Part shown: positions 1-43,624 of the stretch, in pieces | Layout: each line of letters begins with the position of its first letter | Numbering within the stretch: the first letter of the stretch is position 1 | Origin: Rhodospirillales bacterium | GTDB taxonomy: Bacteria > Pseudomonadota > Alphaproteobacteria > Acetobacterales > Acetobacteraceae | Reading direction: 5' to 3' | NCBI GenBank assembly: GCA_028869995.1 | Contig: JAGWQN010000093.1 | Coordinates: 145,336 to 188,959 of the forward strand | DNA: 43,624 nt | Program-made: the position numbers and the translations under genes | Notes under the pieces: generated by a model | Told to the model about the DNA's origin: nothing | Databases searched by the model: none | Seen by the model: only the letters and a program-made list of their open reading frames with translations

Positions 1-390
1 GTCATCAACCTGCTCGAGGATCTGCAGGACCGCTTCAATCTCACGTACCTGTTCATCGCGCACGATCTCTCGGTGGTCGAGCACATCAGCAACCGCGTCG
101 CGGTGATGTATCTCGGCCGCGTCGTGGAGATCGCGCCCTCGCGCGACCTCTATGACAGCCCGCGCCACCCCTATACCGAGGCTCTTCTCTCGGCGGTTCC
201 CATCCCCGACCCCAAAGTGAAGCGCCACCGAATCATGCTTCAGGGCGACGTCCCCAACCCGATCGATCCGCCTATGGGCTGTCATTTTCACCCGCGTTGC
301 CCGATCGCGGAGAAACATTGCACCCAGGAAGCGCCGGCACTGCGGGAATCATCGCCTGGCCACTGGGTCGCCTGTCACCTGCGCGGCTGA
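1..390 (+). CDS. Oligopeptide/dipeptide ABC transporter ATP-binding protein, C-terminal part (5' end outside window)
   Basis: This is the last 129 residues of an OppF/DppF-type ATPase, which energises peptide (or nickel) import through an inner-membrane permease pair. The reading frame is open from base 1, so the Walker A, signature and probably Walker B regions lie upstream of the window. The visible part has the H-loop segment [20 protein letters not shown], followed by the family-specific tail: [11 protein letters not shown] and a Cys-containing C-terminal motif GCHFHPRCP...C...ACH. That tail is typical of the oligopeptide/dipeptide subfamily (oligo_HPY domain). Whether it is the D or F subunit, and what it transports, cannot be told from the tail. 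It converges with the next gene across a strong hairpin. Confidence 0.9.
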
Positions 391-413
391 CCAGCCGAAT
401 CCGAGCCTGACAG

Positions 414-445
414 GCGGGCGGCGGGCTTTGTGCCCCGCCGCCCGC
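414..445. terminator. Bidirectional hairpin between convergent genes
   Basis: A perfect 12-bp inverted repeat (414-425 pairing with 434-445, all G/C) encloses an 8-nt loop. It lies 24 bp after the ABC ATPase stop codon and 5 bp beyond the stop codon of the convergent minus-strand gene. There is no T-tract on either side, so it may work as a GC-only terminator or as a 3' stabilising hairpin. Confidence 0.6.
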
Positions 446-450
446 GCTGT

Positions 451-3400
451 TCAAACGGTGATCTGTGCCACCGTGGCCGTCTTCGCATTCAGCGCCGCGA
501 CCTGTCCCGCAATGATCGTCTTCAGCGACTGCAGGTGCTGTTCGACGCGCCCCAAGACCTCGTCCGCCACCTGGACGGCCTGGCTGGTCGGCCGCGCGTC
601 GGCAACCGCGACCGTGTCGATGAGCTTTCCGAGCGTGTCGTTGAGGCCCGCGGGATGGCGCAGATGGTCGCGCGGCGTAGCGCGGTTGACATCAACCAAC
701 GCCCCCTCGACGGCCAGCAGCCTGGTGGCGATCTCCGCCGCTTCGGTCGCAACCGCGCCGCCGGCTCGCTCGCCCAGCGCTGCCAGTTGCCGCTTCATCC
801 TGCGAATCTGGTCCACCGCTTCGTTGAGCTGCGAAAGGCAGCCCGTCAGCTGCGACAGCAGCTTGAACTGCGCCGCGTAATCCTCGGGCGTCGTCGTGTA
901 GCGAGGATCCTTCACGATCGTGAGCGGCGCCGCGTGCGTTGTCCCGCCGACCGTCAAAGCCACCTCATAGCCGCCAGGAACGGCCGTCGGCCCTGATGTC
1001 GAATCCTTGTCGGTCGCAAGGGCCTTCGTCGAGGTGCTGGCCAACGAGGCGTCGAGCTTCGCCGGCCCTGCATACTTGAGGTCCCAGACAAATCGATTGA
1101 GGCCAGGTCTTGTCCCCGGGCGCTTTGCCGCCGCGAGTTCCTTGTCGTCACTGGCGAACCGAACCACCTCGGTGCCCGCAGCGTCGCGGATCGTGATCGT
1201 AACGGGGCCCTTCACCTTGTCGTCCAGCCAGTAGTGAAGAATGGCGCCGTTGGGTGGATTCTCACCAACGTCGAGATACTCGCGCTTTTCGGTTCCATCC
1301 GGCCGGTCGGTACTGCGGATGCCCCCGGCGATCCCGAAGGCAAGGCCGAACGAAACGGGCTTTCGGACACCGCCCAGGGCGCGGAAATGGAGTCGCGTAC
1401 GGATCGCGTTGCGCGGCGGCAGGAGTTGCGTGTTCATCCCCTCGAGCGCGCGCAGCGGTGAGATATCGTCAAGGATCCAGAACGATCGCCCATGCGTGCC
1501 GGCGATCAGGTCGGTATCGCGGATCTTGAGATCGTAGACCGGAACAACGGGAAAGCCCCCGCCCATGCGCTGCCAATGGGCACCGTCATCGAGCGACATG
1601 AAGACACCTGTCTCCGTGCCGACGAACAGCAGGCCCTTGCGCACGGGGTCGGCGCGCACCACCCGGGTAATCTCTCCCTGCGGGAAGTCGCCGTTGATTG
1701 ACTCCCAACTTTTTCCTCCGTCTCGCGTCCGGAACAGATACGGCCTGTAATCCGAGAGCTTGTAGCACGTGGCTGCGACGTAGATGGTGTCGGCGTCATG
1801 AGCGGATATCTCGACGCAGCCCACGTACGCCAGCTCGGGCATGGCCTTGGGCGTGACGTTGCTCCAGCTCTTTCCATCGTCGCGGGTTACCTGCACCAGC
1901 CCGTCGTCGGTCGAGGCCCAGATCTCGCCGCGGCGATGCGCACTCTCTGCCAGGGAGGCACAGGTCGCATGCACCTCCGCGCCGGCGCTCTCGCGCGTGA
2001 CGTCCCCACCGGAATGCCCCTGGCGGGATTTATCGTTCCGACTGAGGTCGGGAGAGATCATCTCCCAGCTCAGCCCCTCGTCGCGGGTACGGAAGACGTG
2101 GTTGCCCGCCGCGTACAGGATGTTGCTGTCATGCGGAGAGAAGACGATCGGGTACGTCCATGCGAACCGGAACTTCAGGTCGCGCGGCGCGATGCCCGTT
2201 GATTCATCCGGCCAGACATTGACCAGGCGGATCTCCCCGGTGCGCTGATCGTAGCGCTGGAGCGCGCCCATTCCGCCGACCGAGGAACCGATGGCGCCGC
2301 AGTAGACGATATCCGGCTTGTCGGGGTTGACCGCGATGAAGCCGCTCTCGCCGGTGCCGGGATAGATGCAGTCGCCGAGCGTAATGGCCCCCCAGATCGC
2401 GGCCGACGGCGTGGCGATGGCGGAGTTGTCCTGCTGCGTTCCGTAAACCTTGTATGGGTACCTCGTATCGGTATCGATCCGGTAGAACTGGCTGGTCTTC
2501 TGGTTATAGATCGACGACCAGGTAAGTCCGCCATTGTACGAGACGCAGGCGCCACCATCATTTCCCTCGATCATCCGCGCCGGGTCGATGGGATCGATCC
2601 AGAGGTCATGATTGTCGCCGTGCGGCGTCATGATCTCGGTCCATTCAGCGCCGCCGTCGGTCGATTTCCACATCTGGAAGTTCGTCACATAGACCGTATC
2701 GGGGTGAACGGTGTCGGCAAACACGTGCGTGTAATACCAGGGGCGGTGCATCAGATCGCGGCTGTTGCAGGCGAGCGTCCAACGCTTGCCGTAGTCGTCG
2801 GAGCGATAGAGGCCCGTCTTGTCGCCCACGGCCTCGATAAGGGCCCAGACGCGGCCCGGCTGTGCCGGTGAGATGGCAACGCCGATCTTGCCGAGCATCC
2901 CATCGGGGAGCCCGGGCGCGGTGGTGATCTCCTCCCAGGTGTCGCCGCCATCCATCGACCGGAACAGGCCGCAGCCGGGGCCTCCGCTCGAGATGTTCCA
3001 GAAATTGCGGCGTGTCTGCCAGATGCTGGCAAAGAGGATGCGCGGATTCGCCATATCCATCGCGAGGTCGATCGCGCCGGAATCGGCGTTGCGGTAAAGT
3101 ATCTTCTCCCAGGTTTCGCCACCGTCGCGCGAGCGGAAGACCCCGCGCTCCTCATTCGGTCCGAAGATGTCGCCGAGTGCCGCGACGTAGACGAGATCCG
3201 GATCCTGCGGATGGACGATGATGCGTCCGATATGCTTGCTCGCCCTCAGTCCGATATGCTTCCACGACTCACCGCCGTCACTCGAGCGATACATGCCGTC
3301 CCCATAGGAGACATCGAGCCGGATGGTCGTCTCGCCGGTGCCCGCATAGACGACATTCGAGTCCGAACGGGCGACGGCCAAGGCGCCGATCGCAGCGCTG

Positions 3401-3609
3401 GTCAGGAACCCGTCCGTGACACAGCGCCAATAAACGCCGCCATCGACGGTCTTCCACACACCGCCGGCACAGGCCCCGAAATAGAAGACCATCGGATCAT
3501 TGGCGTCGCCCGCCACCGCCACCACGCGCCCGCCGCGCGGCGGCCCAATGCACCGCCAGGTCAGCGCTTCGAGCTTCGCCGGTTCCGGCGCGCGGGCAAG
3601 GTCGGTCAT
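451..3609 (-). CDS. Large Asp-box/BNR beta-propeller protein (sortilin/VPS10-like)
   Basis: A 1052-residue protein built mainly of Asp-box (BNR) repeats, each of the form [FY]RSxDGGxxW. Copies include YRSSDGGESW, FRSRDGGETW, FRSMDGGDTW, YRSDDYGKRW, WKSTDGGAEW, FRTRDEGLSW, FRTRDGGKSW and FMSLDDGAHW. This pattern belongs to the WD40/YVTN/BNR and sortilin-N propeller families, often labelled 'glycosyl hydrolase' without proven activity. The C-terminal ~250 residues are a different domain containing a helical, possibly coiled-coil stretch rich in Leu/Gln/Arg. The start at 3609 (MTDLARAPEP) is preferred over an upstream in-frame ATG at 3696 because an AAGGA lies upstream and the family starts here. 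No signal peptide is seen, which is odd because relatives are usually secreted. It probably stands alone, with 171 bp separating it from the upstream gene. Function unknown; it may be a protein- or glycan-binding scaffold. Confidence 0.82.
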   Translation of the reverse strand: MTDLARAPEPAKLEALTWRCIGPPRGGRVVAVAGDANDPMVFYFGACAGGVWKTVDGGVYWRCVTDGFLTSAAIGALAVARSDSNVVYAGTGETTIRLDVSYGDGMYRSSDGGESWKHIGLRASKHIGRIIVHPQDPDLVYVAALGDIFGPNEERGVFRSRDGGETWEKILYRNADSGAIDLAMDMANPRILFASIWQTRRNFWNISSGGPGCGLFRSMDGGDTWEEITTAPGLPDGMLGKIGVAISPAQPGRVWALIEAVGDKTGLYRSDDYGKRWTLACNSRDLMHRPWYYTHVFADTVHPDTVYVTNFQMWKSTDGGAEWTEIMTPHGDNHDLWIDPIDPARMIEGNDGGACVSYNGGLTWSSIYNQKTSQFYRIDTDTRYPYKVYGTQQDNSAIATPSAAIWGAITLGDCIYPGTGESGFIAVNPDKPDIVYCGAIGSSVGGMGALQRYDQRTGEIRLVNVWPDESTGIAPRDLKFRFAWTYPIVFSPHDSNILYAAGNHVFRTRDEGLSWEMISPDLSRNDKSRQGHSGGDVTRESAGAEVHATCASLAESAHRRGEIWASTDDGLVQVTRDDGKSWSNVTPKAMPELAYVGCVEISAHDADTIYVAATCYKLSDYRPYLFRTRDGGKSWESINGDFPQGEITRVVRADPVRKGLLFVGTETGVFMSLDDGAHWQRMGGGFPVVPVYDLKIRDTDLIAGTHGRSFWILDDISPLRALEGMNTQLLPPRNAIRTRLHFRALGGVRKPVSFGLAFGIAGGIRSTDRPDGTEKREYLDVGENPPNGAILHYWLDDKVKGPVTITIRDAAGTEVVRFASDDKELAAAKRPGTRPGLNRFVWDLKYAGPAKLDASLASTSTKALATDKDSTSGPTAVPGGYEVALTVGGTTHAAPLTIVKDPRYTTTPEDYAAQFKLLSQLTGCLSQLNEAVDQIRRMKRQLAALGERAGGAVATEAAEIATRLLAVEGALVDVNRATPRDHLRHPAGLNDTLGKLIDTVAVADARPTSQAVQVADEVLGRVEQHLQSLKTIIAGQVAALNAKTATVAQITV

Positions 3610-3780
3610 GGGCGGGTCCGTTCCTTCTCTGTTTTGCCGAACGCTAATCGCTTCGCGCACCGATGCAACCGTCTGCGTTGCATGGCACGGCCCCATCGCC
3701 TGGCCGCGCCGTCGCCACGCGCCGGACCGGCCGCTGATGGTGCCCTGCCATGGGACTGCGGCCGACGTGCCGAAGAACCG

Positions 3781-5595
3781 TCAACGAACCACAACGATCT
3801 CCGGCAGCGTGGGCCCCAGGGTGAACGACAGCGATCCGGATGCTTCCGGTCCGCGCATGGGATAGACGGGCGCAAGCCGCCGGCCCGGTACCTGCAGGAC
3901 GAGGTGGCGCGAGGCGCTGCCCGCCTGTCGCGTCGCCTGCACCGAAATCAGGAGTTCCGCACCCGCATGCCGGACATGGATCTCGATGCCAGCCGCCCGC
4001 GCGTTGCCCTCACGCACCGATACCGGCGAGGACACCAGCCCGGCCACGTCGCCAAGCGGCACGGTCGGCACGTCCGCGAGCAATGGCGCGCCCCGCCGGC
4101 GCCCGCGTTCGCTATAGGCGCCGGGCGTGATATCGGCCGCGACCTTGCCGCCCTTGGCAACGAAGTCTCGTATCGCCGTACCGGCCGCATCCGAAAGCGC
4201 CAGCACCTGCGGCATCGCCAGCACCCGTAGCCCTCGCAAACCGCCATGCGCCACCATGGCGTCGGTCAGCATCACCGGCCGCAGACCGCGCGCGGCAAGG
4301 CTGCGCAGCAGGCCAACCAGGACCCGACGGCCCGGCGTGGCATCCGCGTCCTCGTCGCCCGAGCTGCGTTGCGCCCAGTCCTCCTTCTTCCCCGCCGCCA
4401 GCGCGGCCCGACGTGCCAGCAGCCAGTCCAGTCGAAAGCTCTCCTGCGAGATCAGGACCCCGACGGGCGCCGTCGGTTCGGGCGCAGCGATAATCTGCCG
4501 GCCGAGCGGTCCCGTGAGCGCGTGAAAAACGGGCTCGAGCGCCTTGCCACGGTCCGACGGCTGGCCATCCGCCGCGACGATCGAGGGGCTGTCCCAGATC
4601 ACCACGCCGCGCACGCCGCGCAACGCTTCGCGCCAGAGATGCCAGACCTCACGCGGTCCGGCGAAGGTTGTTGTCAGCAGGATGGCGTGCGGATCGAACC
4701 CGCGCGCCGTCGCCAGCGAGCCATAGAAATCGTAGATCTCGAAGAGATCGGCGCTGCCCGCCAGACGTGGCCAGTTATAGCCTCCCCAGCCCGTCGGCTG
4801 CATGCCCTCGAGCGCGGACCGCGCACCCGGATCGCCGCGATGCACCGCTCGCGTGCCGCGCGCCACCGCGGCGGCAAAGCGCGCGTCCATGAACGCCTTG
4901 AAGTCGGACCACGCGCTATAGTTGCCATCGGTGCGTGCCAGCGCCGCATCCGTCAGTTCCGGCTCCACCTGCGCCCAGCGCGTGTAGCGGGTCCCCCAGC
5001 CGCGATCGAGCGCGGCGATGTCTCCGTAACGATGTCGCAGCCATTGCCGGAAGACGGCGATGCTCGACGGCGAGGTATCGAAATCCCAAGCCGAGGCGAG
5101 GTCGGCAATGCCGGCTTCGTCACCGAGATTGTAATACCGCGCCGTGGCGCCGAAGACCCTGACGGTCGCGGCGAGCCGTCTTGCGATGCGCTGTTGCCAG
5201 GTCGGGTCCTCGAACCCGGGCTGGCGGCGGAACAATGCCGGATCATGCGGGGAGATCCGCCGAAGCGCCCGCAGCTTGTCCATCTCCCAGGTGGAAGGAT
5301 GGTTGGGGAAATAGCGGTGATAGGCACTGTAATAGTCGGTCGCGATGTTCTCGACATAGAAGCCAAGTCCGGCTGCCTCCAGCGGCGCCGCCGCCCGGCG
5401 CAAACCCGCCGTGTCCACCGGGTCGCTGCGGCTGCCGAAGATCCGCCCGTCCGTCACGCCCAGTGCCTTTGCCGTCGCCAGCGCCGCGGCATTGCGATCG
5501 GACTGCCAGAGGATCACATGAAACGAACGCCAGGGCGCCGGACCGGCGCCGCCCGCGAGCAGCGCCGCCGCCAGCAACAGCGTCCATCGCCTCAT
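3781..5595 (-). CDS. GH42-like glycoside hydrolase (beta-galactosidase type), exported
   Basis: A 604-residue protein starting with a hydrophobic signal-like segment (residues 1-20, MRRWTLLLAAALLAGG). The central TIM-barrel region contains YNLGDEAG (Glu160), followed by FRQWLRHRYGDIAALDRGWGT. That matches the GH42 acid/base region, normally N-E followed by the FRxWLxxxYGxxxxLNxAWGT block. Here the residue before Glu is Asp rather than Asn, so activity is not certain. LEGMQPTGW (Glu263) may supply the nucleophile. The C-terminal third resembles the GH42 trimerisation fold (VLAMPQVLALSD...FVAKGGKVAADI). The start codon overlaps the hpnN stop as ATGA (5592-5595), so translation is probably coupled to hpnN. 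A long open frame continues upstream inside hpnN but is only an overlap. Substrate unknown. Confidence 0.75.
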   Translation of the reverse strand: MRRWTLLLAAALLAGGAGPAPWRSFHVILWQSDRNAAALATAKALGVTDGRIFGSRSDPVDTAGLRRAAAPLEAAGLGFYVENIATDYYSAYHRYFPNHPSTWEMDKLRALRRISPHDPALFRRQPGFEDPTWQQRIARRLAATVRVFGATARYYNLGDEAGIADLASAWDFDTSPSSIAVFRQWLRHRYGDIAALDRGWGTRYTRWAQVEPELTDAALARTDGNYSAWSDFKAFMDARFAAAVARGTRAVHRGDPGARSALEGMQPTGWGGYNWPRLAGSADLFEIYDFYGSLATARGFDPHAILLTTTFAGPREVWHLWREALRGVRGVVIWDSPSIVAADGQPSDRGKALEPVFHALTGPLGRQIIAAPEPTAPVGVLISQESFRLDWLLARRAALAAGKKEDWAQRSSGDEDADATPGRRVLVGLLRSLAARGLRPVMLTDAMVAHGGLRGLRVLAMPQVLALSDAAGTAIRDFVAKGGKVAADITPGAYSERGRRRGAPLLADVPTVPLGDVAGLVSSPVSVREGNARAAGIEIHVRHAGAELLISVQATRQAGSASRHLVLQVPGRRLAPVYPMRGPEASGSLSFTLGPTLPEIVVVR

Positions 5596-8162
5596 CGCGC
5601 CAGCAGCGCCGGCAGGAACACCAGTGTCGCTACCAGCGTGCAAAACAAACTCACCAGCAGCAACACGCCCATGCTCGCGGTTCCCGGATGCGCGCTCATC
5701 GCCAGGGAACCGAAAGCCGTCCCGGTGGTCAAGGCTGAAAACAGGATCGCCCGGGCGGTCGCCGTCCCCAGAAAATGGCGTGCCCCCGCGCGGTGGTTGC
5801 TCACGAAGTAAACGTTGAACGACACGCCCACGCCAAGCAGCAGCGGCAGGGCGATGATATTGGCGAAGTTGATGGGCAGCGGCACGAACACGATGGCGAT
5901 GGCGGTCATCAGCGCCGAGAGCAGCAGCGGCGCCAGCACCCGAGCGACATCGTCCGCGCGCCGCAGCACCAGCGCCAGCAGCACCGCGATCACCACCAGC
6001 GCGCCGATCGCAGCGGTGCGAAAGGCGCGCACGATGGTCAACCCGCTCTCGACGATCACGACAGCGGACCCGATGGCGTCCGGCGCCACCGAACGGACCG
6101 CGGCCACGAAGCGTCGCAGCCCGGCGGGCTTGCGCGACGCCGGCCCAGCCACCGCTTCCACGCGGACACGCCCATCCGGCAGCTGCCATTCACGCCGCAG
6201 CGACGCGGGCAGCGTGGCAATTGTCACCGGCTGCGCCTGGAGCCCGGCCCGCAGATCTTCAAGCGCTGCCGGCAGGTAGTGCGTCAGCGCGTCGTTGGCG
6301 GCAAACAACGTCGCGTCCGGCGCCTGCTCGAGCTTCGTGAGGTCATCGCCGATCCGCGCCAGGACGGAGCCAGGCTGCACCTCGCCCTTGGCGACGGTTC
6401 GCCCGATCGCGGTCGCCGCCGTACGTGCCGCAAGCCTGATATCGCTGGCTCGGACCGGCGCCGCAGCGCCCGCCGGTGTCAGGCTCGGCATCAGCAGCGT
6501 CGCCGCATCCTGGATCAGTGCCAGCTTGTGCGCCTGGTCGCCTGGAACGAAGCTCGACAGCGTCCGCACCTGCACGACCTCCGGCAGCGCCGAAAGTCGT
6601 TTCGTCAGGACATCGGCAGCCGCCTGATCATGCGCCACGACATCGGCGATGTAGGGCGTCGTGATCGGCGAAGCCATCAGCGACTTCAGGGTTCGCATCG
6701 CCTCGGTATGGGGGTTCTTGGTGTGCAGCGGGTCTCCGTCGAAGGGGATTCGAGGCAGCACCGCGACACCGAGGATGGCCAGCACCGCGAATCCCGCCAG
6801 CACCAGCCGCCGGATCGGCACAAGCCGGTCCTCGAGCCGGCCCGCCCAGGCGAAGCCGATCTCCTCCCCCTCCGGGCGCGGTCGTGTGAGTGCGAGCATC
6901 GCCGGCAGCACCGTCAGGGTGCACACGAGCGCGATCACCATCCCCGCTCCCGCGATCAGGCCAAGTTCCGCCACTCCGGCAAAATCGGTGGGCACGAAGG
7001 AGAGAAAGCCCGCGGCGGTCGCCAGGGCGGCGATGCCGATCGCCGGTCCTGCGCGGTAGCCCGTCGCCATCAGCGCGATCTTGAGATCCGGATACTCGTT
7101 CAACTGCTCGCGCAGGCGCACGCAGAACTGGATCGCGAAATCCACGGCAAGGCCGACGAAAAGCACGGCGAACGCGACCGACACCAGGTTGAGTGTCCCG
7201 ACAGCGATCGCCGCAAATCCGGTGGTGAGCACGAGACCTACGATGAGCGTGGCCACGATCGGCACGACGAGCCGCCAGGAGCGTGCGGCAAGGAACAGCC
7301 ACAACAGCACCAGCACACCGGTGATCAGCATGCCCCGCGCGGCTCCCTGTGCCACGCTGGCGAACTCCTCGTCCGCCAGCGGCACGGAGCCGGTGATCGC
7401 GACGCTGGCGCGACCTGCCCGGACCTCGGGCAATCGGGCGATCGCCGCCCGCACGACAGCGCTTGCCGCGCCGCCGGGCTGCAGCGCGGCATGATCCAGC
7501 ACCGGCTTGATCAGCACGAACCGGTCGGGTCCGGCGAGGTCGGCGAGCCCGCCGGCCAGGAGCCGCTGCCAGGAGAGCGGCTCGGCCTTGCCGGCCAGCG
7601 CCGCCGTCAGCGTCGCATGGAAGGCTGTCAGCGCCGGGTCCATCGGCGCTGTCGCCGCGCCATGCTCGACCCCGACGGCGACCAGCGTGAGCGCCGCAAA
7701 CAAGCCGCGCGCCGAGGGGTCCGCGGCGAGCTGGCCGAGGAAAGGCTGGGCGTCGATGGTGTGGTTCAGCAGTGTCGACAAGGCCTTGGTGTCGAGAAAC
7801 AGCATCCCGCTCTGGCGGAACCATGCTCCGGCGTCCGGCCTGCGCACACTCCGGATCAAGGGCTCGTGCGCCAGCGCCGCGGCCAGGTGCGCCGCGGCTG
7901 CATCGGCTTCCTCCGGGGTCGCGCCGCGCACCACGGCGACGATAAGATTGTTGTCCTGCGGGAAGGCCTTGTCGTAGGCGATCTCGCGCTGCCGCCACGC
8001 CAGCGAGGCGGAAAAAAGATGATCCGTGTTGGTGTCGATGCCGAGCCGAAGCCAGGCCGCGGCAAGCGCCAGCAAGGTCAGGAGAAGCGCGGCGAGCAGA
8101 ACCCGGCCGCGCCGTTGCCAGCACGCCTCGACGAGGTGCGCCAACCGCAGGGAGAGCGTCAT
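5592..8162 (-). CDS. hpnN: Hopanoid transporter HpnN (MMPL/RND family)
   Basis: An 856-residue RND/MMPL protein with two repeated halves, each a large periplasmic loop followed by a block of transmembrane helices. HpnN moves hopanoids from the inner to the outer membrane. The diagnostic sequence is the first loop, TDHLFSASLAWRQREIAYDK followed by AFPQDNNLIVAVV, which closely follows the HpnN consensus, and PFLGQLAADPSARGLF further on. Length agrees with the family. ATG at 8162 gives MTLSLRLAHL; another in-frame ATG four codons upstream (8174) is possible, and neither has a strong ribosome site. The gene is divergent from the MetE-like gene and heads a two-gene unit with the GH42-like protein. 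No other hpn genes are in the window. Confidence 0.87.
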   Translation of the reverse strand: MTLSLRLAHLVEACWQRRGRVLLAALLLTLLALAAAWLRLGIDTNTDHLFSASLAWRQREIAYDKAFPQDNNLIVAVVRGATPEEADAAAAHLAAALAHEPLIRSVRRPDAGAWFRQSGMLFLDTKALSTLLNHTIDAQPFLGQLAADPSARGLFAALTLVAVGVEHGAATAPMDPALTAFHATLTAALAGKAEPLSWQRLLAGGLADLAGPDRFVLIKPVLDHAALQPGGAASAVVRAAIARLPEVRAGRASVAITGSVPLADEEFASVAQGAARGMLITGVLVLLWLFLAARSWRLVVPIVATLIVGLVLTTGFAAIAVGTLNLVSVAFAVLFVGLAVDFAIQFCVRLREQLNEYPDLKIALMATGYRAGPAIGIAALATAAGFLSFVPTDFAGVAELGLIAGAGMVIALVCTLTVLPAMLALTRPRPEGEEIGFAWAGRLEDRLVPIRRLVLAGFAVLAILGVAVLPRIPFDGDPLHTKNPHTEAMRTLKSLMASPITTPYIADVVAHDQAAADVLTKRLSALPEVVQVRTLSSFVPGDQAHKLALIQDAATLLMPSLTPAGAAAPVRASDIRLAARTAATAIGRTVAKGEVQPGSVLARIGDDLTKLEQAPDATLFAANDALTHYLPAALEDLRAGLQAQPVTIATLPASLRREWQLPDGRVRVEAVAGPASRKPAGLRRFVAAVRSVAPDAIGSAVVIVESGLTIVRAFRTAAIGALVVIAVLLALVLRRADDVARVLAPLLLSALMTAIAIVFVPLPINFANIIALPLLLGVGVSFNVYFVSNHRAGARHFLGTATARAILFSALTTGTAFGSLAMSAHPGTASMGVLLLVSLFCTLVATLVFLPALLAR

Positions 8163-8283
8163 GTGCCGCCGCATAGACCATGATTCGCGTCGGGCAAACC
8201 ATCCTTGTGGGCCCGCCGCCGACCGCCTTTGACCGCCGCCTCGGCGCACGGCATGAAGCCGCCGATCCAGGAGAAAGCGCCCC

Positions 8284-9414
8284 ATGGGAAGCCCGATGCA
8301 ACCGCCCCGGACCCGGCCTCCATTCCGTGCGGACCATGTCGGCAGCCTGCTGCGCCCGCCGGCCTTGCGCGAGGCGCGCGCCCAGCATGCGCAGGGCCTC
8401 CTGTCAGCCCCGGCCTTGCGTGCCATCGAGGATCGATGCATCGCCGAGGCGATCGCCCGGCAGGAGGCGATCGGCCTGCGAGCGGCAACCGACGGCGAAC
8501 TGCGCCGCTCCTACTGGCACTACGATTTCGTGGCCAGGCTCGGCGGCACCGAGCTCTACGTCCCGGAAAACCAGGTCGAGTTCAAGGGCGGCGTGAAGCT
8601 GCCCCATCGGCTGCGCGTGGTCGGCCGCATCGCGTGGACACAGCCCGCTTTCATCGACGACTTCCGCTTCGTTGCCGGCCACGTGAAGACGGCGATGGCC
8701 AAACAGACCATCCCCGCCCCATCCGTGTTGCATTTCCGTGGCGGGCGGAACTCGATTGACCCGCGCGTCTACCCGCAGATGGAGGCCTTCTTCGACGATC
8801 TCGGACGCGCCTACCACCATGCGGTGCAGGCCTTTGCCGCCGCCGGCTGCCGCTACCTCCAGCTCGACGAGGTGAATATCGCCTATCTCTGCGATCCGGA
8901 GCAGATCGCCGGCCTCAAGTCGCGGGGCGATTATGTCGACAATCTGCTCGGCATCTACGCCGACCTGATCAATCGCGCGATTGCGGGCAGGCCCGCCGAC
9001 ATGGCGGTCTCGATGCATCTCTGCCGCGGCAATTTCCGCTCGACGTTCGTCGCCACCGGTGGCTACGAGCCGGTGGCGGAAGTGTTGTTCAACCAGATCG
9101 GCGTCGATGCCTATTTCATGGAATGGGACACCGAGCGCGCCGGCGGATTCGAACCCCTGCGCTTCGTGCCCCGCGGCAACAAGATCGTCGTGCTCGGCCT
9201 GATCACCACCAAGTCCGGCGAGCTGGAGTCGAAGGACGACCTGAAGCGTCGCATCGAGGCGGCAAGCCGCTTCGTCCCCCTCGAGCAGCTCGCGTTGTCG
9301 CCCCAATGCGGCTTCGCCAGCACGGAGGAAGGCAATCGGCTGACGGCGGAGGATCAGTGGCGCAAGCTTGAGCTCTGCGTCGAGGTTGCCCGCGACGTCT
9401 GGGGCTCGGTGTAG
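8284..9414 (+). CDS. MetE-like cobalamin-independent methyltransferase, single domain
   Basis: A 376-residue homologue of the C-terminal catalytic domain of cobalamin-independent methionine synthase (MetE/UROD-like barrel). It opens with FRADHVGSLLRPPALREAR, as in the YxjG/YxjH-type stand-alone proteins. The probable zinc ligands are present: His245 and Cys247 in MHLCRGN and Cys342 in SPQCGF, with QLDEVN around Glu196 in the substrate pocket. It lacks the N-terminal half that binds polyglutamyl-folate in full MetE, so the methyl donor may differ and methionine synthase activity cannot be assumed. AGGAGA at 8269-8274 lies 9 nt before the ATG. It is divergent from hpnN and followed 21 bp later by a glycosyltransferase. 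Confidence 0.87.
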   Translation: MGSPMQPPRTRPPFRADHVGSLLRPPALREARAQHAQGLLSAPALRAIEDRCIAEAIARQEAIGLRAATDGELRRSYWHYDFVARLGGTELYVPENQVEFKGGVKLPHRLRVVGRIAWTQPAFIDDFRFVAGHVKTAMAKQTIPAPSVLHFRGGRNSIDPRVYPQMEAFFDDLGRAYHHAVQAFAAAGCRYLQLDEVNIAYLCDPEQIAGLKSRGDYVDNLLGIYADLINRAIAGRPADMAVSMHLCRGNFRSTFVATGGYEPVAEVLFNQIGVDAYFMEWDTERAGGFEPLRFVPRGNKIVVLGLITTKSGELESKDDLKRRIEAASRFVPLEQLALSPQCGFASTEEGNRLTAEDQWRKLELCVEVARDVWGSV

Positions 9415-9435
9415 CAGCCCGGCAGCGATTCCCCC

Positions 9436-10536
9436 GTGAAGGTTCTCGAGATCACCAACGTCGATTTCGCGCTGCGCCAGTTCATCCTGCCGTTGCTGCG
9501 AGGCATTCGCGAACGGGGGCATGAGGTCGTCGGGGTCTCCGCCGACGGCCCGCTGCTCGCGCAGGTGCGCGCCGAGGGGATCCGGGTCGAGACGGTGCCG
9601 ATGTCGCGCAGCCTCTCGCCCGCCGCCCAGCTGCGTGCCTTCCTCGCGCTGCTGGCATTGATGCGCCGCGAGAAGCCCGATCTCGTACATGCGCACATGC
9701 CGATCAGCGGCTTCCTGGCCCGTATCGCGGCTTGGATCGCGGGGGTGCCACGCATTGCCTATACCTGCCACGGTTATCTCTTCAATCAGCCGGGCCCGTG
9801 GTGGCGGCGCCACCTCGCGATCGCGCTGGAGTGGATCGCCGGACGTGTGACCGACGTCTATTTCAACGTGTCTGCGGCGGAGGCACAGGACGCGCGACGG
9901 CTGCATCTCGCCCGCGCGCCGGTCGCCATCGGGAACGGCCGCGACCCCGAGCGGTTTCGTCCGGACCCGCAGGCGCGCGAGCGCATCCGCGCCGAACTGC
10001 AGACGCCACCCGGACGTCCGGTGGTGGTGATCGTCTCCCGCCTGGTGCGCGCCAAGGGCATCCCGGAGCTTCTGGCGGCGATGGCCGACGTCGACGCCGA
10101 GCTCTGGGTGGTGGGCGAGCGCCTCGCGTCCGACCATGACGACTCCGTCGAGCCGGATTTCGCCGCCTGTCAGCTGGGCCCGCGCCTCAAGCGCCTCGGC
10201 TACCGCGAGGACATACCGGCCATCCTTGCCGCCGCCGACATCTTCGCGCTCCCGAGCCATTTCGAGGGGCTGCCGATGTCGATTGTCGAAGCCATGCTGG
10301 TGGGGATGCCCGTCGTCGCCTCGGATCTGCGCGGCGTGCGCGAGCAGGTGGTCGACGGCGAAACCGGATACCTGGTTCCCATTCGCAGCGTCGCGCCGCT
10401 GAGGGCGGCCCTCGCGCGCCTGGCGACCAACCACGCGCTGTGCCGCGCGATGGGCGAGGCCGGGCGCATCCGTGCCATGGAACGCTTCGACGAACGCAAG
10501 ATTCTGGCCCGCACGCTCGACCTCCTCCGCCTCTGA
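9436..10536 (+). CDS. Glycosyltransferase family 4 (GT-B fold)
   Basis: A 366-residue retaining glycosyltransferase. The N-terminal acceptor domain starts [20 protein letters not shown] with a [13 protein letters not shown] segment. The C-terminal nucleotide-sugar domain has [20 protein letters not shown] and the EX7E motif in [13 protein letters not shown], and ends with GETGYLV. This layout is typical of GT4 enzymes that build surface polysaccharide or lipid-linked glycans in the cytoplasm. Sugar and acceptor cannot be read from sequence. It begins with GTG, 21 bp after the MetE-like gene, without a clear Shine-Dalgarno sequence, so it may rely on the upstream transcript. purH follows after 59 bp. 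Confidence 0.88.
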
Positions 10537-10595
10537 AGACAACCCGGCCGTCCGCGGCATTTGCGCCCGGTCCCGCCGCGCGCTACCGGGAGGCC

Positions 10596-12170
10596 ATGGC
10601 CGACATCACCCCCATCCGCCGAGCCCTGATCTCCGTCTCCGACAAGACGGGGCTGCTTCCTCTGGCTCGGTTGCTCGCCGAGAACGGCGTCGAGATCCTC
10701 TCGACCGGCGGCACCGCCCGAGCCCTGCGCGAGGCGGGGATCGCGGTGAAGGAAGTCTCCGACCACACCGGCTTCCCGGAGATCCTGGACGGGCGGGTGA
10801 AGACGCTGGTGCCGCAGATCCATGGCGGCCTGCTCGGGCGTCGCGATGACCCTGCTCATGTTCAGCAGATGCAGGCGAACGCGATTGCCCCGATCGATCT
10901 TCTGGTCGTCAATCTCTACCCATTCGAGGAAACGGTCGCGAAAGGCGCCGACTTTGCCACGTGTATCGAGAACATCGATATCGGCGGCCCGGCCCTGATC
11001 CGCGCGGCGGCCAAGAATCACGATTTCGTGGCCGTCCTCACCTCGCCCGACCAATACGCCGCGCTGCAGGCCGAAATCGCCGCCCAAGGCGGTACCGGTA
11101 AGGCGTTGCGCCGCACCCTCGCCGCCGCCGCCTATGCACGCACCGCTGCCTACGACGCGGCCATCTCGGCCTGGTTCGCCGGCCAGCTTGGCGAGACCTA
11201 TCCGGCCCGGATCACCATCGCCGGCACCCGCCGCCAGCTCCTGCGTTACGGCGAAAACCCGCACCAGACGGCGGCCTTCTATGCCACCGGGAACCGCCCC
11301 GGGGTGGCGACCGCAACCCAGGAGCAGGGCAAGGAGCTCTCCTACAACAACCTCAACGACACGGACGCAGCGATCGAATGCGCGGCCGAGTTCGAGGCTC
11401 CCACGATTGTCATCGTCAAGCACGCCAACCCGTGCGGCGTGGCCTCGGCCGCGAGTCTTCACGAAGCGTGGAAATTGGCGCTGCGTTGCGACCCGGTCTC
11501 GGCCTTCGGCGGCATCGTCGCCGCCAATCGCACGCTCGACGAGGAAACCGCGACCGCCATCGCCGGCCTCTTCACCGAGGTCATCGTCGCTCCGGACGCG
11601 ACCGCGGGCGCGCGCGCCGTGCTGGCAAAGAAGAAAAACCTTCGCCTGCTGCTGACCGGCAGGATGCCGGACCCGGCGACCCCGGGCCTCGCCTTTCGCA
11701 GCCTCGCCGGCGGGTTCCTGGTGCAGTCGCGCGATGCCGGCCATGTGGACGCGACAGCCCTGAAGACCGTCACCCGACGCCAGCCGACGCCGCGCGAGCT
11801 CGCGGACCTCCTCTTTGCCTTCCACGTCTGCAAGCACGTCAAGTCGAATGCCATCGTCTATGCTCGGGATGCCGCGACCGTCGGTATCGGCGCCGGCCAG
11901 ATGAGCCGCGTCGATTCCGCACGCATCGCCGCATGGAAGGCGCAGGAGGCGGCGACCGCCGCCGGCCTGCCGGAAACCCTGGCTCGTGGCAGTGTGGCCG
12001 CCTCGGATGCGTTTTTCCCGTTTGCCGACGGCCTCGAGGCGCTAGCGGCCGCGGGCGCGACCGCGGTGATCCAGCCCGGCGGCTCGCTGCGCGACGCGGA
12101 GGTGATCGAGGCGGCGGACCGCGCCGGGCTTGCGATGGTCTTCACCGGCATGCGGCATTTCCGGCACTGA
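10596..12170 (+). CDS. purH: Bifunctional AICAR transformylase / IMP cyclohydrolase
   Basis: A 524-residue PurH of normal full length, catalysing the last two steps of de novo purine synthesis (AICAR to FAICAR to IMP) in the cytoplasm. The N-terminal cyclohydrolase (MGS-like) domain is clear: [33 protein letters not shown] and [19 protein letters not shown]. The transformylase domain has [36 protein letters not shown] and, near the end, [17 protein letters not shown] at 10596 is preceded by GGGAGG only 2 nt away, a tight but plausible ribosome site; an upstream in-frame start at 10440 lies inside the glycosyltransferase and is rejected. dadA follows after 34 bp. Confidence 0.97.
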
Positions 12171-12204
12171 CCGCCCCGTATCGTTCTCCCGGAGTCGCGC
12201 GGAC

Positions 12205-13446
12205 GTGAAAGTCATCGTCATCGGTGCGGGCATCGTGGGTCTGGCCACCGCTTGGTGGATGGCCCGCGACGGCCATGAGGTAACGGTGCTGGACGAGGCG
12301 GAGCAGCCCGGCAGCGGCGCCAGCTTCGCCAACGGCGCACAGCTTTCCTACAGCTACGTCGCTCCGCTGGCCGAACCTGCGATTCTGAAGACACTGCCGA
12401 AATATATGCTCGATCGGAACGGGCCGCTGCGCTTCGTTCCCCGAGCCGATCCAGGGCAATGGTCCTGGCTCCTGCGATTCCTCGCTGCGTGCAATGCCAC
12501 TGCGGCGGCGCACGGCACGGCCAGTCTGTTGCGCCTGTCCTTCGCCAGCCGCGACGCCCTGCACGCGATGCTGGCGGCGACACCCATGGCGTTCGACCAC
12601 GCGCGCAATGGCAAGCTGGTGGTGCAGTCGAGCGTCCAGGCGATGCAGGCAGCCCAAGCCCAGATGCGGCTTCAGGCCGCTCTCGGCTGCGAACAGCAGG
12701 CGCTCACCGCGGCGGAATGCCTGGCGCTGGAGCCGGGTCTCGCGTCCATCCGCCAGCGCCTGGTGGGCGGCATCCTCACCCCCTCCGAGGAAGTCGGGGA
12801 CTGTCACAAGCTCTGCCTCGAGCTCGCGCGCGTCCTGACCAAGCCGGCCTTCGGCGCAACACTCCTGAGCTCGACAAGGGTCGAGCGCCTGGTGGTCGAA
12901 TCCGGACGGCTGCGCGCCGTGCGAACGTCGCGCGGCGATCACGAGGCCGAACTCACCGTGCTCGCCGCCGGCGTCGGCACGCCCACCCTCGGCCGTTCCG
13001 CTCGCGTCACGGTTCCCGTGCTCGCCTTGCGCGGTTATTCGATCACGGCGCCGATCCGGGCCAGCAATTGCGGCCCCCGCCACAGCATCACGGATTCGGC
13101 ACGCAAGACGGTCTATGCTCCGCTCGGCGCCGCGTTGCGCGTCGCGGGTTTCGCCGAGATCGGTACCACCACGCCCACGCCAGGCCGGACCGAGGCGTTG
13201 GCCCGGGAGACCGAAGCGGTGTTCCCCGGTGCCTGCGACACCGCCGCCGCGACGACGTGGACAGGGCTGCGCCCGGCAACCCCCACTTCGCTGCCGCTGA
13301 TCGGACCCACGCGCATCAAAGGTCTCGCGCTCAACGCCGGCCAGGGCGCGCTCGGTTTCACACTTGCGGCCGGTAGCGCGCGTCTGCTTGCCGACCTGGT
13401 CGCCGGCCGCGATCCGCCCGTGGACCCGGCGCCATTCCGGCCCTGA
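12205..13446 (+). CDS. dadA: D-amino acid dehydrogenase, small subunit (FAD-dependent)
   Basis: A 413-residue DadA-type flavoprotein that oxidises D-amino acids to 2-oxo acids and feeds electrons to the respiratory chain at the inner membrane. The FAD dinucleotide fold is at the N-terminus ([20 protein letters not shown]), followed by [20 protein letters not shown] and [15 protein letters not shown], both hallmarks of DadA. The C-terminal FAD region reads [17 protein letters not shown] and [20 protein letters not shown]. The GTG start at 12205 has GGAG 10 nt upstream; the longer open frame from 12130 overlaps purH and is not used. No alanine racemase gene is adjacent, so the substrate range is open. 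Confidence 0.93.
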
Positions 13447-13552
13447 ATTCAGGCCGTGACGCGGCGACGGTGGCGCCGTATCGTTCCGCTCCGGCCTTGA
13501 TGGAGCCCCGCTCCGGCGGCATCTAGGGTCGCGAGCCTCACGGGAAGCCTCC

Positions 13553-14509
13553 ATGCGCGATTTCGACGAACTGTCCGAACGCGAGATCCTGGCCCTCGCC
13601 ATCGCCGGCGAGGAGGAGGACGGGCGCATCTACATGGATTTCGCCGACGGGTTGCGCGAGAATTATCCGGCATCGGCCAACGTCTTCATCGAGATGGCCG
13701 GAGAGGAGAACGAGCATCGCCGACGGCTCCTCGATCTCTATGTCCACAAGTTCGGCGAGCATATTCCGCTGATCCGCCGCCAGGACGTGCGCGGCTTTGT
13801 CTCGCGCCGGCCGCTCTGGCAGTTGCGCCCGCTGCCACTCGACAAGGTCCGCGAACAGGCCGAGCTGATGGAGCTGGAAACCGCGCGCTTTTACCGCCGC
13901 GCGGCCAGCCGCAGCACCGACGCCTCGATCCGCAAGCTCCTCGGCGACCTCGCCGTCGCCGAGGATTCGCATGAGCACATGGCCGAGCGCCTGGTGGCGG
14001 AGAACCTGACACCAGACGTGCGCCACGCCGAGGATGAGGCGGCGCGCCGCATGTTCGTCTTGCGCGTCATCCAGCCTGGCCTTGCCGGGTTGATGGACGG
14101 CTCCGTATCGACGCTGGCACCCGTGTTTGCCGCCGCCTTCGCGACGCATTCTTCGTGGGAGGCGTTCCTGGTCGGCCTCGCCGCCACGCTCGGCGCCGGC
14201 ATCTCGATGGGCTTCGCGGAGGCCCTCTCGGACAACGGCAGCCTGACCGGCCGCGGCGCGCCCTGGGTGCGCGGCGTGATCTGCGGCCTCATGACGGCTG
14301 CTGGCGGTATCGGCCATACGCTGCCGTTCCTGATTCCCGCGTTCATGACGGCGACCGTGGCGGCCATCATCGTCGTCGTGATCGAACTCGCGATCATCTC
14401 CTGGGTACGCTGGAAATACATGGACACGCCCCCCGTCTCGGCGGCGATGCAGATCGGCTTCGGTGGCGCCCTCGTCTTCGCCACCGGCATCCTGATCGGC
14501 AGCGGCTGA
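13553..14509 (+). CDS. mbfA: Membrane-bound ferritin MbfA (ferritin-like domain fused to VIT1-like transporter)
   Basis: A 318-residue fusion. Residues 1-165 form an erythrin/ferritin-like four-helix domain with repeated di-iron ligand motifs: GEEEDGRIYMDF, GEENEHRRRL, ELMELETARFYRRA and AEDSHEHMAERL. Residues ~180-318 are a VIT1/CCC1-like membrane domain with Gly-rich helices (LVGLAATLGAGISMGFAEAL) and GGALVFATGILIGSG at the end. In Bradyrhizobium and Agrobacterium, MbfA exports iron and protects against peroxide, usually under Irr control. No clear Irr (ICE) box was seen in the 106 bp upstream. The ATG at 13553 has GGGAAG upstream. A YqjI-like metalloregulator lies 1.3 kb downstream. Confidence 0.92.
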   Translation: MRDFDELSEREILALAIAGEEEDGRIYMDFADGLRENYPASANVFIEMAGEENEHRRRLLDLYVHKFGEHIPLIRRQDVRGFVSRRPLWQLRPLPLDKVREQAELMELETARFYRRAASRSTDASIRKLLGDLAVAEDSHEHMAERLVAENLTPDVRHAEDEAARRMFVLRVIQPGLAGLMDGSVSTLAPVFAAAFATHSSWEAFLVGLAATLGAGISMGFAEALSDNGSLTGRGAPWVRGVICGLMTAAGGIGHTLPFLIPAFMTATVAAIIVVVIELAIISWVRWKYMDTPPVSAAMQIGFGGALVFATGILIGSG

Positions 14510-14700
14510 GCCTTGCCGCCACCCAGCGGGCCGCCAAGCTCCCGTGCCGGTGCAGCGGGGGGTCCTCGGTGGACCTCCGGCTGGCGTCTCGCCGCGCGGG
14601 GGCGCGGCATCGTCAGCGTCGCCATCCGGCTGGTCGGCGGGGTGGTCGGGACGCCCCGTGCCACCGGCGCGGTTTTCCTTGCTCATTTTTTCGGTCACCC

Positions 14701-15777
14701 ATGACCCCCCTGCTCCTGCACACTTTCCCCAGCTTCACGACAGGCGGTGCGCAGCGCCGTTTTGTTGCCGTTGCCAATCGCTGGGGGCGCGATTTTCGCC
14801 ACGCCATCGTGGCCATGGACGGTGTGACCGATGCGCGCCACCTGCTCGACCCAGGGCTCGACGTCACCTTCCCCGCCTTCGCCATCCATAAGGGAGAGAC
14901 CCTCGGCACGCTGCGCGCGATGCGCGGATTGCTGCGCACCCTGCGTCCCGCGACGCTGGTCACGAGCAACTGGGGCACCATCGAATGGGCGATCGCCAAC
15001 CGCCTGCCGCATGTGCCGCACCTGCACATGGAGGACGGCTTCGGCCCCGAGGAGCGGGACCACCAAATTCAGCGCCGCGTGCGCGCCCGCCGCCTGTTGC
15101 TGCGCCGTGCCCGCCTCCTCGTTCCTTCGCGCAAGCTCGAAGACATCGCCCGCAAGCAGTGGCGGCTGGACCCACTCTATGTCGCCAATGGCGTCGACCT
15201 GGACCGCTTCGTGCCTTCGCCGCCCCCCACGGGGCTCCCCGTCGTGGGCACGGTCGCGGGCCTGCGCCCGGAGAAGAATGTCGCCCGGCTGCTGCACGCG
15301 AGCGCGCTGGCGGCGCGCCACGTCGCCCATCGCCTGCTGGTCGTGGGCGACGGCCCCGAGCATGACACGCTGGTCGCGTTGGTGCGCCAGCTCGGGCTCG
15401 ACGCAGAGTTTACCGGCCCGATCGCCGACCCGGCGCCGCTCTATGCGCGCATGAGCGTGTTTGCTCTCTCTTCGGACACCGAGCAGATGCCTCTGTCGGT
15501 GCTCGAGGCGATGGCCGCCGGGCTGCCGATCGCGGCGACCGCCGTCGGCGATGTCGGCGCGATGGTCGCCGAGCCCAATCATCCCTTCCTGACGGCGCGC
15601 GCGCCCGAACCCCTCGCCGACGCCCTGGTCAACCTGCTTGCCGATCCTACGCTGAGCCGGCAGCTCGGCGCCGCCAACCGGGCCCGCGCCGAGGCGGTCT
15701 ACGACCAGGAGACGATGTTCGTGTCGCACGCGGCACTCTGGCGCGATCCGATGGCCCGCCTGGCACCGCCGACATAG
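14701..15777 (+). CDS. Glycosyltransferase, GT4-like
   Basis: A 358-residue GT-B glycosyltransferase. It begins MTPLLLHTFPSFTTGGAQRR with the GGAQR glycine-rich loop of the GT4 family. The nucleotide-sugar domain has VGTVAGLRPEKNVARLL, LLVVGDGPEHDTLV and an EX7E motif in DTEQMPLSVLEAMAAGLPI. It differs clearly from the GT at 9436, so the two are not a recent duplication. The acceptor is unknown; surface polysaccharide or lipid glycosylation is the likely role. The 191 bp before it hold no convincing gene, only a short TTG-started frame of low-complexity composition. A repeated dyad operator for the next gene begins 3 bp after its stop codon. Confidence 0.87.
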   Translation: MTPLLLHTFPSFTTGGAQRRFVAVANRWGRDFRHAIVAMDGVTDARHLLDPGLDVTFPAFAIHKGETLGTLRAMRGLLRTLRPATLVTSNWGTIEWAIANRLPHVPHLHMEDGFGPEERDHQIQRRVRARRLLLRRARLLVPSRKLEDIARKQWRLDPLYVANGVDLDRFVPSPPPTGLPVVGTVAGLRPEKNVARLLHASALAARHVAHRLLVVGDGPEHDTLVALVRQLGLDAEFTGPIADPAPLYARMSVFALSSDTEQMPLSVLEAMAAGLPIAATAVGDVGAMVAEPNHPFLTARAPEPLADALVNLLADPTLSRQLGAANRARAEAVYDQETMFVSHAALWRDPMARLAPPT

Positions 15778-15780
15778 TTT

Positions 15781-15820
15781 TCGATATATCTTGATATTCG
15801 ATATATCGATACCATATCGG
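15781..15820 (+). promoter_or_regulatory. PadR/YqjI-type operator and promoter
   Basis: A conspicuously AT-rich island in GC-rich DNA. It contains a perfect 12-bp palindrome TCGATATATCGA (15798-15809) and an imperfect copy TCGATATATC (15781-15790) offset by 17 bp, plus a half-site CATATCGG. A -35-like TTGATA (15791-15796) and a -10-like CATATC (15813-15818) with a 16-bp spacer straddle the palindrome. Initiation would then fall at or near the ATG at 15825, so the transcript may be leaderless. This is inferred as the autoregulatory site of the gene that follows. Confidence 0.65.
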
Positions 15821-15824
15821 TGTC

Positions 15825-16397
15825 ATGCATCACACCAGCACCTGCGGCTTCGGCCGCCGTTTCGCCCACACCGAGGATGGCCTCGGCGATCGCCAGGAGC
15901 ATCGCCACGGTCATGAACCCCACCGCCGCGGCTTCGGCCGGCGTCGTCCCTTCGACCATGGCGAACTGCGCCTGCTGACGCTGGCCATGATCGCCAGCGA
16001 ACCCCGTCACGGCTACGAGCTGATGAAGGGCATCGAGGAGCGTCTCGGCGGCACCTACAGCCCCAGCCCCGGTGTCATCTACCCGACGCTGTCCTGGCTC
16101 GAGGATATGGGCTTCGTCGCGCTCGACACCGCCGATGGCGGGCGCAAGCGTTACCGCATCACCACCGAGGGCGAGGCCTTCCTGGCCGCCAACCGCTCGG
16201 CACTGGAGGCCTTGGAGGCCAGGCTTGGCAGCAACGTCGAGGGTCGGCCGGGCGTTCCCGCCCCGGTGGTGCGGGGGATGGAAAACCTCAAGCTCGCGCT
16301 GCGCCTGCGGCTCGGGCGCGGCTCGCTGACGTCGGAGGCGGCGGCCAGCATCGCCGGCGCACTCGATGCCGCGGCCGTGGCCATCGAGCGGAGCTGA
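15825..16397 (+). CDS. PadR-family metal-responsive regulator, YqjI-like
   Basis: A 190-residue regulator. After a His-rich N-terminal extension (His at 2, 3, 15, 26, 28, 30, 33 and 45, Cys7) comes a PadR winged helix: DHGELRLLTLAMIASEPRHG, YELMKGIEERLGG, YSPSPGVIYPTLSWLEDMGF and GRKRYRITTEG. The closest match from memory is Escherichia coli YqjI, which has the same His/Cys-rich head and the block HGELRL...HGYEL...SPGVIYPTL, and represses the ferric-siderophore reductase gene yqjH when nickel- or iron-responsive conditions are met. The C-terminal helix region is probably for dimerisation. The dyad operator directly upstream suggests autoregulation. No yqjH-like gene is adjacent; the nearest metal gene is mbfA. 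Metal specificity is inferred. Confidence 0.87.
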   Translation: MHHTSTCGFGRRFAHTEDGLGDRQEHRHGHEPHRRGFGRRRPFDHGELRLLTLAMIASEPRHGYELMKGIEERLGGTYSPSPGVIYPTLSWLEDMGFVALDTADGGRKRYRITTEGEAFLAANRSALEALEARLGSNVEGRPGVPAPVVRGMENLKLALRLRLGRGSLTSEAAASIAGALDAAAVAIERS

Positions 16398-16415
16398 ACG
16401 AACCCGGCGCTAGGC

Positions 16416-16445
16416 GCCCGGCCGGATGGGCTTATCCGGCCGGGC
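16416..16445. terminator. Bidirectional hairpin between PadR and molybdenum hydroxylase genes
   Basis: A perfect 12-bp stem (16416-16427 with 16434-16445) and a 6-nt loop (GGGCTT), placed between two convergent stop codons. It is followed by TTCC on the plus strand and has no long T-tract. Its position and symmetry fit a shared transcription terminator. Confidence 0.65.
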
Positions 16446-16453
16446 TTCCAGCG

Positions 16454-18775
16454 TCAGGCAGCCTTCGCGACCGCCCGCCAGATCTGCTCGGGGGTCGCCG
16501 GCATATCCACGTGAGAGACGCCGAGCGGCGACAGCGCATCGACCACCGCGTTGATCACGGCCGGCGGACTGCCGACGGCGCCGGCCTCGCCCGCGCCCTT
16601 CACGCCGAGCGGGTTGGTGCCGCAAGGCACCTCGACGAACTCCACCTCGATGTCCGGCAGATCGTCGGCCCGCGGAATGGCGTAATCCATCAGGCTTCCG
16701 GACAACAGCTGGCCGGAGGAAGCGTCGTACGCCGTCCGTTCGAGGACCGCCTGGCCAAAGCCCTGAGCCACGCCGCCATGGACCTGGCCGCGCACGATCA
16801 TCGGATTGACCGCCTTGCCGACGTCGTCGGTTACGCTGTAGCGGACCAGGTCGATCACACCGGTTTCCGGATCGACCTCAACCTCGGCGATGTGGCAGCC
16901 GTTGGGGAACGTGTGCGCCTTGATTTCCGCCACCTCCGCGGCGTCCAGCATCGTCACGTCCTCGCCCTTCGCCGCGCGCGCCCGCTGTTGCGCCGCAAGC
17001 TCCATAATGCCCATGCCGCGGTCGGTGCCGACGATGGAAAACCGCCCGGCCTCAAAGACGATATCCGCGGGCGCCGCCTCCATCGCCTCGGATGCGGCCT
17101 TGCGCCCTCGCTCGATCACCGTCGCCGCCGTGGCCAGGATCGCCTGGCCCTCGGAGTAAAGGCTGCGCGCGCCGCCGGTACCGCCGCCCACCGGAATCGT
17201 GTCGGTATCGCCCTGGCGTACCCGCACTTTCTCTCCGGGCACCCCCAGCCGGTCGACTGTCAGCTGAACGTAGGCCGTCTCGTGGCCCTGGCCGGTGGAC
17301 TGCGTGCCGACATAGACATCGACGAACCCGTCATCGGCGAAGCGGATCTCGGCGCGCTCGGTCGGTCCGCCGCCCGTCGCCTCGAGATAGTACGCCATAC
17401 CGATACCGCGCCGCCGGCCGCGCCGCGCCGCCTCCGCCCGCCGCTGCTCGAACCCGGCCCAGTCCACGGCTTTCAGCGCGTGGTCCAGCACGAGGCGGAA
17501 ATCCCCAGAGTCGTAGAGTTTACCCACCGGCGTGCGGTAGGGCATGCGGTCAGGCGTCACCATGTTGCGCCGGCGAAGTTCGACGCGGTCGATCTTCATC
17601 TCCCGGGCCACCGCATCCACCAGCCGCTCGACGAGATAATTCGCTTCCGGCCGCCCGGCGCCGCGATAAGCATCGACCGGCACGGTGTTGGTGAACACGC
17701 CGATGACATTGGCGTAGACGGCCTTGAACCCATAGACGCTCGCGAGCACGCCCGTGCCTGCGCCGGTCGGGATGAAGGGAGCGTAGTTCGAGAGATAGGC
17801 CCCCATGTTGGCAACGTTTCGAGTCCGCAACGCAAGGAACGTGCCGTCCTTGTCCACGGCGAGTTCGCCGAGCGTGACGTTGTCGCGCCCATGACTGTCG
17901 GAGAGAAAGGCCTCCGAACGCTCAGAGGCCCATTTAACCGGGCGGCCCAGCTTGCGCGCGGCGTAGCAGGTCAGCACCTGCTCGGGGTAGAGGAACAGCT
18001 TCATGCCGAACCCGCCGCCGACGTCGGGGGTGATGATGCGGAAGCGGTCCGGATCGACCTTGAAGACATCGTTGCCGAGGAAGTTCTTGAGGCTCCAGCC
18101 GCCCTGGGTGTTGGTGCGCAAGGTCCACCGCTCGCTCGCCGCGTCGTAGGAGGCAAGCGCCGCGCGCGCCTCCATCGAATTCACGATGATGCGGTTGTTG
18201 ACCACGGTGAGCCGCGTGATGTGCGCCGCCCTGGCGAACTCGGCCTCCACCGCGGCTTTGTCACCGATCTCCCAGTCGAAGCAGACGTTGCGCGGGGCCT
18301 GCGGCCACACCTGCGGCTGGCCCGCATCCATCGCGCTGCCAAGATCGGTCACCGATGGACGAATGTCGTAGTCGACGCCGATCGCCTCGGCCGCGTCGCG
18401 CGCCTCCTTCAGCGTCTCGGCGACCACGAACGCGACCGGCGTGCCGACATGATGGACGCCATCGCGCGCCAGCACCGGCCGCTCCGGAGTCACCTGGTCG
18501 CTGCCGTCGCGGTTCTTCATCGTCGCCGCGCAAGGCAGTGTGCCGATGCCATCGGCGTCGAGATCGGCTGCGACATAGATCGCCAGCACGCCGGGCATCG
18601 TCCGGGCCGCTGCCGGGTCGATCGAGCGCAGGCCCGCTGCCGCATGGGGGCTGCGCAGGACCACGCCATAGGTCGTTCCAGGCAACTGGATATCGTCCGT
18701 ATAGCTGCCTGCCCCCTTCAGCAGGCGCGGGTCCTCGACACGGCGGACGGGCTGGGCAAGACCAAACTTTTCCAT
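16454..18775 (-). CDS. Xanthine dehydrogenase/CO dehydrogenase-family large (molybdopterin-binding) subunit, orphan
   Basis: A 773-residue molybdenum-hydroxylase large subunit. The N-terminal aldehyde oxidase hammerhead domain (FGLAQPVRRVEDPRLLKGAG, YTDDIQLPG) is followed by the molybdopterin domain with GGGFGMK (residues 253-259), AYRGAGRPEA (369-378) and, near the C-terminus, the GVKGAGEAG motif that carries the catalytic Glu. The active-site loop is AYRGAGRPE, not the AYXCSFR of true CO dehydrogenases, so CO oxidation is unlikely. These enzymes normally need FAD and 2Fe-2S partner subunits, but none is encoded next to it. GGAGA lies 8 nt before the ATG. It follows the RND pump gene after 107 bp on the same strand and may be cotranscribed. 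Substrate unknown. Confidence 0.9.
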   Translation of the reverse strand: MEKFGLAQPVRRVEDPRLLKGAGSYTDDIQLPGTTYGVVLRSPHAAAGLRSIDPAAARTMPGVLAIYVAADLDADGIGTLPCAATMKNRDGSDQVTPERPVLARDGVHHVGTPVAFVVAETLKEARDAAEAIGVDYDIRPSVTDLGSAMDAGQPQVWPQAPRNVCFDWEIGDKAAVEAEFARAAHITRLTVVNNRIIVNSMEARAALASYDAASERWTLRTNTQGGWSLKNFLGNDVFKVDPDRFRIITPDVGGGFGMKLFLYPEQVLTCYAARKLGRPVKWASERSEAFLSDSHGRDNVTLGELAVDKDGTFLALRTRNVANMGAYLSNYAPFIPTGAGTGVLASVYGFKAVYANVIGVFTNTVPVDAYRGAGRPEANYLVERLVDAVAREMKIDRVELRRRNMVTPDRMPYRTPVGKLYDSGDFRLVLDHALKAVDWAGFEQRRAEAARRGRRRGIGMAYYLEATGGGPTERAEIRFADDGFVDVYVGTQSTGQGHETAYVQLTVDRLGVPGEKVRVRQGDTDTIPVGGGTGGARSLYSEGQAILATAATVIERGRKAASEAMEAAPADIVFEAGRFSIVGTDRGMGIMELAAQQRARAAKGEDVTMLDAAEVAEIKAHTFPNGCHIAEVEVDPETGVIDLVRYSVTDDVGKAVNPMIVRGQVHGGVAQGFGQAVLERTAYDASSGQLLSGSLMDYAIPRADDLPDIEVEFVEVPCGTNPLGVKGAGEAGAVGSPPAVINAVVDALSPLGVSHVDMPATPEQIWRAVAKAA

Positions 18776-18882
18776 CAGGTGTTCTCCGGCATTTTCTCGT
18801 CACTCAGTCTAGTCGGCGGCGAGCAAACGCCAACCCCCCATCCGGCCCCGCCCACCGGCCTTTCCTTCCGCCACGCCACCGC

Positions 18883-21800
18883 TCACCTCCGGCCGCGCCC
18901 GAGACGCGCCTTCATCCGCTCGCGCAGCGTCTGCACGGTCACGTAGAGCATCGGGATGACGAAAATGCCGATGCCGGTGGCGCCGATCATCCCCGCAAAG
19001 ACCGGGGTGCCCAGGGCGCGGCGCGAGAGCATGGCCGCCCCCGTCGCCGTCACCAGCGGCACCAGCCCCAGCACGAAGGCGATCGACGTCATCAGCACCG
19101 CGCGGAACCGCATGCGCGCGCCCATCACGGCGGCCTCGCGGATGGGCATGCCCTCCTCGCGCCGTTCCTTGGCGAACTCCACGATCAGGATGCCGTTCTT
19201 GGCCGCCAGCGCGATCAGCACCACCAGCCCGATCTGCCCATAAAGATCCAGCGAGATACCGGAGGCCCAGACACCGATGAAAGCGCCGAGCACCCCGATC
19301 GCCACCGACAGCATGACGGGTACGGGAATCGACCAGCTTTCATAGAGCGCCACCAGAAACAGGTACGCGAACAGCACCGAGAGGCCGAGGATCGGTCCGC
19401 TCTGCCCCTGCGACTGCGCCTCCTGGTAGGACGTGCCGGTCCACTCGAAGTCATACCCGGGCGGCAGGGTCTTGCGCGAGATCGTGGCCATCGTCGCCAG
19501 CGCCACGCCGCTCGAGACGCCGGGTGCGGGCGAGCCGTTGATCGAGATCGAACGGTAGTTGTTGTAGCGCGTGATCACCTGCGGCCCGAGCACGGTATGC
19601 ACCGTGGCAAGCGCACGCAGCGGCACCATCCCGCCCGTCTTGTTGCGCACATAGATCCGCCACAGAGCCGACTGGTCCATCCGGTCGGCCTGGTCGCCCT
19701 CGATGTTGACCTGCCAGGTCCGCCCGTAAAGATTGAAGTCATTGACGTAGATGCCACCGAGCGTCGCCTGGAGCGCCGTGAAGATGTCGGCGACATTGAC
19801 GCCCAGTGCCTCGGCCTTGACCCGATCGATGTCGAGACGCAGCGAGGGCGTCGTGGCACTGAACGTGGAGAACACGCGCGTGAGCCGCTTGTCGGCATTG
19901 GCGGCGCCGAGCAGGCCGTACATCGCGCTCGCCATCGCCGCGGGACTCTGCCCCTCGAGGTTCTGCAGCTGATACTGGAAGCCACCCGACGTCGACAGAC
20001 CGATGATCGGCGGCAGGTTGAAGGGAAAGATCTCGGCCGACGGTATCTGCGACACTGCGCCGAAGGTCCGGCGGATCACCGCCTGGGCGCGATCCGCGAC
20101 CGCGGTGCGCTGCGCGAACGGCTTAAGTCCCGCCACCATGAAGGCGGCATTGCTTTCCGCGCCACCGTCCAGCAGCGAGAACCCGACCACCGCCAGCGTC
20201 TTGTCGACCTGCGGCATCGACCGCAGGATACCCTCGACACGCTGCACCACCGCGGTCGTCCGCGCCACCGACGCGCCCTGCGGCAGCTGCACGTTGACGA
20301 AGAAGGCGCCCTGATCCTCCTCCGGCAGGAAGCCCGTTGGCGTCATGCGCGCCAGCGACCAGATGCCGAAACCGGCTGCCGCAACCGCAACGACGCCCAG
20401 CACCGCCACGCGCACGAGCCGCCGCACCACCGCCGCGTAGCCGTTGCGGACCTTGTCGATGCCGGCCGCGACCGCCCGCATCGCTCCATGCGACCTGCCG
20501 GCCGGACGCAGGAAGACCGCACACAGCGCGGGCGACAGCGTCAAGGCGTTGATGGCCGAAATCAGCATGGCAATGGTGATGGTGACCGCGAACTGCCGGA
20601 ACAGCTCGCCAGACACACCGGGAATGAACGCGATCGGCACGAACACCGAGAGCAGAACCAGGCTGATCGCGATGACCGGTCCGGTGATCTGGCGCATCGC
20701 CTTCTTCGTTGCCTCCGCCGGCGTGAGCTCTGGCTCTTCCTCCATCACCCGCTCGACATTCTCGACCACGACGATCGCGTCATCGACGACGACACCGATC
20801 GCCAGGACAAGCGCCAGCAGCGAGACCGTATTGGCTGAGAAACCGATCAACAGCAGCACGGCGAACGTGCCGATCAGGCTGACCGGCACGGCGACGCTCG
20901 GGATGATGGTCGCGCGCAGCTTGCCCAGAAACAGGAACACCACCACGACAACCAGCACGAAGGCCTCGAGCAGCGTCGTGATCACCTCGTGGATCGTGTC
21001 GGAAACGAAGCGCGAACTGTCGTAAAAGGTGATGCGCTTGAGCCCCGCGGGAAACCGCTCTTGCAGCCGCTGCAGCGTCTTCTCCACGGCAGCTGACGTG
21101 GCCACCGCGTTCGCGCCGGGTGCCAGAAAAATGCCGATCGAAACAGCCGGCTGGCCATCGTAGCGCGACAGCGTGTCCTCGCTCTGCGCACCCAGCTCGA
21201 CCCTTGCCACGTCCTTCAGGCGCAAAATGGAACCGTCCGGCTTGGCGCGCAGGACGATGTCGCCGAACTGAGCGGGCGTCGTCAGACGCCCCTGGGTCTG
21301 CAGGTTGATCTGGAATTGCACGCCTTCGCTGATCGGCCGTGCACCGATCCGCCCGACGGCGGCCTGCTGGTTCTGCGCCTGGATCGCCGCGATCACGTCC
21401 TGCGGCGTGAGACCAAGCTCAACGAGCCGCGACGTACGGAACCAGATGCGCATCGAATAGTTCTGCGCCCCGAATACAAAAGCCTGACCGACACCCGGCG
21501 TTCGCGATAGCGCATCGAGGACGTTGATCGTGACATAGTTGCTGATGAACAACGGCGAGAGCTTGCCGCCAGGCGAGTAGAACTGGACGAATTTCAGGAT
21601 CGCGGAACTGCGCTTCTGAACCGTCACGCCCTCGCGCTGGACCTCCTGCGGCAGCTTGGACAGGGCAGCCTGAACACGGTTGTTGACGTTGACCGTGTCG
21701 ATGTCGGGATTGGTCCCGAGCGCAAAGCTGACGGTCAGGTTGTAGCTGCCGTCATTGCCGCTGGTGGACTTCATGTACAGCATCTTGTCGACGCCGTTGA

Positions 21801-22008
21801 TCTGTGCCTCGAGCGGCTGGGCGACCGCGCTTTCGACCACCGCGGCGGAAGCGCCCGGGTAGTTCGTCGTCACCTGCACTTCGGGTGGCACGATGTCGGG
21901 AAACTGCGCCACCGGGATCCGCGTGAGCGCGATGCCGCCCGCGAGCGTGATGAGGATCGCGATGACGACCGCAAGCCGCGGTCGGTCGATGAAGATGCCG
22001 GAAATCAC
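18883..22008 (-). CDS. RND efflux transporter permease (HAE1/AcrB family)
   Basis: A 1041-residue inner-membrane proton-drug antiporter of the hydrophobe/amphiphile efflux family. Typical features: N-terminal [20 protein letters not shown], first porter domain [20 protein letters not shown] and [20 protein letters not shown], then the paired Asp of TM4 in [17 protein letters not shown], and the C-terminal [20 protein letters not shown] with [18 protein letters not shown]. Length is normal for the family. It starts 13 bp after the adaptor gene and forms an operon with it. No outer-membrane channel (TolC-like) and no dedicated regulator are adjacent, so it probably borrows a channel encoded elsewhere. 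Substrates cannot be predicted. Confidence 0.95.
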
Positions 22009-22021
22009 GAACTGGCTCGCG

Positions 22022-23182
22022 TCAGTTGTGGGGTGCCGACGCCGGGGCGAACGGATGCGGGTTGACGACGATATCCGGCCGGACCCTCTGCAGCCCGTCC
22101 ACGACCACCTCCTCCCCCGCTTTCAGCCCGGCTTTGATCGCAGCGACCGTTGCGCTCGACTGGCCCAGCGTCACCCGCCGGACCGAGACATGTTTCGTCG
22201 AATCAACGACATAGACGTACGTGCCCTGCTGGTCGGAAAGCACCGCCTGACGGGGCACCCCGAGCACCGTCACCGGCTGCGCGCCTTCGAGCAGGACCGT
22301 CACGAACTCGCCGTCCTCGAGCTCGCGGTTGCCGATATCCCCCGGTCGGGCGCCCGGTAAGAGCGGATTGGGGATGCTGGCACGCATGGTCAGCGTATCC
22401 GTCGTCGGCGCGACCGTCGGGTCGATATAGTTGACTGTTCCCACCTGGTCGTAGAGCCTGCCGTCTGGCAGGCGCAGCCGCACCCGCACCGCTGCGAAGC
22501 CACCCTTGCCCCGATATTTGTCGCGTAACGCCAGCACCTCGCTGGTCGCCGCTGGAAACAGGACATACATCGGATCCTGACTGACGATCGTCGCCAACGC
22601 ACCGGAGGCGGGGCTGACCACGTTACCGACCGAAAAATTGCTGCGCCCGATCTTACCGGCGATCGGTGCGCGGATTTCAGTGTAGGCGAGGTTGATCTGC
22701 GAGGCTTCCAGATTGGCCTGCGCGAAGGCGAGTTGAGCTGCCTGGCTCTGCTGCGCGGCGAGCGCGTCGTCGACGGTCGAACGCTGTCCCGCCGGCGTCC
22801 CCAGGAGCGCCTGGGCACGCCGCAGCGTCAGCGTGGCATTCGCGAGAAGGGCACGGTTCTGCGCGACGGCCGCCCGCTTTGCCGCGACGTCCGCCTCGAA
22901 CGGCCCGCGCTCGAGCGTGAACAGCAGCTGCCCCTTGCGGACCTCCGCTCCCTCGGTGAAGAGGCGCGCTGTCAGGAACCCCGTCACCCGCGCGGCCAGT
23001 GCCACCGTGTCGACCGCCTGCACGCGGCCAACAAACTGGGTGGTCTCCGTCACCTGCTCCGGCCTGGCCGCGACAACCCCAACCGCCGGCGGACCGCCGG
23101 GCGCGAACTGCGCGTAAGCTGCAGGGCCAGTCCCCAGCAGAAGGACGCCGCAAAGCACCGGCGCAAAGTGTTTCAGCCGCAT
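22022..23182 (-). CDS. RND efflux periplasmic adaptor (membrane fusion protein, AcrA/MexE type)
   Basis: A 386-residue adaptor linking the RND permease to an outer-membrane channel. A signal peptide is visible at residues 1-24 ([20 protein letters not shown] then AAYAQ). It is followed by the lipoyl/barrel-sandwich region ([39 protein letters not shown]), an alpha-hairpin rich in Ala/Gln, and the second lipoyl half ([28 protein letters not shown]). The beta-barrel and membrane-proximal parts end with [14 protein letters not shown]. No lipobox Cys is seen. ATG at 23182 has AGAGGG 6 nt upstream; the longer frame from 23263 is rejected because it would precede the signal peptide. It is first in the unit and divergent from the HMG-CoA lyase gene. 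Confidence 0.93.
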
Positions 23183-23282
23183 CGAAGCCCTCTTGGTGGG
23201 GAGAATGTCGAGGCAGATATGACATGCATCGCCGCACTTGCGAGTTTTTTTTGCCGCGCCCAAGTTCGGCCCCCTATCCGAT

Positions 23283-23287
23283 GGAGA
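23283..23287 (+). promoter_or_regulatory. Ribosome binding site choosing the HMG-CoA lyase start
   Basis: GGAGA sits 5 nt before the ATG at 23293. It overlaps an earlier in-frame ATG at 23281 that has no Shine-Dalgarno of its own, so the later start is preferred. Confidence 0.55.
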
Positions 23288-23292
23288 AGCCT

Positions 23293-24213
23293 ATGGCGGA
23301 ACATGTGACGGTCTGCGAAGTCGGCCCGCGCGATGGGTTGCAGATGGCCAAGACCATGATGCCCACCGCCGCCAAGATCGGCTGGATCAAGGCCATGGCC
23401 GCGGCCGGCGTGCGCGAGATCGAGGTCGGCAGCTTCGTACCCCCCAAGCTCATCCCGCAAATGGCCGACACCGCGGACGTTGTGCGCGCCACGATCGCGC
23501 TGCCGGGAGTCACGATCGTCGCCCTCGCCCCGAACCTGCGCGGCGCCATGGGCGCCTACGAGACGGGCGCGCACCGCGTCAGCGTCCCCGTCTCGGTCAG
23601 CGAGGGACATAGCCGCGCCAACCTCAACCGCTCGCCGATGGAACAGGTGGCCGAGGTCGGACGCATCATCGAGTGGGTCCGCGCCCAGCCGCGCCGGATG
23701 GAAGTGGAAGCCGCCTGCTCGACGGCTTTCGGCTGTTCGATCGACGGTGTGGTGCCCGAATCCGCGGTGCTGAGAGTGGCCGAGGCACTGGCGTCGCACG
23801 CGCCGGATTCGCTGGCGCTGGCCGATACCGTCGGCTACGCCAATCCGGCTCAGGTGAAGTCCCTGGTCCGCGCGACGCGGGCTGCAATCGGCAAGGTGTT
23901 CACCGGCCTGCACCTGCACGATACGATGGGCCTCGGCCTCGCCAACGCGCTCGCCGGCCTCGAGGAAGGTATCCGCGACTTCGACTCGGCTCTGGCGGGC
24001 CTTGGCGGCTGCCCCTTCGCACCCGGCGCCTCCGGCAACATCGTCACCGAGGATCTGGTGTTCATGCTCGAAAGCATGGGCTTCGCAACGGGCATCGATC
24101 TCGCCAAGCTGCTCGCCGCCCGCCAGCCGCTACATACGGGCCTGCCCATGGAACCCATGCACAGTCAGGTCGCCAAGGCGGGAATTCCCAAGACCTTCCG
24201 CCCCGCCGCCTGA
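23293..24213 (+). CDS. mvaB: Hydroxymethylglutaryl-CoA lyase (HMGL-like)
   Basis: A 306-residue (310 if started at 23281) TIM-barrel lyase that cleaves 3-hydroxy-3-methylglutaryl-CoA to acetyl-CoA and acetoacetate, usually the last step of leucine catabolism. The N-terminal metal/active-site motif is VCEVGPRDGLQ, followed by EIEVGSFVPPKLIPQMADT. The metal-binding HLHDTMGLGLANAL and the catalytic-loop GLGGCPFAPGASGNIVTEDL (reactive Cys) are intact. It is followed 5 bp later by a class III CoA-transferase. That pairing is seen in several proteobacteria and leaves room for a related substrate, such as another branched 3-hydroxy-acyl-CoA. Other leucine-pathway genes are not in the window. Confidence 0.9.
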   Translation: MAEHVTVCEVGPRDGLQMAKTMMPTAAKIGWIKAMAAAGVREIEVGSFVPPKLIPQMADTADVVRATIALPGVTIVALAPNLRGAMGAYETGAHRVSVPVSVSEGHSRANLNRSPMEQVAEVGRIIEWVRAQPRRMEVEAACSTAFGCSIDGVVPESAVLRVAEALASHAPDSLALADTVGYANPAQVKSLVRATRAAIGKVFTGLHLHDTMGLGLANALAGLEEGIRDFDSALAGLGGCPFAPGASGNIVTEDLVFMLESMGFATGIDLAKLLAARQPLHTGLPMEPMHSQVAKAGIPKTFRPAA

Positions 24214-24218
24214 ACGCC

Positions 24219-25391
24219 ATGGAACTGCCGCTCGCGGGCATCCGCGTTGTCGAGTTCGTCCACATGATCATGGGGCCGACGACGGGGCTCGTGCTCGGCG
24301 ACCTCGGCGCGGACGTGATCAAGGTCGAACCCCACCCGTCGGGCGACAACACGCGCCGGCTGACCGGGGCCGGCGCCGGATTCTTCACGTTGATGAACCG
24401 CAACAAGCGCAGCATTGCCGTCGATCTGAAGCATCCCGAAGGGCTGGCGCTGGTCAAGCGTCTGGTCGCCACCGCCGACGCCGTGGTGGAGAATTTCCGA
24501 CCGGGCGCCATGGACAAGCTCGGCCTCGGCGCCAGCACGCTGATGGCCGAAAACCCTCGCCTCATCTACTGCTCGAACAAGGGCTTCCTCCCCGGCCCCT
24601 ACGACCATCGCGTGGCGCTCGACGAGGTGGTGCAGATGATGGGCGGCCTGGCCTACATGACCGGCTATCGCGACAAGCCGCTGCGTGCGGGCAGTTCGGT
24701 CAATGACATCATGGGCGGGATGTTCGGCGCCATCGGCATCCTCGCGGCGATCGAGGAGCGCCATCGAACCGGCCGCGGAAGACACATCCAATCGGGCCTC
24801 TTCGAGAACAACGTGCTGCTCGTCGCTCAGCACATGGCGCAATACGCGATTACCGGGCAGGAGGCGCCGCCGATGACCGACCGCCGCCCAGCCTGGCCGA
24901 TCTACGATATCTTCGAGACCCGCGACGGTCGCCTCTTCGTCGGTGTCGTGACGGATACGCAATGGTCTATCTTCTGCGAGGCTTTCGGCCTGCCCGACCT
25001 CGCCACCGATCCCACTCTCTCGAACTCGGCCGAGCGTGTCGCCGCGCGTGAACGCACCCTGCCGCGCGTCGCCGCGGCATTGCGGGCCTACACGACCAAG
25101 GATCTCGCCCAGCGGTGCGAGGAACTCGGCCTCCCGTTCGCGCCGATCACCCGTCCTGTCGAGCTGTTCGACGACCCGCACCTGAACGCCGCCGGCGGGC
25201 TGGTGCCCGTCACACTGCCGGACGGCCGCCAGTCCAAGCTCCCCGCACTTCCCATCGCCATCGACGGCGAACGTCCCGGCCTGACGCGCGACATCCCAGC
25301 GATCGGCCAGCAGACCGAGGAGATCGCACGCGAACTCGGCTACACGGATGAATCGATCACGACGTTGAGAGCCCAGAACGTGATTGCCTGA
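24219..25391 (+). CDS. CaiB/BaiF family III CoA-transferase
   Basis: A 390-residue class III CoA-transferase, which moves CoA between carboxylic acids through an aspartyl-CoA intermediate. Visible family blocks: PLAGIRVVEFVHMIMGPTTG, LGDLGADVIKVEPHP, FFTLMNRNKRSIAVDLKHPE, VVENFRPGAMDKLGLG and the AIGILAAIEERHRTGRGRHI segment before the dimer-interlocked C-terminal part. In most family members the catalytic Asp lies near the segment YDHRVALDEVVQMMGGLAYM. The gene lies 5 bp after the HMG-CoA lyase, so the two very likely work in one pathway, with the transferase making the lyase substrate or recycling CoA. The acid pair cannot be assigned from sequence. Confidence 0.9.
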   Translation: MELPLAGIRVVEFVHMIMGPTTGLVLGDLGADVIKVEPHPSGDNTRRLTGAGAGFFTLMNRNKRSIAVDLKHPEGLALVKRLVATADAVVENFRPGAMDKLGLGASTLMAENPRLIYCSNKGFLPGPYDHRVALDEVVQMMGGLAYMTGYRDKPLRAGSSVNDIMGGMFGAIGILAAIEERHRTGRGRHIQSGLFENNVLLVAQHMAQYAITGQEAPPMTDRRPAWPIYDIFETRDGRLFVGVVTDTQWSIFCEAFGLPDLATDPTLSNSAERVAARERTLPRVAAALRAYTTKDLAQRCEELGLPFAPITRPVELFDDPHLNAAGGLVPVTLPDGRQSKLPALPIAIDGERPGLTRDIPAIGQQTEEIARELGYTDESITTLRAQNVIA

Positions 25392-25395
25392 AACG

Positions 25396-25410
25396 CCGGG
25401 CTTCGCCCGG
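25396..25410. terminator. Short intergenic hairpin after the CoA-transferase
   Basis: A 6-bp perfect stem (CCGGGC with GCCCGG) around a 3-nt TTC loop, 5 bp after the stop codon. There is no T-tract, so it may be a weak attenuator or a repeat-like element rather than a true terminator. Confidence 0.35.
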
Positions 25411-25449
25411 ACCCGCGAAGAACCCCTGCCTCGCGCCCAGGAGGGCGGC

Positions 25450-25992
25450 ATGCGTGATCTTCCGATCGGCAAGGCCTTCACCCTGATCGAGCGCGGCCCG
25501 GTCGTCCTCGTCGCCACACATGATGGTGCGCACGACAACATCATGACGATTTCCTGGACCATGGTGCTGGATTTCGCCGGCACCTTCGCGCTGTGTACGG
25601 GCCCGTGGAACCACTCCTATGCGGCGCTGACCGCAACACGTGAATGCGTGCTCGCCATCCCCACCATCGACCTGCTCGACAAGGTCGTTGGCATCGGCAC
25701 GTGTTCGGGCGCCGATACCGACAAGTTCGACACGTTCCGGCTCACCCGGGCAAAGGCCCGCCACGTGAGGCCACCCCTGGTACGGGAGTGCCTGGCCAAC
25801 CTCGAATGCCGCGTGCGCGACGTCGTCAGGGCCCACAACATCGTCGTCCTCGAGACGCTCTCCGCGCACATCGATCCCGCGCGCCGCGAGCGCAGGCTCA
25901 TCCACGCGATCGGCGACGGCACGTTCGTCGTCGACGGCCGCCGGTTCGATCGCCGGGACATGATGCGCTCGAAGCTCCCGCCGGGCGTCTAG
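25450..25992 (+). CDS. Flavin reductase-like, FMN-binding split-barrel protein
   Basis: A 180-residue protein of the flavin reductase/DIM6-NTAB superfamily, which binds FMN in a split barrel and either reduces free flavin or acts as an FMN-dependent oxidoreductase. Recognisable blocks are PVVLVATHDGAHDNIMTISW, AGTFALCTGPWNHSYAALTA and ECVLAIPTIDLLDKVVGIGT. The substrate side (SGADTDKFDTF...) is also typical. An almost ideal AGGAGGG (25439-25445) precedes the ATG by 4 nt, giving a firm start. It lies 58 bp after the CoA-transferase and may join that operon. It converges with the dihydroorotase gene with a 9-bp gap and a weak 7-bp inverted repeat. Partner and substrate are not known. Confidence 0.85.
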   Translation: MRDLPIGKAFTLIERGPVVLVATHDGAHDNIMTISWTMVLDFAGTFALCTGPWNHSYAALTATRECVLAIPTIDLLDKVVGIGTCSGADTDKFDTFRLTRAKARHVRPPLVRECLANLECRVRDVVRAHNIVVLETLSAHIDPARRERRLIHAIGDGTFVVDGRRFDRRDMMRSKLPPGV

Positions 25993-26001
25993 GCGGAAGG
26001 T

Positions 26002-27327
26002 TCAGGCGAACGAAACGACCTTCCCCAGCGGCTCGCCGATGACCTCGCCGTCGCGCATCACGACGTTGCCGCGGACCACCGTCGCGACCGGCCATCCCCT
26101 GACACGCATGCCCGCGAAGGGCGTCCAGCCGCAGGGCGAAACGATCGCGCTTTCTTCGATGACCCGCTCGGCCTTCATGTCGACGAGCGTGAAGTCGCCA
26201 TCATATCCGGCGGCGAGGCGACCTTTGCCGATGGCCCCATAGACCCGTGCCGGGCCTGCGCTCATAAGATCGACCAGGCGCTCGAGCGACAGGCGTCCCG
26301 CACTCACGTGGTCGAGCATCACCGGAACGATGGTCTGCACGCCGGTCAGACCCGCTGCCGTGTCGGGCCAGGGCTTCGCCTTCGCCTCGCGACTGTGCGG
26401 TGCGTGATCGGACCCGATGCAGTCCACCGTTCCATCGGCGACCGCCGCCCACGCCGCCTCCCAGTGCCGACGGTCGCGGATCGGCGGGTTCATCACGGCG
26501 TAGGCACCGAGCCGTTCATAGGCATCGGGCGCCACCTGCGTGAGGTGGTTCACCAGGACCTCCACCGTCGCGACCTCGCGATAGTCGCGCAGATAGGTGA
26601 GTTCCTCGGCCGTCGAGACATGCAGGATATGCGCCGGCCGGCCGGTGCGCATCGCCAGCGCCATCAGGCGCCGGGTTCCCAGGAAGGCGCATTCGACATC
26701 CCGCCACTCGGCATGCTTCGCATACGGCTCCCCTTGATGGAACAGAGCCCGACGCTCGCGAAGCCGGTATTCGTCCTCGCTGTGATAGGCGATGCGCCGG
26801 CGTCCGCTGCGCATCACCCGTTCGAGGCTCTCATCGTCCTCGATCAGCAGATCCCCCGTCGAGGAGCCGGCGAACACCTTGATCGCACAAACACCCGGTT
26901 CCGCCTCCAGGGCGCCGAGCATGGGAATGTTGGTCTTCGTCGCGCCGACATAAAGCCCGATATCGCACCAGGCCTTGCGCCCGGCATAGTCGCGCTTCGT
27001 CGCGAGGGCGGCAGCATCCGTCGCCGGCGGGTTGGTGTTGGGCATGTCAAAGACGCAGGCGACGCCGCCCAGCACGGCAGCCTTCGTCCCCAGCGGAATG
27101 GTCTCGGCCGCCGCGGCTTGCGCGTCACCGGTCCCGGGATCGCGCAGGTGGACATGCGGATCGATCAGACCGGGCAGCACCATCAGCCCGGTGGCATCGA
27201 TCACCTGCCGGGCCTCGCCGCCGCCAAAACCCGCGATCCGGCCGTGCCGCACCGCGACATCCGTCACAACCCGTCCCCAGGGGGTTAGGCAGGTTCCGTT
27301 TTTGATAACGAGATCGAAAGGTGTCAT
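26002..27327 (-). CDS. pyrC: Dihydroorotase (class I, amidohydrolase superfamily)
   Basis: A 441-residue cyclic amidohydrolase that closes carbamoyl-aspartate to dihydroorotate, the third step of pyrimidine synthesis. The metal-binding HxH is present (DPHVHLRDPG, His58 and His60), with VFDMPNTNPPAT, the carboxylated-Lys region AIKVFAGSSTGDLL, His in YHSEDE and HILHVST, and the catalytic Asp in CIGSDHAPHSREAK. The residue set is complete, so it is expected to be active, unlike PyrC' pseudo-enzymes. Hydantoinase or allantoinase are possible alternatives in this superfamily, but DPHVHLRDPG fits dihydroorotase. The ATG at 27327 overlaps the asnB stop as ATGA, so translation is coupled. A longer frame reaches 27450 inside asnB and is rejected. 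Confidence 0.87.
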   Translation of the reverse strand: MTPFDLVIKNGTCLTPWGRVVTDVAVRHGRIAGFGGGEARQVIDATGLMVLPGLIDPHVHLRDPGTGDAQAAAAETIPLGTKAAVLGGVACVFDMPNTNPPATDAAALATKRDYAGRKAWCDIGLYVGATKTNIPMLGALEAEPGVCAIKVFAGSSTGDLLIEDDESLERVMRSGRRRIAYHSEDEYRLRERRALFHQGEPYAKHAEWRDVECAFLGTRRLMALAMRTGRPAHILHVSTAEELTYLRDYREVATVEVLVNHLTQVAPDAYERLGAYAVMNPPIRDRRHWEAAWAAVADGTVDCIGSDHAPHSREAKAKPWPDTAAGLTGVQTIVPVMLDHVSAGRLSLERLVDLMSAGPARVYGAIGKGRLAAGYDGDFTLVDMKAERVIEESAIVSPCGWTPFAGMRVRGWPVATVVRGNVVMRDGEVIGEPLGKVVSFA

Positions 27328-29090
27328 CGCGTTGCCAGTGCCTCGAACACATCGCCCTCCGGCTTCAAACCAAGCACATGCGTGCGGTGCCACAGCGCAT
27401 AGAACAGCAGGATCCAGGCGAGAAAGCCGGTATGGCGGCGGCCGCTGCAATGGCGGAACAACGCCTCGACGCGCGCCGGCTCGGCAATCTCGCGGATGCC
27501 CTCCTGCGCCGCTACCAGCTTGCCCAGCCTCTCACCCACGCCCGCGATCCAGGTTCCCATGGGAACGGTGAACCCCTGCTTGGGGCCCAACGGGTCCGCC
27601 GCCGGGCAATTCTTCGCGAGCCATTGGCGCAGCAGCCACTTTCCCCAGCCGCCACGGACCTTCTGTGCATCGGGCAGGCGCCAGACGGCCTCGGCCACGC
27701 CCTGGTCGAGCAGGGGCGTGCGTCCCTCCACCGCATGCGCCATCAGACACCGGTCGAGCTTGAGCAGCAGGTCGTGCGGCAGCCAGTCCTCGATATCGGT
27801 CGCCTGGGCCGCCATCAGCCGCGTGCGCCCGGCAATGCCCGAACGCGCCTCGGCCGCTGCCTGGCCATCGCGCCAGTTGCGCGGATGCTGGCGCAGCACC
27901 TTCACGCGATCGAAATTGCCGCGCGCGCGCATCACCCGACCGCCCAGCCACCACGGCCGCATCGCGCTGCGGTAGCGCCCGTAGCCCGCGAAGATCTCGT
28001 CGCCTCCCTCACCCGAGAGGACCACCTTCACCTCCTGGCGGGCGCGCTGCGCCAGGAACCAGGTGGGAATGATCGCATAATCGGCCGCCGGATCATCCAT
28101 GCACGCGACGATCTGCGGCAGGTGCTGCCAAACCATCGCCTCCGTCACATCCAGCGTTTCGTGCCGCGCGCCGAGATAGGTCGCGACCCGCTTCGCCGCC
28201 TCGCGCTCGTCCGCCGCCCCGGGCGCGGCGAAGCCCGCCGTGAAGGCCAGCACCGGCCGGTCGTTCAGCCGCGCCATCAGCGTCAGGACGGTGGCGGAAT
28301 CGATGCCGCCGGAAAGAAACATGCCATAGGGCACGTCGCTGCGCTGGTGCAGATCGACGCTCTCCTCGAGAGCGCGGTCGAGGCGGGCCAGCGCCTCGGT
28401 CTCGGAGATCGTCTCGGGCCCGCCCTCCGGCAGGGCGGCCACGCGACGGCGATCGACGATCTTGCCGTCCCCGACCTGGACCGTCTCGCCCGGCAGCAGG
28501 CGCGAGATGCCGGGAAAGATCGTCTCCGAACCGGTCGTGTACTGCATCTGCAGCAACTCGTCGCGCGCTGCCGGCCGCAGGCCGCGCGCCACCAGCCCCG
28601 CCGTGATCAGCGCCTGCGCCTCGGAGGCAAAGGCGAGGCCCTGCTCGGTCTGCGCATAGTACAGGGGCTTGATGCCCCAACGGTCACGCGAGATGGCCGC
28701 CCGTCGCGCAGCGCGGTCATGAATGGCGATCGCATACATCCCGCGCAGCGCCTTCGCGTAGTCCGCTCCGTCCCTCAGGTAGAGGTGCAGCGGCGGCTCG
28801 CAATCGCTCATCGAGGCGAACTCGATGCCCGGCATCGCCGCACGCAGCTCGCGGTAATTATAGATCTCGCCATTCGCCACCAGCGCCGCGGTGCCGGCGA
28901 AGAACGGCTGGTCGCCGGTCACCAGGTCGATGATGGCCAGCCGGTTCTGCGCAAGGCCGATGCGCCCGGAAATGGTTTGCCCGCCGGCATCGGGCCCGCG
29001 GTGCGCCATGGCCGCGATCATGGCGGCCAGCGTGGCGGCGTCGGGCTGCGGCGCGTCAGGGCCGGCGATCAGCCCTGCGATGCCGCACAT
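27324..29090 (-). CDS. asnB: Asparagine synthase (glutamine-hydrolysing)
   Basis: A 588-residue enzyme converting aspartate, glutamine and ATP to asparagine. The start is fixed by the N-terminal catalytic Cys2 (MCGIAGLIAG). The class II glutaminase domain continues with HRGPDAGG, NRLAIIDL and NGEIYNYREL. The synthetase domain has the ATP pyrophosphatase P-loop SGGIDS (residues 260-265) and LSGEGGDEIFAGYGRYR. The C-terminal tail KQGFTVPMGTWI is also normal. The size fits AsnB; relatives of this form also act in cell-envelope or exopolysaccharide sugar amidation, so asparagine production is likely but not certain. It is divergent from ygfZ with 109 bp between the start codons, and coupled to the dihydroorotase gene downstream. 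Confidence 0.9.
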   Translation of the reverse strand: MCGIAGLIAGPDAPQPDAATLAAMIAAMAHRGPDAGGQTISGRIGLAQNRLAIIDLVTGDQPFFAGTAALVANGEIYNYRELRAAMPGIEFASMSDCEPPLHLYLRDGADYAKALRGMYAIAIHDRAARRAAISRDRWGIKPLYYAQTEQGLAFASEAQALITAGLVARGLRPAARDELLQMQYTTGSETIFPGISRLLPGETVQVGDGKIVDRRRVAALPEGGPETISETEALARLDRALEESVDLHQRSDVPYGMFLSGGIDSATVLTLMARLNDRPVLAFTAGFAAPGAADEREAAKRVATYLGARHETLDVTEAMVWQHLPQIVACMDDPAADYAIIPTWFLAQRARQEVKVVLSGEGGDEIFAGYGRYRSAMRPWWLGGRVMRARGNFDRVKVLRQHPRNWRDGQAAAEARSGIAGRTRLMAAQATDIEDWLPHDLLLKLDRCLMAHAVEGRTPLLDQGVAEAVWRLPDAQKVRGGWGKWLLRQWLAKNCPAADPLGPKQGFTVPMGTWIAGVGERLGKLVAAQEGIREIAEPARVEALFRHCSGRRHTGFLAWILLFYALWHRTHVLGLKPEGDVFEALATR

Positions 29091-29199
29091 GCGAACGTCG
29101 TGTTCCTCATGCGCGGCCCTTATCACCGGCAACGCCTCTTGTCTCCCGCCGCTTTGCAAACGCTTGTCGTCTTGCCTGACCGACGCCACTTCTGCTGCC

Positions 29200-30003
29200 A
29201 TGCTCGTGCATCTGCCGGATCGCGCGGTGCTCGCCGTCAAGGGCGGGGATCGGGTCGCCTTTCTCCAGGGGCTGGTCTCCGCCGACGTAGCGCGCGCGGA
29301 GCCAGGGCGCTGCCTGTGGTCGGCGCTGCTGACGCCGCAGGGCAAGTATCTCGCCGACTTCTTCATTCACGCGACCGCGGACGCCCTGCTGCTCGACCTC
29401 GTGGCGGAACAGGCGGAGCTGGTGCGCACACGGCTGCTGCGCTTCCGCCTGCGCAGCAAGGTCGAGATCGACCCGGAGCCGCTCGCCGTCCACGTCGCCT
29501 GGCCGGAGGGGCCGGCCGGCGCCGTTGCGGACCCGCGGCTGCCTGCAGCCGGGTTCCGGCTGCTCTCGCCCACACCACGCGGCACCGACACGGTTGCGGC
29601 GTGGGAGCGGCACCGGATCGCCCTCGGCCTGCCCGAGCCCCGCGACCACGAGCCGGAGAAGACCGTTCTGCTCGAGGCCGGCTTCGACGAACTTGGCGCC
29701 ATCGCCTGGGACAAGGGGTGCTGGATGGGTCAGGAACTCACCGCCCGCACCCGCTATCGCGGCCTCGTGAAGCGGCGCCTGATGCCTGTCACGGTCGTCG
29801 GAACCCCGCCGCCGCCGGGCACGACGGTGATCGACGCATCGGGCGCCGAAGCTGGAACCGTTCGCTCCGGCATCGATCAGGTGGCACTTGCCACGCTGCG
29901 GCTTGATGCGCTGGAAGGCCCCCTCAGCGCCGACGGCGCGAGCCTGCTGCCCCGCCCACCACGCTGGATGAACCTGCCCTCCAACACGGAACCGCCCGCA
30001 TGA
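29200..30003 (+). CDS. ygfZ: YgfZ-type folate-binding protein (GcvT-like, Fe-S cluster/tRNA-modification factor)
   Basis: A 267-residue aminomethyltransferase-like protein. YgfZ/IBA57 proteins bind tetrahydrofolate and help repair or assemble certain Fe-S enzymes, including the tRNA methylthiotransferase MiaB. The signature K-G-C-x-x-G-Q-E is complete (KGCWMGQE, Lys172, Gly173, Cys174) with TARTRYRG following, and the N-terminal FLQGLVSADV and LLTPQGKYLADFF match the GcvT fold. Length is a little shorter than E. coli YgfZ, as usual in alphaproteobacteria. It overlaps the methyltransferase gene as ATGA and is divergent from asnB. The start at 29200 (MLVHLPDRAVL) is the family start; earlier open frame lies over asnB. 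Confidence 0.93.
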   Translation: MLVHLPDRAVLAVKGGDRVAFLQGLVSADVARAEPGRCLWSALLTPQGKYLADFFIHATADALLLDLVAEQAELVRTRLLRFRLRSKVEIDPEPLAVHVAWPEGPAGAVADPRLPAAGFRLLSPTPRGTDTVAAWERHRIALGLPEPRDHEPEKTVLLEAGFDELGAIAWDKGCWMGQELTARTRYRGLVKRRLMPVTVVGTPPPPGTTVIDASGAEAGTVRSGIDQVALATLRLDALEGPLSADGASLLPRPPRWMNLPSNTEPPA

Positions 30004-30578
30004 ACGACGAACCGAATGCCTGGGAGCTCCGTTACCAGGAGAGCCGCACCGGCTGGCAGCGTGAAGACGTATCGCCGGCGCTGCTAGCCTGGCTTGCCGA
30101 CGGCACGTTGAAGCCGTGTCGCATTCTTGTGCCCGGCGCGGGCCGCAGCCATGAACCCCTGCACCTTGCCCAGGCCCGGTTCCAGGTAACGACGCTGGAC
30201 ATCGCGCCGAGCGCGGTCGCGCACCAGCGAGCGGGGCTGGCCGCCTTGGGCGGCACGGCGCTCGAAGGCGACGTCCTGTCATTCGACGCCAGCCAGCCCT
30301 TCGACGTCATCTACGAACAGACCTGCCTTTGCGCCCTGCCGCCCGACCGGCGGGCGGCCTACGCGGCACAGATGCGGCGCTGGCTTCGCCCGGGCGGCGT
30401 CCTTGCAGCGCTGTTCATGCAGACCGGCCGGGACGGCGGGCCGCCCTTCCACTGCGCCCTGCCGGACATGCGCGCGCTGCTGCCCGAAACCGCCTGGCGC
30501 TGGCCGGACCGGACATGGCCGGAGGTGCCTCACGGCGACGGGCTGTTCGAGATCCCGCTGGCGCTGATCCGGATCTGA
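30000..30578 (+). CDS. SAM-dependent methyltransferase, thiopurine S-methyltransferase-like
   Basis: A 192-residue class I methyltransferase. The SAM-binding motif I is ILVPGAGRSHEPLHLA, followed by VTTLDIAPSAV, as in the TPMT/TehB-like branch (LVPGxGRxxD). FDVIYEQTCLCALPPDRRAA matches the motif IV/post-IV region typical of TPMT-like proteins (yEqtfLCALPP). Bacterial TPMT-like proteins methylate thiols, selenium or tellurium compounds; the substrate here is unknown. It starts four bases inside the ygfZ stop (ATGA), so it is translated with it. After its stop, a palindromic operator and TetR gene follow. Confidence 0.88.
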   Translation: MNDEPNAWELRYQESRTGWQREDVSPALLAWLADGTLKPCRILVPGAGRSHEPLHLAQARFQVTTLDIAPSAVAHQRAGLAALGGTALEGDVLSFDASQPFDVIYEQTCLCALPPDRRAAYAAQMRRWLRPGGVLAALFMQTGRDGGPPFHCALPDMRALLPETAWRWPDRTWPEVPHGDGLFEIPLALIRI

Positions 30579-30617
30579 AGCACGCCCCGGCCTGAGAGGC
30601 CGGCAATCCCCAGGTCG

Positions 30618-30647
30618 TTGACAATGATGATGGCCATCATCATTGTC
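30618..30647 (+). promoter_or_regulatory. 28-bp perfect palindromic operator over a TTGACA promoter (TetR/MFS)
   Basis: A perfect 28-bp palindrome at 30620-30647, with half-site GACAATGATGATGG and its reverse complement. It overlaps a consensus -35 TTGACA (30618-30623); a weak -10 CATTGT (30641-30646) sits 17 bp on, inside the right arm. Initiation would fall at or next to the TetR ATG (30653), which implies a leaderless mRNA. Binding of the TetR protein would block RNA polymerase. Confidence 0.82.
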
Positions 30648-30652
30648 GCTGC

Positions 30653-31267
30653 ATGCGCGTCAGCACCGCCGCCCGTGAGGATCATACGGCCGCGATCCTC
30701 GCCGCCGCTGAACGCCTGTTCCGCGAGCGCGGCTTCGACGGTGCCGGCGTCGCGGAGGTTGCGCGCGCGGCCGGCCTGACCCACGGCGCCGTCTACAACC
30801 GCTTTCCCGGCAAGGCCGCGCTCGCCGCCGCGGCCCTGCGCAACGCGCTGCTCGCCGCCGCGGACCTCTGGCGCGAGCGGGCCGAGAGAGCGCGCGCGGC
30901 CGGCCGGGACCCGTTCGGGGCGCTGATCGACGCCTATCTGCAACCCGCGCATCGTGACAATCTGGCCGAGGGCTGCCCGATCGCGACGCTGGGCCCGGAG
31001 GCGGCGCGCGAGCCGGGACCGCTCGCCGATGCGCTGGCGGAGGGCACGGCGGCGCTCGCCGCGGAGCTCGCCAACGCGCTGCCCGCCTCGATGCCGCCGG
31101 CGGACCGTGCCCGCGCCGCCACCGCCGCGCTTTCCGCCATGAACGGCGGCCTGATCCTCTCCCGCGCGCTGCGCGGCCACCTGGCCGCCTCTGACGCGGC
31201 GCTGGCGTGCGCGCGGGTTCTCGCCCGCGCCGCCGTCCATCTCTTCTCTGATCCCCCGCGCCTCTGA
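30653..31267 (+). CDS. TetR-family transcriptional repressor
   Basis: A 204-residue TetR-type repressor. The N-terminal helix-turn-helix is clear: AILAAAERLFRERGFDGAGV, AEVARAAGLTHGAVYNRFPG and KAALAAAALR. The C-terminal ligand domain carries GCPIATLGPEAAREPGPLAD, as in LmrA/YxaF-like repressors that control efflux genes. The start follows the palindrome at once, with no ribosome site, which agrees with a leaderless transcript. The MFS gene follows 21 bp later in the same direction, so the pair is probably one self-repressed unit induced by an efflux substrate. The inducer is unknown. The Ala/Arg-rich composition reflects high GC. Confidence 0.93.
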   Translation: MRVSTAAREDHTAAILAAAERLFRERGFDGAGVAEVARAAGLTHGAVYNRFPGKAALAAAALRNALLAAADLWRERAERARAAGRDPFGALIDAYLQPAHRDNLAEGCPIATLGPEAAREPGPLADALAEGTAALAAELANALPASMPPADRARAATAALSAMNGGLILSRALRGHLAASDAALACARVLARAAVHLFSDPPRL

Positions 31268-31288
31268 CCTGTCGCCGAGGAAGACCGC

Positions 31289-32560
31289 ATGTTCGCAGCC
31301 CGTCTCGCCCCCGCGCTGGCCCGTCGTGGCCTCCATTACGCATGGGTGATGGCGGCCATCACCTTCCTCACCACGCTCTCCACCGCGGCGGCGCTGGGCA
31401 TGCCCGGCATCCTGATCGTGCCGCTGCGGCATGAATTCGGGTGGGACACGGCGGCGGTTTCCGGCCCGCTGGCGCTGCGCCTGGTTCTGTTCGGCGCCAC
31501 CGCGCCCTTCGCCGCGGCGCTGATCGCTCGCTACGGCATCCGCGCCGTGGTGACAGGGGCCGTCGCCCTGATCGTGGCCGGCGTTGCACTCGCGAGCCGG
31601 ATGACGGCGCTCTGGCAGCTCTGGCTCGCCTGGGGTGTGCTCGTCGGGATTGCCACAGGCATGACGGCGATGGTGCTGGCCGCGACCGTGGTCGCGCGCT
31701 GGTTCCACATCCGTCGGGGATTGGTTCTGGGCCTGCTGACGGCGGCGAACGCCACGGGGCAGCTGATCTTCTTGCCCATCGCCGCCTGGATCTCCGACCA
31801 TGTCGGCTGGCGCGAGGCGCTGCTGCCGGCGACGCTCGCCTGCGTGGCCTGCCTGGCGCTGGTGGTGCTGTTCGCCGCCGATCATCCGGGCAGTGTGGGC
31901 CTGCCCGCGTTCGGCGCGCGCGACGTGACGCTCCCGCCGCCGCCGCGCGAGGGTGCGGTCGCGGCCAGCTTCAACGCGCTCACCGAGGCCTCGGCGCGGC
32001 CGCTGTTCTGGGTGCTGTTCGCCACCTTCTTCGTGTGCGGCTTTTCCACCAACGGGCTGGTGCAGACGCATTTCATTCCGCTGTGTCACGATTTCGGCAT
32101 GACCGACCTCGCGGCGGCGAGCGTGCTGGCGATGATGGGCGCGTTCGATTTTGTCGGCACCATCGCGAGCGGCTGGCTTTCGGACCGGGTCGACAACCGC
32201 GTGCTGCTGTTCTGGTACTACGGGCTGCGCGGGCTGTCGCTGCTGATGCTGCCGTTCTTGAACTTCACCGTGGTGGGTCTTTCCGCCTTCGCGGTGTTCT
32301 ATGGGCTCGACTGGGTGGCGACGGTGCCCCCCACGGCACGCCTCTCGGGCCAGGTGCTGGACCGCGAGCGCGGACCGCTCGTGTTCGGCTGGGCCTTCGC
32401 CGCGCACCAGCTCGGCGCCGCGACCGCCGCGATCGGCGCGGGTATCGCGCGCGACGTGTTCGCGACCTACATCCCGGCCTTTGCCACCGCCGGGGTGGCC
32501 TGCCTGCTGGCCGCCGGCGCGGCGCTTGCAGTCCGCCGCGGCGCGCGCCTCGCGGTGTGA
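31289..32560 (+). CDS. MFS transporter
   Basis: A 423-residue major facilitator, about 12 transmembrane helices in two sets of six. The opening LHYAWVMAAITFLTTLSTAA with a charged motif in LIARYGIRAVV resembles the oxalate/formate-antiporter-like and monocarboxylate MFS group. The second half shows GFSTNGLVQTHFIPLCHDFG and WLSDRVDNRVLLFWYYGLRG (a Motif-A like GWLSDRxxxR). The cluster TetR-MFS under one operator suggests a substrate-induced exporter, though import cannot be excluded. GAGGA (31277-31281) precedes the ATG by 7 nt. It converges with the phosphodiesterase gene over 25 bp. Confidence 0.9.
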   Translation: MFAARLAPALARRGLHYAWVMAAITFLTTLSTAAALGMPGILIVPLRHEFGWDTAAVSGPLALRLVLFGATAPFAAALIARYGIRAVVTGAVALIVAGVALASRMTALWQLWLAWGVLVGIATGMTAMVLAATVVARWFHIRRGLVLGLLTAANATGQLIFLPIAAWISDHVGWREALLPATLACVACLALVVLFAADHPGSVGLPAFGARDVTLPPPPREGAVAASFNALTEASARPLFWVLFATFFVCGFSTNGLVQTHFIPLCHDFGMTDLAAASVLAMMGAFDFVGTIASGWLSDRVDNRVLLFWYYGLRGLSLLMLPFLNFTVVGLSAFAVFYGLDWVATVPPTARLSGQVLDRERGPLVFGWAFAAHQLGAATAAIGAGIARDVFATYIPAFATAGVACLLAAGAALAVRRGARLAV

Positions 32561-32585
32561 GGGGACGTGTCGAGGGCGCGCCCCC

Positions 32586-33419
32586 TCAGCGCGGCGGCAC
32601 GCCGGGATAGTCGGGGTCGAGCAGGAACGGATACGGGCCCGGATAATTCTCCACATACCCCATGTGGGTGACGAGGCCGGTGGGCTCGCTCCAGTAATGC
32701 ACCAGGTAGGCCGGGGGCTCGAGGTTCCACAGCGGCGCCTGGTGCGGGCCGAGATCGAGTTCCACCTGATGGGCAACCGAGGGGCCGATGCAGCCGATCG
32801 TGTGGCCGACCTGCGTGATGATGGGACGGTGGTCGTGGCCGCAGACGACGCGGACGACCTGAGGGTGACGCGCCAGCAGGCCTTGGAACGCCTGCCAGTT
32901 CTTCAGCGGAATCCGGTCCATGTGCCCGATGCCGGTGAGGAATGGTGGGTGGTGCATGGCGATCAGGGTCGGCCGGTGCGGCTCCGCCGCGAGCGTGGCG
33001 TCGAGCCATCGCATGCGCTTCTCGCACAACTCGCCCGCACTGCTGTGCGCCATCGCGGTGTCCAGCATGACCAGGCGGACCGGCAGATCCTCGACCGTGT
33101 ACTGAATGAAGTCGGGATCGTCGCCGATGCCCGGCCAATCGGCCAACTGCCGCTTCATCTCGTCGCGCCGGTCGTGGTTGCCGGGGATCATGTAGGTCGG
33201 CAGGTCGATGGTGCGCCGCAGTATGGCCGCGAGCTCCTCATATTCAGTCGGCAGGCCGTTATCCGTCAGGTCGCCGCTGATGATCAGCGCGTCCGGCCTC
33301 GGCGTGAACGCGCGCACGGCACGAAGCGCGCGCTCGACCAGCATGTTGGTTTCGCCCACGCGCGCCAGCGGCAAGCCATGCGGACGGACGTGCAGGTCGG
33401 TGATCTGGATCAGGATCAA
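32586..33419 (-). CDS. Metallophosphoesterase, GpdQ/CpdA-like (glycerophosphodiesterase or cyclic-nucleotide phosphodiesterase)
   Basis: A 277-residue binuclear metallophosphoesterase. All metal motifs are present in order: QITDLHVR (D-x-H), SGDLTDNG (GD), PGNHDRR (GNHD), MHHPPF and CGHDH. Similarity in order and spacing to Enterobacter GpdQ is close (SDTHFR, SGDIVNCG, IPGNHDD, MHHPPLP, CGHNH), including a conserved H-Q-V near the C-terminus. GpdQ hydrolyses glycerophosphodiesters, while CpdA-type members hydrolyse cAMP. Its place at the end of the Ugp-like ABC operon favours glycerophosphodiesters. The start is uncertain: TTG at 33419 with GGGAGA 5 nt upstream fits family starts (M-I-L-I-Q-I-T-D-L-H), and an ATG at 33509 would add 30 residues. 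Confidence 0.85.
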   Translation of the reverse strand: MILIQITDLHVRPHGLPLARVGETNMLVERALRAVRAFTPRPDALIISGDLTDNGLPTEYEELAAILRRTIDLPTYMIPGNHDRRDEMKRQLADWPGIGDDPDFIQYTVEDLPVRLVMLDTAMAHSSAGELCEKRMRWLDATLAAEPHRPTLIAMHHPPFLTGIGHMDRIPLKNWQAFQGLLARHPQVVRVVCGHDHRPIITQVGHTIGCIGPSVAHQVELDLGPHQAPLWNLEPPAYLVHYWSEPTGLVTHMGYVENYPGPYPFLLDPDYPGVPPR

Positions 33420-33424
33420 GGATG

Positions 33425-33430
33425 TCTCCC
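33425..33430 (-). promoter_or_regulatory. Ribosome binding site for the TTG start of the phosphodiesterase
   Basis: On the minus strand GGGAGA precedes TTG (33419) by 5 nt. This supports the unusual TTG start over the ATG at 33509, which overlaps no such site. Confidence 0.6.
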
Positions 33431-33515
33431 GGGGGTCTCGAGCGAAGGATTCCGGCGATGATCGGCCTCGAGAAGCGCCGAGGCAATCATCGCCGGCAGC
33501 AAGCTGCACCGCGGC

Positions 33516-34829
33516 TCAGGGCACCTGCAGCGCGGTTTCCTTGACATAAGGCGCCAGCAGAGCTTCCGCGGCTTTCTGGCCGCGCTCGGCGGCCACGGCC
33601 GGGGTTTCCCTGCCCACGATGAGCGCCTGGATCTCGTTCTCCAGGGCCTTGCGGACGCCGACCACGTCATAGGTGTCGAACCAGGGAACGGCATACCTGA
33701 GCTGCCGGATCGCAACCGTCGCGTTCGGGTGCTGGGCCAGATACGCCTTCATGGCCGGCAGCTCGTAGGCGGCGCGGTTGGGCGCGAAATAGCCGGTGAA
33801 GCGGCTCCAGCGTCCCGCGACCGTGGGCGAGGTAAGCCACTCGATGAACGTCCACGCCGCCTGCTGCCGCGCGGCTGAGTTGCCCGCGGGGATCAGCAGG
33901 CTGCCACCGCCGATCGGCGCCGCGTGTCCGATCTCGCCGGGGAGGAACGCCGTCCGATAGGGTTGCTTCATGCCGTGGCGGACGAAGCCGAGCGCGCCCG
34001 TGGAGAGGATCATCATGGCCGCATGGCCGCTGAAGAAGGCCGTCGTCGTCGCATTCGCGTCCGTCACCGAGGCCGGCATGACATGCGCCTTGTGGATCAT
34101 GTCATCGAGGAAGGTGAGCGCACCGATGGTGGACGGCTGGTTATAGTAAACTTCTCCGCCCCATTCGTGATTCCACCACTGCCCGCCATTGGCCATCACC
34201 AGGCCCGACATGATCCAGCCGAGATAATCCGACGTCTCCGGCATCATCATGCCCCACCGCTCGGTCTGGCCGTTCTTGACCACGGTGAGTTTCTTGGCAT
34301 CCGCATACCATTCCGCCCAGGTTTGCGGCGGCTTGTTCGGGTCGAGGCCGGCCTGCCTGAACGCGTCGACGCTGTAGAACAGCAACGGCGTCGAGTTCTG
34401 GAACGGAATCGCATAGACATGCCCGCCGATCACCGCGTTGGGCAGCAGCGCGGGAAAGAAGCGCTTCATGTAGGCGGCATCCGTCGTGCCCTCGGCGCTG
34501 ATCAGCCGATCGAGCGGCATCGCGGCGCGCATGATCGCATAGTTACGGATGAAGTTCGCGCTCATCAGCGCCACCGCCGGCGGATGCCCCGCCTTGATGG
34601 CGGCTCGGGTCTTCAGGTCGGTGTCGTCGTAGCTGCCCGTATAGACACCGGTGACGTGGATGTCGGGATGCGACGTGTTGAACTCGCCGATCAGCTTCTG
34701 CATCTCCACGGCGAGCGTGCCCTGCACCGGCACCGGGAAGAAGAAGTCGATCGTGGTGGCGGCGCGGGCCGCCAGAGGGGCGGCGAGCGTGGCGACGGCC
34801 AGCGCCATCGCCAGCAGCGGGCGTTTCAT
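33516..34829 (-). CDS. ABC transporter substrate-binding protein, UgpB-like
   Basis: A 437-residue periplasmic binding protein of the family 1 extracellular (CUT1) type. A signal peptide with hydrophobic core MALAVATLAAPLAARAA leads to mature TTIDFFFPVPVQG. The N-lobe has GEFNTSHPDIHVTGVYTGSY and AAIKAGHPPAVALM, matching the glycerol-3-phosphate binding protein UgpB (GNYE/TGNAPAIL at similar places). The C-lobe has IGGGSLLIPAGNSAARQQAA and WTFIEWLTSP, a motif of this family. AAGGAGA is 6 nt before the ATG, a strong site. Ligand glycerol-3-phosphate or glycerophosphodiester is inferred from similarity and the adjacent GpdQ-like gene; a sugar is possible. It comes after the two permease genes in the operon. 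Confidence 0.9.
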   Translation of the reverse strand: MKRPLLAMALAVATLAAPLAARAATTIDFFFPVPVQGTLAVEMQKLIGEFNTSHPDIHVTGVYTGSYDDTDLKTRAAIKAGHPPAVALMSANFIRNYAIMRAAMPLDRLISAEGTTDAAYMKRFFPALLPNAVIGGHVYAIPFQNSTPLLFYSVDAFRQAGLDPNKPPQTWAEWYADAKKLTVVKNGQTERWGMMMPETSDYLGWIMSGLVMANGGQWWNHEWGGEVYYNQPSTIGALTFLDDMIHKAHVMPASVTDANATTTAFFSGHAAMMILSTGALGFVRHGMKQPYRTAFLPGEIGHAAPIGGGSLLIPAGNSAARQQAAWTFIEWLTSPTVAGRWSRFTGYFAPNRAAYELPAMKAYLAQHPNATVAIRQLRYAVPWFDTYDVVGVRKALENEIQALIVGRETPAVAAERGQKAAEALLAPYVKETALQVP

Positions 34830-34845
34830 GGAATTCTCTCCTTTG

Positions 34846-35679
34846 TCACTTGAGTCCCGAGACGGTGAGCGCACTCACGAAATGGCGTTGTGCGAGGGCG
34901 AATCCGATGACCAGCGGCGCGACGACCAGCACGGTGCCGGCCGCGATCAGTCCCCACTGCGCGCCCGCTTCGCCGGCGGTGGTGAAGGAGGCCAGGCCCA
35001 CGGTGAGCACCTGCTCGCTGGGGCTCGCCGTCGCGATCAGCGGCCACAGAAACTCGTTCCAATGGCTCGCTACCGAAACGATAGCGAAGGCGGCGATGCC
35101 GGGCCGGGCCAGTGGCAGCAGCACGTGGCGGATGAGAGCGCCGATGCCCGCGCCGTCGACGCGTGCCGCGTCCTCGAAGTCGCGCGGAATGGAACGGAAG
35201 GTCTGGCGCATCAGAAAGACGCCGAACGCGGAGGCGGCATAGGGAGCAGCGATGCCGGCCAGGTGATCGTAAAGGCCGAGGCTGGCGATCGTCTTGAGGT
35301 TGGGCACCAGCAGCACGACCGGCGGCAGCATGAGCTGCAGCAGAAAGGCGTGGAACAGCAGCGAGCTGCCACGGAAGTGCAGCCGCGCGAAGGCATAGCC
35401 GGCCAGGCTCGAGGTCACGAGCTGCACCGCGAACAGCCCGCCGCAGAGCAGGATGGTGTTGAGATACCAGAGGGGGAAGTTACCGGCGCTCCATGCCTCA
35501 CGGTAATTGGCGAGCGACACGCCGCCGTCCCCGTGTCGGAAAAACGGCCAGAGCGAGGCCATGTCGGTCGCATCCGCCGGGCGCAGCGAAGCCACCGCCA
35601 TCCAGGCGAACGGCAGAGCCCAGAGCACGGCGCCGGCAAGCCCGATGCACAGCACGAGCGGGCGGCGTTCAGGATTCAT
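34846..35679 (-). CDS. ABC transporter permease, UgpE-like
   Basis: A 277-residue inner-membrane permease of the MalG/UgpE class with six predicted helices. The cytoplasmic EAA-type loop contacting the ATPase is DFEDAARVDGAGIGALIRHV followed by LLPLARPG, as expected for CUT1 permeases. It also has PNLKTIASLGLYDHLAGIAA and YAASAFGVFLMRQTFRSIPR, both typical. The start (35679, MNPERRPLVL) overlaps the upstream permease's end by 11 bp, so translation is coupled. The gene ends 16 bp before the binding-protein gene. No ATP-binding subunit gene is found in this operon or elsewhere in the window apart from the unrelated oligopeptide ATPase at 1-390. Confidence 0.92.
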   Translation of the reverse strand: MNPERRPLVLCIGLAGAVLWALPFAWMAVASLRPADATDMASLWPFFRHGDGGVSLANYREAWSAGNFPLWYLNTILLCGGLFAVQLVTSSLAGYAFARLHFRGSSLLFHAFLLQLMLPPVVLLVPNLKTIASLGLYDHLAGIAAPYAASAFGVFLMRQTFRSIPRDFEDAARVDGAGIGALIRHVLLPLARPGIAAFAIVSVASHWNEFLWPLIATASPSEQVLTVGLASFTTAGEAGAQWGLIAAGTVLVVAPLVIGFALAQRHFVSALTVSGLK

Positions 35680-36550
35680 AATAAATCCCCTGCTCCATGG
35701 CCCGCAGCGAAGCCGCCGCCAGCGCCAGCAGGAAGCCGATGCCGATGACGGTGGCGGCGGCGGCAAGCCCGCCGTCGTTGTTCTGCTCGGCCTGCTGGTA
35801 GATGTAATAGAGGAGCAGGTTGGTCGAATCGCCCGGCCCGCCCTGCGTGAGCAGCACGATATGATCGACTTGCGTGACCGCATTGACCACGGCGACCGGC
35901 AACACGAAGGCGGTCGTGGGTCGGAGCAGCGGCAGGGTGATGCGCCGGAACCGGGTCCAGGAGCCCGCGCCGTCGAGGGCGGCGGCCTCGTGCAGTTCAC
36001 GCGGTATGCCGGCAAGCCCGGCAAGAAAGAACAACATGTAGTAGCCGGTGTTCTTCCACACCGAGAGAAGGATGACGCTGGGCAGGGCCAGCGAAGGGTC
36101 GCCCAGCCAGTTCGCGTCGGCCAGGCCGAAGCGCGCGAGCCAGCTGTCCAGCAACCCGCCGCCAGGCAGCAGGATGAAGGCGAAGATCGCCGCGGCAGCG
36201 ACCAGCGGGATCAGCATGGGCAAGGCCACGGCGGTGCGCAGCACCATGACCAGGCGTCCGTTGCCACCGAGCGCCAGCGCGAAGCCAAGGGCGAGGACCA
36301 GACTCGGCACGACCGTCCCAATCGCGTAGGCGATGGAGTTCCCGGCCACCGTCGCAAAATGCGGGTCGGCGAAGAGCCGGCCGAAATTATCAAATCCCCA
36401 CCTGGCCGGGCCGTTCAGTCGCTGCTCGATCAGGCTGCGCAAGGTCACGCGCAGGATCGGGACATAGGTGAATCCACCCAGCAGGAGAACCGAGGGCGCC
36501 AAGAGGAGGCCGGCCGTCCGGGCCCGTCGATCGCCGGCATGACGGCTCAC
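35669..36550 (-). CDS. ABC transporter permease, UgpA-like
   Basis: A 293-residue MalF/UgpA-type permease. It has six helices, with LLLAPSVLLLGGFTYVPILR at the start, and the EAA loop IPRELHEAAALDGAGSWTRF followed by RRITLPLLRPT. VNAVTQVDHIVLLTQGGPGD and DSTNLLLYYIYQQA are family blocks. The true start is uncertain: GTG at 36550 (VSRHAGDRRAR) gives the usual short cytoplasmic head before helix 1, while a GTG at 36607 or an unlikely start further upstream would add an atypical N-terminus. It is the first gene of the four-gene unit and divergent from the M10-Hint gene. Confidence 0.86.
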   Translation of the reverse strand: MSRHAGDRRARTAGLLLAPSVLLLGGFTYVPILRVTLRSLIEQRLNGPARWGFDNFGRLFADPHFATVAGNSIAYAIGTVVPSLVLALGFALALGGNGRLVMVLRTAVALPMLIPLVAAAAIFAFILLPGGGLLDSWLARFGLADANWLGDPSLALPSVILLSVWKNTGYYMLFFLAGLAGIPRELHEAAALDGAGSWTRFRRITLPLLRPTTAFVLPVAVVNAVTQVDHIVLLTQGGPGDSTNLLLYYIYQQAEQNNDGGLAAAATVIGIGFLLALAAASLRAMEQGIYYES

Positions 36551-36854
36551 CGGGCGTCGTCGGACGAGGAGCGACCCTTGCAGGGATTCAGCGACAAAAT
36601 TCACCCCTGGCTCGTAGCCCGCGCCCGATGACGTGGACGTGACAGGCCGGCAACGTTTCCATGAAACCGGGCAGCCCCAGGAGACCCCGTTCTTAATTTT
36701 ACTTGACACGCAGGGTGGTGGTTGCGCTAAGGCATTGTTCGCGCACGGGGTGGCGCCGGCCTTTTTTGTTGCAACGCAAACGCGCAATTTTACGCGCAGT
36801 TAGCGTGATGCTGGCAAGAGGTCGCCCAAGACCCCCAGTTTAGGTGCGTGTCCC
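36551..36854. promoter_or_regulatory. Divergent intergenic region of the Ugp-like and M10-Hint genes
   Basis: 304 bp with clearly lower GC than the flanks and no convincing gene. On the plus strand, TTGACA (36703-36708) with a poor -10 GCTAAG (36726-36731) could drive the M10-Hint gene, leaving a 5' leader of about 120 nt. On the minus strand, TAAAAT (36701-36696) is a possible -10 for the Ugp-like operon, its -35 unclear. A LacI-like GTTGCAAC palindrome lies near 36770, and ACGCGCA is directly repeated just after. These are pattern matches only. Confidence 0.35.
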
Positions 36855-39170
36855 TTGCCCATTGCTACTGGCGCGCTGTTCCGCAGCGGTGGCGCCCCTC
36901 GTCCGGACTCCGGGCATGGCTCGGATTCCCTCATCCATACGTCGAAGCACCGCCCACTCGGCAGCCAATCGGGACTGCTCGACCTGAGCGATCCCGCGAC
37001 CACGCCGGCCGTGTGGTTTGGCGAGGTGGGCGGGCCAGTCGGCTCGCCGTCGTCGGGACAAGCTCCGCTGGGCCAGGCGCCGCTCGGCCAGACACCACTG
37101 GGCCAGACACCACTGGGCCAGACGTCACTGAGCCAGACGTCACTGGCTCAGGCGAGCCTGGGCAGCGTGCCGCTGGGAACAACGCTTTCGGCATCCGAAC
37201 TCTCGCTCGTGACGTATGTCTCGGGCGTGGATGCGAGCGGCAGCCTCGCCGACAGCAACACCGACCCCTCCTTTGCGTCCTGGGACTACAACACCAGCTC
37301 GCCGTCCTACAGCGGCTCCAACGGCGTGGCCCACCACTGGACGGCGGCGGTCGCCGGTCAGGCGCCGACGGTCGATGTCTATTTCGATCCCTCATCAAAC
37401 TGGACGGCAGCCGAACAAACCGCTTTCAAGCAGGGTCTGTCGCTCTGGTCGGATGTGGCGAACATCAAGTTCCAGTATGTCTCGTCGAGCAGCAGCGCGC
37501 AGTACATCATCTCCCGCGGATCGTCGGGTAGCGGCGCCGACACGCTTCCCTTGTATAATTATGGTTCCGGCAGCGGCACCTTCGCCTCCTACAGCGAAGG
37601 CGTCATGTATGCGGCTCAGACGGCCATCGACACGACATCCTATGGCTGGCAGTCCCTAGACTCCTACTCGTACGTTCAAGCGTATGGTCCGGAGACGGTG
37701 GTGCACGAGGAAGGGCACATGCTCGGCCTCGGCCATGACGGGCCCTACAACGGCACCGCCATCAACCAGAACGGCAGTTTCGACCTACGTCAGTATTCGA
37801 TCATGTCGTATTTCGACAGCTCGAATCAGAAAGTCGGCGGCACCCAGTACTACCCGACGACGCCGATGTTCACCGACATCGCGGCGGCGCAGCGCCTCTA
37901 CGGCGCGCCGACCAGCAGCGCGCTGTCCGGCGGACAGATCTTCGGCTTTCACAACAACACCGGCCTGCAGACGTTCGACTTCACCGTCAACACCCATCCG
38001 GTGGTGACGATCTACGACACCGGGGCGCATAACACGCTGGACCTCTCCGGGTTCACGACGTCCGCCACGATCGACCTGCGGCCCGGCTATTTCTCCTCCG
38101 CCGCCGGCATGAAGGACAATATCGCCATCTATCCCGGTGTCGCCGTGGACACCGCGATCGGCACCACCGGCGGCACAACCTTCTGGGTCAACGGTGACTC
38201 GGACATGCTGATCGGTCAGGGCCTCGGCAACACCGCCGTCTTTACCGCCCCCAAGTCCGATTACACGATCCACGTGGTGAACAGCGCCACCACCACCGTT
38301 TCCATGGGCACGACCGTCGACACGCTGGTCAACGTCCAGAACATGGTCTTCAACGCCTGCTACGCGCCGTTCACGCGCATCGCGACGCCGGACGGCGACG
38401 TCGAGGCCGGGTCGCTGCGCGCGGGCGACGTGGTGCAGACGCTGGCGGGCGAGGCGGCGCGCGTGCGCTGGCTCGGCCGCCGTCACGTGACCGGCGATGT
38501 CTTTGCCGCGGACCCGTCGCGCCGGCCGATCCGCATCGCGCCTGGCGCCCTGGGTCCCGATTGCCCACGCCGCGCGCTCGTGGTCTCGCCGCTGCACGCA
38601 CTCTGGTTCGACGGCGTGCTGGTGCCGGCGGAGCTTCTGGTGAACGGCAGTACCATCCGCCGCCTGGCCCCCCGCGACGGCTTCGATTACGTGCATATCG
38701 AACTCGATCGCCACGACGTGCTACTGGCGGAGGGCGCACCGGCTGAGAGTTTCATTGATCTCGAGTCACGCTGGATGTTCGAAAACGCGGCGGACGCCCC
38801 GGCAGGCGGACCCAAGGAACAGTGCGGCCGGCGCATCGGCGGCGACGACCCGGCCCTGCTCGCCATCCGCGCGCGGCTCGGGCGCGGGCTCGGCACCGGC
38901 GGCGGACGCTGGACCGGCCATCTCGACCAGGAGGGCCCGGACCTCATGATCGGCTGGGCCATGAACGAAGCGAACCCGCTGGAGCCGGCGCTGCTGCGTG
39001 TCGAGGACGAGAACGGCGCGGACGCCCCCCCGGTGCTGCTCGCCGCAAGCTTCCGCGAGGACCTGGCCGCGGCGGGCATGGGGGATGGCTGCCTCGGCTT
39101 CTACCTCAAGCGCGCGGGCGGCAGGCCTCCCCGGCTCTACCTGCCGGATGGCCAGCTGCTCGCGGCATGA
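36855..39170 (+). CDS. M10 zinc metalloprotease (serralysin-like) fused to a Hint domain and C-terminal module
   Basis: A 771-residue multidomain protein. A low-complexity head with 5-residue repeats (residues ~70-109) is followed by an M10/metzincin protease with the full zinc motif HEEGHMLGLGH (284-294) and Met-turn SIMSYF (Met317). Next is a serralysin-type beta-roll region (NTLDLSGF...TIDLRPGYFSSAAG) whose RTX repeats are degenerate. A Hint_2-type domain begins at Cys502 (CYAPFTRIATPDG, LRAGDVV) and has SPLHALWFDGVLVPAELLVN with His581. The C-terminus (685-771) carries a GWA...R.DL...G..GF module. Serralysins leave the cell by type I secretion; no signal peptide is seen here and no secretion genes are near. 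The TTG start at 36855 is uncertain, with no ribosome site and GTG at 37011 as an alternative. The combination of protease and Hint is unusual. Confidence 0.85.
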   Translation: MPIATGALFRSGGAPRPDSGHGSDSLIHTSKHRPLGSQSGLLDLSDPATTPAVWFGEVGGPVGSPSSGQAPLGQAPLGQTPLGQTPLGQTSLSQTSLAQASLGSVPLGTTLSASELSLVTYVSGVDASGSLADSNTDPSFASWDYNTSSPSYSGSNGVAHHWTAAVAGQAPTVDVYFDPSSNWTAAEQTAFKQGLSLWSDVANIKFQYVSSSSSAQYIISRGSSGSGADTLPLYNYGSGSGTFASYSEGVMYAAQTAIDTTSYGWQSLDSYSYVQAYGPETVVHEEGHMLGLGHDGPYNGTAINQNGSFDLRQYSIMSYFDSSNQKVGGTQYYPTTPMFTDIAAAQRLYGAPTSSALSGGQIFGFHNNTGLQTFDFTVNTHPVVTIYDTGAHNTLDLSGFTTSATIDLRPGYFSSAAGMKDNIAIYPGVAVDTAIGTTGGTTFWVNGDSDMLIGQGLGNTAVFTAPKSDYTIHVVNSATTTVSMGTTVDTLVNVQNMVFNACYAPFTRIATPDGDVEAGSLRAGDVVQTLAGEAARVRWLGRRHVTGDVFAADPSRRPIRIAPGALGPDCPRRALVVSPLHALWFDGVLVPAELLVNGSTIRRLAPRDGFDYVHIELDRHDVLLAEGAPAESFIDLESRWMFENAADAPAGGPKEQCGRRIGGDDPALLAIRARLGRGLGTGGGRWTGHLDQEGPDLMIGWAMNEANPLEPALLRVEDENGADAPPVLLAASFREDLAAAGMGDGCLGFYLKRAGGRPPRLYLPDGQLLAA
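37062..37181 (+). repeat. Eight tandem 15-bp units coding a 5-residue repeat
   Basis: Eight consecutive 15-bp units within the M10-Hint gene encode [AT][PS]LGQ-type pentapeptides: APLGQ twice, TPLGQ twice, then TSLSQ, TSLAQ, ASLGS and VPLGT. Units 3 and 4 are near-identical at DNA level, and the array decays at its right end. It could be a flexible spacer or pentapeptide-like coil between the N-terminus and the protease domain, and such arrays are prone to change in copy number. Confidence 0.85.
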
Positions 39171-40021
39171 GTTGGCTGCTGCGCGTCGCCGCCGACTGCA
39201 AGCTCGCAACACCCGGCGGCATGCGTCCGGCGCTGACGCTCGAACCCGGCGACGCGATCGCGATCGGACCAGGGATCGAGCGGCGTGTCAGGCAGGCATC
39301 CCGCATCGTCATCGCGCGCCAAACGCCCCGGCGCACCCTCTGGCCGGTTTCGGTCCCGGCAGGCAGCCTCGGCGCGGACCTGCCCTCGACCGATCTCGTC
39401 GTCGCCGTGGAACAGATCCTGCCGCTGGCCGATGGGCTGGGCGCGCCGGCACGGTTTCTTGTGGATGGCGTCGCCATACGCCACGCGCCAGGTCCGGAAC
39501 GCCTCGACGTCGTGGAACTTGAACTGGACGCACCGTTGGCAACCCTCGCCCCCGAGACGACCCTGCCGCATCTGGTCGAGGCCGTCGCGGCGAGGCACCT
39601 GCCCCCGGCAGGGCCGCCCACCGGTGCGATCGACGAGGCCGGCAACGAGGGCGCCTCCGGCTGGGCGCGCGACGCGGTCCGGCCGGGCCAGCCGCTGTTG
39701 CTCACGCTCGAGATCGACGGCATCGCCCGCGCGTTGCTGCTCGCCGATCTCTACCGTGACGATCTTGCCGCCGCGATGGCCGGCGAAGGGCGCCACGGTT
39801 TCCGCCTCGCCTTCACGCCGGCGCTCGCTCGCCGGGACTACCATCACGTTGCGCTCTGCCGCGCCTGGGATCGCGCTCCGGTCGCCGGCGCCGAGATGTT
39901 GATCAGCGCCGCGCCGCCGCTCGGCTTAGCCATGGCAACCGTCGCGGCGCTGGCGCCCGAGGCCCGGGCGCAGGCGCTCAGCGCGGCCCTGATGGCGCTC
40001 GGCGAAGCCGCGCGCGCGTGA
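39167..40021 (+). CDS. Hint_2-like domain protein with shared C-terminal module (companion of M10-Hint)
   Basis: A 284-residue protein that starts inside the stop of the M10-Hint gene (ATGA, 39167-39170), so it is translationally coupled. Residues 1-120 resemble the Hint_2 fold: Cys11 opens the block CKLATPGG, then LEPGD, LVVAVEQILPLADGL and APARFLVDGVAIRH. These align with CYAPFTRIATPDG, LRAGD, VSPLHALWFDGV and PAELLVNGSTIRR in its neighbour. The position of the neighbour's His581 is Gln83, so only half of the expected active site remains. Residues ~160-235 repeat the neighbour's C-terminal module (GWARDAVRPGQP, LYRDDLAAAMAGEGRHGF). No signal peptide. Role unknown; a structural partner or inhibitor is possible. 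Confidence 0.75.
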   Translation: MSWLLRVAADCKLATPGGMRPALTLEPGDAIAIGPGIERRVRQASRIVIARQTPRRTLWPVSVPAGSLGADLPSTDLVVAVEQILPLADGLGAPARFLVDGVAIRHAPGPERLDVVELELDAPLATLAPETTLPHLVEAVAARHLPPAGPPTGAIDEAGNEGASGWARDAVRPGQPLLLTLEIDGIARALLLADLYRDDLAAAMAGEGRHGFRLAFTPALARRDYHHVALCRAWDRAPVAGAEMLISAAPPLGLAMATVAALAPEARAQALSAALMALGEAARA

Positions 40022-40889
40022 GCCCAACCAGGGCATCGGCCACGACCGAGGACATTGCCGGCACATCCGGATCGCCCGGCATCGGCAGCTGCAGCGCCAT
40101 ACCGCCAGGCAGCCTCTCGCCGTCCTCGGCACGGCGCAGCTCAAGCACGTGCATCCCCCCTTGGGGCAGGTTCGCGTCGATGCGGAAGGCACAGGCGCCG
40201 AGCCCCACCATCGCGAGATCGGGCCGGGCAAGATCGGCGAAGCCGTGCGCGACGGTGTGACCGTCGCTCAGCAAGGCCAGCAGCACCGGCACGCCCGGCA
40301 TGGCCGCGTCGCGTACCCAACCCTCCGCCCCCTCGGGCCCGAGGCGCTCCACGGTTCCCTCCAGCCGGCCATAACGCCGCCCGCCCCGCGTGGCGATCAG
40401 CGCCCGCAACCGCGCCAGTCCCGCATCCGGAAGCGGTCGTCCGGACGGTTGATGGCTGACACAGGCGAGCCCCTCGACCAGCAGCACACAGGGCCCGTCC
40501 GTCTCCAGCTGCACACAAGGCAGGCCCGTGGGGCCGGCGGCAACGCCGTTGCCATCTTCGAGAAAACCCGCCGGCCATACGGCGTCACCAAGCAGCAGCG
40601 GCTGCCCCCGGCACACGGCGAGCGGACGCGCCGGAACGCCACCCGCGATGGCGTCGCGGCCAATGGTGACGACCTCGGTGCTCGCGGCACCGAGCATCCA
40701 CCGTCGGCGGAGCATGTGCAGCTGCCCGTCGGCGCCGCGCAGCAGCGTGCCGGGAAGCAGGGAAGCCGCCGGCCGCGGCCCTTGCGCCGTTTCGACCAGC
40801 GCGGCGGCGGCAATACCCGCGGCGAGCGGCCACGTCGCCTCGCGCTCCGGCGCGAGCATGGGCGGCAGGCGAGGCAGCAGGTCGGGCAA
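39978..40889 (-). CDS. Third Hint-like/shared-module protein, convergent
   Basis: A 303-residue protein convergent with, and overlapping by 44 bp, the end of the companion gene. Residues ~28-115 resemble a worn Hint_2 domain (LVETAQGPRPAASLLPGTLL ... PLLLGDAVWPAGFLEDGNG) but carry neither the leading Cys nor the SPxH His. Residues ~185-255 contain the shared module: GAEGWVRDAAMPGVPVLLAL and FADLARPDLAMVGLGACAF. TTG at 40889 is chosen because GGAGGAAA lies just before it; the frame continues to a TTG at 40994 and also has an ATG at 40859. The gene faces the FMN oxidoreductase divergently (116 bp between starts). Function unknown; the architecture ties it to the M10-Hint gene. Confidence 0.72.
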   Translation of the reverse strand: MPDLLPRLPPMLAPEREATWPLAAGIAAAALVETAQGPRPAASLLPGTLLRGADGQLHMLRRRWMLGAASTEVVTIGRDAIAGGVPARPLAVCRGQPLLLGDAVWPAGFLEDGNGVAAGPTGLPCVQLETDGPCVLLVEGLACVSHQPSGRPLPDAGLARLRALIATRGGRRYGRLEGTVERLGPEGAEGWVRDAAMPGVPVLLALLSDGHTVAHGFADLARPDLAMVGLGACAFRIDANLPQGGMHVLELRRAEDGERLPGGMALQLPMPGDPDVPAMSSVVADALVGLTRARLRRAPSGPR

Positions 40890-40893
40890 GCGG

Positions 40894-40901
40894 TTTCCTC
40901 C
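40894..40901 (-). promoter_or_regulatory. Ribosome binding site choosing a TTG start
   Basis: GGAGGAAA on the minus strand ends 4 nt before TTG (40889). It is the best Shine-Dalgarno in the neighbourhood and fixes the start of the third Hint-like gene. Confidence 0.65.
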
Positions 40902-41005
40902 GATCGCGAGGCCCAGCCATCCGGTGGGGCCGCAGATTTTTAGCACGGCGCCAACCGGAGCCGGTCTATCGTCGTCGACTCGGCCGAACAACAAGGGAAC
41001 GCGCG

Positions 41006-42436
41006 ATGGCGACGGTGATCATGGTGGCCCTGGTGCTGCTGCTGGCTGTGGGCCTGCTCTACCTGCACGATATCCGTCAGACGCAGCACACGATCCTGCG
41101 CAACTACCCGGTGGTCGGGCATTTCCGATACTTCGCCGAGACCTGGGGCGAATACATGCGCCAGTACCAGTATCTGCCGGACTGGGTCGAGCGGCCATTC
41201 AACCGCCTGGAGCGGGCCTGGGTCTATCGCTCGGCCAAGGGCGTCTCCAATCTGGTTTCGTTCGGCAGCGAGGTGATGCCGGTCTTCGCCTTCCGCAACG
41301 CCCCCTTCCCGGTTCTCGAGGAGGAGAAATCCGCGTTTCCGGGCAAGTGGATCGGCCTCGCCGAGGGCCCGGGAGCGTGCGCGCGGCCCTACCGGGCGAC
41401 GAGCTTTTTCAACATCTCGGGCATGAGCTATGGCGCGCTCTCGCACGCGGCCGTCTCGGCGCTGTCGCGCGGCGCGAAGCTCGGCGGGATCTGGATGGCG
41501 ACCGGCGAAGGCGGTCTCGCCCCTTACCATCTCGAGGGCGGCTGCGACGTGATCATGCAGATCGGCACGGCAAAATACGGCGCACGTGACGAGCGGGGGA
41601 ACCTCTCCGAAGCGAAGCTGCTGGAAATCGCCGCGCACGAGAATGTGCGCATGTTCGAGGTGAAGCTGGCGCAGGGGGCGAAGCCGGGGAAGGGTGGGAT
41701 CCTGCCCGGCGTGAAGGTCACGCCCGAGATTGCGGCGATCCGCGGCATCCCGGTCGGGCAGGACAGCATTTCACCCAACCGCCATACGGATATCGGCTCC
41801 GTGCGCGAGCTTGGGGCCTTCGTCGCCCGGCTGCGGCGCGTCACCGGTCGGCCGGTTGGGGTCAAGTTCGTCGTCGGGCACCCTGGGTTTCTGGACACGT
41901 GGTTCGCCGATTGCGTCGCCAACCCCGAGGGCTGTCCCGACTACGTCCAGGTCGATGGCGGTGAAGGCGGCACCGGGGCCGCGCCGGCCCCCCTCGCCGA
42001 CTATGTCGGCCTGCCGATCACCCAGGCGCTCCCGCTCGTTGCCGAGGCGCGTGCCCGCCATGGCCTCGACGAGCGCATCCGCATCGTCGCCAGCGGCAAG
42101 CTGATCACGCCGGACAAGGTCGCCTGGGCGCTCTGCATGGGGGCTGATTTTGTATCATCGGCGCGCGGATTCATGTTTTCGCTGGGATGCATCCAGGCGA
42201 TGAAGTGCGGCAGCGGCAAATGCCCGACCGGGGTGACGGCGGCCGATCCGAAGCTGATCCGCGGGCTCGACCCGATGGACAAGGCCGGGCGCGTCGCGCG
42301 CTATGCCGAGCGCATCCGTGACGAGGTGGAGATCATTGCCCATGCCTGCGGGTTGCCCAACGCCGGCGGATTTCGCCCCGAGCACGTGACCGCGATCGAA
42401 CGCGGTGTCAGCGGGTTCAGGAGCGCGGGCGCCTGA
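41006..42436 (+). CDS. FMN-binding glutamate synthase-like protein (GltB central/FMN domain)
   Basis: A 476-residue protein of the FMN-binding glutamate-synthase domain family, stand-alone and with an N-terminal membrane helix (VIMVALVLLLAVGLLYLHD) not found in GltB. The flavin domain has FFNISGMSYGALSHAAVSAL, PGKGGILPGVKVTPEIA, SISPNRHTDIGSV, GVKFVVGHPG and VDGGEGGTGAAP. A GltB-like Fe-S motif C-x5-C-x4-C is present (Cys395, Cys401, Cys406 in GCIQAMKCGSGKCPTGV). It lacks the N-terminal amidotransferase domain, so ammonia or another electron-transfer reaction is more likely than glutamine-dependent glutamate synthesis; the true reaction is unknown for most of this family. AAGGGA precedes the ATG. 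It is divergent from the third Hint-like gene. Confidence 0.9.
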   Translation: MATVIMVALVLLLAVGLLYLHDIRQTQHTILRNYPVVGHFRYFAETWGEYMRQYQYLPDWVERPFNRLERAWVYRSAKGVSNLVSFGSEVMPVFAFRNAPFPVLEEEKSAFPGKWIGLAEGPGACARPYRATSFFNISGMSYGALSHAAVSALSRGAKLGGIWMATGEGGLAPYHLEGGCDVIMQIGTAKYGARDERGNLSEAKLLEIAAHENVRMFEVKLAQGAKPGKGGILPGVKVTPEIAAIRGIPVGQDSISPNRHTDIGSVRELGAFVARLRRVTGRPVGVKFVVGHPGFLDTWFADCVANPEGCPDYVQVDGGEGGTGAAPAPLADYVGLPITQALPLVAEARARHGLDERIRIVASGKLITPDKVAWALCMGADFVSSARGFMFSLGCIQAMKCGSGKCPTGVTAADPKLIRGLDPMDKAGRVARYAERIRDEVEIIAHACGLPNAGGFRPEHVTAIERGVSGFRSAGA

Positions 42437-42515
42437 ACCCGCTCGAACGGTCCGCGCACCGCGCCGCCCGAAGCACGCGGTCCAACCCGGCGATCCCGCC
42501 TGATCGGATATTGCC

Positions 42516-43624
42516 CTAGACGGCGCCGTGCGGCTTGGGTCGCGGGCGTTCGGCAAAGCGGGCAAGCCGGAACGGCGTCGGATCGACCACCGGCGGCGTT
42601 CCCATCACCAGGTCCGCGGTCAGCCGCCCCGCGCCCGGCCCGATCCCGAAGCCATGCCCGGAATAGCCGGTCGAGATCACCAGGCCTGGCAGCGTATCGA
42701 CGTGGGAAATCACCGGCACCGCGTCGGGCGTGACATCGATGAGCCCGGCCCAGCGCTGCACCACTTTCAGCCGCGCGACCGCCGGCAGTTCGCGCTCGAG
42801 GTTGCGGCTCGCGGCATCGAGGATCGGCTGATACGGCTCCGGATCGAGGATGCGGCGATGCTCGAATGGCGAAGGCCGGTCCAGCGCCCAGCGACTCGGC
42901 AGGCGCGCCTCCTCGAAGAAGCGCTTGCCGAAGCGCACATGCACGTCCTTGCGCTCCATCCTCCAGGCGGGCAGGAAATCGAAGAACAGTCGGAACGAAT
43001 CCGGCACCAGATCGTGGAAGCCGAAGCGGCCATGGGTGAGCGTGAAGCCGCCGTCGTCGCGCTGGCGCATCGCGAAGCCATGTCCGAGTGCCGCGATCTC
43101 CGGCGCCACGTCCCCGCCCGGCAGCGGCGCGGTGCGCATGACCGAGGAGAGCATCTTGAGCTGCGGCATGTCGATGCCGACCGACCCCAGGAACAGGCGC
43201 GACCAGGCGCCACCGGCGAGAACCACGGTCTGGCAGCGAATCCGTCCACGCTCGGTGACTGCCGCTGCGACGCGCCCGCCCTCGGTTTCGATGCCGCGCA
43301 CGGCGCAGTTCGTGAACACCGAGGCTCCTGCCCTGCGCGCCGCAAGCGCGATGGCCGGAGCGGCCTTCTGCGGCTCCGCCTGTCCGTCACTCGCGGTGTA
43401 GAGGGCGCCGGCGTATTTGCGCCCTGTCCCCGGCATCATCCTCGCCACCTCCGCGGAGCTGATGATGCGGGTATCGAGCTGGAACGGACGCGAGTGCTCG
43501 AGCCAGGCCTCACGCTGGGCGATCGCCGCTTCGTCGTCGCAGAGATAGGCGATCCCCCCGGCCCGAAATCCGGTCGAGGCGCCGACGCGCGCATCCATGC
43601 CGTTCCATTGACGCAACGCCTCGA
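42516..43624 (-). CDS. FAD-dependent oxidoreductase (DAO family), 5' end outside window
   Basis: The C-terminal 370 residues or so of a glycine/D-amino-acid-oxidase-type flavoprotein; the frame is open to the right edge, so the N-terminal FAD-binding Rossmann fold is missing. Visible blocks are YLCDDEAAIAQREAWLEH, SDGQAEPQKAAPAIALAARR, QTVVLAGGAWSRLFLG and the C-terminal FAD-closing motif QRWAGLIDVTPDAVPVIS, with VISTGYSGHGFGIGPGAGRL. Members oxidise amines or amino acids such as sarcosine, glycine, opines or D-amino acids. It differs from the DadA at 12205. The substrate cannot be assigned. It converges with the FMN protein, 79 bp apart. Confidence 0.88.
   Translation of the reverse strand, partial: EALRQWNGMDARVGASTGFRAGGIAYLCDDEAAIAQREAWLEHSRPFQLDTRIISSAEVARMMPGTGRKYAGALYTASDGQAEPQKAAPAIALAARRAGASVFTNCAVRGIETEGGRVAAAVTERGRIRCQTVVLAGGAWSRLFLGSVGIDMPQLKMLSSVMRTAPLPGGDVAPEIAALGHGFAMRQRDDGGFTLTHGRFGFHDLVPDSFRLFFDFLPAWRMERKDVHVRFGKRFFEEARLPSRWALDRPSPFEHRRILDPEPYQPILDAASRNLERELPAVARLKVVQRWAGLIDVTPDAVPVISHVDTLPGLVISTGYSGHGFGIGPGAGRLTADLVMGTPPVVDPTPFRLARFAERPRPKPHGAV

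Follow-up and report, generated by a model that had tools for sequence, protein, structure and literature searches.

Hopanoids reach the outer membrane by way of HpnN. Bacteriohopanetetrol receives an N-acetylglucosamine from HpnI, HpnK takes the acetyl group off and HpnJ makes the cyclitol ether (PMC12583986). The products of HpnI and HpnK, N-acetylglucosaminyl- and glucosaminyl-bacteriohopanetetrol, are known hopanoids, and one survey found glucosaminyl-bacteriohopanetetrol to be dominant, at up to 90%, in many species with the whole hpnI/hpnK/hpnJ set (PMC12583986). On the side of the sugar-cleaving enzymes, the archaeal GlmA is the only described GH35/42 enzyme with an Asp-Glu pair, Asp178-Glu179, in which the Asp binds glucosamine and the D178N variant is inactive (PMC6566704). 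GlmA cuts chitosan oligosaccharides in archaea, and reportedly rejects GlcNAc.

The window, a stretch of 43,624 nucleotides from a Rhodospirillales bacterium of the family Acetobacteraceae, brings these two themes together, as it carries an hpnN gene whose end overlaps the start of a gene for a glycosidase-like protein, here called the partner (Table 1). A sequence-only reading of this DNA had named the transporter and had proposed that an ATGA overlap couples it to the next gene. Both points are borne out, since the overlap is seen in the sequence and the TIGR03480 match of the transporter is full length (residues 8–855) and above the curated cut-off. By analogy with the HpnN proteins described in PMC12583986, the window protein would move hopanoids to the outer membrane. 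It is full-length like the HpnN of other hopanoid producers (TIGR03480) and differs from them by the coupled or fused glycosidase-like partner; it is also the only HpnN above the cut-off in its own genome, which is 77%-complete. A clear third-position GC preference is seen in both genes, and comparison with locus L077 gave dN/dS values of 0.098/0.530 for hpnN and 0.048/0.452 for the partner (about 0.19 and 0.11, respectively); purifying selection acts on the two genes alike. The N-terminal stretch of the partner is a probable signal peptide, judged by eye from its residue pattern, and a helix at residues 2–13 of the AF2 model falls within it. Further along the window lies a rubrerythrin and VIT1 fusion, presumably a membrane ferritin-type iron exporter, and the sortilin/BNR-repeat gene that follows the partner adjoins it in the same-genus locus L025 too.

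Table 1 Features of the hpnN–partner locus, in window coordinates
Feature	Position	Strand	Basis
hpnN, hopanoid RND/MMPL transporter, 856 aa	5592..8162	-	TIGR03480 926.6 bits, cut-off 751.85; MMPL PF03176
Exported (predicted) GH42-like partner of HpnN, 604 aa	3781..5595	-	PF02449 24.8 bits; AF2 model; GH42 closest structures
ATGA shared by the hpnN stop and the partner start	5592..5595	-	sequence; like overlaps in 12/22 linked loci
Probable signal peptide of partner, residues 1–20	5536..5595	-	Arg-Arg, hydrophobic stretch, then small residues
TIM-barrel domain, about residues 22–365	4501..5532	-	eight modelled strands
Glu82, end of strand 3, invariant	5350..5352	-	21/21 unbiased sample; 78/78 A2
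Asp159-Glu160, Asp-Glu motif, end of strand 4	5116..5121	-	21/21 members covering motif; 78/78 in A2
Glu263, not conserved	4807..4809	-	A2: Glu 60, Ala 12, Gly 5, Thr 1 of 78
Glu286, end of strand 6, invariant	4738..4740	-	21/21 unbiased sample; 78/78 A2
Thr309, end of strand 7, at place of GH42 nucleophile Glu	4669..4671	-	Thr 77/78, Ser 1/78; model strand 305–310
Sortilin/BNR-repeat protein, 1052 aa, without obvious signal peptide, after partner gene	451-3609	-	
MetE-like (Meth_synt_2) protein, divergent from hpnN	8284-9414	+	
Rubrerythrin + VIT1 fusion	13553-14509	+	

The pair recurs, which rules out a chance overlap. Searching for it in other hopanoid producers was a check set beforehand in the sequence-only reading, and its outcome is positive: hpnN lies directly upstream of the partner, on the same strand, in 22 of 80 named loci, where no other hpnN arrangement was seen, and a hopene cyclase is present in all 23 pair genomes. 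These loci were kept from a scan of named genomes that gave 112 relatives, mostly from Acetobacteraceae, other Rhodospirillales-type alphaproteobacteria and Acidobacteria; the search used peptide patterns containing the Asp-Glu and ENIATDF motifs. In a sample of 100 genomes of the window's own family, with the partner called at E 1e-5, the partner was detected in 21 and HpnN in 86. HpnN was present in every carrier, a slight enrichment when relatedness is ignored (21/21 versus 65/79, p 0.037). For one carrier, G086, the match is weak, spans 130 residues and has Asn at position 159. The partner directly follows hpnN in nine of the 21 carriers, and none of these nine genomes has an HpnN match besides the linked one, which rules out a partner serving a spare HpnN copy; no direct linkage was shown in the other 12. 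The family sample and the named loci share genomes, so that the linkage counts are not independent, and both are lower bounds because the upstream region was too short to hold hpnN in a few loci (e.g. L095, L112, L132, L140 and L151). Elsewhere in the class the partner is rare (2/289 genomes, own genome included), and searches of plasmids and viral contigs gave no relative. Three further figures define the material: alignment A1 has 13 rows and omits eight of the 21 family carriers; alignment A2 has 78 rows, three of the 80 loci having been left out as too short; and the 20 family carrier contexts exclude G086 and G090, known only by the short loci L021 and L013. No description of an HpnN–glycosidase pair or fusion was found in the literature searched, subscription journals lying mostly outside its scope. 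We rate the glycosidase-like protein as a new partner for a known transporter and consider the partnership itself probably real.

The partner is predicted with high confidence to be a three-domain protein of GH42 type. Its match to Pfam Glyco_hydro_42 is weak (24.8 bits against a cut-off of 21) and covers residues 174–258 only. The AF2 model built from 78 relatives (mean pLDDT 94.9, pTM 0.93) shows a TIM barrel, with strands at residues 26–29, 49–53, 78–82, 155–159, 260–263, 284–286, 305–310 and 330–333, followed by a GH42M-like and a C-terminal beta domain. Over residues 19–604 this architecture is that of the GH42 beta-galactosidases 5e9a, 3tts and 1kwg (VIA Z 20–22), GH42 being closest among the matches listed (Z 22.0, rmsd 3.3, 498 residues); Foldseek matches the model to 5e9a at E 1.4e-21, and the family profile reaches GH42 structures by sequence as well (4ucf, 3.4e-10). 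The GH42-like folds of GH164, GH167 and the Ignavibacterium beta-1,2-glucosyltransferase are also similar (VIA Z about 18–20), a likeness of fold in which the sequence relation amounts to weak profile matches, and a viral structure library gave poor structural matches. Longer relatives, such as that at L101:5629-8082 from Limobrevibacterium gyesilva RN2-1, a cultured carrier in which the two genes are adjacent, are extended by a beta-sandwich at the N-terminus and an immunoglobulin-like domain at the C-terminus, both missing from the window protein; these extra domains were modelled, and the structural search gave no identification for them.

The likeness to GH42 ends at the active site. The three true GH42 proteins examined from the same class have Asn-Glu at strand 4 and carry Met-Glu-Gln-Gln-Pro-Gly, with the strand-7 nucleophile Glu, where the partner has Thr309; the partner has Asp-Glu instead, and is set apart further by its apparent export and its coupling or fusion to HpnN. 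In a profile–profile alignment of the partner family with GH42 (probability 98, E 4.5e-13) the GH42 nucleophile falls in a gap, and the strand-7 nucleophile is gone in all partner members examined. Among residues 298–334 no acidic position is conserved in every sequence; at position 335 (Asp335, strand 8), 77 of 78 sequences have an acidic residue. The polar residues invariant in A2 are Glu82, Asp87, His93, Asp159, Glu160, Asp171, Asp173 and Glu286. This invariance arises partly by construction, as the search was motif-based, and a sample gathered by homology only serves as the unbiased recheck: there Glu82, Asp87, His93, Asp159 and Glu286 are each found in 21 of the 21 members covering the position, and Glu160 in 22 of 22 with the weak outlier L021 included, which itself has Asn-Glu instead of Asp-Glu. 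The sequence-only reading had taken Glu160 and Glu263 as the catalytic pair. Its second member has to be given up, since Glu263 varies in A2 and is found in 17 of 20 members of the homology-only sample, and Glu286 is the invariant residue. The same reading's assignment to GH42 holds for the predicted fold and the weak PF02449 match and fails for family membership: by its active-site sequence, with Asp-Glu for Asn-Glu and the nucleophile Glu missing, the partner is not a GH42 member. We see in it a member of the GH42 superfamily whose active site has been altered.

The Asp before Glu160 was correctly noted in the sequence-only reading, where it counted as a worry; in our reading it is the best clue to function, as glucosamine recognition in GlmA goes with this very substitution (PMC6566704). 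The partner model matches the GlmA structures 5gsl, 5gsm, 6jow and 8oug with VIA Z of 16.6–17.9 (5gsl, Z 17.9), and both proteins have Asp-Glu at strand 4. The spacing is also alike, GlmA Glu103/Asp178-Glu179/Glu306 being separated by 75 and 127 residues (PMC6566704) and partner Glu82/Asp159-Glu160/Glu286 by 77 and 126. Glu82 and Glu286 would thus fit the strand-3 Glu of GlmA and its Glu306, near O1, a correspondence by strand end and spacing only. The GlmA nucleophile, Glu347 on strand 7 (PMC6566704), has no counterpart in the partner, where Thr309 is found. The chemistry of the partner therefore cannot be that of GlmA, and the analogy is partial, because of this missing nucleophile and because GlmA is reported to reject GlcNAc. 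In GH20-like families, a strand-4 Asp-Glu pair works with help from the acetamido group of the substrate, and an enzyme nucleophile is not needed. The partner's strand-4 pair and missing nucleophile would fit this type; GH20 does not occur among the 50 VIA matches listed, an absence still compatible with such a relation. Both comparisons, with GlmA and with GH20, point to an amino sugar as the substrate.

We propose, as a tentative reading with a probability of about one in three, that the partner works in the periplasm next to HpnN, as an amino-sugar enzyme whose substrates are hopanoids with a sugar head. Stop–start coupling, or fusion in one clade, would have the partner made in step with HpnN, and it would work where HpnN passes hopanoids toward the outer membrane. 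There its most likely target would be glucosaminyl-bacteriohopanetetrol (or the N-acetylglucosaminyl form), whose sugar it would remove or move, thereby setting the amount of sugar-headed hopanoid that reaches the outer membrane. The 2-amino or 2-acetamido group may be bound by Asp159, with Glu160 in the role of the acid. As no nucleophile of the usual kind is present, the reaction would either be inverting, with a different carboxylate (best candidate Glu286) serving as base, or draw on the acetamido group of the substrate itself. A link to sugar-bearing hopanoids, raised in the sequence-only reading, is plausible as a function in this form, the substrate being a matter of inference. The probability of the trimming mechanism depends on how strictly it is read, and falls from the above figure to unlikely for its strictest form, a machine for export and trimming. 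In that form a glycosidase-like enzyme of a new GH42-superfamily type, adapted to amino sugars and lacking the usual nucleophile, would be placed at the periplasmic face of HpnN (on the same chain in one clade) and would remove or transfer the glucosamine head of bacteriohopanetetrol glycosides during their export, so that the sugar decoration of hopanoids in the outer membrane would be edited after export.

The hopanoid genes of the carriers are consistent with such a substrate and do not single it out. HpnI is found in 20 of the 23 pair genomes and HpnK above the cut-off in 21; G150 and G154 have neither and G162 has no HpnI, where assembly incompleteness is possible. An hpnK gene broken in the fusion clade was ruled out, as the flagged TAG is the natural gene end in L162 and L163, the two loci examined. 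The family as a whole has HpnI no less often (83/100 genomes), and HpnI does not separate carriers from non-carriers (20/21 versus 63/79, p 0.11). The 14 Acidobacteria loci have the same active-site residues in genomes without HpnN and without HpnK above the cut-off; the presence of a hopene cyclase in 12 of these 14 carriers is uninformative against a background of 115/151. The check for HpnN among unlinked carriers took in 47 of the 58 unlinked loci. Because the HpnN-less acidobacterial carriers keep the same residues, the amino-sugar site, if it is one, would have existed before the two genes came together and would have been recruited to hopanoids afterwards. The occurrence of these residues in the HpnN-less Acidobacteria, and in unlinked relatives beside beta-helix proteins, makes an HpnN-exported hopanoid improbable as the ancestral substrate.

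The neighbourhoods of the relatives bear on a wider choice of substrates. In 11 of the 22 linked loci hpnN has a divergent MetE-like gene on its upstream side, just as it does in the window. In L118 (positions 1-2875) and related loci of the fusion clade, a class I lysyl-tRNA synthetase gene and a lysyl-phosphatidylglycerol synthase-like gene precede the fusion, which suggests a shared envelope-lipid operon. Unlinked relatives often adjoin secreted right-handed beta-helix proteins, a cluster seen in 13 of the 80 loci; at L094:4038-5941 two such proteins (Pfam PF13229) are encoded directly upstream of the relative. The frame beside the unlinked relative in L149 is one that we take to be a glycosyltransferase from its appearance, and in the acidobacterium L140 the relative lies beside sugar oxidoreductase- and isomerase-like genes. 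The beta-helix cluster, the frames in L149 and L140 and the general envelope context of the fusion clade would all suit a periplasmic enzyme for some other amino-sugar polymer, e.g. an exopolysaccharide, the sugars of lipid A or a cell-wall glycan, which would not act on hopanoids and would be co-produced with HpnN because the two serve envelope building. We regard this alternative as only slightly less likely than the hopanoid reading; it leaves unexplained why hpnN, among all envelope genes, should be the overlapped or fused partner in 22 of 80 loci.

The junctions show how tight the pairing is. Of the 22 linked junctions, 12 are 4-base overlaps (ATGA or GTGA), seven are single fused frames and three are gaps of 2, 2 and 35 bases. 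An overlap is thus present in 12 of 15 unfused linked loci, and among 30 control hpnN loci without a partner a single one has a downstream frame overlapping the hpnN stop (Fisher p 1.9e-7). This sole control overlap, at L069:770-1495 in a genome with no partner, is an ATGA overlap with an MlaA lipoprotein gene (outer-membrane lipid transport); at L055:4143-5564, also in a genome with no partner, an OprB-type carbohydrate porin follows hpnN, and similar-looking frames are found in L049, L056 and L067. The seven fusions, all from metagenome assemblies, form one clade with 100% SH-aLRT support, and the fusion has one origin on the partner tree. In these fused chains the signal-peptide-like stretch of the partner, coming after the last helix of HpnN, would be a further membrane helix. 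The identities of HpnN and partner correlate with r 0.96 (210 pairs of 21 sequences; L091 and L128 excluded), which means joint inheritance of the two genes over divergence as deep as 55% identity for HpnN and 37% for the partner. On the partner tree the linked state forms clusters (4 changes versus a shuffled mean of 19.5), and linkage therefore had few independent origins.

Being fused to HpnN would make sense for a fixed subunit, and the loss of the strand-7 nucleophile in every member examined would suit a protein that does not hydrolyse; the partner might then be a binding or accessory subunit that recognises the sugar head or docks HpnN to the cell wall. We consider this improbable, because eight invariant polar active-site residues are more than binding usually needs. 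It is equally improbable that the two genes share no function and stay together merely through inheritance of a chance operon, as the few origins of linkage, the single origin of the fusion and the 12 of 21 carriers without direct linkage might suggest, for the pair persists to the identities given above while its outer neighbours change, and overlap and fusion bring the genes closer together than is usual within an operon (1/30 in the control).

Hopanoids are the bacterial analogues of sterols in the membrane, and their fossils are widely used as biomarkers. If the partner does process the amino-sugar heads of hopanoids next to HpnN, it would stand for a type of the GH42 superfamily whose active site is unusual, and a conserved, sometimes fused, partner of the exporter would provide a direct genetic handle on the balance between sugar-headed and free bacteriohopanetetrol.
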